This document shows, piece by piece, positions 1-55,747 of a DNA stretch of 55,747 bases. Under the pieces are notes generated by a model. The model did no database searches and was not told the origin of the DNA. It worked only from the letters and a program-made list of their open reading frames with translations. The position numbers and the translations under genes are program-made. The DNA lies in contig RECR01000044.1 in the NCBI GenBank assembly GCA_007693955.1, forward strand, positions 1 to 55,747. The letters run 5' to 3'. The stretch comes from Gloeocapsa sp. DLM2.Bin57. GTDB taxonomy: Bacteria; Cyanobacteriota; Cyanobacteriia; Cyanobacteriales; Gloeocapsaceae. Every line of letters begins with the position of its first letter. Position 1 is the first letter of the stretch.

Positions 1-42
1 AAATAAGGACGCGATTCATCTCACGCTTATTTGAGAAAATAA

Positions 43-168
43 AGCTTGAGGCTTCTCGCGGTTAAGCTAAAAGCTGGAGAAAGCTTTTTAGATAGGTATG
101 TTCCGCTTAAACCAAAACATCCCAAAATCAAAGCACGACGTATCCGCGAAAAGTCTCTAGATGATTGA
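43..168 (+). other. Possible decayed 3' end of a coding region
   Basis: Bases 43-168 form an open frame of 41 codons ending in TGA, with no start codon. It reads as a basic, charged tail (…KHPKIKARRIREKSLDD). A second open stretch in another frame (3-62) lies just before it and would join to it by a single frameshift, so this may be the broken end of a gene lying to the left of the window. I do not recognise the family. The opposite strand is also open but has no start. Bases 169-243 hold nothing I can name. Confidence 0.15.
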
Positions 169-243
169 GATAGTTTTTTGGTCATGACTGAGAATCACTT
201 AGTTTATCGATTAAGATTCATCACAATCATAACACACTTCTCT

Positions 244-606
244 TTAAGCAACAATTGCACAATTGCCCTCAATGGGATAACCTACCGCTTTCCAAGCGGC
301 TAAACCCCCTGTCAATTCAAATACGTTTTTAAATCCTGCTGTTCTGAGTAGGTTGGCTATGGTGCTAGTTTTTTCGTCAGTAGAATGATATATGTAAATA
401 TCTCTGGTTAATTCTAAAGTTTTTATTGCTCGTGGTATCAATTCAGTTTCAGGAAGAGAGATAGCACCCATAATATGACTAATATTAAAAGCGCTTCTGG
501 CTCTCGCGTCAATAATCGTTAGAGCAGGCTCTCCCCAATCTAAGCGTTGTTTTAAGTTTTGGGGTATGGTTTTTTGATTGGGAGTGAGTTGTACTTGTGG
601 GTGCAT
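244..606 (-). CDS. Rhodanese-like domain protein lacking the usual catalytic cysteine
   Basis: A small single-domain protein of 120 residues with a rhodanese fold: the DWGEPALTIIDARARSAFNISHI segment matches the substrate-domain start, and LTGGLAAWKAVGYPIEG is the typical rhodanese C-terminus. At the active-site loop, where sulfurtransferases have Cys followed by a glycine/arginine-rich turn, the sequence is IYIYHSTDEKTS, so the sulfur-carrying Cys is missing. From memory, many cyanobacterial homologues share this altered loop, so this may be a family trait with a binding or regulatory role. I chose the ATG at 606; an in-frame TTG at 645 would add 13 residues including two Cys. It probably lies alone, with a TPR gene on the same strand upstream. 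Confidence 0.7.
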   Translation of the reverse strand: MHPQVQLTPNQKTIPQNLKQRLDWGEPALTIIDARARSAFNISHIMGAISLPETELIPRAIKTLELTRDIYIYHSTDEKTSTIANLLRTAGFKNVFELTGGLAAWKAVGYPIEGNCAIVA

Positions 607-696
607 AGGGAGACAGTCTTGATAGTTTCCTCTACAACTTAACAATTTTTGGGGGGTTTGTAAAGGATTGTTAAAAATGTCTTGACAAAAAGGTCT

Positions 697-1329
697 TTAT
701 CTACTGGTAGCTAAAGCAGCGATCGCCCTAGTAGCTTGCTCATAATAAGCTTGCTCTCCTAGGTTAAAATAAAGTTGGGAAGCTTGCTCTAAATCTTGCA
801 ATGCTCCATTGCGATCGCCCATTTGATAACGAACCAAAGCGCGGTTATAATAGGCGTGGGGATACTCAGGAGCAAGATTAATCACGTTAGTATAATCTTT
901 AAAAGCGTTGTCTAACTCGCGCTGTTGATAATAGAGATTACCTCTTTGAAAATAAGCGGGAGCAAAACGAGAATCAAGCTTAATTACCTGAGTAAAATCA
1001 GCTATACTTCCATCAATTTCCAGTAATGATTGAGATAAAATCAAACCTCTGAGATAATAAGCAGAAATATCCTCTGGAGTGATTGCAATAACTCTATTAA
1101 TATCTTCTAGAGCTAAATGATACTTTTGCAACTCGTAATAAACTACGGCTCGATTATAATAAACTTGAGCATCTCTAGGATTAACCCTGAGAGCTTGATT
1201 AAACTGAATAAGTGCTCCTTGGTAATCACCCTGTTGATATTTATTAAGTCCTTCATTTAAATAGGTAACAGAGGTATTCTCAGCGACAATAACGATCGCG
1301 GGTTGGGGAGGCAAAGGATAAATATACAT
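697..1329 (-). CDS. Tetratricopeptide repeat protein
   Basis: 210 residues made almost wholly of tetratricopeptide repeats, about five in series from residue 23 to 185. The consensus positions are clear (YLNEGLNKYQQGDYQGALIQF, YYNRAVVYYELQKYHLALED, AYFQRGNLYYQQRELDNAFKDY, AYYNRALVRYQMGDRNGALQDL). TPRs build a superhelix that binds peptides, so the expected role is as an adaptor; no catalytic domain is present. The N-terminus has a short hydrophobic stretch (PAIVIVAEN) but no convincing signal peptide. It starts with ATG only 46 bases from the divergent DUF29 gene, so the two promoters must share that gap. Partner unknown. Confidence 0.8.
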   Translation of the reverse strand: MYIYPLPPQPAIVIVAENTSVTYLNEGLNKYQQGDYQGALIQFNQALRVNPRDAQVYYNRAVVYYELQKYHLALEDINRVIAITPEDISAYYLRGLILSQSLLEIDGSIADFTQVIKLDSRFAPAYFQRGNLYYQQRELDNAFKDYTNVINLAPEYPHAYYNRALVRYQMGDRNGALQDLEQASQLYFNLGEQAYYEQATRAIAALATSR

Positions 1330-1375
1330 CTTTTTTCGTGTTATAATAACCTAAATAAATAATAATCTAATTAAG

Positions 1376-1828
1376 ATGATACAGGTTATTTCTAGTTTAT
1401 ATGAACAAGATTATTATCTTTGGCTAGAGGAACAGGTCCACTCTCTAGAATCATTAGCTTTAGACAAGCTAGATGTAGCTAACTTAATCATTGAAATACA
1501 AGGAATGGGCAAAGCTGAAAAACTAGCTAAGACAAGTAATCTAAGAATTCTTTTAATGCATCTTTTAAAATGGATTTATCAAGATAAGAAAAGAACTAAT
1601 AGTTGTCAATATACTATCAGAGAACATCGTAAGAGAATTCTCAAAACCTTAAAACAAAGTCCTTCGTTAAAAAATTATTATCAAGAAATATTAGCAGAAG
1701 CATATCAAGATGCACGGGAATTAGCAGCAGATGAAACAGGGTTACCTATTACTATTTTTCCTGTGGAATGTGAGTTTACTACCGAACAGATATTAGATCC
1801 AGAATTTCTGACCAATCATCGTCAATAA
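1376..1828 (+). CDS. DUF29 family protein
   Basis: 150 residues matching the DUF29 family, very common in cyanobacteria. Recognisable parts are the N-terminal YEQDYYLWLEEQ, then LESLALDKLDVANLIIEIQGMGK, the central LRILLMHLLKWIYQ helix, and the C-terminal YQDARELAADETGLP segment. The family is small, helical and of unknown biochemical function; many copies occur per genome. It ends 15 bases before the AUU proposed as the recR start, with the recR ribosome-binding site directly after its stop, so the two are probably co-transcribed. No sign of truncation. Confidence 0.85.
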   Translation: MIQVISSLYEQDYYLWLEEQVHSLESLALDKLDVANLIIEIQGMGKAEKLAKTSNLRILLMHLLKWIYQDKKRTNSCQYTIREHRKRILKTLKQSPSLKNYYQEILAEAYQDARELAADETGLPITIFPVECEFTTEQILDPEFLTNHRQ

Positions 1829-1843
1829 AAAGGAAATAAGACC

Positions 1844-2434
1844 ATTTATACTCCACCTTTAGCCCGTTTAATCGAACAATTACAGCGTTTACCTGGTGTA
1901 GGAGCAAAAACAGCTCAACGTTTAGCTTTACACATTCTTAAACGACCTGAAACAGAAGTAATAGCATTAGCACAAGCCCTCATTGACGCTAAAAAACAAA
2001 TAGGATTGTGTAAAATTTGCTTTCATTTATCCGCTACCCCAATTTGTGAAATTTGTGCTAACCCTAACCGAGAGAAAAAAACTATCTGTGTGGTAGCAGA
2101 TTCTAGAGACGTAATCGCCCTAGAAAAAACTAGAGAATATACAGGATTATATCACGTTTTAGGAGGAGTAATCTCCCCCATGGAAGGAATAGGACCAGAA
2201 CAATTAAATATTCAATCTCTAGTTAACAGAATTGGTAAAGAGGAGATTACCGAAGTCATTATAGCTATTAGTCCTAGTATAGAGGGAGATACAACTACTT
2301 TATATATAGGTCAATTATTAAAACCTCTGACCAAAGTTACGAGAATCGCTTTTGGTTTACCAATGGGAGGAGATTTAGAATACGCTGATGAGATTACCTT
2401 AGCTAGAGCTTTAGAAGGACGTAGAGAGATATAA
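1844..2434 (+). CDS. recR: Recombination protein RecR, probably starting at AUU
   Basis: RecR works with RecF/RecO to load RecA at gapped DNA. The family N-terminus [19 protein letters not shown] is followed by a helix-hairpin-helix, a four-cysteine zinc finger (CKIC…CEIC, about residues 55-70), and a Toprim domain ([14 protein letters not shown]…). The conserved N-terminus lies in an open frame with no ATG, GTG or TTG upstream of 2006; a TTG at 2006 would remove about 54 residues including the helix-hairpin-helix. A Shine-Dalgarno-like AAGGA at 1830-1834 sits 9 bases before an ATT codon at 1844 whose next residues are YTPPLARL. Initiation at AUU gives 196 residues, the normal length. A start codon lost by mutation or a sequencing error is the alternative. 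Confidence 0.85.
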
Positions 2435-2499
2435 ACCTTATGTTATGTAAAACCGTACTGTTGTGAGGTAATATCTACACTATTTTTACCCTTAAAAAA

Positions 2500-2805
2500 A
2501 TGGCAAGATCAAGTTATCGAAGTAAACAAGGTACATCAATGCAAGCAATTATCAAACTCTTCTTTAACTGGTTTGGCAAAAATCTACGTAACTCTAAATA
2601 TCGTTGGTTACTAATTCTTGGGTCTCTATTTTATCTAGTAACTCCAATAGATATTTCTCCCGACTTTTTACCTGTGTTGGGATGGTTAGATGATGGAGTA
2701 GTTATTACTTTATTATTGAGTGAATTTACAGACTTAGTCATGGATTATCGGAATCGTCGCCAGAAAAAACAAGACTCAGACGCAATTGAAGTAGAAACGG
2801 TTTAA
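2500..2805 (+). CDS. YkvA-like DUF1232 membrane protein
   Basis: 101 residues with the DUF1232 core: a hydrophobic helix LLILGSLFYLVTPIDISPDFLPVLGWLDDGVVI, in which the P-x-D-x-x-P-D-x-x-P-x-x-G-x-x-D-D pattern is diagnostic. The family is a small membrane-associated module of unknown function. The ATG at 2500 is used; an internal ATG at codon 14 (2539) is also possible and would leave the domain intact. The C-terminus is charged. It is followed after 8 bases by a TPR gene on the same strand, so both likely share a transcript. Confidence 0.8.
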   Translation: MARSSYRSKQGTSMQAIIKLFFNWFGKNLRNSKYRWLLILGSLFYLVTPIDISPDFLPVLGWLDDGVVITLLLSEFTDLVMDYRNRRQKKQDSDAIEVETV

Positions 2806-2813
2806 TAACAATT

Positions 2814-3179
2814 ATGGACGCACAATCTTGGCATCAACAGGGTAATAATCTCGCTCAAAACAAACAATATCTAGCAGCTTTAGACGCTTATAAACAAGCG
2901 ATCGCTCTTGATCCTAATTACCCTCCTGCTTGGAATAATCTCGGTAATGTTCTCTGTGAATTAAAACGTTTAGGAGAAGCTTACGCAGCTTATGACAAGG
3001 CGATCGCTTTGTTGCCTACCTATCACCAAGCTTGGTATAATCGAGGTCTAGTTCTCAAAGAAATGGGGGCTTACGGTAACGCGATGGAGTCATTTAATCG
3101 GGCGATCGCTTTACATGAAAACGAACCAATTTACTTTCACCAACGCGATAGTATCTGGATACACAAAAAACTATTTTAA
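2814..3179 (+). CDS. Short tetratricopeptide repeat protein
   Basis: 121 residues with three consecutive TPR units (WHQQGNNLAQNKQYLAALDAY, AWNNLGNVLCELKRLGEAYAAY, AWYNRGLVLKEMGAYGNAMESF), each followed by an ALDPNYPP-type linker. The HIP1 octamer or a close variant is embedded at the equivalent place of successive repeats (AIAL coded by GCGATCGCT), a codon-level repeat typical of cyanobacterial TPR genes. It starts 8 bases after the DUF1232 stop. The C-terminus (YFHQRDSIWIHKKLF) does not look like a fourth repeat, so the protein may be a shortened member of a longer family. Confidence 0.75.
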   Translation: MDAQSWHQQGNNLAQNKQYLAALDAYKQAIALDPNYPPAWNNLGNVLCELKRLGEAYAAYDKAIALLPTYHQAWYNRGLVLKEMGAYGNAMESFNRAIALHENEPIYFHQRDSIWIHKKLF

Positions 3180-3243
3180 CCAATATTTTCCTATATCTGA
3201 TCAAAGGGTGTAGGATATTTATTATTAGGTTCAAAATAAAACA

Positions 3244-3849
3244 ATGTCTGATTGCGGTTGTCATATAGAAGCTAAAAATAAGCAACAGCGTAAAACTCTC
3301 AGAGTACTCCTGTTGATTAACTTAGTGATGTTTGTTGTCGAAAGCATTACGGGAGTGGTTGCCCAATCAACAGCATTAATCGCCGACTCTTTAGATATGT
3401 TAGCTGATGCTATTGTTTATGCTATCTCATTATATGTAGTAGGTCGATCATATCTTCACAAAGCGCGCGCGGCTAGTTTAAGTGGAGTCTTTCAAATTAC
3501 TTTAGCTTTCCTAGTCTTATTTGACGTAGTTAGAAAATATTGGTTAGGTAGTCTTCCCGAATCCTGGTTAATGGGTGGAATTGGTTTAATTGCATTAATA
3601 GCTAATATTTATTGTTTATGGTTAATTTCCAAACACAGAAACGAAGAAGTACATATGCGCGCGAGTTGGATATTTTCTAAAAATGATGTGATTGCTAATA
3701 TCAGCGTGATTGTCGCGGGTATATTAGTGAGTATCTTTAATTCTGGTATCCCCGATTTAGTAGTAGGTTTTGGTATTGCTGCTTTAGTTTTGTGGGGAGG
3801 AATTAAGATTATCCAAGAATCAAGAAGTTTTAAAGAAGAAAATAGTTAA
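3244..3849 (+). CDS. Short cation-efflux (CDF-like) membrane protein
   Basis: 201 residues with five or six transmembrane helices and two segments resembling the metal site of cation diffusion facilitators: STALIADSLDMLADA (Asp48, Asp51, Asp55) in the second helix, and SWIFSKNDVIANISVI in the fifth, where the usual HxxxD is replaced by NDxxAN. The cytoplasmic C-terminal metal-binding domain of full CDF proteins is missing, as in the short transporter family often annotated cation transporter. The N-terminus MSDCGCH carries two Cys and one His that could bind metal. Likely inner-membrane metal or proton-coupled transport; substrate unknown. It stands alone between two gaps. An inverted repeat of 8 bases (3848-3855 with 3875-3882) follows its stop, with a T-rich loop. 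Confidence 0.7.
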   Translation: MSDCGCHIEAKNKQQRKTLRVLLLINLVMFVVESITGVVAQSTALIADSLDMLADAIVYAISLYVVGRSYLHKARAASLSGVFQITLAFLVLFDVVRKYWLGSLPESWLMGGIGLIALIANIYCLWLISKHRNEEVHMRASWIFSKNDVIANISVIVAGILVSIFNSGIPDLVVGFGIAALVLWGGIKIIQESRSFKEENS

Positions 3850-3954
3850 TTTAGGTTATTTTTGTTTTTTTGCGCCTAAATTTAAGACCATAGCGAGTTA
3901 AACTATAATCATTTTTTATGTTATCATAATCTCAAAACATTTTAAAAAGTTATT

Positions 3955-5022
3955 ATGTTACCTTCATTATCTCTTGCCCATCCAGAGTTGGCTAGCTTTT
4001 ATCAACAAGGTATAGAAAATAACAGAGCCGAAATTTTGATTGATAAGTTATTTTATGTTAATACCGATGCTCCCGAATCAATCAGTATTCCTGTTTTATT
4101 GAATCAAAGCCCTAGAAGACGAGTTGGAGTTAATTATATTATTGAAGCAATTAGCGATGACAATGTTGTTAATAGAATTGACCGAGGGAGAATCAGATTT
4201 AATCCAGGAGAAATCTCTCAAACTATAGATATAAATGTTACTGATAATAATCAGATTTTGCAAATTACTTTAAATAGACCTGGAAGTGCTGATCTTTTCA
4301 GCGATCAAGCTACTATTATCTTGGGAGATGATCTAGAAAATGATTTAGAAATTTTAGTTGATTATACCAATTCTTTAATTAATGATTCAGAACAGATTAT
4401 CTTGGTAGAAAACCCTAACCTAAATTTAAATAACTTTTATCAACCAAGAAGAAATTCTAGACCAAGTGTAATGATTAATGAATCAATTTATTTACAGCAA
4501 AGTTCTACAGAAACAGTTGAGATACCAGTCTTTTTAAACAAAACATTACCACGACAAAGAATCACAGTTGACTATACTATTAAACAGTTTATTGATGAAG
4601 ATTTTGTAGAAGTTGACCAAGGGAGAATCAGATTTAATCCAGGAGAAATTCTGCAAACCATAGTAATAGATGAAAATGATCTTTCAGAATCTTTAGATTA
4701 CTTTGAAATCAGTTTAGATAGAGCAAGAAGAGCAAATATTTTTAATGATATTGGTAATGTTATTATTGAGAATACTAGTGAAATAGATGCAACCAGAGAA
4801 GAAACAGAGAGATTGATAGAAGAAGTAGATAGATTATTAGAAGGATTTGAGCCAGAAAATTTGGACTATAATAACCTTGGTATAAATGGAGGAAGTCCCG
4901 CAGATGCTTGGGTTTCACCGCAAGAATTAAATGTACCTGTACCTAGATATAGTTCAGGAGACCCCATTGTAACTGGTAGTGGAGCGATTAATTATGGTGA
5001 TTTTTATTATTTTCCAGATTAA
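3955..5022 (+). CDS. Protein with two Calx-beta-like repeats
   Basis: 355 residues. Two similar domains of roughly 95 residues (about 33-127 and 175-273) fit the Calx-beta pattern: a valine/isoleucine-rich strand series, a GRIRFNPGEI segment, then a Leu/Phe-rich strand with LNRPGSADLF or LDRARRANIF and a closing acidic turn. Calx-beta domains bind calcium and occur in adhesins and surface proteins. The two GRIRFNPGEI segments are 145 codons apart and their DNA is identical for 29 bases. The N-terminus lacks a clear signal peptide. After residue 280 comes an acidic coiled segment (ETERLIEEVDRLLEGFE) and a glycine/proline-rich tail. Its last 35 bases overlap the convergent LpxB-related gene. 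Function not assigned. Confidence 0.6.
   Translation: MLPSLSLAHPELASFYQQGIENNRAEILIDKLFYVNTDAPESISIPVLLNQSPRRRVGVNYIIEAISDDNVVNRIDRGRIRFNPGEISQTIDINVTDNNQILQITLNRPGSADLFSDQATIILGDDLENDLEILVDYTNSLINDSEQIILVENPNLNLNNFYQPRRNSRPSVMINESIYLQQSSTETVEIPVFLNKTLPRQRITVDYTIKQFIDEDFVEVDQGRIRFNPGEILQTIVIDENDLSESLDYFEISLDRARRANIFNDIGNVIIENTSEIDATREETERLIEEVDRLLEGFEPENLDYNNLGINGGSPADAWVSPQELNVPVPRYSSGDPIVTGSGAINYGDFYYFPD
4186..4214 (+). repeat. Direct repeat, copy 1 (in Calx-beta domain 1)
   Basis: These 29 bases are identical to 4621-4649, exactly 435 bases (145 codons) downstream and in the same frame. They encode GRIRFNPGEI of the first Calx-beta-like domain. The flanks are similar only at protein level, so the repeat is the best-conserved core of an internal domain duplication, or has been kept alike by gene conversion. 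Confidence 0.9.
4621..4649 (+). repeat. Direct repeat, copy 2 (in Calx-beta domain 2)
   Basis: Second copy of the 29-base identical segment, coding for GRIRFNPGEI of the second Calx-beta-like domain; partner of 4186-4214. Confidence 0.9.
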
Positions 5023-6277
5023 TAATATCAACTAGACGAGTAGCTGCACCAGGTTGAGGTCGAAATTGAGTCAGATTATCGTGGATTTTGGCTAATTCTG
5101 TAGGATTATCCAGTAAATCTAGAACTTGTTGGGCGATCGCCCTAGCAGACAATTCCCCGACTAATTCAGGTACTATCTCTGATTTTGCCCACAAATTGGG
5201 CCAAGCGAATAAGCGTTTTTGGCGTAGAATCAACCAATTAATCACAGTAGCGAAATAATTACCCAATAGGGGTAAATTAGCCAAAATACCTGGAATTCCA
5301 TCCCAAGCGCGCATAGCGTCGAGTTGTTGCGTAGGGATTAACACCAGCATCGGTACACCTAAACTACCCAATTGAGCGGTATTAGCACCTACAGTAGTAA
5401 GACATAGGCTACATTGAGATAATAAATCAAAAGCCGGAAAACGAGTAACCAACTCTATTTTGACTCCTTGGGGACTTACTAAAAAATAGCCTTCGGGGGT
5501 AGAAATCAACTCACCACCCATCCCCTCTAATTTAGCTACTAAAGGGTTAGTTTCAGCAGAAGCAAAACGCGCTAAAGCTTCAGGAGTTAGAGTAGGGGCT
5601 AAAGGTAAGATAAAACGAGTCTGAGGACGTTGAGAAGCGATCGCCTCTGCTATAGCTAAACTGAAAGGTACACCTTGAGCTAATTTAGCACTTTTAGAAC
5701 CAGGTAACAACCCGATTAACTCAGTTGAAGAAGATAAAGGGTAGATATCCCCCAAATCAGCCATTAAATTCCCCACCACTGTACATTTATGACGATATTT
5801 AGGAGGGATTTTATTAGCGACCAAATCTTGACCTAAAGCAAAATGAGTTACCCAAGATAACCAGCGCGCGTCCCATTCAGCGTAAATTAAACTAGAGTAT
5901 TGTAGCCGTCTAGCAATGAGTAAAGCAAAAAACTGATCACCTCCGAGAAAGATAACCAGACCCTGCGATCGCCAATCCCAATTATCCCTAGTTTTCCCCT
6001 TGATAAGAAAAGTCAAGAAATAATCAGGAGATTGTACCCTATCTACTTCAGGGAAAGAAGAAGCGATCGCCTCTTCCTTACCACTAGCATGAGGACAAGG
6101 AGATAATACTACTGAGATGCGCACCAAATCGCGGTTATCTCCAAATTTAGCGCGTAAAGCTTTAACTACAGGTAAAACCCAAGTAGTCACCTCCCCTGGT
6201 CCATTAGAGAGAATCAGGATATCAACGGGTTTAGAAAGAGAAAGGGACTGATAAACCGATACCGATTGCTGTATCAT
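4988..6277 (-). CDS. Lipid-A-disaccharide synthase-related protein
   Basis: 429 residues from the ATG at 6277. It resembles LpxB, the glycosyltransferase joining two UDP-linked acyl-glucosamines, but belongs to the cyanobacterial LpxB-related group: SKPVDILILSNGPGEVTTWVLPVV at the N-terminus, IGLLPGSKSAKLAQGVPFSL (LpxB-like PGSR/K loop), and CSLCLTTVGANTAQLGSLGVPMLVLIPTQQLD near the C-terminus, where LpxB has its S-G-T/x-E site. The acceptor motif is therefore altered and the substrate uncertain. The open frame extends to 6319, but the stretch before 6277 overlaps the preceding gene and does not look family-like. Overlap with that gene is 47 bases; the 3' end overlaps the convergent Calx-beta gene by 35 bases. 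Confidence 0.75.
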   Translation of the reverse strand: MIQQSVSVYQSLSLSKPVDILILSNGPGEVTTWVLPVVKALRAKFGDNRDLVRISVVLSPCPHASGKEEAIASSFPEVDRVQSPDYFLTFLIKGKTRDNWDWRSQGLVIFLGGDQFFALLIARRLQYSSLIYAEWDARWLSWVTHFALGQDLVANKIPPKYRHKCTVVGNLMADLGDIYPLSSSTELIGLLPGSKSAKLAQGVPFSLAIAEAIASQRPQTRFILPLAPTLTPEALARFASAETNPLVAKLEGMGGELISTPEGYFLVSPQGVKIELVTRFPAFDLLSQCSLCLTTVGANTAQLGSLGVPMLVLIPTQQLDAMRAWDGIPGILANLPLLGNYFATVINWLILRQKRLFAWPNLWAKSEIVPELVGELSARAIAQQVLDLLDNPTELAKIHDNLTQFRPQPGAATRLVDIINLENNKNHHN

Positions 6278-8000
6278 TTTGCTCACGTACTCGTAACTGA
6301 TGCCAAGGAGACGAACCAAGACGATTAGTCAAGTATAATTCTAACTGTAAAGGTGTATCTGATTCTATACCCAAAGGATACCATCTTAAAGCAGCTGTCC
6401 AGGGAATAGCGTCAGTGCGTCGATTCCCGATGATCGCGTTACCTTCCCCTGTAAAATTAGCCCCAACTTCACCAATAACACTAAAATTAGCAAAAACTGG
6501 TGTTGCACCACCTAGATTAAAACCTGCAGCTTCTGTACCAGATCTTTGTACATATCCCCAAATAGGAGTTAACCACAGTGCACCACCATTATCAAACTGA
6601 TAGTGTAAGGGTAGAGAGATAGTGGTTATATAGAGTCTTCCTTCAAAGAGGTTATCAGCTCTGAAAAACACAGGAATCTCTCTCTCTAAATTTCTCTTGT
6701 TGAATGTATCGCGATCGTTGTTAAAAAAGTTGACAAAAGGTTGGTTAGTTTGTCCTAGAGTAGCTACCACACTCATAGTCAGAGGTTTTCCCTCAGCTTG
6801 ATTGAGTAAACGTACTTTAGCACTAATTCCCTGCTCTGACTCATCTACATTACTGAAGACATAATCTAGATAAGCACCAACTTCTACATCTCTAACTATC
6901 CCATAACGTAAAGCTGTCATGATTCCGTTACTTCCACCCTGGAGATGAAACAGAAAAGTTCCAGTAGGGATAGTTCCACCATCAAAAAAGCCTAGACCAT
7001 CGATTGTACCTGGATCTGGTTGTGATTCGCGATAACGTCGATTAGCAGCGATAAAATCGGGAAGAAAAATCAAATTAGCACCAATAGACATATAACTACG
7101 ATCCGCGGTTAAAGCCATAGGCGCAGTGATACCATAGGTATTAGAGGCGAAAACGTCTAAACCAACTTGAGGATTAACCAGGTAACGTACACCTAGATTA
7201 TAAGCGATCGCCTTAGCAGGACGTCCTGACTCTCTACTGATACTATTATTACCCGTCAGAGGAAAGAAAGCATCTCCCCAGAGGGTAAAGCGATCGCTTA
7301 TTGCGTAGGAAATAGCTGTAGTCAACCCAAAGGTTGTCCCAAAAGATCCAGGGTGATCAATGGGGGGAGTATGGAGATAAAGTGCGTGATTTTCGCTAAA
7401 AAATGCTACCGTTGGTGAGATAGTGAAGCGAATGTCTTCGCTTAAACTCATGGTTAAGGGTAAAGCTAAAGCAGGTACGATACTCTCATAGACTCCCTGG
7501 TCTATTGTAACTCCATCCTGTCTAAAAGTGTAACCACGTTGACCCCAGGAAGCGGAGACAATCCCACTGAGTTTAAATTTTTCGTTGTTACTGATATATA
7601 ATCTCTGTTTTAATTCTAAAGTCAGGTCAAAGAAATTACCCTCATTAGCTCTACTAGTGACGCGGAAGTCTCCTTGATTGCCAATTGAACCACTATCGGT
7701 TAATTGACTAATAAAGGTTAACTCAGTGCGATCGCTGATCCCCCAACTCAAACCCGCGTAGGAATAGATTACTGTTTCTTCATCTTCGATCGCCCCCTGA
7801 AAAAAGAATACCCGCGCACCCACTTTAAAGAGAAAATCACCCCTATTGAGGTGTTCTGCGGTTGGTAGCTGAAATTGCTGGTTACGTAGTGGTGAAGTTG
7901 GTTTTAGTTGTTCTGCTGTTGATTCTTGACTAAGGATTAAGGGAAAATCTTCATAACCTAGAGTTGCTATGATTCCTGCTAGTATGGTAACCAGTGTCAT
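6231..8000 (-). CDS. Outer-membrane beta-barrel protein, unknown role
   Basis: 589 residues. A hydrophobic N-terminal segment (MTLVTILAGIIATLGY) looks like a signal sequence. The rest is rich in alternating hydrophobic/polar strands and aromatic residues (FLFKVGARVFFFQGAI, YSYAGLSWGISDRTELTF, LYLTNRLGSSPWHQLRVREQ), and the last residues, IGIGLSVPFSF, end in Phe as expected of a Bam-dependent barrel. I see two barrel-like halves: strands resume around residue 340 after a glycine/proline stretch (FFDGGTIPTGTFLFHLQGG). No TonB box or POTRA domain was seen. It overlaps the LpxB-related gene by 47 bases and follows the GGDEF gene by 60 bases, suggesting an envelope-linked transcript. Function not recognised. 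Confidence 0.7.
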   Translation of the reverse strand: MTLVTILAGIIATLGYEDFPLILSQESTAEQLKPTSPLRNQQFQLPTAEHLNRGDFLFKVGARVFFFQGAIEDEETVIYSYAGLSWGISDRTELTFISQLTDSGSIGNQGDFRVTSRANEGNFFDLTLELKQRLYISNNEKFKLSGIVSASWGQRGYTFRQDGVTIDQGVYESIVPALALPLTMSLSEDIRFTISPTVAFFSENHALYLHTPPIDHPGSFGTTFGLTTAISYAISDRFTLWGDAFFPLTGNNSISRESGRPAKAIAYNLGVRYLVNPQVGLDVFASNTYGITAPMALTADRSYMSIGANLIFLPDFIAANRRYRESQPDPGTIDGLGFFDGGTIPTGTFLFHLQGGSNGIMTALRYGIVRDVEVGAYLDYVFSNVDESEQGISAKVRLLNQAEGKPLTMSVVATLGQTNQPFVNFFNNDRDTFNKRNLEREIPVFFRADNLFEGRLYITTISLPLHYQFDNGGALWLTPIWGYVQRSGTEAAGFNLGGATPVFANFSVIGEVGANFTGEGNAIIGNRRTDAIPWTAALRWYPLGIESDTPLQLELYLTNRLGSSPWHQLRVREQNDTAIGIGLSVPFSF

Positions 8001-8060
8001 AAATAATGGTATATAAAAAAGAACTTAGCACATAATAACTAAATTTGGTTTTTTCTTCTA

Positions 8061-9416
8061 TCACTCAGAATTAAAATTAGTAGCAATAACATATTGATTT
8101 CTACCTTTTTCTTTAGCATAGTATAAAGACTGATCCGCTAATTTAATTAACTCTAAAGGTTGATGTTGTGAAGTAGGGATACAAGTAACAATCCCAAAAC
8201 TCAAAGATAGAGTTGGATTAATCGGTGATTTTTCATGGGGAATAGCTGCAAGGTTAACTTGATCTTGAAGAGATTTAACTAGGGTTATCACACCATCTTG
8301 ATCCAGATTAGCTAAAATAATCCCAAATTCTTCTCCACCAAAACGCGCTACTAAATCTAGAGATTCTCTGATACAACTAGAGATAATTTGAGCAACTTTT
8401 TTTAAACAATCATCCCCTGCTATATGCCCATATCGATCATTATACCCTTTAAAATAATCTATATCAGCTAAGATTAGGGATAAAGGTTGTTGATTTCTTT
8501 GACAACATTCCCATTTTTTTTGTAAAGTCTGGTCAAAATTACGTCGATTGGCAATCCCCGTTAAACCATCTATATTAGCGAGATAATTTAGTTTAAATTC
8601 AAGATTTTTTCTCTCAGTAATATTTCTAGCAGTAATAGCTACACCATCCCCTAATTTAACCACTATTAAGTGATACCATTCCACTTCTTCTTGATTAGTT
8701 AAACAAATATCTTTCTCTAGAGGTTTTCCCGTCTCTACCACCTTAACAAAGTCAGCAAAAAGATTGTGCTTAAACTTATTTAAAAACATTTTGATTACTA
8801 GTTTTCCCAGTAACTCATCTGGTTCACGGTTAAAGGTTGCAGCGATAACGGGATTCACAACTATACAACTAAAATCGACAATATCTCCTGTTCGATTATT
8901 TCTGACCGCTTGTAAAGCCGCAATTCCATCGGTAGAAGCATTTAAAATACTAGCAATCAAAGCCCTAGATTGATATAAAATTGCTTCGGTTTCTTGGCGA
9001 TATTGAATTTCTTTTCTTAGTAATTTTTGTTGTTGTTGAATAGTTAACTGACTCTTAATACGTACCAGCACTTCTTCTTCTTGAAAAGGTTTATTGATAT
9101 AGTCAATACCTCCAACTTCAAAGGCTTTGACTTTATCAAATACCTCATTCAACGCACTAATAAAGATTATCGGTATTGACTGAGTTTGCGGATTATTTTT
9201 TATTCTTTGACAAACCTCATAGCCGTCAAGATCAGGCATCTTAATATCTAGAAGAATCAGATTAGGTATATAATTCTCTATAGCGATTAAAGCCGTTTCC
9301 CCGTCAATCGCTTTTCTGACTTGATAACCTTCTTTTTCTAACATAGTTGCTAAGACTTTTAAATTAGCAATTTGGTCATCAACTATTAAAATTGTTTCCG
9401 ATACATCTTTATTCAT
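8061..9416 (-). CDS. Response regulator with PAS and GGDEF (diguanylate cyclase) domains
   Basis: 451 residues. REC domain at 8-125 with acidic pair DD13-14, phospho-acceptor Asp57 ([17 protein letters not shown]) and the Lys of INKPF. A short coiled linker leads to a PAS-like domain (about 150-275), then GGDEF (about 280-445). The active site reads RFGGEEF, an accepted active form; [10 protein letters not shown] and [14 protein letters not shown] mark the substrate and metal site. The allosteric inhibitory RxxD is not conserved (Glu at the Arg position), so product inhibition may be weak. It should make cyclic di-GMP from two GTP when phosphorylated. Its ATG lies inside the end of the upstream histidine kinase gene (8-base overlap), so the kinase is its likely partner. 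Confidence 0.93.
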
Positions 9417-12171
9417 TATTGAGTTTTTCGATTACTTGTCTAATTTTATGGAATTGAAAATCATTAACTAAATCATTTATTTTAATAGCTAAAAATTCAT
9501 GTTCAGCAGAAATTTCTTGGCTTAATTCTCTGATAGTATCTTCATCTAAAAGTTTACTAGCTTGATATAATCGGTTTAGCCATTCTTGAGGCATTATAGC
9601 TAAATCTTCTACTTTCAAAAGTGTAGATTGACTCGCAGATTCAGAGGTATTTTCTTGAGCATAAATATATTTAACCCCTAGGTGTTTGTGTAACACTTCA
9701 AAGATTATTGATTCCTCAAAAGGTTTTCTGGCAAAATCATCGCATCCTGCTGATAAAACAATTGCTTTTTCTTCTTCTAAAACGCTAGCTGTCAAAGCAA
9801 TAACCGCTGTAGCATTCCCTTTAGTAGTACTTTTAATCTTTTGAGTAGCTTCATAACCATCCATAATCGGCATTCTCATATCCATCCAAATTAAATGAGG
9901 CTCCCAATCATCCCAAATTGCAATTGCTTCTTGACCATTGGCTGCTTCTTTTACAGCAAAACCCAACGGCTCGAGTAATTTAATTAATAATAAACGATTG
10001 ACAGCACGATCATCCACTATCAATATTTTATAGGTTGGTTGATTAGGTTGTAAACCAATAACTTGAGGGGAGAGTATTTCTTCTGCTAAATCTTGATCAC
10101 TAACAAGATCAACTTGAATGTCAAAATCAAAAGTTGTCCCGATTCCTACCTGACTATCTACCTTAATATCTCCTCCCATGAGTTGAATAAAGCGACGACT
10201 GATGGTTAAACCTAAACCCGTACCCTCTTGACTATTCCTTCCCACTTGAGTCTGGGTAAAAGCTTCAAAAATTTGCTCTAATTCATCTGACGGAATTCCC
10301 ACTCCTGTATCTCTGATAGAAAAATAAATAGTTGCTTTGTCTGGTTGCTCAATTTGCTGTTTATGCTTAACAATTAGATATACTCCTCCTTGGTTAGTAA
10401 ATTTAATACCATTATTGATTAAGTTAATTAAAACTTGGCGCAGTTTAGTTTCATCGGTATTGATATATTGAGGTAAATCGATTGTCCGTTTAATAATCAA
10501 CTCTAAACCTTTATTTTGAGCGCTGATGCTTAATAAATCTTCTACTTCATCTAAAAGAGCATACAAATCAAAATCTTTGGGGTTAAAAGCTATTTTACCT
10601 GCTTCAATTTTAGATAGGTCGAGAATATTATTAATCAAGGTTAATAAATAATTACCACTTTTATTGATAATCATTGTGTATTCTTTATGTTCTTTTGGCA
10701 ACTCAATAGCGCGGATCATGATTTGGGAAAAGCCTAAAATCGCATTAAGAGGAGTTCTCAACTCATGACTCATTTTGGCGATAAAAGTACTTTTGGCTTG
10801 ATTAGCGACTTCGGCTTTTTCTTTAGCGATAACTAATTCTTTGGTTTTGGCTTTAACTTTATCATCGAGATTTTCAAAGGATTCTTGCAGTTGTTTTGCC
10901 ATAAGATTAAAAGAAGTGGTTAATTCTCCTAATTCATCTTCTCTATCTTGGGGTATATGTTTGTAAAAGTTGCCTTGAGCAATCTCTTTAGAAGCTTCAT
11001 TTAAGGTTAAGATAGGTTGAGTTACCCAACTAGCTGTCAGAATTCCTAATATAATAGCTATTAATAAAGTTAAAAGTGATAAGAAAATAGTAGTGCGATT
11101 CTGCTCATTGATTTCCTGCATAAAATCTTCTTCAGGAATAGCAATCACAATAAACCATTGCAATCCTTGTTCCGATTGAGTAGGTTTAATTCTCAGGAAA
11201 TAACCTTGATTATTTAAGTTAATAGTTAAGTTTTGACTCTGGTTAAGAGTTGTTAATTTGGTTAACTTGGTTTCTAATAAATTACCCACAGCTTGAGTAA
11301 GTAAGTTCTCACTATCACTAGTTTTTTGACGACGGTTTGTGACCTGAACATTTTCCGCTTGATTAGATTGGGGTGTTTCATCAAAAGTTTTCTCCCCAGT
11401 AGAAGTATTGATTAAAAATCCTTCCTGATCAATAATAAACGCTTCTCCTGTTTTACCAATATCTAGACTTTCTAAGAATTTGTTAATTTTCTCTAAGTAA
11501 AAGCTTACAGCTATAATCCCAGCAAATTGATTATTTTGATCATAAAAAGCTCTAAAGTTAGCTAGGATAATGATAGGTTGTTCATGACCTTTCGGTGCTG
11601 ATATTGTATGTCTCCATAAGGAATCTTGAGCTTTTTGAGTAGCTGTATACCAAGGATCTTGTGGTGGAGCATTCTGAGGATCATAGGGGTAACTAGCAGT
11701 CATTTTAATAGGGTTACTTTCGCTATCGAGTAGATAGTTATTTAACATTCCTGCGGTTGATTCATTAAATATCCTTAGAAAGATTTCGTTATCTTGACTA
11801 CGCTCTATAATTACAAAATCGTTATTCTCAGTAGTAATCATTATGCCGCTTACTTCAGAGTAAATGTGCATTTGTTCCCAAAATAGCTCTTGAATTTGTG
11901 TAAGATTATTTGGGTCTAAAATGCCAAGTTTTAAAGCTGCAGCGTTACTCTGATTAATTTTTTCGGGAATAGCTAGATAATTAGTTAAATTCTCTTCAAT
12001 GCGATCGCCTGTTTCTACCATTAACTGATTAGCTAAGTCATTGATCGCTGCTTGTCCATTTTTATAAGATAAATAACTCACTAATCCTACGGTGGTGACA
12101 ATTTGAACTACAAAAGGAGCAATTAAGACTACTCGCAGTGGTAATTTACGAATAACAGAGGCAAATTTCAT
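9409..12171 (-). CDS. Hybrid sensor histidine kinase (Cache-HAMP-HisKA-HATPase-REC)
   Basis: 920 residues. TM1 about 12-34, a long periplasmic double-Cache sensor (about 40-350; [13 protein letters not shown] and [20 protein letters not shown] are typical), TM2 about 361-383, HAMP to about 435, and a coiled helix. HisKA follows with phospho-His469 ([17 protein letters not shown]). The ATPase domain has its N-box near 587 (LINNGIKF) and G boxes DTGVGIP and GTGLGL. A receiver domain (715-832) has Asp764 in [14 protein letters not shown]. The C-terminal 60 residues are helical and may take part in transfer; no clear HPt histidine is seen. Signals sensed by Cache are usually small molecules. It overlaps the downstream REC-PAS-GGDEF gene by 8 bases and follows the CDF exporter by 29 bases. 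Confidence 0.95.
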
Positions 12172-12200
12172 TTACTTAATTTTAAGGTCTCGGGGAGGGA

Positions 12201-13109
12201 TCAAAACGTAATAGCTTCAGAACGATAGTCTGGAGGTTCAACATGAATCATAACCCTTACTGGTGCATATTTTTGCTCTAACCTCCTTTCCACCTCTTCA
12301 GTTATTTGATGAGCAGTTTCTACATCTTCTGCTTTAACAATTAAGTGCATTTCAATAAAAACTTGTCTTCCTACCACACCGCGAGAAGCGATCTCATGAC
12401 AATTAACTACTCCTGGAACTTGCATCACTAACTCATAGATAGATTCAGGAGCGATCGCTACTTCATCCACTAACCAGGGTAAATTCTCTTTTAATACGGT
12501 CCAAGCGCTTTTAAACACCAAAAAAGCCACAGGAAAAGACAAAATTACATCCAACCACTGTAACTGTGGAAAACCCAGAGCATTTCCTTGCCAAATCCCG
12601 ATTAAACCAGCTAAAACCGTAATTGTCACCCAAACATCACTCATAGTATGTTCAGCATCAGCGATTAAAATTCTACTTCCTAAACGTTTTCCTACAGACC
12701 TTTCATAAAAAGTCACAAAAATATTAATACCCAAAACTATTAATAATATCCATAACTCGGTAGGTCCAATATTAACTTCTGTAATCCCCTCAAAAATTCT
12801 CTTGATTGCACCTTGAAGAATTTCAAAACTAACAATAGCCAAAAAAGCAACAATAGCTAAAGCACCAACAGCTTCATATTTCTGATGTCCATAGGGATGA
12901 TCTCGATCAGGGTAGGGTGAGGATAAGCTATTGGTTACTAAACCGAGAACATTACTAGCGCCATCTGTGGCACTATGTAAAGCATCTGCTTGTAAACTTA
13001 AAGAACCAGTAATCCAACCTATTACCCCTTTTAATAACACAACTAGGATGTTGAGAAAGAGGGTTATCAGTAAAACTTTTCTAACCCCAGCGCGATTATC
13101 TACTAACAC
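12201..13109 (-). CDS. Cation diffusion facilitator family metal exporter
   Basis: 302 residues with six transmembrane helices and a cytoplasmic C-terminal domain. The metal site has two HxxxD motifs: ADALHSATDGASN (Asp42, His45, Asp49) and ADAEHTMSDVWVT in helix V. DHPYGHQKYE after helix II is typical of the Zn/Fe/Mn group. The C-terminal part (VNCHEIASRGVVGRQVFIEMHL) is the regulatory dimer domain. It exports a divalent metal in exchange for protons; the exact metal cannot be read. The start is GTG at 13109: GAGG lies 8 bases upstream, while the nearby ATGs are out of frame. It heads the minus-strand run that includes the hybrid kinase and GGDEF regulator. Confidence 0.9.
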   Translation of the reverse strand: MLVDNRAGVRKVLLITLFLNILVVLLKGVIGWITGSLSLQADALHSATDGASNVLGLVTNSLSSPYPDRDHPYGHQKYEAVGALAIVAFLAIVSFEILQGAIKRIFEGITEVNIGPTELWILLIVLGINIFVTFYERSVGKRLGSRILIADAEHTMSDVWVTITVLAGLIGIWQGNALGFPQLQWLDVILSFPVAFLVFKSAWTVLKENLPWLVDEVAIAPESIYELVMQVPGVVNCHEIASRGVVGRQVFIEMHLIVKAEDVETAHQITEEVERRLEQKYAPVRVMIHVEPPDYRSEAITF

Positions 13110-13189
13110 ATTTTTAGCCTCAGTTCATTAATATATATTTTAGCCATAGACATTTATAAAAATAACTGTTATACTTAGGTTATTTATAA

Positions 13190-13320
13190 AATAGTCTGCT
13201 TAATCCTGAATCAGGAGCGGAGGAACCAATTTTGGGGCTTATTTTTAACCAAAGTTAAAGAAGGATATCTCTCAATCCTAGCCCGTCAGCTAACTTCGTA
13301 GGCAAAGAGGGAAGACGACA
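13190..13320 (+). promoter_or_regulatory. Cyclic di-AMP riboswitch (ydaO-yuaA type)
   Basis: The conserved parts of the ydaO-yuaA aptamer occur in order: GCTTAATCCTGAATCAGGAG (13198-13217) with its small hairpin, GCGGAGGAACCAATTTTGGG (13217-13236), a variable arm, then AATCCTAGCCCGTCAGCTAA (13274-13293) continuing with CTTCGTAGGC. The last block closely matches the Bacillus ydaO sequence as I remember it. In ydaO RNAs, two c-di-AMP molecules bind and usually switch expression off. It lies on the same strand as, and about 300 bases before, the permease gene at 13619. Outer-stem pairing is only partial by eye. Confidence 0.85.
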
Positions 13321-13618
13321 ATATCACTACATTACACAAACAATGTCTTGATAAAGTCAGTCAAATCGCTCGTAACTGTAAGGGTTTCACCCTGTGCTTA
13401 CCATACCTTTTGATTGGAGACGTTGTTTATGTCGGGAATTACTCACAAATTTTAATTAATTATCAATAGCTCTGTTATGTCCACCCTTTCTTAAGGAGGG
13501 AGATAATTATTTATTAATTTAGCAAATAAAGCTAACAATATCGTCATAAGCATTTTTTTAAATCCTGTTTATGGCTAATTCTTGAATATTTTGTACCATT
13601 AGCAATTAAGGTGAAATT
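13321..13618 (+). promoter_or_regulatory. Leader between the riboswitch and the permease gene
   Basis: About 300 non-coding bases. AGGGT (13381-13385) pairs with ACCCT (13389-13393) inside a longer GTAA…TTAC frame, followed by a weak T-rich stretch. A second, less regular hairpin surrounds CCCTT…AAGG near 13485-13497. Either could serve as the expression platform, but neither has a strong U-tract. An 8-codon open frame at 13430 is too short to call. AAGGTG just before the ATG at 13619 is a good ribosome-binding site. Confidence 0.4.
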
Positions 13619-14965
13619 ATGGAAATGATTAATAATTTACCAGCTGTGATATCAATTGTTACCTTTATGATAGTAATTGGTGTAATTATTTTCGATAAAT
13701 TGCATCTAACTATTGCAGGTTTATTAGGAGCATTAATCTTAGTTTTTACTCACGTAATGACTTTACAAGAAGCGGTAGAATATATCAGCTTTAGTTACGC
13801 TACCTTAGCTTTATTCTTTGGGGTTATGGTCTTAATCAGGGCGTTTGAACCTACTAAAATATTTGAGTATTTGGCGACACAAATTATTTTATTTGCTAAA
13901 GGTTCAGGTAAATTATTATTAATAGGAATTGTCCTGGTGACTACGGTGGTTTGTTCGGTTTTACCTAATGCAACCACAGTAATGTTATTAGCTCCAGTTA
14001 TTCCACCACTAGCTCAAGATTTAGGGATCAATTTTGTACCGTTACTAATCTTAATGGTCTTAGTCTCTAACAGTGCAGGTTTATTAACCTTAGTAGGAGA
14101 TCCAGCTACTTTTATTGTCGGACATTCTATTAATCTTAGTTTCTTAGAATATATGCAAAGACTTAGTTTAGGAGGAATACTAGCAGTAATTGTGATCTGC
14201 TTAATGTTACCCATATTATTTAAAAAAATGTGGCGAACTAAATATAGACATTTAGAAGACTTACCCCATCCTCAAATTAATCATCCTAGAGTGTTAGCTA
14301 TGGGTGGAGTAATTATGCTATTTGTGTTAGTATTTTTCGTGATAGGAGAATCATTTGTTGTCCCGATTTCTCCTGCTGCTGTAGCTTTAATGGGTGCAAC
14401 TTTGGCATTATTATTAGCTCATCATAGCAAAATTGATACAGTTCAGAATATTTTGCGAGATGTAGATTGGAGTACTCTACTGTTTTTTATGTCTATTTTT
14501 GTCTTAATTGGAGGGTTACAGAAAACAGAAGTTATTAGTAGTTTATCAGGAACTTTATCATTCATAATTGGTAAAAATGTTTTTGTGGGTTCTTTATTAC
14601 TACTATTTATTGTGGGATTATTATCTAATTTAGTTCCTAATATTCCCTTAGTAGTAGCAATGATACCCCTATTAAAACAACATTTAGTTACAGTAGGTTT
14701 AGCAGGTTCAGAAATTCTCGCTCACAATTATAGCGGATCATTTCCCCCAGAAGTTTTACCCCTATTTTATGCGATGATGTTCGGAGCTACTTTAGGGGGG
14801 AATGGTACGTTAGTGGGAGCTTCTGCTAATATTGTCGCCGCGGGAATAGCTGAACAACATGGTCAAAAAATTAGTTTTAAAACCTTCTTTAAATATGGGT
14901 TTCCGTTGATGTTAATACAGTTGACAGTAGCAGCTATTTATCTAATAATCAGTTTTTTGCTTTAG
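13619..14965 (+). CDS. ArsB/NhaD/SLC13-type membrane permease
   Basis: 448 residues with about 11-12 transmembrane helices in two related halves. Family marks: TTVVCSVLPNATTVMLLAPVIPPLA in the first half and LVPNIPLVVAMIPLL with FGATLGGNGTLVGASANIVAAGIA in the second, each a broken-helix substrate site; GDPATFIVGHSI is also characteristic. The ion transporter superfamily includes ArsB, NhaD Na+/H+ antiporters and dicarboxylate/sulfate carriers, so the substrate (Na+, an anion or organic acid) is not fixed by sequence. It follows the c-di-AMP riboswitch on the same strand, which would suit a transporter tied to ion or osmotic balance. Ribosome-binding site AAGGTG decides the ATG at 13619. Confidence 0.85.
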   Translation: MEMINNLPAVISIVTFMIVIGVIIFDKLHLTIAGLLGALILVFTHVMTLQEAVEYISFSYATLALFFGVMVLIRAFEPTKIFEYLATQIILFAKGSGKLLLIGIVLVTTVVCSVLPNATTVMLLAPVIPPLAQDLGINFVPLLILMVLVSNSAGLLTLVGDPATFIVGHSINLSFLEYMQRLSLGGILAVIVICLMLPILFKKMWRTKYRHLEDLPHPQINHPRVLAMGGVIMLFVLVFFVIGESFVVPISPAAVALMGATLALLLAHHSKIDTVQNILRDVDWSTLLFFMSIFVLIGGLQKTEVISSLSGTLSFIIGKNVFVGSLLLLFIVGLLSNLVPNIPLVVAMIPLLKQHLVTVGLAGSEILAHNYSGSFPPEVLPLFYAMMFGATLGGNGTLVGASANIVAAGIAEQHGQKISFKTFFKYGFPLMLIQLTVAAIYLIISFLL

Positions 14966-15037
14966 ACGCTAAAATACCTAGGAAAAGGGTAAACTGAGAA
15001 ATTGTTATAAACTAAAAAGCTAAAGTAGTGATTGTCT

Positions 15038-16216
15038 ATGAATATAATGCAACGTCCATCTCTAATCTTAAAATCTTCTGCGATCGCCTTACAAGTAGCT
15101 GTACTTTGCTTAACTCAATATACCCTTTTCCCTAGTTTAAGCCTAGCACAACAGTCCTTTTCTCTACCCAAACCAGCGAAAGGAACACCCACCCCAACAA
15201 CTCCACCTAATCCAACTTTTAGTTTAATTAACCCTATCCCTAGTAGTCGTGTCTTTCCTCCTAGAGAAGATGATACCTCCAGAAAATTTAGTGTCTATCG
15301 TTTGGATGTAGATGATGTGGTGTCTATCAACGTAGAACAATTCCCCGAATTTAATTTTATCGGTCCAATTGATATCGAAGGGAATATTGTTATACCGATT
15401 TTAGGTCGAGTCAATATCGCAGGTTTAACCTTAGAAGAAGTAGAAAGAAAAGTCAGTTCTGAATTGGGTAATCGCTTTTTACTTACCGAACCGATAGTAT
15501 TTGCTGTTTTAGCTGCACCTCGTCCTGTGAGTGTGACGATGATTGGAGAAATCGCGCGACCTGGATTTTATACCGTGGATAGTGCAACCCTTTTAAATGA
15601 TATTTTGGTTATTTCGGGAGGAACAAAAGAAACCGCTGATTTAAGAAAAGTAATTGTGCGTCGTACCCTTTTTGATGGTACTGTTATTGAAGAAAGAGTA
15701 GATTTATATACTCCTCTAATTACTGGAGCTCCAGTTCCCAAAATCCCCCTACAAGGGGGAGATACCGTTATCGTTTCTCGTTTAGAAACTGGCGATACCC
15801 AAGATTATGACAGAGTTTTAGTTGCAAGAAGTACTTTACCAGTACAAGACATAACAGTTAGGGTTTTAGCTCCTGTAGAGCCTTCGGGTCAAATTTTACA
15901 AAATCTCGCTTTACCTAATGGCAGTAATTTCCTCGATATTCTGGCTGCTGTTCCTCTTGTAGATACTCTCCGAGTTAACGTGACTGATGTTACTTTATTG
16001 AGGTTTGACCCCGAAAGAGGACAGGTTGTAACTCAGAGTATTAATGTGAGAAGACTCCTCAGAGGAGACATTTCTTATGCAGTTCCTTTACAAGATGGTG
16101 ATGTTATCGTAATAGGTCGTACTGTATTAGGTAAAGTCTTTGCAGCGTTTAATGTGCTGACTCAACCTTTACGAGATGTTAGTAGTTTTCTCTTCCTGAT
16201 AGATAGATTAGATTGA
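15038..16216 (+). CDS. Polysaccharide export protein (Wza-like, SLBB domains)
   Basis: 392 residues from ATG 15038; a TTG two codons earlier is less likely. A signal peptide runs to about residue 40 (…FPSLSLAQQSF), with an Ala-X-Ala-like site and no lipobox. A Pro-rich linker follows, then the poly-export domain (YRLDVDDVVSINVEQFPEFNF … GNIVIPILGRVNIAGLTLEEVE) and two SLBB domains (VSVTMIGEIARPGFYTVDSA, and a second around DITVRVLAPVEPSGQ). Proteins of this type form the periplasm-to-outer-membrane channel for capsule or extracellular polysaccharide. No Wzc-like kinase or glycosyltransferase operon is adjacent. Its stop overlaps the end of the convergent plsY gene by 9 bases. Confidence 0.9.
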   Translation: MNIMQRPSLILKSSAIALQVAVLCLTQYTLFPSLSLAQQSFSLPKPAKGTPTPTTPPNPTFSLINPIPSSRVFPPREDDTSRKFSVYRLDVDDVVSINVEQFPEFNFIGPIDIEGNIVIPILGRVNIAGLTLEEVERKVSSELGNRFLLTEPIVFAVLAAPRPVSVTMIGEIARPGFYTVDSATLLNDILVISGGTKETADLRKVIVRRTLFDGTVIEERVDLYTPLITGAPVPKIPLQGGDTVIVSRLETGDTQDYDRVLVARSTLPVQDITVRVLAPVEPSGQILQNLALPNGSNFLDILAAVPLVDTLRVNVTDVTLLRFDPERGQVVTQSINVRRLLRGDISYAVPLQDGDVIVIGRTVLGKVFAAFNVLTQPLRDVSSFLFLIDRLD

Positions 16217-16840
16217 GGTAGAAGCTTCTCCTAGTTTTGGTTCAGTACCTGCTAGAATTCTCTCTATATTGGTTTGATGTCGCCAAATCACGTAAATACC
16301 TGCTATTACCCCTAGCAAGATATAAGCCGGGGGTTGTTGTAGGGTGATCATGAAAATATTCAGGGCGATCGCTCCACAAATAGAACTTAAAGAGACTATT
16401 CTAGAGATACCTAGGACGATCAGAAAAACTCCTAGACACCCTAAAGCTACTATGGGATTAATGATCAAAAATACTCCTAAACTAGTAGCGACAGATTTTC
16501 CCCCTTGAAAGTTTAACCAAATAGATTTACTATGACCGATAATCGCCGCTAATCCTACCGCTACTATTAACCAAGTTTGCCAAGTAGGGGGTATGATTTG
16601 ATTGAAAAAGGGGATAAGAGCGATCGCGATCATCCCTTTAGTCAAATCTACTACAAAGACGATTAGCGCTGCTGTTTTGCCAACACTTCTTAATACGTTT
16701 GTAGCTCCAGTAGAGCCAGAACCAACTTCCCGAATATCGATACCTTTGAGATATTTAGCTATCCAATAACCTGTAGGAATTGAACCGAGTAGATAACCAA
16801 GTAAGACTAATCCTATAGCTACGAGTAGCTTCGTAAGCAT
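16208..16840 (-). CDS. plsY: Glycerol-3-phosphate acyltransferase PlsY
   Basis: 210 residues, a five-helix membrane enzyme that moves an acyl group from acyl-phosphate to glycerol-3-phosphate, the first step of phospholipid and glycolipid synthesis. The three conserved loops are present: GSIPTGYWIAKYLKGIDIREVGSGSTGATNVLR, DLTKGMIA, and GHSKSIWLNFQGGKSVATSLG. The normal length is kept. The DUF3086 gene lies 9 bases upstream on the same strand, so the two are probably co-transcribed. Confidence 0.95.
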   Translation of the reverse strand: MLTKLLVAIGLVLLGYLLGSIPTGYWIAKYLKGIDIREVGSGSTGATNVLRSVGKTAALIVFVVDLTKGMIAIALIPFFNQIIPPTWQTWLIVAVGLAAIIGHSKSIWLNFQGGKSVATSLGVFLIINPIVALGCLGVFLIVLGISRIVSLSSICGAIALNIFMITLQQPPAYILLGVIAGIYVIWRHQTNIERILAGTEPKLGEASTSI

Positions 16841-16849
16841 AAAATCCCC

Positions 16850-17917
16850 CTAATAGAGATAATTATAACTAGACGCTGATTGTGGCTCAGGTGCAAAAGC
16901 TAACCACAAGGGGAATTGTAACAGAGATAGACTAACTTTTTCTTCCATTTCGTCGATAATAATCAGAGGTTGTTCTTGATCTTCTACCAATCTTTCTGCT
17001 TTTTGGGCTAAAGCTTCGGGATTTTCAAATAAAACGATACCCCGACTTGGTCCAAAATCGCTGCGAGATATCCCTAGACAATCTTGTAAACCCCTGCGCC
17101 ATTCTCCGAGTCTTTCGGGACTATCTGCTAGAATTAAGTTTTTACTGCGATCGCCGTAGATTTGCGAAAGGATAGCAATAACCGCTGAAGCTACTAAAAT
17201 ATTTTGTAACCGCGATCCCATAGAACGAATTGCACCTCTTCCACCCTGATTAAAAAACCAATTTTCTACTCTTTCGGCGTGAATTGGTTCAAAAGTGCGT
17301 CTCAATTGCCAAGGTGGTCCATAATAATCAGGACGATTACGATATTGTTCGATTAACTGTTTAATCTGTTGTTTCTCTTTTTTAAAAGCTTGTTGACTAA
17401 ACTGGGGTGTACTTGGTTCTCTGATATTGGCTTCTGGTGGTGATTCCCAACTATCTAAGCGGGATAATTCCAATTGTTCTGCACTAGCTGCTAAATCCTG
17501 TAAACTACCTACTAGATAGTCTTTAAATCCTTGTACTCTAATCGCTAATTCTTGAGATACTCCCGCGAAGTTACTACGCATTTCTTGTTCAATGCGATCG
17601 CGACGACGTTCTAATTGTTCAATAGTAATCAATAAAGCTTGTTTTCGTTGTTCTAATTCTACTAAACCTTCTTCGACTAAACGATTTACACTAGCTTGTA
17701 ATTGTTTTTTCTGCTCTTGTAAGCTATTTATTTCCTCTAGGAGATTGTCTTTTTGAGTTTGGAGAAGAGTCAGGGTTTCTGACTCTGGAGTTGTTGTTAC
17801 TTTTGGTGAATCATCCTCAGATTCGCTCAAGGGATTATCAGGAGTATCTAGAGATAATTCGGTGATCTCTTCAGAGGTAGATAAGTTATCTAATTTAGGG
17901 AATTCTTCTGAATTCAT
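16850..17917 (-). CDS. DUF3086 domain protein
   Basis: 355 residues from ATG 17917. Three parts: an acidic, low-complexity N-terminus (1-50); a long coiled coil (about 50-150, with NLLEEINSLQEQKKQLQASV and repeated QLERRRDRIEQ heptads); and the C-terminal DUF3086 domain, found nearly only in cyanobacteria (RNRPDYYGPPWQLRRTFEPI, ENWFFNQGGRGAIRSMGSRLQN). The function is unknown. The domain contains short alpha/beta-like strands (LIIIDEMEEKVSLSLLQFPLWLAFAP). It precedes plsY by 9 bases, so a role near the membrane or lipid synthesis is possible but unproven. Confidence 0.85.
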   Translation of the reverse strand: MNSEEFPKLDNLSTSEEITELSLDTPDNPLSESEDDSPKVTTTPESETLTLLQTQKDNLLEEINSLQEQKKQLQASVNRLVEEGLVELEQRKQALLITIEQLERRRDRIEQEMRSNFAGVSQELAIRVQGFKDYLVGSLQDLAASAEQLELSRLDSWESPPEANIREPSTPQFSQQAFKKEKQQIKQLIEQYRNRPDYYGPPWQLRRTFEPIHAERVENWFFNQGGRGAIRSMGSRLQNILVASAVIAILSQIYGDRSKNLILADSPERLGEWRRGLQDCLGISRSDFGPSRGIVLFENPEALAQKAERLVEDQEQPLIIIDEMEEKVSLSLLQFPLWLAFAPEPQSASSYNYLY

Positions 17918-17983
17918 CAATTAACCAATATATATTAAGCATCCATCCCCATTATAATTTATAACATCCTTAATTAAATTTTT

Positions 17984-19651
17984 ATGTCTATTTTCAGTAA
18001 AACAACTGCTATTTTAGCTTCTTTTGTTTCAGGTTTAGTATTAAATACAGTTACAGCAACATCTACTGTCGCTGCTGAAGATATCTTGTTTCTCTATACT
18101 CCCGTCAGACTCTCCTTGAGTATCGACTCTTTAACAGAATTTGCCGAATCTGGGACAATTAATCCTGATTTGGACTTTTATCTCAGGTTAGCTGATGCTA
18201 CAGAAGAGGAAACAATCGCTTTTCAAGAAAGACTCAATCAAAGCATAAAAGTAGATCCAGTTCGTTTGTCTCGTCTTTTAAATAGTCGTCTCGGAGAAGA
18301 TTTTCTCTCACGTTTAGGACATATTATCAATATCCAGGGAGGTAGTAACGGTAAATTTCCTCTTCGTGGTGCATTAATCAACGCTGCTTTTGATCCTGAA
18401 GGTCTAAGTTTCATCGGGTTTTTACGTGAACTTCCTGTCAATATTGAGATTAACGTTCGGGAATTACAAGATATGGTCGATCGCATTAATACTGTTGTTG
18501 ACGCCACTATCTTATTTAGTGAAGAAATAATCAGATTAGCCTCACAAGAAATCCAGATGACACCTACTGTTGATTATAGTCAACTTCCTGACCTTACTCA
18601 ACCCGGGGAGTACAGAGTAACTCAAGAAACCTGGATGCTTACTGATCCTAGTCGCGATCGCTCTTTCCGCGTTTTAGTTTACTATCCCCAAGGTGAATTA
18701 AATCCCGATACCCCTGTAGTCATTATTTCTCATGGTTTAGGATCACCCCCAGAAGATTTTGGCTGGATAGCTACTTATTTAGCTTCTTATGGTTATTTAG
18801 TGGCTATTCCCCAACATCGAGGTAGTGATTTTACTCAAGTAGAAAATTTACTTGATGGTTTGACGCGATCGCTACCCATCACTGAAGAATTTGTCGATCG
18901 CCCACTTGATATTAGTTTTGTCCTTGACGAACTCGAAAAACGCAACCAAAGTCAATTCAACGGTAAATTAGAACTAACTAGAGTCGGACTATTTGGTCAT
19001 TCCTTTGGTGGTTACAATATTTTAGCTTTAGCAGGAGCTACTATTGATTTTAACCATCTTGAGCAAGAATGTGATTTAACTAGAATGACTGGTAATACTT
19101 CTTTATTGTTACAATGTAGAGCCTTAGAATTAGACAGAAAAGAATATAACTTTCAAGATGAGCGTATAGCTGCGGTATATGCTGCTAATCCCGTTAATAG
19201 TGCTGTTTTTGGTCCGTCAGGATTAGCTAAAATCTCTGTTCCTGTGTTTATCGCAGCTGGTAATTTTGACCCCGCTACACCTTTTATCTTTGAACAAGTG
19301 AGTTCTTTTCCTTGGTTAACCACCGACAAGAAGTATTTACTCTTACAAGAAGGACAAGCTCATGTTGATTTTTCTAAAATAGATGCTGATTTTAACAATC
19401 TCATTCAAGCTCATATCAATATTACCCTACCCCCACCTGAATTATTACATAAATATACTAGGGCTACAACATTGGCTTTTTTGCAAAGACACCTTGTAGG
19501 TGATGCTGAATACGAAGTTTTTCTACAATCTGCTTATTTAGACTATTTAAGCACTAATCAACCATTTAGAGCTTATCTGATTACCAGAGCATCTTCTGAG
19601 GAGTTAAATGAGGGTATTGAACAATTTAAACGAGAAAGAGGAATTAGATAA
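17984..19651 (+). CDS. Secreted alpha/beta hydrolase with DUF1400 domain
   Basis: 555 residues. A signal peptide (about 1-31, …TATSTVAAED) is followed by the DUF1400 region common in cyanobacteria (ILFLYTPVRLSLSIDSLTEFAESG), then a dienelactone-hydrolase/PAF-acetylhydrolase-like alpha/beta hydrolase from about 205. The oxyanion segment is PVVIISHGLGSPPEDFGWIA; the nucleophile Ser is in GHSFGGYN (near residue 336). The acid is probably the Asp in AAGNFDPATP and the His in QEGQAHVDF. The substrate is unknown; an esterase or lipase acting in periplasm or outside is expected. It is monocistronic, followed by a repeat-rich gap. Confidence 0.88.
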   Translation: MSIFSKTTAILASFVSGLVLNTVTATSTVAAEDILFLYTPVRLSLSIDSLTEFAESGTINPDLDFYLRLADATEEETIAFQERLNQSIKVDPVRLSRLLNSRLGEDFLSRLGHIINIQGGSNGKFPLRGALINAAFDPEGLSFIGFLRELPVNIEINVRELQDMVDRINTVVDATILFSEEIIRLASQEIQMTPTVDYSQLPDLTQPGEYRVTQETWMLTDPSRDRSFRVLVYYPQGELNPDTPVVIISHGLGSPPEDFGWIATYLASYGYLVAIPQHRGSDFTQVENLLDGLTRSLPITEEFVDRPLDISFVLDELEKRNQSQFNGKLELTRVGLFGHSFGGYNILALAGATIDFNHLEQECDLTRMTGNTSLLLQCRALELDRKEYNFQDERIAAVYAANPVNSAVFGPSGLAKISVPVFIAAGNFDPATPFIFEQVSSFPWLTTDKKYLLLQEGQAHVDFSKIDADFNNLIQAHINITLPPPELLHKYTRATTLAFLQRHLVGDAEYEVFLQSAYLDYLSTNQPFRAYLITRASSEELNEGIEQFKRERGIR

Positions 19652-19764
19652 TTGCGAAAGTGTGGGGAGATGGAGAGATGGGGAGACGGGGAATGAAGAA
19701 TGTAGAACGAGTGAATGTGCGAAAAAATAATTAATTCTTAATTCTTAATTCGCGCATTCAGAAT
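19652..19764. repeat. Low-complexity intergenic sequence
   Basis: Purine-rich units resembling GGGGAGAT/GGGGAGAC (19667-19693) and repeated TTAATTC units (19731-19751). Similar GGGGGGAGTGTGGGAAGAATGAAG text recurs at 37288-37312. No open frame or RNA was found. Confidence 0.6.
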
Positions 19765-19813
19765 AACCCCTAACCCCTAAAACCTAATACCTAAAACCTA
19801 AAACCTAACCCCT
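19765..19813. repeat. Seven tandem heptamers, AANNCCT (STRR-like)
   Basis: Exactly seven consecutive 7-base units: AACCCCT twice, AAAACCT, AATACCT, AAAACCT twice and AACCCCT. This is the kind of short tandem heptanucleotide repeat known from cyanobacterial intergenic DNA. A second array of three units lies at 47736-47756. Confidence 0.9.
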
Positions 19814-19826
19814 GTCAAATAATTCT

Positions 19827-19856
19827 TTGGCAAAATGCCACTTATTGTGCTAAAAT
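19827..19856 (+). promoter_or_regulatory. Promoter of tRNA-Cys
   Basis: TTGGCA (19827-19832) and TAAAAT (19851-19856) are separated by 18 bases, a good match to a sigma-70 type promoter. Transcription would begin a few bases later, about 10 bases before the tRNA. Confidence 0.6.
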
Positions 19857-19874
19857 AGAAAAGCTAGAAAAAAT

Positions 19875-19946
19875 GGCGGCATGGCCAAGTGGTAAGGCAG
19901 AGGACTGCAAATCCTTTATCCCCCAGTTCGAATCTGGGTGCCGCCT
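19875..19946 (+). tRNA. tRNA-Cys (anticodon GCA)
   Basis: A 72-base cloverleaf. The acceptor stem GGCGGCA (19875-19881) pairs perfectly with TGCCGCC (19939-19945), followed by discriminator T, as required for tRNA-Cys. The anticodon loop is ACTGCAAAT with GCA at its centre. The T arm contains GTTCGAATC. CCA is not encoded. The gene for its charging enzyme, cysS, is also in this window (53385-54812) but is not linked to it. Confidence 0.97.
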
Positions 19947-19976
19947 TTAAAAAAATCTAAAGTTTGACATAAAATC

Positions 19977-20672
19977 ATGAAAAATAACGATTGTGGAGTT
20001 TTTTATGTTGCAGCAGGTCAAAAATACGTTGATGAAGCTTGTAACTCAGCAGTCAGTTTAAAACAAATTAATTCTGCTTTAAAAATATCAATAGCTTGCA
20101 ATATCAAACCATCGCAACAGGAATTGTTTGACCAGATTATTTTAGTTAATGAAATCGTTGCCTGTAGAAATGAAGGTTTACTATTTAAAACTAAATATCT
20201 ATACAGATTATCTCCTTATCAGAAAACTCTGTTTGTTGATACTGATACCTTTTTTGTCAATGATATTGAGTCGGGATTTAGTATTTTAGACTATTTTGAT
20301 GTATCTATGACTTTAGATCCTCCTGATACCTATTATCCTTCTTTACCTTCAGGAGAGAGAATTGATTGTAAACCTGTAAATACTGGAGTTATCTTTTTTA
20401 AGAAAAATGAGGTTAATGATTACTTTTTTCAAGAATGGTTGAAAATTTATTCTGAAAAATTAGCTAAAAATCCTCAAATTCGAGAAAGTGATCAAACATC
20501 ATGCACACAAGCTTTAATGTATTCTCAGACCAGATTTTATCCACTATCTACTGAATGGAATACTAGATTCTGTTTTATTAATACTTTACAAGAACCTGCT
20601 AAGATTTTACACGCTTATTCTGGTAATATAAAAAAATTGCTAGACTCATTAACAAAGATGCTAACAAATTAA
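19977..20672 (+). CDS. Glycosyltransferase-like protein, 3' end frameshifted
   Basis: 231 residues as read. It looks like a GT-A (GT8 or nucleotide-diphospho-sugar transferase type) enzyme: N-terminal FYVAAGQKYVDEACNSAVSLK, the metal-binding DTD in LFVDTDTFFVNDI, and a conserved VNTGVIFFKKN segment. This type transfers a sugar from a nucleotide donor to an unknown acceptor. After the A7 run at 20630-20636 the reading frame diverges and stops at 20672. The frame shifted by one base continues with a natural-looking 45-residue tail to 20773, so the gene appears to have lost one A, or to be read by slippage. It starts 30 bases after tRNA-Cys. Confidence 0.7.
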   Translation: MKNNDCGVFYVAAGQKYVDEACNSAVSLKQINSALKISIACNIKPSQQELFDQIILVNEIVACRNEGLLFKTKYLYRLSPYQKTLFVDTDTFFVNDIESGFSILDYFDVSMTLDPPDTYYPSLPSGERIDCKPVNTGVIFFKKNEVNDYFFQEWLKIYSEKLAKNPQIRESDQTSCTQALMYSQTRFYPLSTEWNTRFCFINTLQEPAKILHAYSGNIKKLLDSLTKMLTN

Positions 20673-20773
20673 GAGCATGGATACCTCATTCAAGGAGATG
20701 TATTGTTTTTCGTCCTTATACTTGGAGACATACATTAGGTAAAATAAAGGATACAATTAAGAATATAATTTAA
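20636..20773 (+). pseudogene. Out-of-frame C-terminal part of the glycosyltransferase-like gene
   Basis: From base 20636, the frame one base off from the upstream gene encodes 45 residues (starting IARLINKDANKLRAW, then IPHSRRCIVFRPYTW) and ends in TAA at 20773. One extra A in the preceding A7 run would join it to the main frame, giving a protein of about 277 residues. The natural stop would then lie 19 bases before the oxoprolinase start. Confidence 0.7.
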
Positions 20774-20792
20774 ATTATTTTTCTCAAAAATT

Positions 20793-23700
20793 ATGACTAC
20801 AGGTTGGGAATTTTGGATAGATCGCGGTGGTACTTTTACAGATATTGTCGCTAAAAGTCCCGATGGTAAAATAATCGTCAAAAAACTCCTCTCAGAAAAC
20901 CCCCAACAATATTCAGACGCACCCCAAGAGGGAATTAGACGTATCCTAGGGATATCTCCCACAGAAACTATACCCTCTGAAGCGATCGCCGAGATTAAAA
21001 TGGGGACAACTGTAGCTACTAATGCTTTATTAGAAAAAAAAGGAGAAGCAACGGTATTAGTTATCACCAAAGGGTTTAAAGATGCTTTACGGATAGCTTA
21101 CCAGAATCGCCCCGATTTATTCGCCCGAGAAATAATCTTACCAGAAATGCTCTACAGTAAGGTTATTGAAGTAGAAGAACGCTACAGCGCTACAGGAGAA
21201 GAATTAATACCTGTTAATCGAGAACAAATAAGCAAAGATTTAACCTTAGCTTATCAAGAAGGGTTCAGAAGTTGCGCCATAGTCTTACTACACGCTTATC
21301 GTTATAGTCAACACGAAGAAATCATCGCAGCGATCGCCCGTCAACTCAATTTTACTCAAGTATCAGTCTCACACAAAGTTAGTCCTCTTATTAAACTAGT
21401 CACCAGAGGAGACACTACCGTAGTCGATGCTTATCTCTCACCAATTTTACAACGTTACATTGACCAGTTTATCAGTAATTTAGGCAAAGATACAGAAGAT
21501 AAACTGTTATTTATGCAGTCTAATGGAGGTTTAGTAGCAGCTAAAAACTTCCAAGGAAAAGATAGTATTCTCTCAGGACCTGCAGGAGGTATAGTAGGAG
21601 CAGTAAAAACTAGTCTTTTAGCGGGTTATAACAAAATAGTTACCTTTGATATGGGGGGAACTTCCACAGACGTTGGTCACTACGCAGGAGAATATGAACG
21701 TAGTTTAGCAAACCTGGTAGCAGGAGTGCGTATGTGCACTCCCATGATGTCTATTCACACCGTAGCAGCAGGTGGAGGATCTTTAGTCTATTATGAAGGA
21801 GGACGTTATCGGGTAGGTCCTGCTTCAGCGGGGGCTAATCCAGGTCCTGCAGCTTATGGAAAAGGTGGACCTTTGACTATTACTGATTGTAACGTAATGG
21901 TGGGAAAACTGCAACCCGAATTTTTTCCACAGGTATTAGGAAAAGAAGGAAACTCCCCCCTAGACGTAGCTATAGTTAAAGAAAAATTTAAACAACTTGT
22001 AGAAGAGATTGGCGATAATCGCAATGAAGAAGAAATAGCTTCAGGATTCTTGGCGATCGCTGTAGCTAAAATGGCGAATGCGATCAAAAAAATCTCTCTC
22101 GAAAAAGGATATGATTTATCGGAATATACCCTCTGTAGTTTTGGGGCAGCAGGAGGACAACACGCTTGTTTAATTGCTTCAGCATTAGGAATACCAGAAA
22201 TAGTCATTCATCCCTATGGGGGAGTACTCTCAGCTTATGGAATTGGGTTAGCCGACATTCGGGTATTGCGAGAAAAAACCATCGAAGCTCCCTTATCTCC
22301 TGCAATCTTACCAGAATTAGAGTCAGTTTGGGCAAATCTTCTAGCAGAAGCAACCACAGAATTAAATCAACAAGGTGGTGGTAGTCAAACTAGAGAAACT
22401 ATCCTCAGAATCCATCTCAAATACGAGGGTACAGATTCAGCCTTAATAGTTAATTTTACTAGCCTAGCAGCAGCTAAAGCCAAATTTTTAGCAGAATATC
22501 AACAACGTTACGGTTTTACCATTCCCGATAAACCCTTAGTAGTAGAAGCAGTATCTCTAGAGTTAATCTATCCTAACGATTCTGTAGCTATCTCGGAGTT
22601 AAATACAGAAACGAGCAAAAGTTCAACCCCAGAAACAATAGTAAAAGTATATACCGCTAACCGTTGGTACGATACCCCAGTTTATCTACGAGAAAAATTA
22701 GCACCAGGAGTGGAAATAACAGGACCTGCTTTAATTATTGAAGCTACGGGGACTAATATGGTTGAACCAGGATGGGAAGCGCAAATCAATCCCCAACAGT
22801 ATTTAATTTTAGGTAAGACTCAGGATAATCAACAATTAAAGGTAACTAGTAATCATCTCTCTACACCTGATCCAGTGTGGTTAGAAATCTTTAATAATCT
22901 CTTTCGGGCGATCGCTGAACAAATGGGGACTACCCTACAAAATACCAGTTATTCAGTCAACATCAAAGAAAGATTAGACTTTTCTTGTGCTATCTTTGAT
23001 AGTAGAGGACAATTAGTCGCTAATGCACCTCATATACCCGTCCATCTTGGTTCAATGAGTGAGAGTATCTCCAGTTTAATCCAAACTCAAGGAGATCATC
23101 TCCAACCAGGGGACGTTTACTTACTCAATAATCCCTATAATGGGGGAACTCATTTACCAGATCTCACCGTCATTACCCCAGTTTTTTTAGAGAATAATTC
23201 CCCAGATTTTTATGTAGCTTCCCGAGGACATCACGCTGATATAGGTGGTATAACACCTGGTTCTATGCCACCAACTAGCACTAACATAACCGAAGAAGGG
23301 GTATTAATCGACCATTTCCCACTAGTTAAAGCGGGAATTTGGCAAGAACAAGAATTAAGAGAGCTTCTAACCCATCATCCCTACCCTGTACGCAATCTCA
23401 AGCAAAATATCGCCGATTTACAAGCCCAAATAGCAGCTAATCAAAAAGGTGTACAAGAACTGCAAAAATTAGTACAACATTATGGGTTAGAAATGGTTAA
23501 AGCTTATATGCAGCATATCCAAGCTAACGCGGCTGAATGTGTGCGCAAGGCGATCGCCCAACTTAACAACGGCGAATTTAGTTGTCAATTAGATAATGGT
23601 GCGCAAATTAAAGTAAACATAGAGATTAATCAAAGCGATCGCACCGCTAAAATTGACTTTACAGGGACATCACCTCAATTACCAGATAATTTTAATGCAC

Positions 23701-24407
23701 CAACAGCAGTATGTAAAGCAGCCGTACTCTACGTATTTAGAACCTTAGTTAATGATGATATACCCCTCAACAGCGGTTGTCTCGAACCCCTAGAGATCAT
23801 TATTCCCGAACAGAGTATGTTAAACCCCCAATATCCCGCAGCTGTAGTCGCAGGAAATGTAGAAACCTCCCAGATTATTACCGATTGTCTCTATGGTGCA
23901 TTAAAAGCGATGGCAGCTTCTCAGGGAACAATGAATAATTTTACCTTTGGAGATGACCAGTATCAATATTATGAGACCATTTGTGGAGGATCAGGAGCAG
24001 GACCTCATTTTGCAGGTACAGACGCCATACACAGCCATATGACCAATTCTCGTCTCACAGATCCCGAAGTGTTAGAATTACGTTTTCCTGTACTAGTAGA
24101 GAGTTTTAGCATTCGTCCCCATAGTGGTGGTCAAGGGCTTTATAATGGTGGTAATGGGGTAATTCGTCGTCTCCGCTTCTTACGCTCAATGACAGGGGGT
24201 ATTCTTTCTAGTCGTCGTGTTATCCCATCTTTTGGTCTTGAAGGTGGTAATCCTGGTTTAACAGGACATAACTACTTAGAGCGCTCAGATGGTACTGTAG
24301 AAGAATTAGTAGGTACAACTATAATCACCATCAATCAAGGAGATGTTGTCGTCATCGCAACCCCTGGTGGTGGTGGTTGGGGTGGGTTGACAAGTTCAAC
24401 CTACTAA
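20793..24407 (+). CDS. 5-oxoprolinase (HyuA-HyuB fused type)
   Basis: 1204 residues, the full length of the eukaryote-like ATP-dependent 5-oxoprolinase that opens 5-oxo-L-proline to glutamate in glutathione turnover. Hydantoinase A-type N-terminal domain (about 5-195, FWIDRGGTFTDIVAKSPDGK), the HyuA core (about 200-510, with VTFDMGGTSTDVGHYAGEYE and AAGGGSLVYYEGGRYRVGP), a linker domain to about 670, and the HyuB half (about 690-1195, PVHLGSMSESI, LNNPYNGGTHLPDLTVITP, FYVASRGHHADIGGITPGSMPP). The fusion argues for oxoprolinase over hydantoinase, whose halves are usually separate. Its end overlaps the convergent dus gene by 12 bases. Confidence 0.9.
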   Translation: MTTGWEFWIDRGGTFTDIVAKSPDGKIIVKKLLSENPQQYSDAPQEGIRRILGISPTETIPSEAIAEIKMGTTVATNALLEKKGEATVLVITKGFKDALRIAYQNRPDLFAREIILPEMLYSKVIEVEERYSATGEELIPVNREQISKDLTLAYQEGFRSCAIVLLHAYRYSQHEEIIAAIARQLNFTQVSVSHKVSPLIKLVTRGDTTVVDAYLSPILQRYIDQFISNLGKDTEDKLLFMQSNGGLVAAKNFQGKDSILSGPAGGIVGAVKTSLLAGYNKIVTFDMGGTSTDVGHYAGEYERSLANLVAGVRMCTPMMSIHTVAAGGGSLVYYEGGRYRVGPASAGANPGPAAYGKGGPLTITDCNVMVGKLQPEFFPQVLGKEGNSPLDVAIVKEKFKQLVEEIGDNRNEEEIASGFLAIAVAKMANAIKKISLEKGYDLSEYTLCSFGAAGGQHACLIASALGIPEIVIHPYGGVLSAYGIGLADIRVLREKTIEAPLSPAILPELESVWANLLAEATTELNQQGGGSQTRETILRIHLKYEGTDSALIVNFTSLAAAKAKFLAEYQQRYGFTIPDKPLVVEAVSLELIYPNDSVAISELNTETSKSSTPETIVKVYTANRWYDTPVYLREKLAPGVEITGPALIIEATGTNMVEPGWEAQINPQQYLILGKTQDNQQLKVTSNHLSTPDPVWLEIFNNLFRAIAEQMGTTLQNTSYSVNIKERLDFSCAIFDSRGQLVANAPHIPVHLGSMSESISSLIQTQGDHLQPGDVYLLNNPYNGGTHLPDLTVITPVFLENNSPDFYVASRGHHADIGGITPGSMPPTSTNITEEGVLIDHFPLVKAGIWQEQELRELLTHHPYPVRNLKQNIADLQAQIAANQKGVQELQKLVQHYGLEMVKAYMQHIQANAAECVRKAIAQLNNGEFSCQLDNGAQIKVNIEINQSDRTAKIDFTGTSPQLPDNFNAPTAVCKAAVLYVFRTLVNDDIPLNSGCLEPLEIIIPEQSMLNPQYPAAVVAGNVETSQIITDCLYGALKAMAASQGTMNNFTFGDDQYQYYETICGGSGAGPHFAGTDAIHSHMTNSRLTDPEVLELRFPVLVESFSIRPHSGGQGLYNGGNGVIRRLRFLRSMTGGILSSRRVIPSFGLEGGNPGLTGHNYLERSDGTVEELVGTTIITINQGDVVVIATPGGGGWGGLTSSTY

Positions 24408-25379
24408 AGCAATCCTAACATAAGTTAAAGCTTGGATAATAACATTTTGATTAGCACCCTCAAGATGAGCATTTTCGGTAATGTATCGTTTCCAAGCTTT
24501 ACTACCTGGTGTACCAGTAAATAAATTAAGTAAATGACGCGTAATGGAATTAAGTCTAACACCCCTATGGAGTTGGGATTCAATATAGGGTAACATCTCA
24601 GCTGCTACCTGTTGACGGGTGGGAATAGAGAAGCTATCACCGTAGATTTCCCCATCTACCCTAGCTAAAAGATAAGGATTATCATAAACTGCTCTCCCAA
24701 TCATGACAGCATCTACTGCTTGTAAATGTTCTTGAATAGCTGAAAATTGGGTAATTCCTCCGTTAATTTCAATCGACAAATGGGGAAATTCTTCTTTGAG
24801 ATGATAGACTAAATCATAACGTAAAGGAGGAATAGTACGGTTTTCTTTAGGACTTAAACCCTTTAACCAAGCTTTACGCGCGTGGATTGTCAAGCGATCG
24901 CAACCTTCTTGAGCAACAATTTGCACAAATTTAACTAAATCTTGGTAACTATCGCGATCATCTACACCAATACGATGTTTAACCGTTACGGGAATGGTGA
25001 CAGCTTGTTTCATCTCCCTAACTGCTTTAGCTACTAAAGGAGGATCTAACATTAAACAAGCACCAAAATTACCTTTTTGGACTCTAGGACTAGGACAACC
25101 GACGTTAAGGTTTACTTGATCATAACCCCAATCTTGAGCAATTCTAGCACATTCAGCTAATTCTGTTGGGTTATCTCCTCCTAATTGTAAGACTAAAGGT
25201 TTTTCTGCGGGAGAATAGTCTAAAAGCTTAGAGCGATCGCCATTAAGAATCGCTCCAGTAGTAATCATTTCTGTGTATAGTAAAGTATAGCGAGTAATCA
25301 AGCGCACCAAATAACGAAAATGGCGATCACTGCGATCCATCATTGGTGCAACGCTAACTAAATTGGATAGGATAGTCAT
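24396..25379 (-). CDS. dusA: tRNA-dihydrouridine synthase, DusA type
   Basis: 327 residues; an FMN enzyme reducing uridine at positions 20/20a in the D-loop of tRNA. FMN-barrel marks: VSVAPMMDRSDRHFRYL at the N-terminus, YTEMITTGAIL, LQLGGDNP, and QVNLNVGCPSPRVQKGNFGACLM with the catalytic Cys in FGACLM. VKHRIGVDD, LTIHARKAWLKGLSPKENR and IEINGGI are typical of the DusA branch. The C-terminal helical domain (LFTGTPGSKAWKRYI) is complete. The start at 25379 is 26 bases from the divergent EbsA-like gene, which must share the short promoter gap. Confidence 0.93.
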   Translation of the reverse strand: MTILSNLVSVAPMMDRSDRHFRYLVRLITRYTLLYTEMITTGAILNGDRSKLLDYSPAEKPLVLQLGGDNPTELAECARIAQDWGYDQVNLNVGCPSPRVQKGNFGACLMLDPPLVAKAVREMKQAVTIPVTVKHRIGVDDRDSYQDLVKFVQIVAQEGCDRLTIHARKAWLKGLSPKENRTIPPLRYDLVYHLKEEFPHLSIEINGGITQFSAIQEHLQAVDAVMIGRAVYDNPYLLARVDGEIYGDSFSIPTRQQVAAEMLPYIESQLHRGVRLNSITRHLLNLFTGTPGSKAWKRYITENAHLEGANQNVIIQALTYVRIALVG

Positions 25380-25405
25380 CGTATAATCATTTTTAATTTT
25401 CAGTT

Positions 25406-25795
25406 ATGGCTACTAATCTTAAACAACTTAGACCAGCTAGTAAATCAGATGTCATTATGTATATGCCTTATTATTCCAAAGACAAACACAGGGTATTACC
25501 TTTGGCTATAAGTCTTTATCAACAAGGCAATTTAGAAGGAGAACGTCAAATCGAAGGAGGTGACAACATTACTTTTGTCGCTTCTTGGGGAGTATCTTCT
25601 ATACCGTCAGAATTCACTCGCTGCGCTTTACAATTTGAAAGAGATGCAGAGTTTCGTTATGAAATGACTATAGAAAATTCCGAACTCGTTGACCATCTGA
25701 TTGATATGATAATAAATTATGATCGGACTCGTCTAGTGGACTTTCCTCGTAATTTTTATAGAAAATTACTAAATTTTGTGGATGAAAAAGCTTAA
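25406..25795 (+). CDS. ebsA: Type IV pilus biogenesis protein EbsA-like
   Basis: 129 residues. The N-terminal VIMYMPYYSKDKHRVLPLAISLYQQGNLEGERQIEGG and the C-terminal FPRNFYRKLLNF match my recollection of the cyanobacterial EbsA family, a small protein that works with Hfq and PilB in type IV pilus assembly and in biofilm self-suppression in Synechococcus. It has no membrane helix or known catalytic motif and is near the usual length. The family call rests on memory of the sequence, so check it. Its last bases overlap the start of the next gene by 14, suggesting translational coupling with the phosphotransacetylase-like protein. Confidence 0.6.
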   Translation: MATNLKQLRPASKSDVIMYMPYYSKDKHRVLPLAISLYQQGNLEGERQIEGGDNITFVASWGVSSIPSEFTRCALQFERDAEFRYEMTIENSELVDHLIDMIINYDRTRLVDFPRNFYRKLLNFVDEKA

Positions 25796-26843
25796 AAAAA
25801 CCAAAAACTATCTAATCGTTGCCTCAACAGAAGCCTATAGTGGTAAATCAGCTACAATATTAGGTCTAGGTGAACAACTCAAACAACAAGGTTTAGCCAT
25901 CGGTTACGCTAAACCAATCGGTATAGAAAAAACAGCCGATCAAGAAGCAGATCTTAATTTAATCGCTGAACAATTAACCTTACCAACAGAAGCTATTTCT
26001 CCTCCCGTTATCTTTCTCTCTCGGGAAAATGTCGCTGATGTTGTTGCTAAAAAAGATACCACTAATTACCCTGAACAAATGCAAAGTATTCTAGAGCAAA
26101 ATTCAGGGGAGTTAGTAATGATCGAAGGACCTGGAAATCTTTGGGAAGGGGGAGTATTCCATCTGTCTGTACCCCAAATGGCTAATTTTATCGAAGCATC
26201 GGTTTTATTAGTAGCAGCTTATCGACGTTTAGGTTTAGTAGATATTTTACTCAAAGCTAAACAAGATTTAGGAGAGTCTCTCCTAGGGGTAATTATCAAC
26301 GATATACCTATTGCGGAAATGGAAAGAGTCAGTGAAGTTATCGAACCATTTTTAGCAGAACAAGGGATAGAGATTTTAGGATTAATACCTAGAAGTGAAC
26401 TACTACGCAGTATTAGCGTTAGAGAAATCAAAAAACAATTAGCAGCAGAAGTACTCTGTCGTAGCGATCGCCTCGATTTAATGGTAGAAAGTCTGGCGAT
26501 TGGGGCTATGAATGTTAACTCGGCTATGGAGTATTTCCGTAAATGGAAAAATATGGCTATAGTAACAGGTGCAGATCGCGCTGATGTCCAACTCGCCGCC
26601 CTAGAAAGTTCTACTCATTGTTTAATTCTCACAGGTCAAGGGGCCCCTCAACCTTTTGTACTTAGTCGTGCTGAAGACTTAGAAATACCAATTTTATCAG
26701 TAAATCTAGATACTTTAACTACTGTTGAAATAATAGATAGTATATTTGGTCGGGTCAGAGTCTCTGAACCAATCAAGGTACAATGTATTCAAGAACTAAT
26801 GAATCAACATTTCGCTATTGATAGACTCCTAGACAAATTATGA
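25782..26843 (+). CDS. BioD-like P-loop protein with DRTGG domain
   Basis: 353 residues from ATG 25782 (a TTG at 25776 is less likely). The N-terminal half is a dethiobiotin-synthetase-like P-loop domain: STEAYSGKSATILGLGEQL is the nucleotide loop, MIEGPGNLWEGGVFHLSV the next strand and IINDIPIAEMERV another. The C-terminal part (about 215-320) is the DRTGG domain (NSAMEYFRKWKNMAIVTGADRADVQLAALE), seen at the N-terminus of large phosphotransacetylases, but the catalytic Pta domain is absent. It is therefore a regulatory or nucleotide-sensing protein rather than a Pta. It is coupled to the EbsA-like gene before it and overlaps the next gene by 4 bases. Confidence 0.8.
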   Translation: MKKLKKTKNYLIVASTEAYSGKSATILGLGEQLKQQGLAIGYAKPIGIEKTADQEADLNLIAEQLTLPTEAISPPVIFLSRENVADVVAKKDTTNYPEQMQSILEQNSGELVMIEGPGNLWEGGVFHLSVPQMANFIEASVLLVAAYRRLGLVDILLKAKQDLGESLLGVIINDIPIAEMERVSEVIEPFLAEQGIEILGLIPRSELLRSISVREIKKQLAAEVLCRSDRLDLMVESLAIGAMNVNSAMEYFRKWKNMAIVTGADRADVQLAALESSTHCLILTGQGAPQPFVLSRAEDLEIPILSVNLDTLTTVEIIDSIFGRVRVSEPIKVQCIQELMNQHFAIDRLLDKL

Positions 26844-28057
26844 AAGTAATAGTAGTTGGCGGAGGTGCAGCGGGTATCTTTGCGGCGATCCATTGTGCTG
26901 AACTAAATAAGGAACTACAAGTAACAGTATTAGAAGCAGGACGCCAATTACTAAGTAAAGTCAAAATCTCTGGGGGAGGTCGTTGTAATGTTACTCATCA
27001 CTGTTTCCAACCTGCTGAGTTAATACAATATTACCCTAGAGGAGGTCGAACCTTGACAGGCGCATTTACTCGCTTTCAACCTCAAGATACGATAGCTTGG
27101 TTTACAGCTAGAGGAGTAAAACTAAAAACCGAAACAGATGGGCGAATTTTTCCCGTAACTGATGACTCACAAACCATTATCGATTGTTTACTAAACAGCG
27201 CCACTAAAGCAGGAGTAAAATTAGTAACTAATACTAGTGTCAAAGTAGTTAAGCACATTAACAACCGCTTTACTTTAGAATTAAATAACGGTAAACAAAT
27301 AGACTGCGATCGCCTCTTACTTGCTACGGGAAGTAACCCATCAGGTTATCGTTTTGCTCAACATTTCGGTCACCAGATCCAACCACCCGTACCCTCTTTG
27401 TTTACCTTAACTATTAAAGATCAACGTTTACAAGGATTGGCAGGATTAAGCGTTACTAACGCTACCATCACTCTTAACTCAGAAAAAGGCAAAATCACTC
27501 AAACAGGACCAATTTTAATCACTCATTGGGGTTTAAGTGGACCTGCGGTTTTAAAACTCTCCGCTTGGGGTGCTAGAATACTCTCTGAACATAATTATCA
27601 AATGTCGGTAGTTATTAACTGGTTACCTCCAGAAAATCCCGAATCTCTCAAAGAGAAATTACTACAATTAAAAACCTCTTTAGCTAAAAAACGGGTACAG
27701 TCTTTTTCTCCCCTAGAATTACCTAAAAGATTATGGCAACGTATAATTGAAGTAACAGGTATTCCCTCCACCACCACTTGGACTGAATTATCTAAACAAA
27801 AAATCCAACAACTTAGTCAAGAATTAACTCAAGGACGTTTTCAAATTCAAGGAAAAGGAGTATTTAAGGAAGAATTTGTTACCTGTGGAGGAGTTAGTCT
27901 CCCTGAAATCAATTTTAAAACCATGGAAAGTAAAATCTGTCGAGGTTTATATTTTGCAGGAGAAATTCTTGATATAGATGGAGTGACAGGAGGTTTTAAC
28001 TTTCAAAATGCTTGGACAACAGGTTGGTTAGCAGGTAAAGGAATCGCTACGCTTTAA
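26840..28057 (+). CDS. HI0933/BaiN-type flavoprotein
   Basis: 405 residues; the family of FAD-dependent oxidoreductases including HI0933/YhiN and BaiN. Dinucleotide loop [15 protein letters not shown] at residue 4, then [23 protein letters not shown], the most diagnostic segment. The second FAD contact is [15 protein letters not shown], and the C-terminal FAD motif is [31 protein letters not shown]. The reaction in cyanobacteria is unknown. Translation is probably coupled to the gene upstream (ATGA overlap), and its end overlaps the convergent ABC exporter by 11 bases. Confidence 0.92.
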
Positions 28058-29837
28058 AGACAGAACTTCTACTACCAGTTTGCACTCTCCAGAGATTAGC
28101 ATAGATACCATTTAAAGCGATTAAGTACTCATGATGACCCTCTTCGACGATTCTTCCATATTCGAGGACATAAATCCAGTCAGCGTGACGAATAGTGGAG
28201 AGACGATGGGCGATCGCTATAGTGGTTCGATTACAAGTAATCTTTTCTAGAGAACGAGATATTGCCGCTTCAGTTTCATTATCTACCGCGGAGGTTGCTT
28301 CATCTAGAATCAGAATAGGGGGATTTTTTAACAAAGCACGAGCGATCGCTATTCTCTGTCTTTGTCCTCCCGAAAGTTTTTGTCCTCTTTCCCCAACAAT
28401 AGTATCATAACCCCTATGTAATTGTAAAATAAACTCGTGAGCTTCGGCTATTTTAGCAGCTTGGATAATCTCTTCTAAACTAGCCACTGGACTACCATAG
28501 GCGATATTTTCCTGTACTGTACCATGGAATAAATAGATATCCTGACTAACCAACCCAATAGCACGACGTAAATCTCTTAAACAAATATCTTGAATATCAT
28601 AACCGTCTAAAGTAATTAGTCCCTGACTAACTTCGTATAGTCGTAAAATTAGTTTAATCAGAGTACTTTTTCCCGAACCTGTAGATCCCACAATCCCAAT
28701 AGTTTTACCCGCGGGTATTTCTAGAGAGATATTATCTAGTACCTTTAAACCTGGTTGATAAGCAAAACTCAGATTAATTAACTTAATTTCCCCTTTGACA
28801 GTTTCTACAGGTAAAGATTGAGATCCCGAATGAATCGTTAAGGGTGTATCGAGTAAATCTAGTACCCTATTAGTAGAAGCCATAGCTCTTTGATATAAAT
28901 CCAAAGTTTGTCCTAAACGAGTCAAAGGCCATAATAATCGTTGGGTCAGAAAAACTAGGACACTATAGCTACCTACTGCTAGTTTACCCTCAATTACTTC
29001 TATCCCCCCAAAAAAGAGTATAGCCAAAAATCCAATTAAAATGAAAATCCGAATTAAAGGGATAAAAGCAGCACTCAAGGCGATCGCTCTACGATTACTG
29101 ACACTATAAGCTTCGCTTTCTTGTGTGAGTCGTTCAATTTCGTAAGTTTCAGTAGTAAAACTTTTAATCGTAGTAATCCCGCTTAAATTATTACTGAGAC
29201 GACTACTTAAAGAACTTACCTTCTCTCTAACTTCAGCGTAACGAGGTGCTAATAACTTTTGAAAAGCCAAAGATCCCCAGAAAATTAGAGGTATTGGCAA
29301 CATCGCCATCCAAGCGGTATCAGGAGTAATCACAAAAAAAGCCAGACTAATGACTACTACTGTTGTCAATACTTGTAAAATCTCATTAGCACCGATATCT
29401 AAAAATCTTTCTAACTGGTTAATATCATCATTAAGAATCGCTAACAATCCACCCGTAGATCTTTCTTCAAAATAAGCTAAATCTAATTCTTGTAAGTGAC
29501 TATAAGCATGGATACGTAAATCATTTTGGATTTGTTGTGCTAAATTACGCCATAATCGCTCATAAGCGTATTCAAAGATAGACTCTAAACTCCAGATAAT
29601 CAAAGAGAGAAAACAGATAAATAGTAGTTGTTGAACAACATTAGTGATACCAAATCGAGCTAGTAGAGAATGTTCTTGTTGAACCACTACATCTACAGCC
29701 ATACCAATTAAAGCGGGTGGAGCGAGATCAAAAACTTTATTCAGGACAGAACAAATAGTAGCGCGCCAAATAACTTTATTATAAGGTTTAGTATAGGCTA
29801 AAAGACGAAAAAAGGGTTGTTTTGCTCGATTAGTCAT
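28047..29837 (-). CDS. ABC exporter, fused membrane and ATPase domains
   Basis: 596 residues. A six-helix type IV exporter membrane domain (about 15-320), then an ATPase domain (about 345-585). Walker [16 protein letters not shown]-loop: [13 protein letters not shown]; signature [16 protein letters not shown]; Walker B with catalytic Glu: [12 protein letters not shown]; switch His: AIAHRLSTI. All catalytic residues are present, so one copy can make a homodimer. Such proteins export lipids, drugs or peptides; the substrate cannot be predicted. It is 46 bases behind the OppC-like gene on the same strand, which could place it on the same transcript. Confidence 0.92.
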
Positions 29838-29883
29838 TATTCTTGGAGAAAACGGTTATTTTTATTATAATATTAGACTCTAA

Positions 29884-30924
29884 TTAATCACGAGGATCTA
29901 AGGCATCTCTCAAACCGTCTCCGAGTAGATTAAAAGCAAGTACAGTGAGAATAATCACCAAAGCAGGGGGCCAAATTAACCAGGGATGTAAGACGAGAAT
30001 AGAAGCATTAGTACCTAAAGAGAGTAAATTTCCCCAACTTGGATCTGGTTGTTGAATACCTAGTCCGATTAAACTCAGAACTGATTCAGCGATAATAAAT
30101 CCAGGTATAGCTAAAGTAGCGGAAATAATCATATAACTAGCGGTTTGAGGCAAAATATGACGAATAATCAGATATAATGGTCTAGCACCCATAGATCTAG
30201 CTGCTTGTACAAATTCTTGTTCTTTAATAGTTAATACCTGTCCACGAGTAACTCTAGCTAATCCGGCCCAACTAATCAAAGAAGTAATTAAGACAATCAG
30301 TAAAAATCTTTGGGTGCTTGTCAAATCTGGAGGTAATACCGCAGCTAAAGTTACCAGTAAATAGATTCCAGGGATAGTCATCAACACTTCTGCTAGTCGC
30401 ATTAAAATTGCATCTACTACCCCACCAAAATAACCAGAGATACCCCCAATCAACATACCGAGGGGAAAAGAAATAGTGATACCAACAATACCCACAAAAA
30501 GACTGATTCTCCCACCGTAGATTAAACGACTCAGTTGATCTCTACCTTGTTCATCTGTACCGAGAAGATTGAGATAGCCCGATCCTACTGTACCGAATAA
30601 ATGGCGATCTAATGTTAATCCTAGAAAGTTATAGCTTCTTCCTTTAACGAATAGTCGAATTGGTGAAGGTTGTGTATAGTCTCTGGTTAATTCTCTGTCT
30701 CCTGTTTCTAGATTAGTAGGACCGAGGGTGGTAGGATATACATGAGGTTGAAAGTTACGCCAGAAAATTTTTGTAGGTGGTAATAATGAACCATCGATTT
30801 GAGGAGTATAGGGATCATAGGGAGCAAAAAAATCCGCACCAATGACGATCGCGTAGAAACATAATAAAACTATTGCCCCTAAACGTGCTAGAGAGTTTTT
30901 CTTGAGTCTTTGCCACCATTTCAT
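29884..30924 (-). CDS. Peptide/nickel ABC transporter permease, OppC type
   Basis: 346 residues. An N-terminal helix after a basic tail (NSLARLGAIVLLCFYAIVIGADFFAPYDPYTPQ, the OppC_N domain) and a BPD_transp_1 domain from about 140, with five helices and the ATPase-contact EAA motif EFVQAARSMGARPLYLIIRHILP. The DEQGRDQLSRLIYGGRISL segment is typical of DppC/OppC. A working importer would also need OppB, a substrate-binding protein and ATPases, none of which is in the window. About 80 residues between the two domains (SLLPPTKIFWRNFQPHVYP…) form a periplasmic insert longer than in E. coli OppC. It begins 16 bases after the preceding gene. Confidence 0.9.
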   Translation of the reverse strand: MKWWQRLKKNSLARLGAIVLLCFYAIVIGADFFAPYDPYTPQIDGSLLPPTKIFWRNFQPHVYPTTLGPTNLETGDRELTRDYTQPSPIRLFVKGRSYNFLGLTLDRHLFGTVGSGYLNLLGTDEQGRDQLSRLIYGGRISLFVGIVGITISFPLGMLIGGISGYFGGVVDAILMRLAEVLMTIPGIYLLVTLAAVLPPDLTSTQRFLLIVLITSLISWAGLARVTRGQVLTIKEQEFVQAARSMGARPLYLIIRHILPQTASYMIISATLAIPGFIIAESVLSLIGLGIQQPDPSWGNLLSLGTNASILVLHPWLIWPPALVIILTVLAFNLLGDGLRDALDPRD

Positions 30925-30940
30925 AATATACGTTGTTAAC

Positions 30941-31405
30941 CTACAAAAAACGAGTTAAATCAAACTCTCCTACGGTTTCTGATTGTTTATGTCTCTCTTG
31001 ATTAAGCAATAGAGCAATTGTTTCGGAATAATCTACTGATCCTTTTAATTCATCCCGTAATTTAATTAACCCGCCATTAGCATACTCTTCAAAAATACGC
31101 AAGCGTTCGTTTTCTGCTTCGTTATCGTAGAGGGAAAGAATCTTAGGGTTATTGGTTGTGGCGATCGCTATTAATTGTATAAGCCAATCATAACCACGGG
31201 AGACAAAAATATCGAGATTAATTGGGGTTGGTTCTTTAGCGGTTGTAGTGATGGGAGTCCGCCATTGATATCTTACCCCCAAGGCAGCAGCAAAAACTAG
31301 TACATCAGCGTAAGTTTGAAAAGGTGCAGTATTACCACTTTCACTGAGCAATGATTTAACTAGTTCTGCTTGCTGTTGATCGATTCTAACACGATTTGGG
31401 GGCAT
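30941..31405 (-). CDS. DNA phosphorothioation-associated protein 4 (Dnd-associated)
   Basis: 154 residues. NRVRIDQQQAELVKSLLSES…FQTYADVLVFAAALGVRYQ, then INLDIFVSRGYDWLIQLIAIATTNNPKIL, and a C-terminal IFEEYANGGLIKLRDELKG match the family called dnd system-associated protein 4, which in some genomes lies with dndBCDE DNA-sulfur-modification genes. No function is proven and no catalytic motif is visible. Here it sits 10 bases behind atpC, with a good ribosome-binding site (AGGAAC before ATG 31405), so it is probably read from the ATP synthase transcript. No dnd genes are in the window. The family name rests on recall. Confidence 0.6.
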   Translation of the reverse strand: MPPNRVRIDQQQAELVKSLLSESGNTAPFQTYADVLVFAAALGVRYQWRTPITTTAKEPTPINLDIFVSRGYDWLIQLIAIATTNNPKILSLYDNEAENERLRIFEEYANGGLIKLRDELKGSVDYSETIALLLNQERHKQSETVGEFDLTRFL

Positions 31406-31415
31406 ATGTTCCTAA

Positions 31416-32360
31416 CTAGAGAGCTTCAGCTCCTGCTACTACCTCTAGGATTTGTTGGGTAATAGAGGCTTGTCTAGCTTTATTATAGGATAGAGTCAAA
31501 GTTTTCACCAAATCCGAAGCGTTATCAGAAGCGCTACTCATCGCGGTCATTCTCGCTGCTAGTTCACTTGCTGCTGATTCTTGTAACGCTCTTAAAAGTT
31601 GATTATTCAAATACAGAGGTAAGAGTGCATCTAGAATCTGTACTGGATCTTGTTCAAAGATCATATCTTTAGGGAAAACCTTTACTTGAGCTGCGTAAGT
31701 TTCTCTAGTTACATCTAGTTCACCCTGACGAGTAGTTAAGCGAAAGATTTCATCGTCTTTAACTTCTAATCCTTGAGTAGTTAGAGGTAAAAGTGTTTGA
31801 ATCACGGGGCGAGAACTAATCAGAGAGACGAAGCGAGTATAAATCAACTCGACTCTATCTACTGCAAAAGAGAGGAAGAGAGAGAGTAGGTGATCAGAAA
31901 TTTGAGCCGCTTCTGAAGCCGTGGGAATTTGTTCTAAGCTAGAATAGCTTTGGTTAATAGGGTAATTACGACGTTCTAGGTATTGTTTGGCTTTACGTCC
32001 TACGATTACGAACTCGTATTCTACTCCTGATGCTTCTAATTCTTTAGCTCTTTGTTCAGCCCTTCTGATCACGTTAACATTATAACCTCCACAGAGACCT
32101 CTATCACTAGAAATTACCAGTAGGGCTACTTTGTTAACTTCTCTTTCTTTTAACAGGGGTAAGTCAACATCTTCTAGACTCAAACGAGTTTGTAACCCGT
32201 AGAGAACTTGGGCTAGGGTATCGGCAAAGGGTCTAGTGGCGATAACTTGTTCTTGGGCGCGACGTACCTTAGCTGCTGCTACGAGGCGCATAGCTTCGGT
32301 AATTTTTTTGGTATTTTTGACTGATTGAATGCGATCGCGAATAGCTTTGAGGTTAGACAT
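31416..32360 (-). CDS. atpC: ATP synthase gamma subunit
   Basis: 314 residues; the central rotor stalk of F1, linking proton flow to catalysis. The N-terminal helix [34 protein letters not shown] and the C-terminal [31 protein letters not shown] are the coiled pair. The cyanobacterial/plastid insertion of about 35 residues is present around 195-235 ([19 protein letters not shown]) but lacks the two Cys that give redox control in chloroplasts, as expected in cyanobacteria. Last gene of the atp operon (called atpC or atpG by different schemes); 64 bases after atpA. Confidence 0.97.
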
Positions 32361-32424
32361 TTTTTGACAAGCTCAATATATCTGGACAAAAGATAGGGAT
32401 TGCTTAACACAATCCCCCTGTGTT

Positions 32425-33966
<1,542 letters not shown>

Positions 33967-33976
33967 TTACCTAAAA

Positions 33977-34525
33977 TTATCCCTTACTTAGATTCAAGGC
34001 GAGACGACGTAATTGTCCTCGTATGCTAGTATCGTACACTTGAGACCCTACCTTAATGATGACCCCACCAATTAAATCTGGCTCTACAGTGGTTTTTACT
34101 TCTACTGCTGTTGCACCTGATAAGCTGGTTATTTTATCTTTTACTGCTTGCAATTGACCTTCACTCATGGTTGTTGCTGAGGTCACCTCCGCAAGAACTA
34201 CATTATTGAGTTTGCGGAATAATTCTAGATATTTTTCAGCTATTTTATCTAAAAACATTATTCTGCCGCGATCTACTAGCAACATCATAAAGTTTTTCAG
34301 ATAAACATTACTATCTCCGAGTATTTGCCCTAAGACTGCTTTTTTGCCTTCAGCTTTGATTAAGGGACTTTCTAGAAAACTACTCAATTCTGGTGAATTT
34401 TCCCATAATGAGGCGAGTTCCCGTAATGATTCGCTGAATTCTACGGTCAGATTTCTTTCTTTCCCTAGAGACATCAAAGCTTCTGCGTAGGGGTCAATTA
34501 CTTGGGAGCTTACTTTACCACTCAT
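33977..34525 (-). CDS. atpH: ATP synthase delta subunit
   Basis: 182 residues; the delta (OSCP-type) subunit joining the top of F1 to the peripheral stalk. The N-terminal helical domain begins IDPYAEALMSLGKERNL, and the C-terminal region VKTTVEPDLIGGVIIKVGSQVYDTSIRGQL is the family signature. Its ATG shares a base with the stop of atpF (TAATG), so translation is coupled. Confidence 0.96.
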   Translation of the reverse strand: MSGKVSSQVIDPYAEALMSLGKERNLTVEFSESLRELASLWENSPELSSFLESPLIKAEGKKAVLGQILGDSNVYLKNFMMLLVDRGRIMFLDKIAEKYLELFRKLNNVVLAEVTSATTMSEGQLQAVKDKITSLSGATAVEVKTTVEPDLIGGVIIKVGSQVYDTSIRGQLRRLALNLSKG

Positions 34526-35040
34526 TAACGACCTCCTAGTTGAGCTATCGATCGATCAGTTAGTTTTTCTTGCACTGAACTATCTAGATTTCCTTTTAGT
34601 TTTGTTTCTGCTTTGGCTAGAGCTAAAGATACTATCTCGGCTTTAATCTCGGCGATTACTTTATCTGTTTCTGTGCTCAATTCCTGACTTGCTGTTGCTT
34701 GCAGTCTGGCTACTTCTTCTTTCCCTTGTGCTAGGATTGATTCTTTAACTTCTTGAGCTCTAGACAGAGCGTTTTGATGTATTTTTTCGGCTTCAGTTTG
34801 AGCTTGAGCTAGTTTTTGTTGGGCTTCTGCTAAGGCTGCTGCCGCATCTTTTGCTTTTTGCTCTGCTTGTTGAATCTCTGCTTCTATTTTGCTTCTTCTG
34901 TCTGTTAGCAACTGAGTAAGGAATTTTCGCCCATAAAAGAGCAATAAGCCTATCAAGATACCGAGATTAACTAAGTTAGTATCTAAGATGTCTAAATTCA
35001 GTCCAAAGCCTTCGTTAGCTAGATAAAAAAACGTCCCCAT
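34525..35040 (-). CDS. atpF: ATP synthase b subunit
   Basis: 171 residues from ATG 35040, chosen because AGAGGG lies just upstream; a TTG at 35055 is possible but less likely. N-terminal membrane helix (LVNLGILIGLLLFYGRKFL), then a long alanine/glutamate-rich peripheral-stalk helix (EAEIQQAEQKAKDAAAALAEAQQ). It pairs with the b' subunit encoded just upstream, a heterodimer typical of photosynthetic organisms. The stop overlaps the atpH start by one base. Confidence 0.95.
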   Translation of the reverse strand: MGTFFYLANEGFGLNLDILDTNLVNLGILIGLLLFYGRKFLTQLLTDRRSKIEAEIQQAEQKAKDAAAALAEAQQKLAQAQTEAEKIHQNALSRAQEVKESILAQGKEEVARLQATASQELSTETDKVIAEIKAEIVSLALAKAETKLKGNLDSSVQEKLTDRSIAQLGGR

Positions 35041-35060
35041 TATCCCTCTTTTCAATTATG

Positions 35061-35552
35061 CTATTTGACTAATTCTGGACCTAAAAGTTTAGCAATCATT
35101 TGACGAGTTAACTCATCAACTTGTTGCTCTAAAGAGGCTAAGGCTTGAGATTTTTGGGCTTCGATTGTTTGAGCCGCGGCTTCTTTTTCCTGTTGTACCT
35201 CTTGTTGGGCTTTTTGGATTTCGGCTGTTACGATTTTCTCGGCTTCAGCTTGAGCAGTTGCGATAATTTCTTGGGATTGGCGTCGAACGTCTTTTAATTC
35301 TTGCTCGTATTGTAGGGCTATACCTTCGGCTTTTTCTTTCCTTTCTTGAGCTTGCCCTAATTGATTGCGAATGTACTGCGCTCTATCATCTAGAGCTTTA
35401 CCTAGTGGTTTATACAAAACCACGTTTAAAATCGCTACTAACAGGAGAAACTGTAGCGCCATTAAGGGTAGAGTTGCATTGAGATCAAACAACCCGCCTT
35501 CAGCACTTTTTTCTACTGCTTCAGTGGCTAGTAATATTGTCCATTGTGTCAT
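35061..35552 (-). CDS. atpG: ATP synthase b' subunit
   Basis: 163 residues; second peripheral-stalk subunit (also called atpF2), found in cyanobacteria and chloroplasts. A membrane helix ([30 protein letters not shown]) is followed by a coiled-coil stalk rich in Glu, Gln and Ala ([22 protein letters not shown]). It lies 20 bases before atpF and 85 bases after atpE. Confidence 0.95.
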
Positions 35553-35637
35553 TTTTCAAGTTTGACTCGACAGCTTATCAACTTTAGGTGAGATAGATGC
35601 CTAGACAGGGATTAGTCTAGGCTGGTGTTTAACTTAA

Positions 35638-35904
<267 letters not shown>

Positions 35905-35964
35905 TCAAAAATGAACGTCAACTAAATAGATTAAACCAGAGAACGGTAACTTTGAGTTAATAAA

Positions 35965-36717
35965 TCATTCGTGCTCTTCGCCGTGTTCTTCTAATGCTTC
36001 ATGGATGTATGAAGCAGCTAGGGTAGCGAAAATCAACGCCTGAATTGAACTCAAAAATAACCCCAAAATCATCAGGGGTAAGGGTACAAACAAGGGTACT
36101 AGTGCGACTAAAACCGCTACTACTAATTCGTCAGCTAGGATATTTCCGAAGAGACGAAAGCTTAGTGATAAGGGTCTAGTGAAGTCTTCTAACACCTTGA
36201 AAGGGGCTAAAATTGGGGTAGGTTCTAAATACCCCGCGAAGTAGCCTAGTCCTTTTTTACTAATTCCTGCATAAAAATAAGCTAGAGAAGTTAGTAAGGC
36301 TAGTGCTACTGTTGTATTTATGTCGTTAGTTGGTGCGGCTAGTTCACTATTAGGAATTTCGATAAGTTTCCAGGGAACTAGTGCACCTGACCAGTTTGAC
36401 ACAAAGATAAACAAGAATAAAGTACCAATAAATGGAACCCAAGGACGATATTCTTTTTCCCCGATTTGATCTTTGACCAAACTGCGAATAAATTCTAGGA
36501 CATATTCCATAAAGTTTTGAATACCTGTAGGAATCTTTTGGATGTTTCTTGTGGCTAGAATGGAAGCGATCAACAAGATAGCAATCACGAACCAAGAACT
36601 CAGAAACACCTGTCCATGTAATTTGAAATTCCCAATCTCCCAATAAAAGTGCTTACCTACTTCTAGGGAAGCCAGGGGAAAAGCGTTGAACATACTTAAA
36701 CTGTCTATTATTTGCAT
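35965..36717 (-). CDS. atpB: ATP synthase a subunit
   Basis: 250 residues from ATG 36717 (an in-frame TTG at 36735 is less likely). It is the proton-channel stator of Fo. Five to six membrane helices; the essential Arg lies in [32 protein letters not shown], and the C-terminal helix is [24 protein letters not shown]. It starts 26 bases after atpI. Confidence 0.97.
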
Positions 36718-36743
36718 TTGGTCATCTTTTCCCAAAGATTGCG

Positions 36744-37133
36744 CTATTTCTGTTCTGGCGTCAAGGTTGTTTGAATTACATACACGATAATTGCTGCTTT
36801 ATAGGTTAAAAATCCCAAAAATACGGGCATTATTTGTAATTGTCCCCATTGGGAAGCTACGATTAATAAAGCGGCAACTAACGCCAGACGAGTTGAACTC
36901 AGACGCCTTTTCCCTCCTCCTAATCCTTCTATATCTTTGCCTAACATCCTTAGATAAACTAAGCCTACACAAGCTCCCAAAAGATAGTTTAGGGCTATCC
37001 CCAGAGTATAAGTTAGCCAAACGGCTAGAAAAATTACTCCAGTTAAGATCAGGGTAACTAACAGCAGGGTTCTTTGTAGCTGATAGTACTCTTCTATGGG
37101 GTTTTGCTTATTTGATTCGGGTGAGTCAGACAC
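36744..37133 (-). CDS. atpI: ATP synthase subunit I (Atp1)
   Basis: 129 residues, four membrane helices ([69 protein letters not shown]). AtpI-type proteins help assemble the c-ring and are not part of the finished complex. First gene of the atp operon; the 227 bases upstream to ndhD are the presumed promoter region. Confidence 0.93.
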
Positions 37134-37360
37134 GGTTAGATGGAAACTAGAGGTTAGGAAAGAAATTTTTGTCTAGAATCAGAAACAATCCTAAACAAAC
37201 CACGTGCTATCATATCACGCTAAGGTAACAGGATTAAATAAACCTAAAAATTTTCAGCTTTGTTTGCGCCAATCTATAGGTAAGAGAGGGGGGAGTGTGG
37301 GAAGAATGAAGAATTAATTATTTTTCTCCCATTCGCTCATTCGCTCATTCCTAACTCACC
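37134..37360 (-). promoter_or_regulatory. Non-coding gap before the atp operon
   Basis: On the minus strand TATGAT (37209-37214) could be a -10 box for the atp operon, but no convincing -35 box lies at the right distance. ATTCGCTC is repeated in tandem (37331-37350, two and a half units), next to low-complexity G-rich text at 37288-37312. No gene seen. Confidence 0.3.
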
Positions 37361-38950
37361 TTACTTGATAGTTTTAATTTCTGGAGCTGATTCTAAGGAG
37401 AATAATTGTTGACCAGGTTTAACGGCAACTGCTTGTGTGATACTAGGTACAGAATTACGCGCTCTTAGAGTCAATTGAGTGATAGTCGCATCGTAGATTT
37501 GGGTAACGATTTTAGGATATAACCCAATACCAATAATAGGTACTAACAAACTAGCGATGATAAAGACTTCTCTAGGCTCAGCATCTACTAACTCTTGATG
37601 TGAGACTAATTCCTTGTTTTCAGGACCATAGAGCATTTCTCGCAACATAGACAAGAGGTAGATAGGAGTTAAGATCACCCCAACAGCGGCGAGAAAGACA
37701 ATAATTACCTTGAAAACCGGATTATAAGCATCACTAGTAGCAAAACCCACGAAAACCATTAATTCTGCGACAAAACCACTCATACCAGGTAAAGCCAGGG
37801 AAGCCAGAGAGCAAGTAGTCCACATAGCGAAGACTTTTTTCATTTTTTGACCTACTCCCCCCATTTCATCCAACATCAGGGTATGAGTGCGATCGTAGGT
37901 TGCTCCCACCATAAAGAAGAGACTAGCACCGATTAAACCATGGGAAATCATTTGTAACATAGCGCCACTAGTTCCCAACTCGGTAAAAGAACCTAAACCG
38001 ATTAAGACAAAACCCATGTGGGAGATAGAAGAATAGGCAATCTTGCGCTTGAGATTCCGTTGTGCGAAAGAAGTCAAAGCCGCGTAGATAATATTGACTA
38101 CCCCTAAAATTACTAACACAGGAGCAAAAACGGCGTGAGCGTCAGGTAACATCCCAACGTTCATACGTAGAAGAGCGTAACCCCCCATTTTGAGAAGGAT
38201 TCCCGCTAGTAACATATGAGCAGGTGCAGTAGCTTCACCGTGAGCATCAGGTAACCAAGTATGGAGAGGGAAAATAGGCAATTTGACGCCATAAGCGATT
38301 AAAAAAGCCGCGTATAACCACAGCTGTAGGTTCAAGGGGTAATCTTTAGCAGCGATACTCTGCATATCGAATGTGACTGTATCCCCGTAAAAAGCCATGG
38401 TTAAAGCAGCTACCAGAATAAACAGAGATCCTCCCGCGGTGTAGAGGATAAATTTAGTGGCTGCATAGAGGCGTTTTTTCCCACCCCAAATCGAGAGAAT
38501 CAAGTAAACAGGGACTAATTCTAATTCCCAAACTAAGAAAAAGAGTAGGATGTCTTGGACTGCAAATACGGCGATTTGTCCACCATACATCGCTAACATC
38601 AGGAAGTAAAATAACTTAGGTTTAAAAGTCACCGGCCAAGCCGCCATAATAGCTAAAGTAGTGACAAAACCCGTTAGTAGAATTAGAGGCATAGCTAAAC
38701 CATCTGCCCCTACAGACCAGTTTAAGTCTAATTGGGGTATCCAGGCGTAGCTTTCTCGTAATTGCAGTCCTGAAGTACTTAAATCATAACCGCTATAGAA
38801 AGCATAAACGATGATAATAAAGTCGATTAAGCCCACAATGAGGGCGTACCATTTTACTGTCTTACCATCCTTGTCGGGAATGAAGGGTATAAACAAGGAG
38901 GCGACAATAGGAAACAAAATAATTGTTGTTAACCAGGGAAATGATGTCAT
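37361..38950 (-). CDS. ndhD1: NDH-1 subunit NdhD1 (chain 4)
   Basis: 529 residues; proton-pumping membrane subunit of the cyanobacterial NDH-1 complex, which takes electrons from ferredoxin to plastoquinone. About 14 membrane helices. The antiporter-like core is visible: the conserved Glu in [23 protein letters not shown], Lys in [46 protein letters not shown], and [13 protein letters not shown]. The length and pairing with ndhF1 favour the D1/D2 type used in respiration and cyclic flow, not CO2-uptake D3/D4. It lies 73 bases behind ndhF1 and probably shares its transcript. Confidence 0.93.
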
Positions 38951-39023
38951 AGATATTTTGATTAAATCACCAATTTATTGTAGAAGGAACTAGGGGATTA
39001 TGCCTAATTCCTTAAGATTTAAA

Positions 39024-41060
39024 TTAGACTATGCTAAATACTAAGACAAAACCTAACACCCCTGCAAAGACAATGAGAGCGTAAAATTGAACGCGACCAT
39101 TTTCGAGGTATTTTAAGGTTTCACCACTGACTAGAGTTGCTAAACCGGTTAGATTAACCGCACCATCTACTACTCGATAGTCAACTTCGAGGATTTGTCT
39201 AGCTAAACGACGCAATCCTTTCACAAAAACGCGATCGTAAATATCGTCAAAGTACCATTTATGCAGAGATAAGTTGTACAGTGCGGGGAATTTAGCAGCG
39301 ATCGCCGCAGGATCTATTTTCTTACTTAGGTACATCAGAATCGCGATACTGATACCAATCAAAGAAATACCTACAGAACTACCCGCCATAATTATAAATT
39401 CGGTAGAATCAAAATGGTGAGCAGATGCGACGATTTCTTCTCCTGGGGCTGAAATAAACTCTTCAAAGACGTTAGCCCAAGGTTTACCCAACCAACCGAT
39501 TAAGAAAGAGGGAACGGCTAAAACTAGTAAAGGTAAAGCCATAGATAGGGGGGATTCGTGAGGACTTTCACTATGTCCATGGTCTGAGTGTTCATCTTCT
39601 TCGTGTAACTCAGCAACATTCATCGCTCCAGGTCCGAAAGCTGGCTGACCTAATACTACTTGACGCGCTGCTTGATCGTTACCGCGGAACTCTCCTTCAA
39701 AGGTTAAAAAGTACATACGGAACATATAAAAAGCCGTCATACCTGCGGTTAACCAACCTACTAACCATAAAACCGGATTAGCTGTAAAAGCTAGACCGAG
39801 GATTTCATCTTTAGACCAAAAACCCGCAAAAGGAGGAATACCACAGATAGCTAGATTACCGATGAGGAAAGTTAACCAGGTAATGGGCATAAATTTACGT
39901 AAACCCCCCATCACCCGCATATCTTGGGCTAGGTTAGGGTTATGTCCTACTACTGCTTCCATACCGTGGATAACCGAACCGGAACAGAGAAACAACATCG
40001 CTTTGAAGTAAGCGTGAGTCATCAGGTGGAATAAACCCGCGCTGTAAGCTCCAATCCCCATAGCCATCACCATATAGCCAAGTTGGGAAATAGTGGAATA
40101 GGCTAGACCTTTTTTGATGTCGTTTTGGGTTAAAGCGATGGTTGCTCCTAAAAAGGCGGTAAAACAACCTGTCCAAGCGATTAGAGTCATGACTGAAGGT
40201 AGATGTTCAAGCACTGGGTACATACGTGCTATTAAAAATACTCCCGCAGCTACCATAGTCGCGGCGTGAATCAACGCTGAAATAGGGGTAGGACCTTCCA
40301 TCGCGTCGGGTAACCACACCTGTAGGGGGAATTGGGCTGATTTGGCGACAGGACCGAGAAAGATTAAGATACCCAATAAGGCGGCTAAGCCTGGGGCTAA
40401 TGCACCTGAGTTGAGTAAACTTTCTAAGCGTTCACCAATTACACCAAATTCAAAGCTACCTGTTGCCCAATATAACCCTAGTATCCCGAGGAGTAAGCCA
40501 AAGTCTCCTACTCGGTTAGTAACAAAGGCTTTTTGACAAGCATCAGCTGCTGCAGGACGATCGTACCAGAAACCGATCAAGAGGTAGGAACACATCCCTA
40601 CTAATTCCCAAAAGATGTAAATCTGTACGAGGTTGGGGCTGACTACTAAACCTAGCATCGAAGCGCTAAAAATGCTCAAATAAGCGTAAAAACGCACGTA
40701 ACCAGGGTCATGAGCCATGTAACCATCTGTATAAATCATCACCAAAAAGGCTACAGTGGTGACAATTACTAACATCAGGGCACTTAAAGGGTCAATTGTA
40801 TAACCCATAGTGAGGTGAAAGTTTCCCGCTGATGCCCATTCTATAGTGCGTAAGTAGGTTTCGTGTCCTTGGATTTGACTCCATAACAACGCAAAAGATA
40901 GCACCATGGATGTGCCTGTTAGAAATACTACGAAAAATGCGTTTAATTGTCTTAAGTTACTGGTAAATTTGCCAAATGAAATTAATCCCATACCTACTAT
41001 AGTTGCACCAACAAGGGGTAAGACGGGGACTAACCAGGCGTATTGATAGAGTGACTCCAT
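39024..41060 (-). CDS. ndhF1: NDH-1 subunit NdhF1 (chain 5)
   Basis: 678 residues; the largest antiporter-like membrane subunit, with the long lateral helix at its C-terminus. Conserved features: IFWELVGMCSYLLIGFWYDRPAAADACQKAFVTNRVGDFGLLLG (with Glu and Lys for proton transfer), FPLQVWLPDAMEGPTPISALIHAATMVAAGVFLIAR, and THAYFKAMLFLCSGSVIHGM. A His/Asp/Glu-rich stretch (ELHEEDEHSDHGHSESPHES, near 490-510) lies in the linker and could bind metal. The length fits NdhF1, not the shorter NdhF3/F4 of CO2 uptake. Confidence 0.93.
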   Translation of the reverse strand: MESLYQYAWLVPVLPLVGATIVGMGLISFGKFTSNLRQLNAFFVVFLTGTSMVLSFALLWSQIQGHETYLRTIEWASAGNFHLTMGYTIDPLSALMLVIVTTVAFLVMIYTDGYMAHDPGYVRFYAYLSIFSASMLGLVVSPNLVQIYIFWELVGMCSYLLIGFWYDRPAAADACQKAFVTNRVGDFGLLLGILGLYWATGSFEFGVIGERLESLLNSGALAPGLAALLGILIFLGPVAKSAQFPLQVWLPDAMEGPTPISALIHAATMVAAGVFLIARMYPVLEHLPSVMTLIAWTGCFTAFLGATIALTQNDIKKGLAYSTISQLGYMVMAMGIGAYSAGLFHLMTHAYFKAMLFLCSGSVIHGMEAVVGHNPNLAQDMRVMGGLRKFMPITWLTFLIGNLAICGIPPFAGFWSKDEILGLAFTANPVLWLVGWLTAGMTAFYMFRMYFLTFEGEFRGNDQAARQVVLGQPAFGPGAMNVAELHEEDEHSDHGHSESPHESPLSMALPLLVLAVPSFLIGWLGKPWANVFEEFISAPGEEIVASAHHFDSTEFIIMAGSSVGISLIGISIAILMYLSKKIDPAAIAAKFPALYNLSLHKWYFDDIYDRVFVKGLRRLARQILEVDYRVVDGAVNLTGLATLVSGETLKYLENGRVQFYALIVFAGVLGFVLVFSIV

Positions 41061-41108
41061 TGTTATTTGTTAATTTAGACTTTTTGTTTTTTTTATTCTA
41101 CCCTCTAG

Positions 41109-42470
41109 CTAGACTTTGGTCGCGCGATTAACGCTTTCTTTTTCTGCTTGACGGACTTTTTTACCTTTCCAGAGTAACCGAATCGGACTCCCTGTGAACC
41201 CTAGTTGCCGACGAAATTGATGTTCTATATAACGTCGATAGTTTTCGCTAAAACGTTGAGGATCGTTGACAAATAGGGCGATGGTGGGTGGTCCACTGGT
41301 TACTTGTGTTCCGTAATAGATTTTACCTTGTTTTCCCTGACGACTGGTAGGGGGTGATTGACGGGCGATCGCTTCTTGGATAACTTCGTTAATTACTGCT
41401 GTACTAACGCGACGTTTATGTTCTGTGGCTGCTGTTTGCACTAATTCTAGGACTTTGGCGACTCTTTGACCTGTTTTAGCACTGACAAAAATCATTTCTG
41501 CCCAATCTAGATAGTAAAGCCTACTATTAATTAGTTCTTTATATTCGTAAATTGTGTAGGAGTCTTTCTCGATCGCGTCCCATTTGTTGATCACTAATAC
41601 TACTGCTTTACCTTCTTCTAGAATACGTCCTGCTAATTTTAAGTCTTGATCCGTTACTTCGTCTAAGGCGTCTAAAACCAATAGCACTACATCTGAACGA
41701 CGTATAGCTCTAAAGGCTCTATTAATACTAAAAAATTCTGCCCCATATTCGACGTTTTTCTTTTTACGAATTCCTGCGGTATCTATTAAACGGTAGATTT
41801 GTCCTTCTCTTTCGATAACGGTATCGATCGCGTCTCTGGTTGTTCCTGAGATGGGACTAACTATACAGCGATTTTCTCCTGTGAGACTATTAAATAAACT
41901 AGATTTTCCCACATTAGGTCTGCCCACGATCGCTATTTTGATTTCGGGGGTTTCTTCTATTTCTGTGGTAGTAGGGAGATAGGTTATTAACTCGTCTAGT
42001 AGTTCTCCTGTACCGTTTCCGTGTATGGCTGAAATTGGTATAGGCTCTCCTAATCCCAATTCCCAAAATTCCGCAGCTTGTAACATTCCACTAGTTTCGG
42101 ATTCACACTTATTCACTGCTACTAATACTGGTACAGACTGTTGACGTAACCAAGTGGCTATTTCTACATCTCCTGCGGTTATCCCTTCTTGCCCATTTAC
42201 TACCAAAATTGCTGCTGTAGCTTCATTGAGAGCTAACATCGTTTGTTCTCGTATTTGGGGGATAAATTCGCTATCATCAGAGAAGATTAAACCCCCTGTA
42301 TCCACTACGGTAAAGTCTCGATCTTGCCAAAAGGCTGTTTGATAAGTGCGATCGCGGGTTATTCCCGGTTGATCGTGCACGATCGCCTGTTTATCTTTAG
42401 CGAGACGATTTACTAGGGTAGATTTTCCCACATTGGGTCTGCCAATAATTGCTACTATAGGTAAAGACAT
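41109..42470 (-). CDS. der: Ribosome-assembly GTPase Der (EngA)
   Basis: 453 residues with two GTPase domains in tandem, unique to Der. The first has G1 [10 protein letters not shown] (about 10), DTGG and NKCE; the second has [10 protein letters not shown] (about 183), DTAGIRKK and NKWD. A C-terminal KH-like domain follows ([36 protein letters not shown]). It assists maturation of the 50S subunit. It is upstream of ndhF1 on the same strand (48-base gap). Bases 42471-42630 beyond its start hold no gene I can support. Confidence 0.97.
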
Positions 42471-42630
42471 TGTTTTAAATTTTACAGAATTTTTTATATT
42501 TTTGTCCTTAACTATCTTAACTTATTTAGTGAGTACCGCATCCCTACAGGCAACGAAATACCCCACCTCGGATCTACTCATGGTTAAAAACCTACCCGAA
42601 GAAGGGGTGTTTCGCCAATCCAAAATAATC

Positions 42631-43209
42631 TTACCTACTTGGTTTTTTAGATCTACGTCTATACCAACCAAGCACACCTAAAATACCAAAACTAGCTAAC
42701 ATGGTAGTAGGTTCGGGAACAACTTCAAACTCAGCAGTACCAGTACCACTACCACCACCTTGTATATTATAAAATAGACTAGCTTGACCCACTTCTGTAA
42801 AACCAGGATTAAAAGTGAAGTCAAAAGTAACTGTACCCAATTGAGCATCTTCAACAGAGAATGATAGACCTAGTAAATCACCATCTAAATATAATACCTC
42901 AGGTCCACTAGGCATATCAGCTTCAGTAAAGGTTGCTGTATTGGGGGGAACTTCGGTATCAGTAAAAGTAATACTTAAAGAATCGACAGGGACAAAAACC
43001 TCGCCCATTGAACCTACAGGTTCATCAAAACTAAAAGTACCTGTATAAGTAGTACCGAGTAAATTTCCTGATTCTATACTACCATTGACACTTAGAGTGA
43101 GAGTTTGAGCTTGTGCGGGAGAGACTGTAGCTAGGGTTAACCCAACGGTAGCTACAGTAGCAGTTATTCCTACTAATTTATTAAACACGAGAGTTTGATT
43201 AGAAAGCAT
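42631..43209 (-). CDS. PEP-CTERM exported protein
   Basis: 192 residues. Signal peptide of about 34 residues (…ATVSPAQAQT), a beta-rich body with strand repeats and many Thr/Gly/Ser (GTTYTGTFSFDEPVG, GTVTFDFTFNPGF), a GGGSGTG linker, then a classic PEP-CTERM tail: VPEPTTMLASFGILGVLGWYRRRSKK. Proteins of this type are cut by exosortase and released or anchored at the surface, often with extracellular polysaccharide. The exosortase is not in this window. The body is not recognisable, so its role is unknown. Confidence 0.92.
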   Translation of the reverse strand: MLSNQTLVFNKLVGITATVATVGLTLATVSPAQAQTLTLSVNGSIESGNLLGTTYTGTFSFDEPVGSMGEVFVPVDSLSITFTDTEVPPNTATFTEADMPSGPEVLYLDGDLLGLSFSVEDAQLGTVTFDFTFNPGFTEVGQASLFYNIQGGGSGTGTAEFEVVPEPTTMLASFGILGVLGWYRRRSKKPSR

Positions 43210-43411
43210 AATAGCTCATTAGATAGTTAAATTTTCTGTCGCTAATATAGCAAGGAATCAGGGTTATTTCAACAGAGAAAAACACAAAGTTTAGTTAAAT
43301 TACCTTAATTTAGTGACATACTCCCACAGCGAATCAAAGATTATACTGTAAGCTTTTTTATTTCATCTGTGTAGCCAAAAAGTAAAAAGATGGATTATTT
43401 TTGCTCCAGAA
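43210..43411. other. Non-coding gap with a palindromic repeat
   Basis: Holds the repeat element at 43311-43358 and no open frame of note. It would contain the promoter of the PEP-CTERM gene, but no clear boxes were seen. Confidence 0.4.
43311..43358 (+). repeat. Palindromic element, copy A
   Basis: 42 of 48 bases match 55632-55679. The shared layout is TAGTGACATACTCC, a hairpin arm, the loop GAATCAAAGATTAT, the second arm, and GCTT(C/T)TT. In this copy the stem is imperfect (ACAG with CTGT at its centre). One pair changed on both sides relative to copy B: G29:C46 here against C:G there (positions 43329/43346 and 55650/55667), while other pairs are lost. The design resembles the terminal hairpins of IS200/IS605 elements. 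Confidence 0.8.
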
Positions 43412-43908
43412 ATGCAGAATCAGGCTGTATTAACTTTAGAGTTAGAAAATGATTTACGTAAAGCTATAGATAATCAAGAATTTTGCCTCTTTTATCAACC
43501 AATTATTTCTCTTTCTACGGGATTATTGACAGGTTTTGAAGCTTTGTTACGTTGGCAACATCCTACCCGTGGTTTAATTTATTCTCATACCTTTATTTCC
43601 CGAGCAGAAGAAACTGGGCTAATTAATCATTTGGGAAATTGGGTATTAAATGAAGCTTGTCGTCAGTTACAAGTCTGGTTAGAAGATTATCCCGAACTAT
43701 CTTGTTTAGATTTACATATTAATATTTCTCCTCTCCAGTTTAAACAGATAAATTTTATTGAATAGACACCAAACATATTTTTTTGCAAGAATTGGGTTGT
43801 AAGTTAGCACAAGGTTATTTGTTTTCCAAACCCGTTAATAGTCAAACAGCAACTGAGTTTTTCAGTCAACTAGATTACAACTGGTTAGATAAAATTAGTT
43901 ATAATTAA
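43412..43908 (+). pseudogene. Remnant of an EAL-domain (c-di-GMP phosphodiesterase) gene
   Basis: The first open part (43412-43765, 117 codons) encodes the start of an EAL domain: LRKAIDNQEFCLFYQPIISL, with the catalytic motif FEALLRWQHP and NISPLQF. It then meets a stop. In a different frame (43783-43908) the text resumes with LQELGCKLAQGYLFSKPV, the end of an EAL domain, and a short tail. The middle of the domain, roughly 130 residues with most metal-binding residues, is missing, as is any sensor or GGDEF part. This is an internal deletion with a frameshift, and no active enzyme can result. Confidence 0.85.
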
Positions 43909-44039
43909 ATATCAATTTAACAAATATCTAGCAAGTGTAACCAAGCTATCCCAATAGATAATTAACTTAACCAACATCTTAAAACTTATCTACCTAAAAC
44001 AGTTATAATAAAGATTAATTTTCATAAAAAGCTAGTAGT

Positions 44040-44672
44040 ATGACCTTAAATCAATTAACAGGAATTAATTTAGCTAAGATTTTAACAGTTTTACTATTAT
44101 TGGGTTACGCTCTAATTTACGGTATCTCTGATTTACGTCAGGTTATTTACTTAAGTCTTCACATCAGCTATTGTTTGTGGTGGTTGGTGGAACAATGGTT
44201 TTTCCCTCCGAGAAGTGAACAAATATTTCAGGAAAAAATTACTATTGTAGAATTAATCTTGATTTTACTAGTTGTAGGTGTGTTTTACAGTTTGCCAGGT
44301 TATTTAGCTTTTCGTAATCCTCTAGGGATATCTTATTTGAGTGTAGCTATAGCTTTACCTGTCTATATTTTTGGTAGTTTAATCAATGCAGTAGCAGATA
44401 CTCAGAAGTTAATCGCTAAAGAAATGGGTGCGGGTTTAGTAAAAGATAATATCTGGCGTTTTTCGCGAAATATTAACTATTTTGGAGATTTAGGACGTTA
44501 TCTAAGCTTTTGTATAATATCAGGTTCGTGGTGGTCATATATTTTACCCCTATCCATCGCTATCCTCTATTATCAAAGAATTAAACAAAAAGAAGCTACT
44601 ATGACAGAGAAATACCCAGATTATCCAGAATATCAAGAAAAGAGTGCAAATTTGATTCCTTATATTTGGTAA
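44040..44672 (+). CDS. DUF1295 / isoprenylcysteine methyltransferase-like membrane protein
   Basis: 210 residues with about six membrane helices. The C-terminal WRFSRNINYFGDLGRYLSF has the Trp-Arg-x-Ser-Arg-x-x-x-Tyr-Phe-Gly cofactor motif of the DUF1295/steroid 5-alpha-reductase/ICMT group, except that Asn replaces the usual His before the Asn-Tyr pair (RNINYFG instead of RHPNYFG). EKYPDYPEYQEKSANLIPYIW is a normal end for this family. It may be an NADPH-dependent reductase or methyltransferase acting on a lipid; substrate unknown. It lies 3 bases before nadD on the same strand. Confidence 0.75.
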   Translation: MTLNQLTGINLAKILTVLLLLGYALIYGISDLRQVIYLSLHISYCLWWLVEQWFFPPRSEQIFQEKITIVELILILLVVGVFYSLPGYLAFRNPLGISYLSVAIALPVYIFGSLINAVADTQKLIAKEMGAGLVKDNIWRFSRNINYFGDLGRYLSFCIISGSWWSYILPLSIAILYYQRIKQKEATMTEKYPDYPEYQEKSANLIPYIW

Positions 44673-44675
44673 AAA

Positions 44676-45266
44676 ATGTCGGAAAATCAACCCAAAAGCC
44701 TAAAAATAGCCCTATTTGGTACAAGTGCAGATCCACCAACAGCCGGACATCAGGGGATTCTCACTGGATTAACCCAAAATTACGATCTAGTAGCTGTATG
44801 GGCTTCAGATAACCCCTTCAAACAACATCAAGCTGATTTAGTAGAACGTCAAAAAATGTTAGGCTTGTTAATAGGGGAAATAGCTAATTCAGACAAGATT
44901 ATCCTCAAAGAAGAACTAAGCGATCGCCGTAGTCTCAATAGTCTCAAGCAAGCTAAACAGATTTGGGGAGAACAAGCAGAATATACTATAGTAATAGGCT
45001 CAGATTTAGTGGAACAGATCAGGAGTTGGTATAAAATCGAGGAGTTACTCACACAAGTTAAGATTCTGATTATACCTCGTCAAGGGTATGCTCTAGAGAA
45101 TCCATCTTTAAGTAAGTTGGGTAATTTAGGGGGGAAATACGCGATCGCCAATTTTGCTGTTCCCGACATCTCCTCCACTAACTACCGTGAAAAGGGAGAC
45201 CAAACTATGCTAACAGAAGCTGTAGCTAATTATATCAACCAGAAGGGATTATATCAGCAGTTGTGA
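44676..45266 (+). CDS. nadD: Nicotinate-nucleotide adenylyltransferase
   Basis: 196 residues. The cytidylyltransferase-like fold is marked by IALFGTSADPPTAGHQGIL (the G-T/G-x-x-D-P-x-x-x-G-H nucleotide site) and the C-terminal DISSTNYREK (S-S-T-x-[IY]-R motif, here SSTNYR). It joins ATP and nicotinate mononucleotide to make deamido-NAD+. The next gene encodes an NrtR-like regulator and overlaps it by 4 bases (GTGA), consistent with local control of NAD synthesis. Confidence 0.9.
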   Translation: MSENQPKSLKIALFGTSADPPTAGHQGILTGLTQNYDLVAVWASDNPFKQHQADLVERQKMLGLLIGEIANSDKIILKEELSDRRSLNSLKQAKQIWGEQAEYTIVIGSDLVEQIRSWYKIEELLTQVKILIIPRQGYALENPSLSKLGNLGGKYAIANFAVPDISSTNYREKGDQTMLTEAVANYINQKGLYQQL

Positions 45267-45970
45267 GTCAACCACTAGCAGACTTTAAAGTTGGAGTTGA
45301 TAACGTTATTTTCTCCATCGACAATAACACTAATCGTCTTTTAGTACTCTTAGTCAAGAGACGAGAAGAGCCTTTTTTAGGGAAATGGAGTTTACCAGGA
45401 AGTTTAGTACGTCAGGGAGAATCTTTAGAAGAAACAGCTTATCGGACTTTAGCTGAAAAAATTATCGTCAATAACCTTTATCTAGAACAATTATATACCT
45501 TTGGTGGACCAAACCGCGATCCACGAGAATCACCCGCTAGTTTTGGTTGTCGTTATCTTTCGGTGAGTTATTTTGCTTTAGTCAGATATCCCGAAGCTAA
45601 ACTACTCACACCTTTTAATCAATATAGCAGTTGGCACGAAGTCAAAAAAGTCCCCCAATTAGCTTTTGATCACAATGAGATGATCACCTACGGTTATCAA
45701 CGTTTGCGTAATAAACTCGAATATAGTCCCATCGCTTTTGAAGTTTTACCAGAAGTATTTACACTCAATGATTTATACCAATTTTATAGTACCGTGATGG
45801 GGGAAAATTTTGCTGATTATTCCAATTTTCGCAGTCGTTTACTGAAATTAGGCTTTTTACTCGATACTGGTGAGAAAACCTCACGTGGGGCCGGAAGACC
45901 GGCTACTCTCTACCGTTTTGACGCGGAAGCTTTTGCACCTTTACAGGATAAACCTCTGGTTTTTATATAG
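45263..45970 (+). CDS. nrtR: NrtR-type NAD metabolism regulator (Nudix-like plus winged helix)
   Basis: 235 residues starting at GTG 45263 inside the end of nadD. Nudix-like domain (about 8-150), then a winged-helix DNA-binding domain (about 155-230, FTLNDLYQFYSTVMGENFADYSNFRSRLLKLGFL). The Nudix box is degenerate: Ser replaces the first Gly (PGSLVRQGE) and the catalytic REUxEE reads RTLAEK, with two Glu lost. It should therefore bind ADP-ribose-like signals without cutting them, as expected of NrtR repressors. The winged helix contains RGAGRPATLYRFD. Coupling to nadD fits self-contained control of NAD synthesis. Transcription target sites were not located. Confidence 0.88.
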   Translation: MSQPLADFKVGVDNVIFSIDNNTNRLLVLLVKRREEPFLGKWSLPGSLVRQGESLEETAYRTLAEKIIVNNLYLEQLYTFGGPNRDPRESPASFGCRYLSVSYFALVRYPEAKLLTPFNQYSSWHEVKKVPQLAFDHNEMITYGYQRLRNKLEYSPIAFEVLPEVFTLNDLYQFYSTVMGENFADYSNFRSRLLKLGFLLDTGEKTSRGAGRPATLYRFDAEAFAPLQDKPLVFI

Positions 45971-45971
45971 A

Positions 45972-46856
45972 ATGCTAGGTTTTTTGAACTTAAATAAACC
46001 CTCGGGTTGGACTTCTCATGATTGTGTAGCGAAAGTGAGAAGGTTGTTAGGATTAAAAAAAGTAGGACATGGGGGAACATTAGATCCTCTTGCTACGGGA
46101 GTGTTACCAATAGCCGTAGGTAAAGCGACTCGGTTATTAAATTTTTTACCTCCTGATAAAGCTTATCGCGCCAGAATCCGTTTTGGAGTGCGTACAACTA
46201 CTGATGATTTAGAGGGAGAAGTAATTAGTCAAAACCCCCCAATCGGGTTAACCTTAAGTGATATTCGGGCTAAATTACCTGATTTTAAAGGAGAAATCCC
46301 ACAAATCCCCCCAGCTTATAGCGCTATTTCTGTAGGTGGGAAAAGATTATATGAATTAGCTAGAAAAGGTGAACAAGTAGAAGTACCCACCAGAACAGTA
46401 TTTATTGAGGATATAGAGATATTGGGTTGGTATCCCGGGATTTATCCTGAATTAGAAGTGGCGATCGCTTGTGGAGGAGGAACTTATATTAGGGCGATCG
46501 CTAGGGATTTAGGTGCTAGTATGAATATAGAAGCTACTTTAGCTAGTTTAACTCGTACCCGTAGTTGTGGTTTCTCTCTAGAAGATAGTTTAACTCTAGA
46601 AGATCTAGAATCTCAACTGCAACAGGGTACTTTTAATTTGATTCCTCCCTTAGTCGCTTTACAACACTTAGAAAAGATTACCCTGACTCCAGAATTAACC
46701 CAAAATTGGTATCAAGGACAAAAAATCAGACTTAATCTCACTGTTGGTGAGGAAAAATCTGATTTAGTAGTCACCAACTCAGTAGGAGAATTTCTCGGAA
46801 TTGGTAGTTTAATAGAAGAAGTATTAAAGCCAAAAATAGTTTATCTTAATGCTTAA
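45972..46856 (+). CDS. truB: tRNA pseudouridine(55) synthase
   Basis: 294 residues from ATG 45972, one base after the nrtR stop; the open frame runs further upstream only by overlapping nrtR. It converts U55 of the T-loop to pseudouridine. N-terminal FLNLNKPSGWTSHDCVAKVRRLLGLKKVGHGGTLDPLATGVL has the catalytic Asp38; YRARIRFGVRTTTDDLEG, and PPAYSAISVGGKRLYELARKGE, are family blocks. The C-terminal PUA-like part (LTVGEEKSDLVVTNSVGEFLGIGSL) is present. Overlap with cobM is 8 bases. Confidence 0.95.
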   Translation: MLGFLNLNKPSGWTSHDCVAKVRRLLGLKKVGHGGTLDPLATGVLPIAVGKATRLLNFLPPDKAYRARIRFGVRTTTDDLEGEVISQNPPIGLTLSDIRAKLPDFKGEIPQIPPAYSAISVGGKRLYELARKGEQVEVPTRTVFIEDIEILGWYPGIYPELEVAIACGGGTYIRAIARDLGASMNIEATLASLTRTRSCGFSLEDSLTLEDLESQLQQGTFNLIPPLVALQHLEKITLTPELTQNWYQGQKIRLNLTVGEEKSDLVVTNSVGEFLGIGSLIEEVLKPKIVYLNA

Positions 46857-47628
46857 TCCCAAAGTTTATCTCATCGGTGCAGGTTCAGGTGATCCAGAAT
46901 TATTAACCGTCAAAGCTCAAAAAATCATCACTCAAGCTGATGTTATACTCTACGCTGATTCTCTAGTACCTAAACAGATTTTACAGGATGTCCGCCCCGA
47001 TGCCGAGTTAATCGCTACAGCTAATCTCACCCTAGAGAAGATTATACCCCTAATGATTGAAAGATATCGAGCTGATTTAGCGGTTGTGCGTCTCCATTCG
47101 GGAGATTTAACCCTTTATAGCGCGATTCACGAGCAAATCCAAGCTTTAGTTAAAGCTGACGTACCTTTTGAACTAGTTCCAGGGATTAGCGCTTTTCAAG
47201 CAGCAGCAGCCCAATTAGGGGTAGAATTAACTATACCTGATCTAGTACAAACGATCATTTTAACTCGTATTAGTGGTAACGCTTCTAGCGTACCACCCCA
47301 AGAAGAATTAGCTAGTTTAGCAGCTCATCAAGCTAGTTTATGTTTATATCTTGCTGCACGTCACGTAGAAACAGCTCAAGCAAAACTCTTAGAACATTAT
47401 CCCCCTGATACACCAGTAGCTGTGTGTTTCCGTGTGGGTTGGCCTGATGAACAGATATGGGTTGTTCCTTTAACAGAAATGGCTAGTTTAACTAGGAGTG
47501 AAAAATTAGTTCGTACCACTATGTATATTATTAGTCCAGCTTTGCGCACTAGACAAGAACAATTAGAAACGCGATCGCGTCTCTATCACCCTGAACATAC
47601 TCATATCTTTCGTCCTCGTCAGGATTGA
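46849..47628 (+). CDS. cobM: Precorrin-4 C11-methyltransferase
   Basis: 259 residues; an SAM-dependent corrin methyltransferase of the TP methylase fold acting in cobalamin synthesis. N-terminal VYLIGAGSGDPELLTVKAQKII is the SAM loop; ADVILYADSLVP, VRLHSGDLTLYSAIHEQIQAL, and FELVPGISAFQAAAAQLGVELTIPDLVQTIILTRISGN identify the CobM/CbiF branch. The length is normal. The start ATG overlaps the end of truB, so it is probably the last gene of the nadD-nrtR-truB-cobM run. No other cob genes are nearby. Confidence 0.9.
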   Translation: MLNPKVYLIGAGSGDPELLTVKAQKIITQADVILYADSLVPKQILQDVRPDAELIATANLTLEKIIPLMIERYRADLAVVRLHSGDLTLYSAIHEQIQALVKADVPFELVPGISAFQAAAAQLGVELTIPDLVQTIILTRISGNASSVPPQEELASLAAHQASLCLYLAARHVETAQAKLLEHYPPDTPVAVCFRVGWPDEQIWVVPLTEMASLTRSEKLVRTTMYIISPALRTRQEQLETRSRLYHPEHTHIFRPRQD

Positions 47629-47774
47629 GGTGCCAAGGGGATAAGAGGTAATACCAGATCCTGTTCTAAAAACATACTTATTTGTGAGGTAAAGCAACAG
47701 GCAATAGGGAGTGGAGTATATTATATAGAAATAATAACACCTAAAACCTAACACCTAAGTATAAATGTATCAGA
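47629..47774. other. Gap between convergent genes with an AANNCCT array
   Basis: Three heptamers, AACACCT, AAAACCT and AACACCT (47736-47756), repeat the motif of the array at 19765-19813. No terminator hairpin is clear. Confidence 0.6.
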
Positions 47775-50030
47775 TCAAAAAACTGAAAACTTAACCCCAT
47801 CTTCAGTCACAGTAATAGTTTGATTACCGATTTTTACTAGGGAATTTAAACCAGTACCAACAATTTCTAACTCTGGTGGTGGTTGTGATTGCACTGTCAT
47901 GACCACAAAAAAGCGATCATCTCCTGTAGCTTGAATTACCCCTCCTGTTTCCGTGGTTTGATAAGTAATGTTTACCGATACTGGAGTTATAAAAGTACCT
48001 TTCATAGTTGCACCAGAAGCAGAAATAATCATAAAAGTATTTCCCTCTATTTCTACCTTTCCTGGGGTGTGCATAATCCAGGTATTATCTTGAAAATAAT
48101 CGTTATCTACAGCACCCATTAAGCGATCGACTACCACGAATAATCCAGGTACTCCAGCTACTCCACTATAATCTACAGCAAAAGTTCTTAATGCGGTAAT
48201 CCCCAAAGGAAGAGCGCTATCAGGTTTAAAGACATTATTGGTTTTCAGGGTGATTATACCCGAACCATTGGGATTAGCTTGCCAAAAAATTGGCTCTGCA
48301 GATTCCCAAAAAGCCCCCTGAGACAGCATCAGAACGTTTTCGTTTTCAGGTTCGGGTAGATCTGGTCCTGAAATTGCCCAGCGTTCCCCTAAACCCCAGA
48401 TCCGAAAACTACCCACATCGGGATAAGACCAAGAAGCACCTAGGGGATTACGTTTAAGATAGATACTGCTGACAAAGTCGTTTTCATCCCGCCATTGATT
48501 ACGCCAGGTTACAAAACCTCTGACTGAATCAGCCTGTACCCTAGGTATCAATCTAGCAGGATTTTCGGCTCTGATTCCTTCAGGATAACCCGTGAGAGCG
48601 TAGATAGCTAGATGAGGTTGATGATTATCTATACCAAAATTGCCTACGCCATTCGTAGTAAAGTACTCGTCAAATACCCATAATGCAGCGGGGAGAAATT
48701 CTGCAGGTGTGGTTTGCCAACTCAATACTAATAAATCTCCCGTTGGTGCAATGCGATGTCTTCCATAAGCTGGTACAGACACTTCTTGACCTTGTTTAAC
48801 CATACGATTGAGATAATGAGGAATAACCCAAACTAAGGGAGAATTAGTAGTTAAATCTTGACCTAAAACCTCTTGATAAGCGTGGAAAAAAGGTAAAATA
48901 CCGTTTAGGGATTCACGAGTATATAAATCTCCCTCTGTCCCAAAACCGCGATCGCCTAAAGCTGTATGGAGATATCTTTGTACATTCCTTCTGGCAATTT
49001 CTACCTGTTTACTAGACTCGGATGACTCCCCTAAAGTAGCTAAAGCTGCTAATCCGGCTGCTCCTCTAGCTCTTGCATTCCAATTACTCCAAGCATTACC
49101 ATTCCAACCCCTTTGGTGAGTATCTCCATTGAGTAGTTTAGTAGTTTCTGTCTCTAACCAGGTGGTTAAACGATTAATTTGTGTTTCGTCCCAATATTGA
49201 TAACATAAATCATAGGCTAATGTTATTCCTTGGGTAATGGTTGATTTTTCTAATAATCTAGGTCCGGGATTATTTAAGGTATTTTCGACTATTTCCCAGG
49301 CTTTAGCCGCTGATTCGGGTTCATCGTTGATTAAGGCGAGAAAACAATGACTAGCTGCGTGAGAGCCCCCATTAGGTGCGATTCCCTCGTAATAGATTTC
49401 ACTTTCTAAAGCTTCAGACAACCTGTTCATGATTTGTTGTCCAAATTCTGTTTGGATTTTAGCGCGAATTGCGGGTATTTCTTCTCTACGAAAAATTAAG
49501 CGTGGATGTTCACCTTTGGTTATAGGTTGGTGATTGGGGATTGGTTGAGAAGAATGATTCTTAACTATTCCTGTAACTGGTCCTCTTACGGGTACTCGAT
49601 TAAAATCCCCTGCGTAACTACCGATTAATTTTCCGTCAAGGGGTATCAATTCGATGATATAATCGGCTGTGGCTGTTTCTTCTGGTGTCCAGGGTGAAGA
49701 TTGTACAGCTAATTTAACCTTCAGACGCCAGATATTTTCTGTTGCTAAGACTTCTACTGTTCCTAAATGATCTAAATCTTGATGAAAACTCGGTGCGTAA
49801 CCCCAAGCTGTGGATTGACATTCACCGCGCGAGCAGGTTAAATCAACGGTAATAGTTTGATAAACTCTTTCTCCTGACCAATCTTTCCACAAGCCATTTC
49901 TTAAATTTAAACTAATGTCCCCAGAAAGTTTTTCTAGTTCAATTTTCTGCTGAGTTTCTGCAGTAGTTCCTGTGATTAATAAGCTGACAATTGCTATTAA
50001 ACCATAACCAATTTTTACTCTTTTCCCCAT
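47775..50030 (-). CDS. Secreted heparinase II/III-like protein, possible polysaccharide lyase
   Basis: 751 residues with an N-terminal signal segment (IGYGLIAIVSLLITGTTAE). A beta-rich domain (about 27-160) with TCSRGECQ is followed by HPRLIFRREEIPAIRAKIQTEFG, the typical opening of alginate- and heparinase-type lyases, and a helical (alpha/alpha)-barrel region (about 190-480: SHAASHCFLALIND, ITQGITLAYDLCYQYWDE, NGNAWSNWNARARGAAGLAALATLG). A C-terminal beta-sandwich (about 500-751) holds RGFVTWRNQWRDENDFV. The likely catalytic His/Tyr residues (YTRESLNGILPFFHAY and SVPAYGRHRI regions) are present but I cannot assign them. Role: possible uronate-polysaccharide cleavage; substrate unknown. Its ATG overlaps the fibrillin-like gene by 16 bases. 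Confidence 0.65.
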   Translation of the reverse strand: MGKRVKIGYGLIAIVSLLITGTTAETQQKIELEKLSGDISLNLRNGLWKDWSGERVYQTITVDLTCSRGECQSTAWGYAPSFHQDLDHLGTVEVLATENIWRLKVKLAVQSSPWTPEETATADYIIELIPLDGKLIGSYAGDFNRVPVRGPVTGIVKNHSSQPIPNHQPITKGEHPRLIFRREEIPAIRAKIQTEFGQQIMNRLSEALESEIYYEGIAPNGGSHAASHCFLALINDEPESAAKAWEIVENTLNNPGPRLLEKSTITQGITLAYDLCYQYWDETQINRLTTWLETETTKLLNGDTHQRGWNGNAWSNWNARARGAAGLAALATLGESSESSKQVEIARRNVQRYLHTALGDRGFGTEGDLYTRESLNGILPFFHAYQEVLGQDLTTNSPLVWVIPHYLNRMVKQGQEVSVPAYGRHRIAPTGDLLVLSWQTTPAEFLPAALWVFDEYFTTNGVGNFGIDNHQPHLAIYALTGYPEGIRAENPARLIPRVQADSVRGFVTWRNQWRDENDFVSSIYLKRNPLGASWSYPDVGSFRIWGLGERWAISGPDLPEPENENVLMLSQGAFWESAEPIFWQANPNGSGIITLKTNNVFKPDSALPLGITALRTFAVDYSGVAGVPGLFVVVDRLMGAVDNDYFQDNTWIMHTPGKVEIEGNTFMIISASGATMKGTFITPVSVNITYQTTETGGVIQATGDDRFFVVMTVQSQPPPELEIVGTGLNSLVKIGNQTITVTEDGVKFSVF

Positions 50031-50578
50031 AAAGCTAATCCCCCTTCTCTACCTCGGGCAGCTAAGATTTCTTCGGTTATTAAAAAGTAGCTAAAAAAAG
50101 CTTGTTTGGCAACTCTTTCTTGTTGGAATTTCATTTCTTTTTCTTGACCTTTTCCTAAATAACTTTGATAAATGTTCTTATTAAATAGCCCTAGATTAAT
50201 TCTGGTAAAATCAAAAGCAAGAATATTTTTAGGACTAAGAAATTTAACTGGTCCTGTTAAAGTAAGATTAATTCCAGCTAAATTAACAGTATTATTTACA
50301 CCTATATTTGCTTCAGAATAAGTTAGATAGATCTTCACAAATGGGGGTATATATTTACCCGCACCGAGAATTACTCCCGCTTTTTGACGAGTTTTCTGAG
50401 TTCCTGTGATAAAACAGAGACGCCATTTACCGATTAACTGTTGATATTGATAACTCTGTTGTTTTTGTCTATTATTTTTTTCAGCTAATAGTAAAGCTTC
50501 AACAACTTTGTCAGGAGTTGGTTTAGATGAGAGATTCTTAGTTACTCCTTGACTTGCTTGATTTAAAATATTATTCAT
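50015..50578 (-). CDS. PAP/fibrillin-like protein
   Basis: 187 residues. The central LIGKWRLCFITGTQKTRQKAGVILGAGKYIPPFVKIYLTYSE and the strand series VNLAGINLTLTGPVKFL…ILAFDFTRINLGLF resemble the plastid-lipid-associated (PAP/fibrillin) family, small lipocalin-like proteins that bind lipids at plastoglobules or thylakoids. There is no signal peptide, so it would be cytosolic or membrane-peripheral, unlike its secreted neighbour. Its last 16 bases overlap the start of the heparinase-like gene, giving translational coupling. The pairing is odd and not explained by either family. Confidence 0.6.
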   Translation of the reverse strand: MNNILNQASQGVTKNLSSKPTPDKVVEALLLAEKNNRQKQQSYQYQQLIGKWRLCFITGTQKTRQKAGVILGAGKYIPPFVKIYLTYSEANIGVNNTVNLAGINLTLTGPVKFLSPKNILAFDFTRINLGLFNKNIYQSYLGKGQEKEMKFQQERVAKQAFFSYFLITEEILAARGREGGLALWGKE

Positions 50579-50658
50579 TAATATACCTGAGATTTTTTCA
50601 TTAGGGAATAGGAAAATGAAAAATGAACAATTAAGAATGTAAAATTATTAAACTAAGT

Positions 50659-50745
50659 GGGAAGGTCACCCTTCCGACTCGTCTTCAAAACCCATTGACA
50701 CTCCCGGAGCTAAATGCTACCGCATTATAACGGGAGATTCTTGTT
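50659..50745 (+). mobile_element. IS200/IS605-like right-end hairpins, no transposase
   Basis: Two perfect stems lie in tandem: GGAAGG/CCTTCC with a 4-base loop (50660-50675), and CTCCCG/CGGGAG enclosing 24 bases (50701-50736). The surrounding text TTGACACTCCC…GGGAGATTCTTG resembles the right end of cyanobacterial IS200/IS605 elements carrying tnpB, as I remember it. No tnpA or tnpB trace remains in either direction, so it is a stranded end or a non-autonomous element. A TGACA-CTCC / hairpin / TTCTT layout is shared loosely with 43311-43358 and 55632-55679. Confidence 0.55.
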
Positions 50746-50790
50746 TCATTGCCTTTTATCTAGATACAGCATAGAGGTGATCACCACATT

Positions 50791-52137
50791 TTATAAAGCC
50801 CCAGCTGCAGTTTGATCAAGAATACCAAAACCAAGGTGACTAGTAAGATTCATAGCTTGTAAAACAGGTTTACCTTCACTTCCTTGGGGATAATCAATGA
50901 CAGTCACTGCGCCATTACCCTGTTTAATATTCCAAAAATTAGCAGGATTTAAACCTAATAAAGCACAAATAATCACTTTATTAATAGCATCATGAGCTAC
51001 AACTATACCGACTTGAGGCTCAGCAGCGCTACTTTTAGTTTTAACTATATTTTGCCAACAGGCGATCGCTCTTGTCCAAACCTGAGTTAAATTCTCTCCT
51101 TCTGGCATTTGCACGGTTTCGGGGGTATCCTTCCAAGCTTGTAACAAGCCAGGGTAATCAGCTTCTATTTCAGTTTCTAACTTACCTTCCCAAAGACCGT
51201 GACAAATTTCTACCAAATCAGCAAAAGTTTCTAAGATAAGATGGGGGTGATGCTGTAAAATAATCTCAGCGGTTTCTTTAGGACGTAACATCGGACTAGA
51301 AATAGCGAAAGTCAAGGGAACATCTTTGAGAAACTCTCCTGTGAGTCTTCCTTGTTCCCTACCTTTTTCATTAAGGGGAATATCTTTGATACCTTGAAAA
51401 CGTCCTGCGCGATTCCATTCTGTCTCACCGTGACGCACTAATAAGAGACGTAGGGGATTTTGGGGCGATCGCGTCGGGGGAATAGCGACACCTAAATGAG
51501 CAGTTTGATTAAGAGATTCTAGTTGTACGGGGTCTCCCCATTTACCAGTAAAGTTTAAGATATTAATACAGCAATTAGATTGTTGCAGAGAGTGATAATA
51601 TTCAGGATCAATACCTAGTGCACTCATAATCAAACAACGGTTAATCCCATTGTGTGCCACGATCACAATAGTTTCTCCCTCGTGTTGAGGTAAGGTTTCT
51701 TGCCAGAAATTCTCAGCTTGTTGATATAGTGATAAAACAGGGAAAAATTCCTCACTACCTTCGGGAGTTACTCTAGTCATAGTCAACTGTTGCGGTTGAG
51801 TTTTCCAGGTATGATAATCTTGAGCAAATTGTTGCTCTACATCTGTCTTAACCATGTTTTCCCATTGAGGTAGATCGATTTCTCGCAGTTTTTCTAGGGA
51901 TTTAAGGGTAGGAGAATTAGCTAAACAACCTTGGATAATTTGGGCTGTACTCAAAGCCCGTTGTAATGGGCTACAATAAATAGCACTTAGTGAGTAATTT
52001 TTCAGGGTTTCTCCTAGTATTTGGGCGTCTTGTTCACCTTTACGGGTTAACACAGATTTGTCACTACGCCCTTGTATGCGTTTTTGGACGTTATAGTTAC
52101 TTTGACCGTGACGGACAATAATTACGCGAGTAGTCAA
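50791..52137 (-). CDS. Histidine phosphatase, two phosphoglycerate-mutase-like domains
   Basis: 448 residues. Two histidine-phosphatase domains in tandem: the first starts VIIVRHGQSNYNVQKRIQGRSD, the second LLLVRHGETEWNRAGRFQGIKD near residue 225. Each has the RHG nucleophile and a second His (IVIVAHNGINRCLIM; GIVVAHDAINKVIIC). Both active sites look intact. Cyanobacterial members have been described as phosphoglycerate mutases or phosphoserine/other phosphatases. There is no ATG in the right place. I chose TTG 52137, with GGGGG 7 bases upstream and the residues TTRVIIVRHG following. A TTG at 52164 would add nine residues. Confidence 0.85.
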   Translation of the reverse strand: MTTRVIIVRHGQSNYNVQKRIQGRSDKSVLTRKGEQDAQILGETLKNYSLSAIYCSPLQRALSTAQIIQGCLANSPTLKSLEKLREIDLPQWENMVKTDVEQQFAQDYHTWKTQPQQLTMTRVTPEGSEEFFPVLSLYQQAENFWQETLPQHEGETIVIVAHNGINRCLIMSALGIDPEYYHSLQQSNCCINILNFTGKWGDPVQLESLNQTAHLGVAIPPTRSPQNPLRLLLVRHGETEWNRAGRFQGIKDIPLNEKGREQGRLTGEFLKDVPLTFAISSPMLRPKETAEIILQHHPHLILETFADLVEICHGLWEGKLETEIEADYPGLLQAWKDTPETVQMPEGENLTQVWTRAIACWQNIVKTKSSAAEPQVGIVVAHDAINKVIICALLGLNPANFWNIKQGNGAVTVIDYPQGSEGKPVLQAMNLTSHLGFGILDQTAAGAL

Positions 52138-52215
52138 TCTTTTACCCCCTAGTTTTAGGCTCAATGCTTTTGACCAAATTTTACCAGAAATAATGAGTAC
52201 TTACTTTTCTAAATA

Positions 52216-53367
52216 ATGTTTATACTCCGCTATCTAATTCCTTTTGTTACTCCTGAAGTCAATCAATGGTCTCATCACGCTCGTTTTTTACATTGGTTGA
52301 CTTTTATTTGGTTGTTGATTGGTTTAGTCAGTCTCTATTCGGCTTCTTCGGCTGAGGGTTATGTTAATTTCGATGACAGTCTATATTATTTAAAAAGACA
52401 GTTAATTTGGTTCGCGATTGGGGGTATCTTATTTAATGTGATTGTTAGAACTCCTATTAAGCAGATTTTGGATTTTGCTCCCTGGGGTTTTTTAATTGTC
52501 TTGGTTTTAATTACTCTGACTTTTGTACCTGGATTGGGTACAACTGTTTATGGTGCGACTCGTTGGTTGTCTTTAAAATTTATCGTGATTCAACCTTCGG
52601 AATTGATTAAACCTTGGTTGGTTTTACAATGTGCTGTACTATTTGCTAATTGGCTGAAAATTAAACCTTGGAAACGTATCTTCTGGATCTGTTTATTTGG
52701 GATACTTTTACTACTAATTTTAAAACAACCTAATTTAAGTACTACGGCTTTGTGTGGGATGGGATTCTGGTTAATCGCTTTGGCTGCGGGGTTACCTGGA
52801 GGTTATTTGGGGGGAACAGCGATCGCGGGGTTAATCATGGCTTTGATTAGTATCAGTTTACAAAGTTATCAACGGATGAGAATAACGTCTTTTCTTGATC
52901 CTTGGGCTGATCCTTTGGGAAACGGTTATCAATTGGTACAGAGTCTTTTAGCGATAGGATCAGGGAAAATCTGGGGAACAGGTTTAGGTTTATCTCAACA
53001 AAAATTGTTTTATCTACCGATTCAATCTACAGATTTTATTTTTGCTGTTTTTGCTGAAGAGTTTGGTTTCGTAGGTAGTATTTTATTGTTAATTTTACTG
53101 AGTATTTATGCTACAGTAGCTTTTCGTGTGGCTACTAAATCTCAAGACAGAATCAATGCTTTAATCGCGATCGGGGTAATGGTTTTTATGGTTGGACAAT
53201 CAATACTTCATATTGGAGTTGCTACAGGAGTTTTACCAACTACCGGTTTACCTCTACCTTTGTTTAGTTATGGTGGTAGTTCTATGGTTTCTAGTTTATT
53301 TCTAGCAGGATTATTAGTGAGAGTAGCTAGAGAGTCTAGTCAAGCTGAGGTTATTTCTCTAAGGTGA
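52216..53367 (+). CDS. ftsW: Septal peptidoglycan polymerase FtsW (SEDS family)
   Basis: 383 residues with about ten membrane helices. SEDS marks: YLKRQLIWFAIGGILFN, GATRWLSLKFIVIQPSELIKPWLVL (IQPSE motif), LKQPNLSTTALCGM, RITSFLDPWADPLGNGYQLVQSLLAIGSGKIWGTGLG (conserved DPW and GxG), and TGVLPTTGLPLPLFSYGGSSM at the end. It polymerises lipid II at division or elongation sites. FtsW is preferred over RodA on general resemblance only; the two cannot be separated firmly here. It reads divergently from the histidine phosphatase gene. Confidence 0.85.
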   Translation: MFILRYLIPFVTPEVNQWSHHARFLHWLTFIWLLIGLVSLYSASSAEGYVNFDDSLYYLKRQLIWFAIGGILFNVIVRTPIKQILDFAPWGFLIVLVLITLTFVPGLGTTVYGATRWLSLKFIVIQPSELIKPWLVLQCAVLFANWLKIKPWKRIFWICLFGILLLLILKQPNLSTTALCGMGFWLIALAAGLPGGYLGGTAIAGLIMALISISLQSYQRMRITSFLDPWADPLGNGYQLVQSLLAIGSGKIWGTGLGLSQQKLFYLPIQSTDFIFAVFAEEFGFVGSILLLILLSIYATVAFRVATKSQDRINALIAIGVMVFMVGQSILHIGVATGVLPTTGLPLPLFSYGGSSMVSSLFLAGLLVRVARESSQAEVISLR

Positions 53368-53384
53368 TACTGCTGGTGTTATCC

Positions 53385-54812
53385 TTACTCACGATACCAA
53401 TCGGTTACCCCTCCTGGTTTATCAATGAGAGTGATTCCTGCTTTTTGCAACTCATCCCGAAGGCGATCGCTTTCGGCGTAGTTTTTCTGTTTACGGGCTT
53501 CTTGACGTTGTTGAATAATAGCTTCTATGTCAGCATCGGTTAAACCTGTTGGGGTTACTTCTGTTTTAGTCTCAAGGATAAAGCCTAATACTCCGGCTAA
53601 CTCAACTAAAGTCGCCCATTGTTGTTGTAAATCTTCTAGGGGTATAGTAGTTTCCCCCTGGTGTCGGAGTAAATTACCTTGTTTGCGTAATTCTTTGGCT
53701 ATTTCAAAAACAATAGCTAATCCTTCAGAGAAATTAAAATCATCATCAACCGCCTCTTGGAAACGTTGAGCAATTTCTGGGATAATCGTTAAAGAGGGTA
53801 ATTGCCAGTTTAAATTACTTCCCAATAATAAACCTTCTTGAAGGGTTTGCCATCCCGCTTCAGCAGCGTTTAAAGCTTCGCTAGTAAAGTCAATAGGTTT
53901 GCGATAATGGGCTTGAAGAATGAATAAACGCACCGCCATCGGATCTACAGGACGAGCCAATAAATCCCTAATAGTGGTAAAATTCCCTAGAGATTTAGAC
54001 ATTTTTTCCCCATCAACTTTGACCATACCATTATGTAGCCAATAGTTAGCTAGGGGTTTACCAGTTACTGCTTCTGATTGGGCGATTTCGTTTTCATGAT
54101 GTGGGAAAATTAAATCATTGCCTCCCACGTGGATATCGATAGTTTCTCCAAGGTATTCTTTTACCATAGCTGAACATTCGATATGCCAGCCAGGGCGACC
54201 TTTTCCCCAGGATGAATCCCAAGAGGGTTCACCTGGTTTAGCACTTTTCCAGAGAGCAAAATCAAAAGGGTTCTTTTTTTTAGCTTCTTCTGTTGCTTCT
54301 ATTCTACCACTAGCCCCTGCTTGTAAATCCTCTAATTTACGACCTGAAAGCTTACCATAATCTGTAAATTTATCTACAGCGTAATAAACATCCCCATTTG
54401 CTTGATAAGCGTAACCGTTAATTTCTAGTTGAGTGATTAAATTTTTGATCCCATCGAGACTATGGGTTGCTCTGGGGTAAACATCGGCTTTGTTAATCTT
54501 GAGACTCTCCATATCAGCGAAATAAGCTTCAATAAACCTTTCTGCTACCGCTTCCATCGATGTACCTTCTAATCTAGCTCGATTGAGGATTTTATCGTCT
54601 ATATCGGTGAAATTCTGGATATATTGAACTTTGTACCCGCGCCATTGTAAATAATTCCGTACTACATCCCAGATTAAACAAGTACGCGCGTGACCTAAAT
54701 GACAATAATCGTAAACAGTTATACCACAGCAATACATACGCACCCGCTGAGGTTCGATAGATTGAAAAGCTTCTTTATGACGAGTCAGAGTATTATAGAT
54801 AGTTAAGGTCAT
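53385..54812 (-). CDS. cysS: Cysteinyl-tRNA synthetase
   Basis: 475 residues from ATG 54812 (a TTG at 54830 is less likely); class I enzyme, charges tRNA-Cys. MTLTIYNTLTRHKEAFQSIEPQRVRMYCCGITVYDYCHLGHARTCL has the zinc-binding Cys and the HIGH signature (HLGH). GRPGWHIECSAMVKEYLG and the HVGGNDLIFPHHENEIAQSE zinc ligands follow, then KMSKS in GEKMSKSLGN. The C-terminal anticodon-binding helices end with YAESDRLRDELQKAGITLIDKPGGV. It is separated from the divergent MntA-like gene by only 18 bases. Confidence 0.97.
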   Translation of the reverse strand: MTLTIYNTLTRHKEAFQSIEPQRVRMYCCGITVYDYCHLGHARTCLIWDVVRNYLQWRGYKVQYIQNFTDIDDKILNRARLEGTSMEAVAERFIEAYFADMESLKINKADVYPRATHSLDGIKNLITQLEINGYAYQANGDVYYAVDKFTDYGKLSGRKLEDLQAGASGRIEATEEAKKKNPFDFALWKSAKPGEPSWDSSWGKGRPGWHIECSAMVKEYLGETIDIHVGGNDLIFPHHENEIAQSEAVTGKPLANYWLHNGMVKVDGEKMSKSLGNFTTIRDLLARPVDPMAVRLFILQAHYRKPIDFTSEALNAAEAGWQTLQEGLLLGSNLNWQLPSLTIIPEIAQRFQEAVDDDFNFSEGLAIVFEIAKELRKQGNLLRHQGETTIPLEDLQQQWATLVELAGVLGFILETKTEVTPTGLTDADIEAIIQQRQEARKQKNYAESDRLRDELQKAGITLIDKPGGVTDWYRE

Positions 54813-54830
54813 CAGTAGTTCCCAAAGCAA

Positions 54831-55235
54831 ATGACTAACTCTATACCATATCTAGACTATTGGCGAAAAAGACAACAAAGGCAACAAGAATATCACCAGA
54901 AGCTAGCCAAAGCAGCTAGAGAGAAGGTACAAGAGATCGCCGAGTTATTAATTGCAGAATATCCCATTCAAAAGATTATTTTATTTGGTTCTTTGGTAAA
55001 AGGCAACTTTCACGCCGAATCAGATCTTGATTTAGCCGTAGCAGGTATTCCTGAGAGTCTTTATTTTGAAGCCTTAGCCAAAGTTAATCATATCAGCGAT
55101 CGCCCTGTAGATTTAAAACCTCTAGAATCTCTAGATGAACATTTTCTCAAGAAAGTAATAGCAACAGGAGAGTGTATCTATGCGTCAGATGACAGCGACA
55201 CAATTACGGGAGATTATCACAGACATCAACAGTGA
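54831..55235 (+). CDS. MntA-like nucleotidyltransferase (antitoxin)
   Basis: 134 residues. An N-terminal basic helix is followed by a minimal nucleotidyltransferase domain: IILFGSLVKGNFHAESDLDLAV gives GSx10DxD, the metal and nucleotide site, so AMP-transfer activity is plausible. In MntA/HepT systems this protein neutralises the HEPN toxin by adding AMP to its Tyr. The open frame overlaps the next gene by 56 bases; its last 20 residues (ECIYASDDSDTITGDYHRHQ) lie in that overlap. It is immediately divergent from cysS, so its promoter must lie in or near the cysS start. Confidence 0.82.
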   Translation: MTNSIPYLDYWRKRQQRQQEYHQKLAKAAREKVQEIAELLIAEYPIQKIILFGSLVKGNFHAESDLDLAVAGIPESLYFEALAKVNHISDRPVDLKPLESLDEHFLKKVIATGECIYASDDSDTITGDYHRHQQ

Positions 55236-55704
55236 AATCGACAAAATCAGTGTTTTACAGGTACAAATTCAGTTTATCCAAACAGAAATACCTAAAAATC
55301 CCCAACTTGAGGCTATTTTCTGGGAAAGTTTAGCCTTAAAATTGCATAACTTTTATACAGGTTGTGAACGAATCTTTCAGATTATTGCCTCTGAACTCAA
55401 TGGAGGGTTACCATCGGGCTATGATTGGCATCGACGTCTCTTAACTCGGATGAGTACAGAACAAGATCATCGTCCCCCTGTTTTAAGTAAAGAAAACGCC
55501 CGTTTATTAGAAGAATACCTCAGTTTTCGCCATGTTGTGAGAAATATTTACGGATTTGAACTAGATCCAGTCAGATTACAACGTTTAGCTGATAACTACT
55601 CTCACACTTGGACATTATTTAAGGAAGATATTAGTGACATACTCCTACACCGAATCAAAGATTATGGTGTAGGCTTCTTATCTTTCACCTTAAGAGATGA
55701 TTGA
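55180..55704 (+). CDS. HepT-like HEPN toxin with altered C-terminus
   Basis: 174 residues. Start ATG 55180 is fixed by AGGAG at 55166-55170, 9 bases upstream. It is helical; LALKLHNFYTGCERIFQIIASELN and LEEYLSFRHVVRNIYGFELD are typical of the HepT-like group. The catalytic Rx4HxY motif reads RHVVRNIY, with Asn in the His place, so RNase activity may be reduced or this may be a subgroup trait. From about residue 152 to the end (DISDILLHRIKDYGVGFLSF…) the code is a palindromic repeat element also found at 43311-43358, so the original C-terminus seems replaced. It is coupled to the MntA-like antitoxin by a 56-base overlap. Confidence 0.75.
   Translation: MRQMTATQLREIITDINSEIDKISVLQVQIQFIQTEIPKNPQLEAIFWESLALKLHNFYTGCERIFQIIASELNGGLPSGYDWHRRLLTRMSTEQDHRPPVLSKENARLLEEYLSFRHVVRNIYGFELDPVRLQRLADNYSHTWTLFKEDISDILLHRIKDYGVGFLSFTLRDD
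55632..55679 (+). repeat. Palindromic element, copy B (inside the HepT-like gene)
   Basis: Matches copy A (43311-43358) at 42 of 48 bases. Its stem is perfect: CCTACACC (55644-55651) pairs with GGTGTAGG (55666-55673) around a 14-base loop identical to copy A. It lies entirely within the 3' end of the HepT-like reading frame, whose stop is 25 bases further on. Confidence 0.9.
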
Positions 55705-55747
55705 CCGTTTTTGAGTGAGGCGATGCCCATCCCCACTTTTTTAATTA
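55705..55747. other. Window edge, non-coding
   Basis: Bases after the HepT-like stop contain no gene I can support; GAGGCGATGCCCATCCCC is followed by a T-run (55738-55743), but no hairpin is complete within the window. Confidence 0.3.

Follow-up and report, generated by a model that had tools for sequence, protein, structure and literature searches.

When c-di-AMP levels rise, a riboswitch for this signal probably turns down an elevator-type transporter of the ArsB fold, itself probably an exporter of a small anion (chloride, for example), in the cyanobacterium Gloeocapsa sp. DLM2.Bin57, where it occupies the leader of a homologue of slr0753. We put the probability of this reading at about 0.68. 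The pair lies in a contig of 55,747 nucleotides (the window), and that the aptamer is real and belongs with the permease is practically certain. The Rfam covariance model for c-di-AMP switches of the ydaO/yuaA class matched the plus strand over its full length (model positions 1-134) with a score far over threshold (E 1.6e-18, computed over the whole window), and this was the sole match in the 3.45-Mb genome (Table 1). The preliminary description had placed such an aptamer in front of the permease on the same strand, and its start proved correct to within 3 bases. One diadenylate cyclase (DAC domain PF02457, 140.9 bits) and one phosphodiesterase (7TM-7TMR_HD domain PF07698, 96.9 bits) were found in the same genome, a gene content which points to the host making c-di-AMP.

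Table 1. Features of the riboswitch, its leader and the permease in the window
Feature	Position	Strand	Basis or remark
Sigma-70-like promoter, TAGACA-17-TATACT, extended -10 TG	13147..13175	+	10/12 consensus matches
c-di-AMP riboswitch aptamer including 3' tail	13187..13318	+	RF00379, 85.3 bits; gathering score 38
Pseudoknot, loop side CTCTC	13269..13273	+	pairs with 13307-13311
Pseudoknot, tail side GAGGG	13307..13311	+	shared with the outer stem of the hairpin after the aptamer
Post-aptamer hairpin (A:B), proposed ligand-free state	13307..13371	+	minimum-energy fold and covariation
Anti-Shine-Dalgarno arm (B)	13334..13365	+	on leaving the hairpin, can bind 13409-13432
Predicted masked slot: Shine-Dalgarno GGAG (13416-13419) and AUG (13429-13431), covered by arm B	13416..13431	+	folding, comparison
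8-codon ORF MSGITHKF*	13429..13455	+	occupies the masked slot
448-aa ArsB/CitMHS-type permease	13619..14965	+	PF03600 (CitMHS) 200 bits; PF02040 (ArsB) 60 bits, cut-off 22

The promoter-like site listed in Table 1 was the only one on the plus strand in 13050-13700, and transcription from it would start a few bases 5' of the aptamer. Chance alone would give about three sites of this quality per region, and this one therefore weighs mainly through its position. The aptamer is separated from the permease ORF, which is open throughout and has an in-frame stop shortly 5' of it at 13607, by a leader of about 300 nt. No ORF of at least 80 aa was found between the two, so that the earlier statement that no gene intervenes holds for genes of ordinary size; the one small exception is the 8-codon ORF, which has its own Shine-Dalgarno sequence. 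On the minus strand, a CDF-type zinc exporter (12201-13109; Cdf31 model, 547 bits) is encoded divergently, and its gene shares the intergenic region with the switch. A MIR477 match inside the permease gene (14730-14812; 23 bits against a cut-off of 65) was dismissed as chance.

The permease is predicted to have the ArsB fold. Its AlphaFold model (pLDDT 84, pTM 0.82) found ArsB of Leptospirillum ferriphilum (PDB 10tp) as top structural match, with a Z score of 44.8 over 419 residues and about 20% identity, followed by SLC13/DASS-type anion carriers of similar fold (Z of about 22-34). Curated NCBIfam models are more reserved: the permease scored 108, 101.7, and 100 bits with the ArsB models against cut-offs of 457, 760, and 415, and lay far under the cut-offs for DASS symporters and MamN. 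Thus, of the ArsB/NhaD/SLC13 assignment made before, the ArsB part stands, with the families ArsB and CitMHS, and the NhaD label had to be rejected (TIGR00775, 46.8 against 577.1 bits). The permease is a single strong copy; a second strong one is absent from the genome.

A switch in front of this permease has been reported before. A passage of a 2023 review (PMC10117731, citing Mantovani 2022 and Kobayashi 2006) states that slr0753 of Synechocystis, a putative chloride efflux transporter, is regulated by a c-di-AMP riboswitch. The window is a further case of this already reported pair, and the suggestion that its permease would extend the list of c-di-AMP targets falls away. In a Synechocystis salina record (G093, locus L179) and its congener G076, the switch lies 324 nt upstream of a permease homologue with 67-68% identity to the permease of the window; through these relatives, the latter is very probably an orthologue of Slr0753. 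Switch class, permease family, and gene order are the same in Synechocystis sp. PCC 6803 and in the window. The window leader differs in its slot of Shine-Dalgarno sequence and 8-codon ORF; no such slot stood out in either of the two Synechocystis-type leaders examined.

The pairing recurs widely, as the preliminary description had proposed to check; with the high covariance-model score, both grounds on which that description would have been refuted are thereby removed. Among 386 cyanobacterial genomes, 93 contain a c-di-AMP switch and 65 a match to the window permease, one of these matches being partial. In 31 of the 65 homologues, the switch precedes the permease on its strand by no more than 800 nt, and another 17 lie 0.8-5.7 kb downstream of a switch on the same strand, so that the pairing is kept in 48/65. 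The others have a switch a few kb off on the other side (4/65), no switch nearby (4/65), or a genome without a detected switch (9/65). Control of the presumed chloride exporter by c-di-AMP would thus be a wide cyanobacterial trait rather than a peculiarity of Synechocystis, and the signal would be tied to anion balance besides K+, and possibly to the chloride requirement of photosystem II. Of 140 switches with downstream DNA, 49 have as their first gene the ABC permease of an ABC operon of the NMT1 type, 36 the gene of a roughly 220-residue protein that often precedes the same permease, and 35 the permease itself.

We next describe the RNA elements that could connect the aptamer to translation. 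In the window, the loop and the tail of the aptamer form a pseudoknot of five pairs, one of them G-U. All five pairs are kept in 122 of 135 cyanobacterial switches, which none of 2000 shuffles reached, and the two sides covary (CTCTC/GAGAG, CTTCC/GGAAG, TTCTC/GAGAA, and other combinations). This loop-tail pseudoknot is already known from ydaO (PMC5393176, PMC9337991). The tail bases also belong to a post-aptamer hairpin. Because RNAalifold predicted no structure on the post-aptamer alignment, probably owing to loop-length gaps, we counted pairs on the named structure: in the dereplicated set of 36 switches from cyanobacteria, 84% of cells were paired (0/500 shuffles matched this) and 8 of 11 pairs showed changes on both sides. 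Sliding the register of the hairpin lowered pairing to 29-51%. Direct competition with the pseudoknot is confined to the outer hairpin stem (13307-13311); the inner one could remain in place in the ligand-bound state.

The 3' arm of this hairpin, arm B, is predicted to hide a translation start. When the tail (13300-13318) was held unpaired in folding, 13334-13349 paired with 13417-13432 and 13358-13365 with 13409-13416, and the chance of the GGAG bases being unpaired dropped from 0.04-0.43 to at most 0.02. The duplex between arm B and the slot has an energy of -21.1 kcal/mol, a value reached by 0.05% of shuffles of the arm and 0.25% of shuffles of the target; a search-wide control was weaker, with 5% of shuffled leaders containing a helix that matches the best in the window leader. 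Comparison of dereplicated leaders gave consistent results. Arm B paired the Shine-Dalgarno core in 11/11 leaders of the permease class and in 12/12 of the ABC class, and pairing with the own target was better than in swapped leaders (p 0.003 and 0.002, respectively). Likewise, the own start region beat shuffled arms, shuffled and swapped targets, and downstream control DNA in the permease class (n=11, p 0.0005-0.003), and the same four controls were beaten in the ABC class (n=12, p 0.0002-0.002); since the leaders were dereplicated at about 80% yet are still related, all these p-values are indicative. The class of the roughly 220-residue protein provided one usable dereplicated slot, and the masking claim covers the permease and ABC classes only. 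Some genomes have the start of the permease itself in the masked position, as in G169, where GATCTCCTGG faces CCAGGAGAT before the ATG, and for roughly 30 of the 49 ABC-type targets the slot, at 83-104 nt, belongs to the first gene of the ABC operon. Together, these results suggest that the anti-Shine-Dalgarno arm can alternate between the aptamer-side hairpin and the start site. They are, to judge from the literature searched, where we found no description of the expression platform of cyanobacterial c-di-AMP switches, new comparative evidence for a mode of control by start-site hiding in a cyanobacterial switch.

In the window, the start of the permease lies outside the switched helix, and the slot is filled by the 8-codon ORF, which ends 163 nt before the permease. 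Slots of this kind, with a Shine-Dalgarno sequence and ATG at 60-135 nt, were present in 9 of 18 leaders with a later permease start (shuffled mean 1.0; 0/300 shuffles reached the count). A conserved leader peptide was rejected, as the sister genome of the genus has MKLVIGYR in place of MSGITHKF. On one account, the 8-codon ORF is what remains of a first gene that was lost, and it may still bring ribosomes onto the leader. That in a branch of the cyanobacteria the switch masks the start of a tiny leader ORF, with ligand-set ribosome loading on the leader governing permease expression, we consider a tentative proposal, on the doubtful side.

We therefore propose a concrete translational platform for cyanobacterial c-di-AMP switches, with translational OFF control somewhat favoured on the strength of sequence comparison. 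With c-di-AMP bound, the tail would be held in the pseudoknot and the post-aptamer hairpin would open; the freed arm B would then cover the Shine-Dalgarno sequence and AUG about 100 nt past the aptamer, and translation would stop. Without ligand, the tail would pair with the arm and leave the start site exposed. In the window, control of the permease would be exerted by way of ribosomes occupying the leader, with effects on mRNA stability or on access to the permease start; alternatively, the masked ORF would be a mere remnant. The OFF direction rests on the competition between pseudoknot and outer hairpin stem and on characterised relatives. Since the pseudoknot excludes just that outer stem, the coupling of ligand to arm is put no higher than plausible.

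Other modes of control would fit parts of these data. As with the ydaO switches of Firmicutes, the ligand could make transcription end early within the leader, yielding a short RNA and less permease mRNA. Such attenuation would agree with Ncr1680, a short RNA from the slr0753 leader of Synechocystis that is joined to this gene, was separately detected, and is conserved in PCC 6714 (PMC5386190), and a looser scan of the leader did find a single hairpin at about 13474-13507 (-13 kcal/mol) followed by an A/T-rich stretch. However, that tail, TTATTTAT, is a poor U-tract, and a terminator scan found no terminator-like site in 13050-13700, as the preliminary description had also judged for the leader. 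Across relatives, the looser scan returned scattered, non-homologous hairpins, whereas start-site masking was consistent; we rejected an intrinsic terminator in the leader and regard attenuation as unlikely. The mode of control, previously called open, is thereby narrowed, with comparative support for a translational platform and no terminator seen. The reverse logic, in which c-di-AMP stabilises a stack of the aptamer on the hairpin behind it and so frees the start site, draws on the compatibility of the inner hairpin stem with aptamer P1, which makes coexistence possible. We hold this ON switch to be improbable, given that bases 13307-13311 are common to the pseudoknot and the outer stem and that PMC9337991 and PMC9960051 describe c-di-AMP switches of the OFF type.

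It is just as improbable that control by the switch ends at the short leader ORF, or at a small RNA that stands alone, with the permease expressed from an internal promoter of its own. The slot is conserved in position though not in peptide, and PMC5386190 lists a leader RNA for Synechocystis, both as this account would have it; but the leader of the window contains no promoter-like site on the plus strand, the permease itself fills the slot in several genomes, and the switch has stayed with the permease in 48 of its 65 homologues. Concerning the substrate, chloride has slightly better than even odds on account of suppressor genetics in another species, Synechocystis: the chloride requirement of a psbV mutant was relieved by three independent suppressors, all of them in slr0753 (recounted in PMC9896922). 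A different anion (arsenite, silicate, sulfate, or a dicarboxylate) is a lesser though appreciable prospect, for which the structural matches to ArsB and then to SLC13/DASS anion carriers speak, and against which stand these suppressors and scores of 100-108 bits under all NCBIfam ArsB cut-offs (415-760). The earlier idea of a substrate tied to ion balance is borne out as plausible.

The proposed translational OFF control resembles that put forward for the nlpC switch of C. glutamicum (PMC9960051), in which an anti-Shine-Dalgarno arm would have two alternative partners, a GGAG upstream of it and the ribosome site; the nlpC switch differs in its cell-wall peptidase target, in its host group (Actinobacteria), and in masking the start of the target gene itself. 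The ydaO/yuaA switches and other c-di-AMP switches of Firmicutes (PMC9337991, PMC6488665) have the same aptamer and pseudoknot, and their pseudoknot/P1 nucleotides alternately pair with the expression platform. They differ in their targets, which are K+ and osmolyte genes, and the tandem switch of PMC9337991 differs in using an intrinsic terminator.

Several further switch targets were seen in the survey. The commonest is the NMT1-type ABC operon, consisting of a permease, a binding protein of 450-480 aa, and an ATPase (locus L069 of genome G121, 820-3870, and 48 other loci); this type of switch is absent from the genome of the window and present in the sister genome. The proteins of about 220 residues, which follow the switch directly and in Nostoc-like genomes often precede the same permease (for example L146, G195:C68), had no Pfam match and by eye look like universal stress proteins. 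In L080 (G070) and L104 (G407), a conserved protein of 85-100 aa (MFKIGDLVQHKTTGKIGKIVGYG...) that lacks a Pfam match lies between switch and permease. Rarer targets, sharing an operon with the permease or replacing it, are a P-type Ca2+-ATPase-like gene, an ExoD gene, and a CPA2-type antiporter (L057 in G014, L134 in G105, L158 in G253, and L078 in G066). Finally, in five genomes (L169 in G189, L127, L129, L121, and L102) the gene after the switch encodes a glycosyltransferase of group 1, about 425 aa long, which may have a link to compatible solutes.
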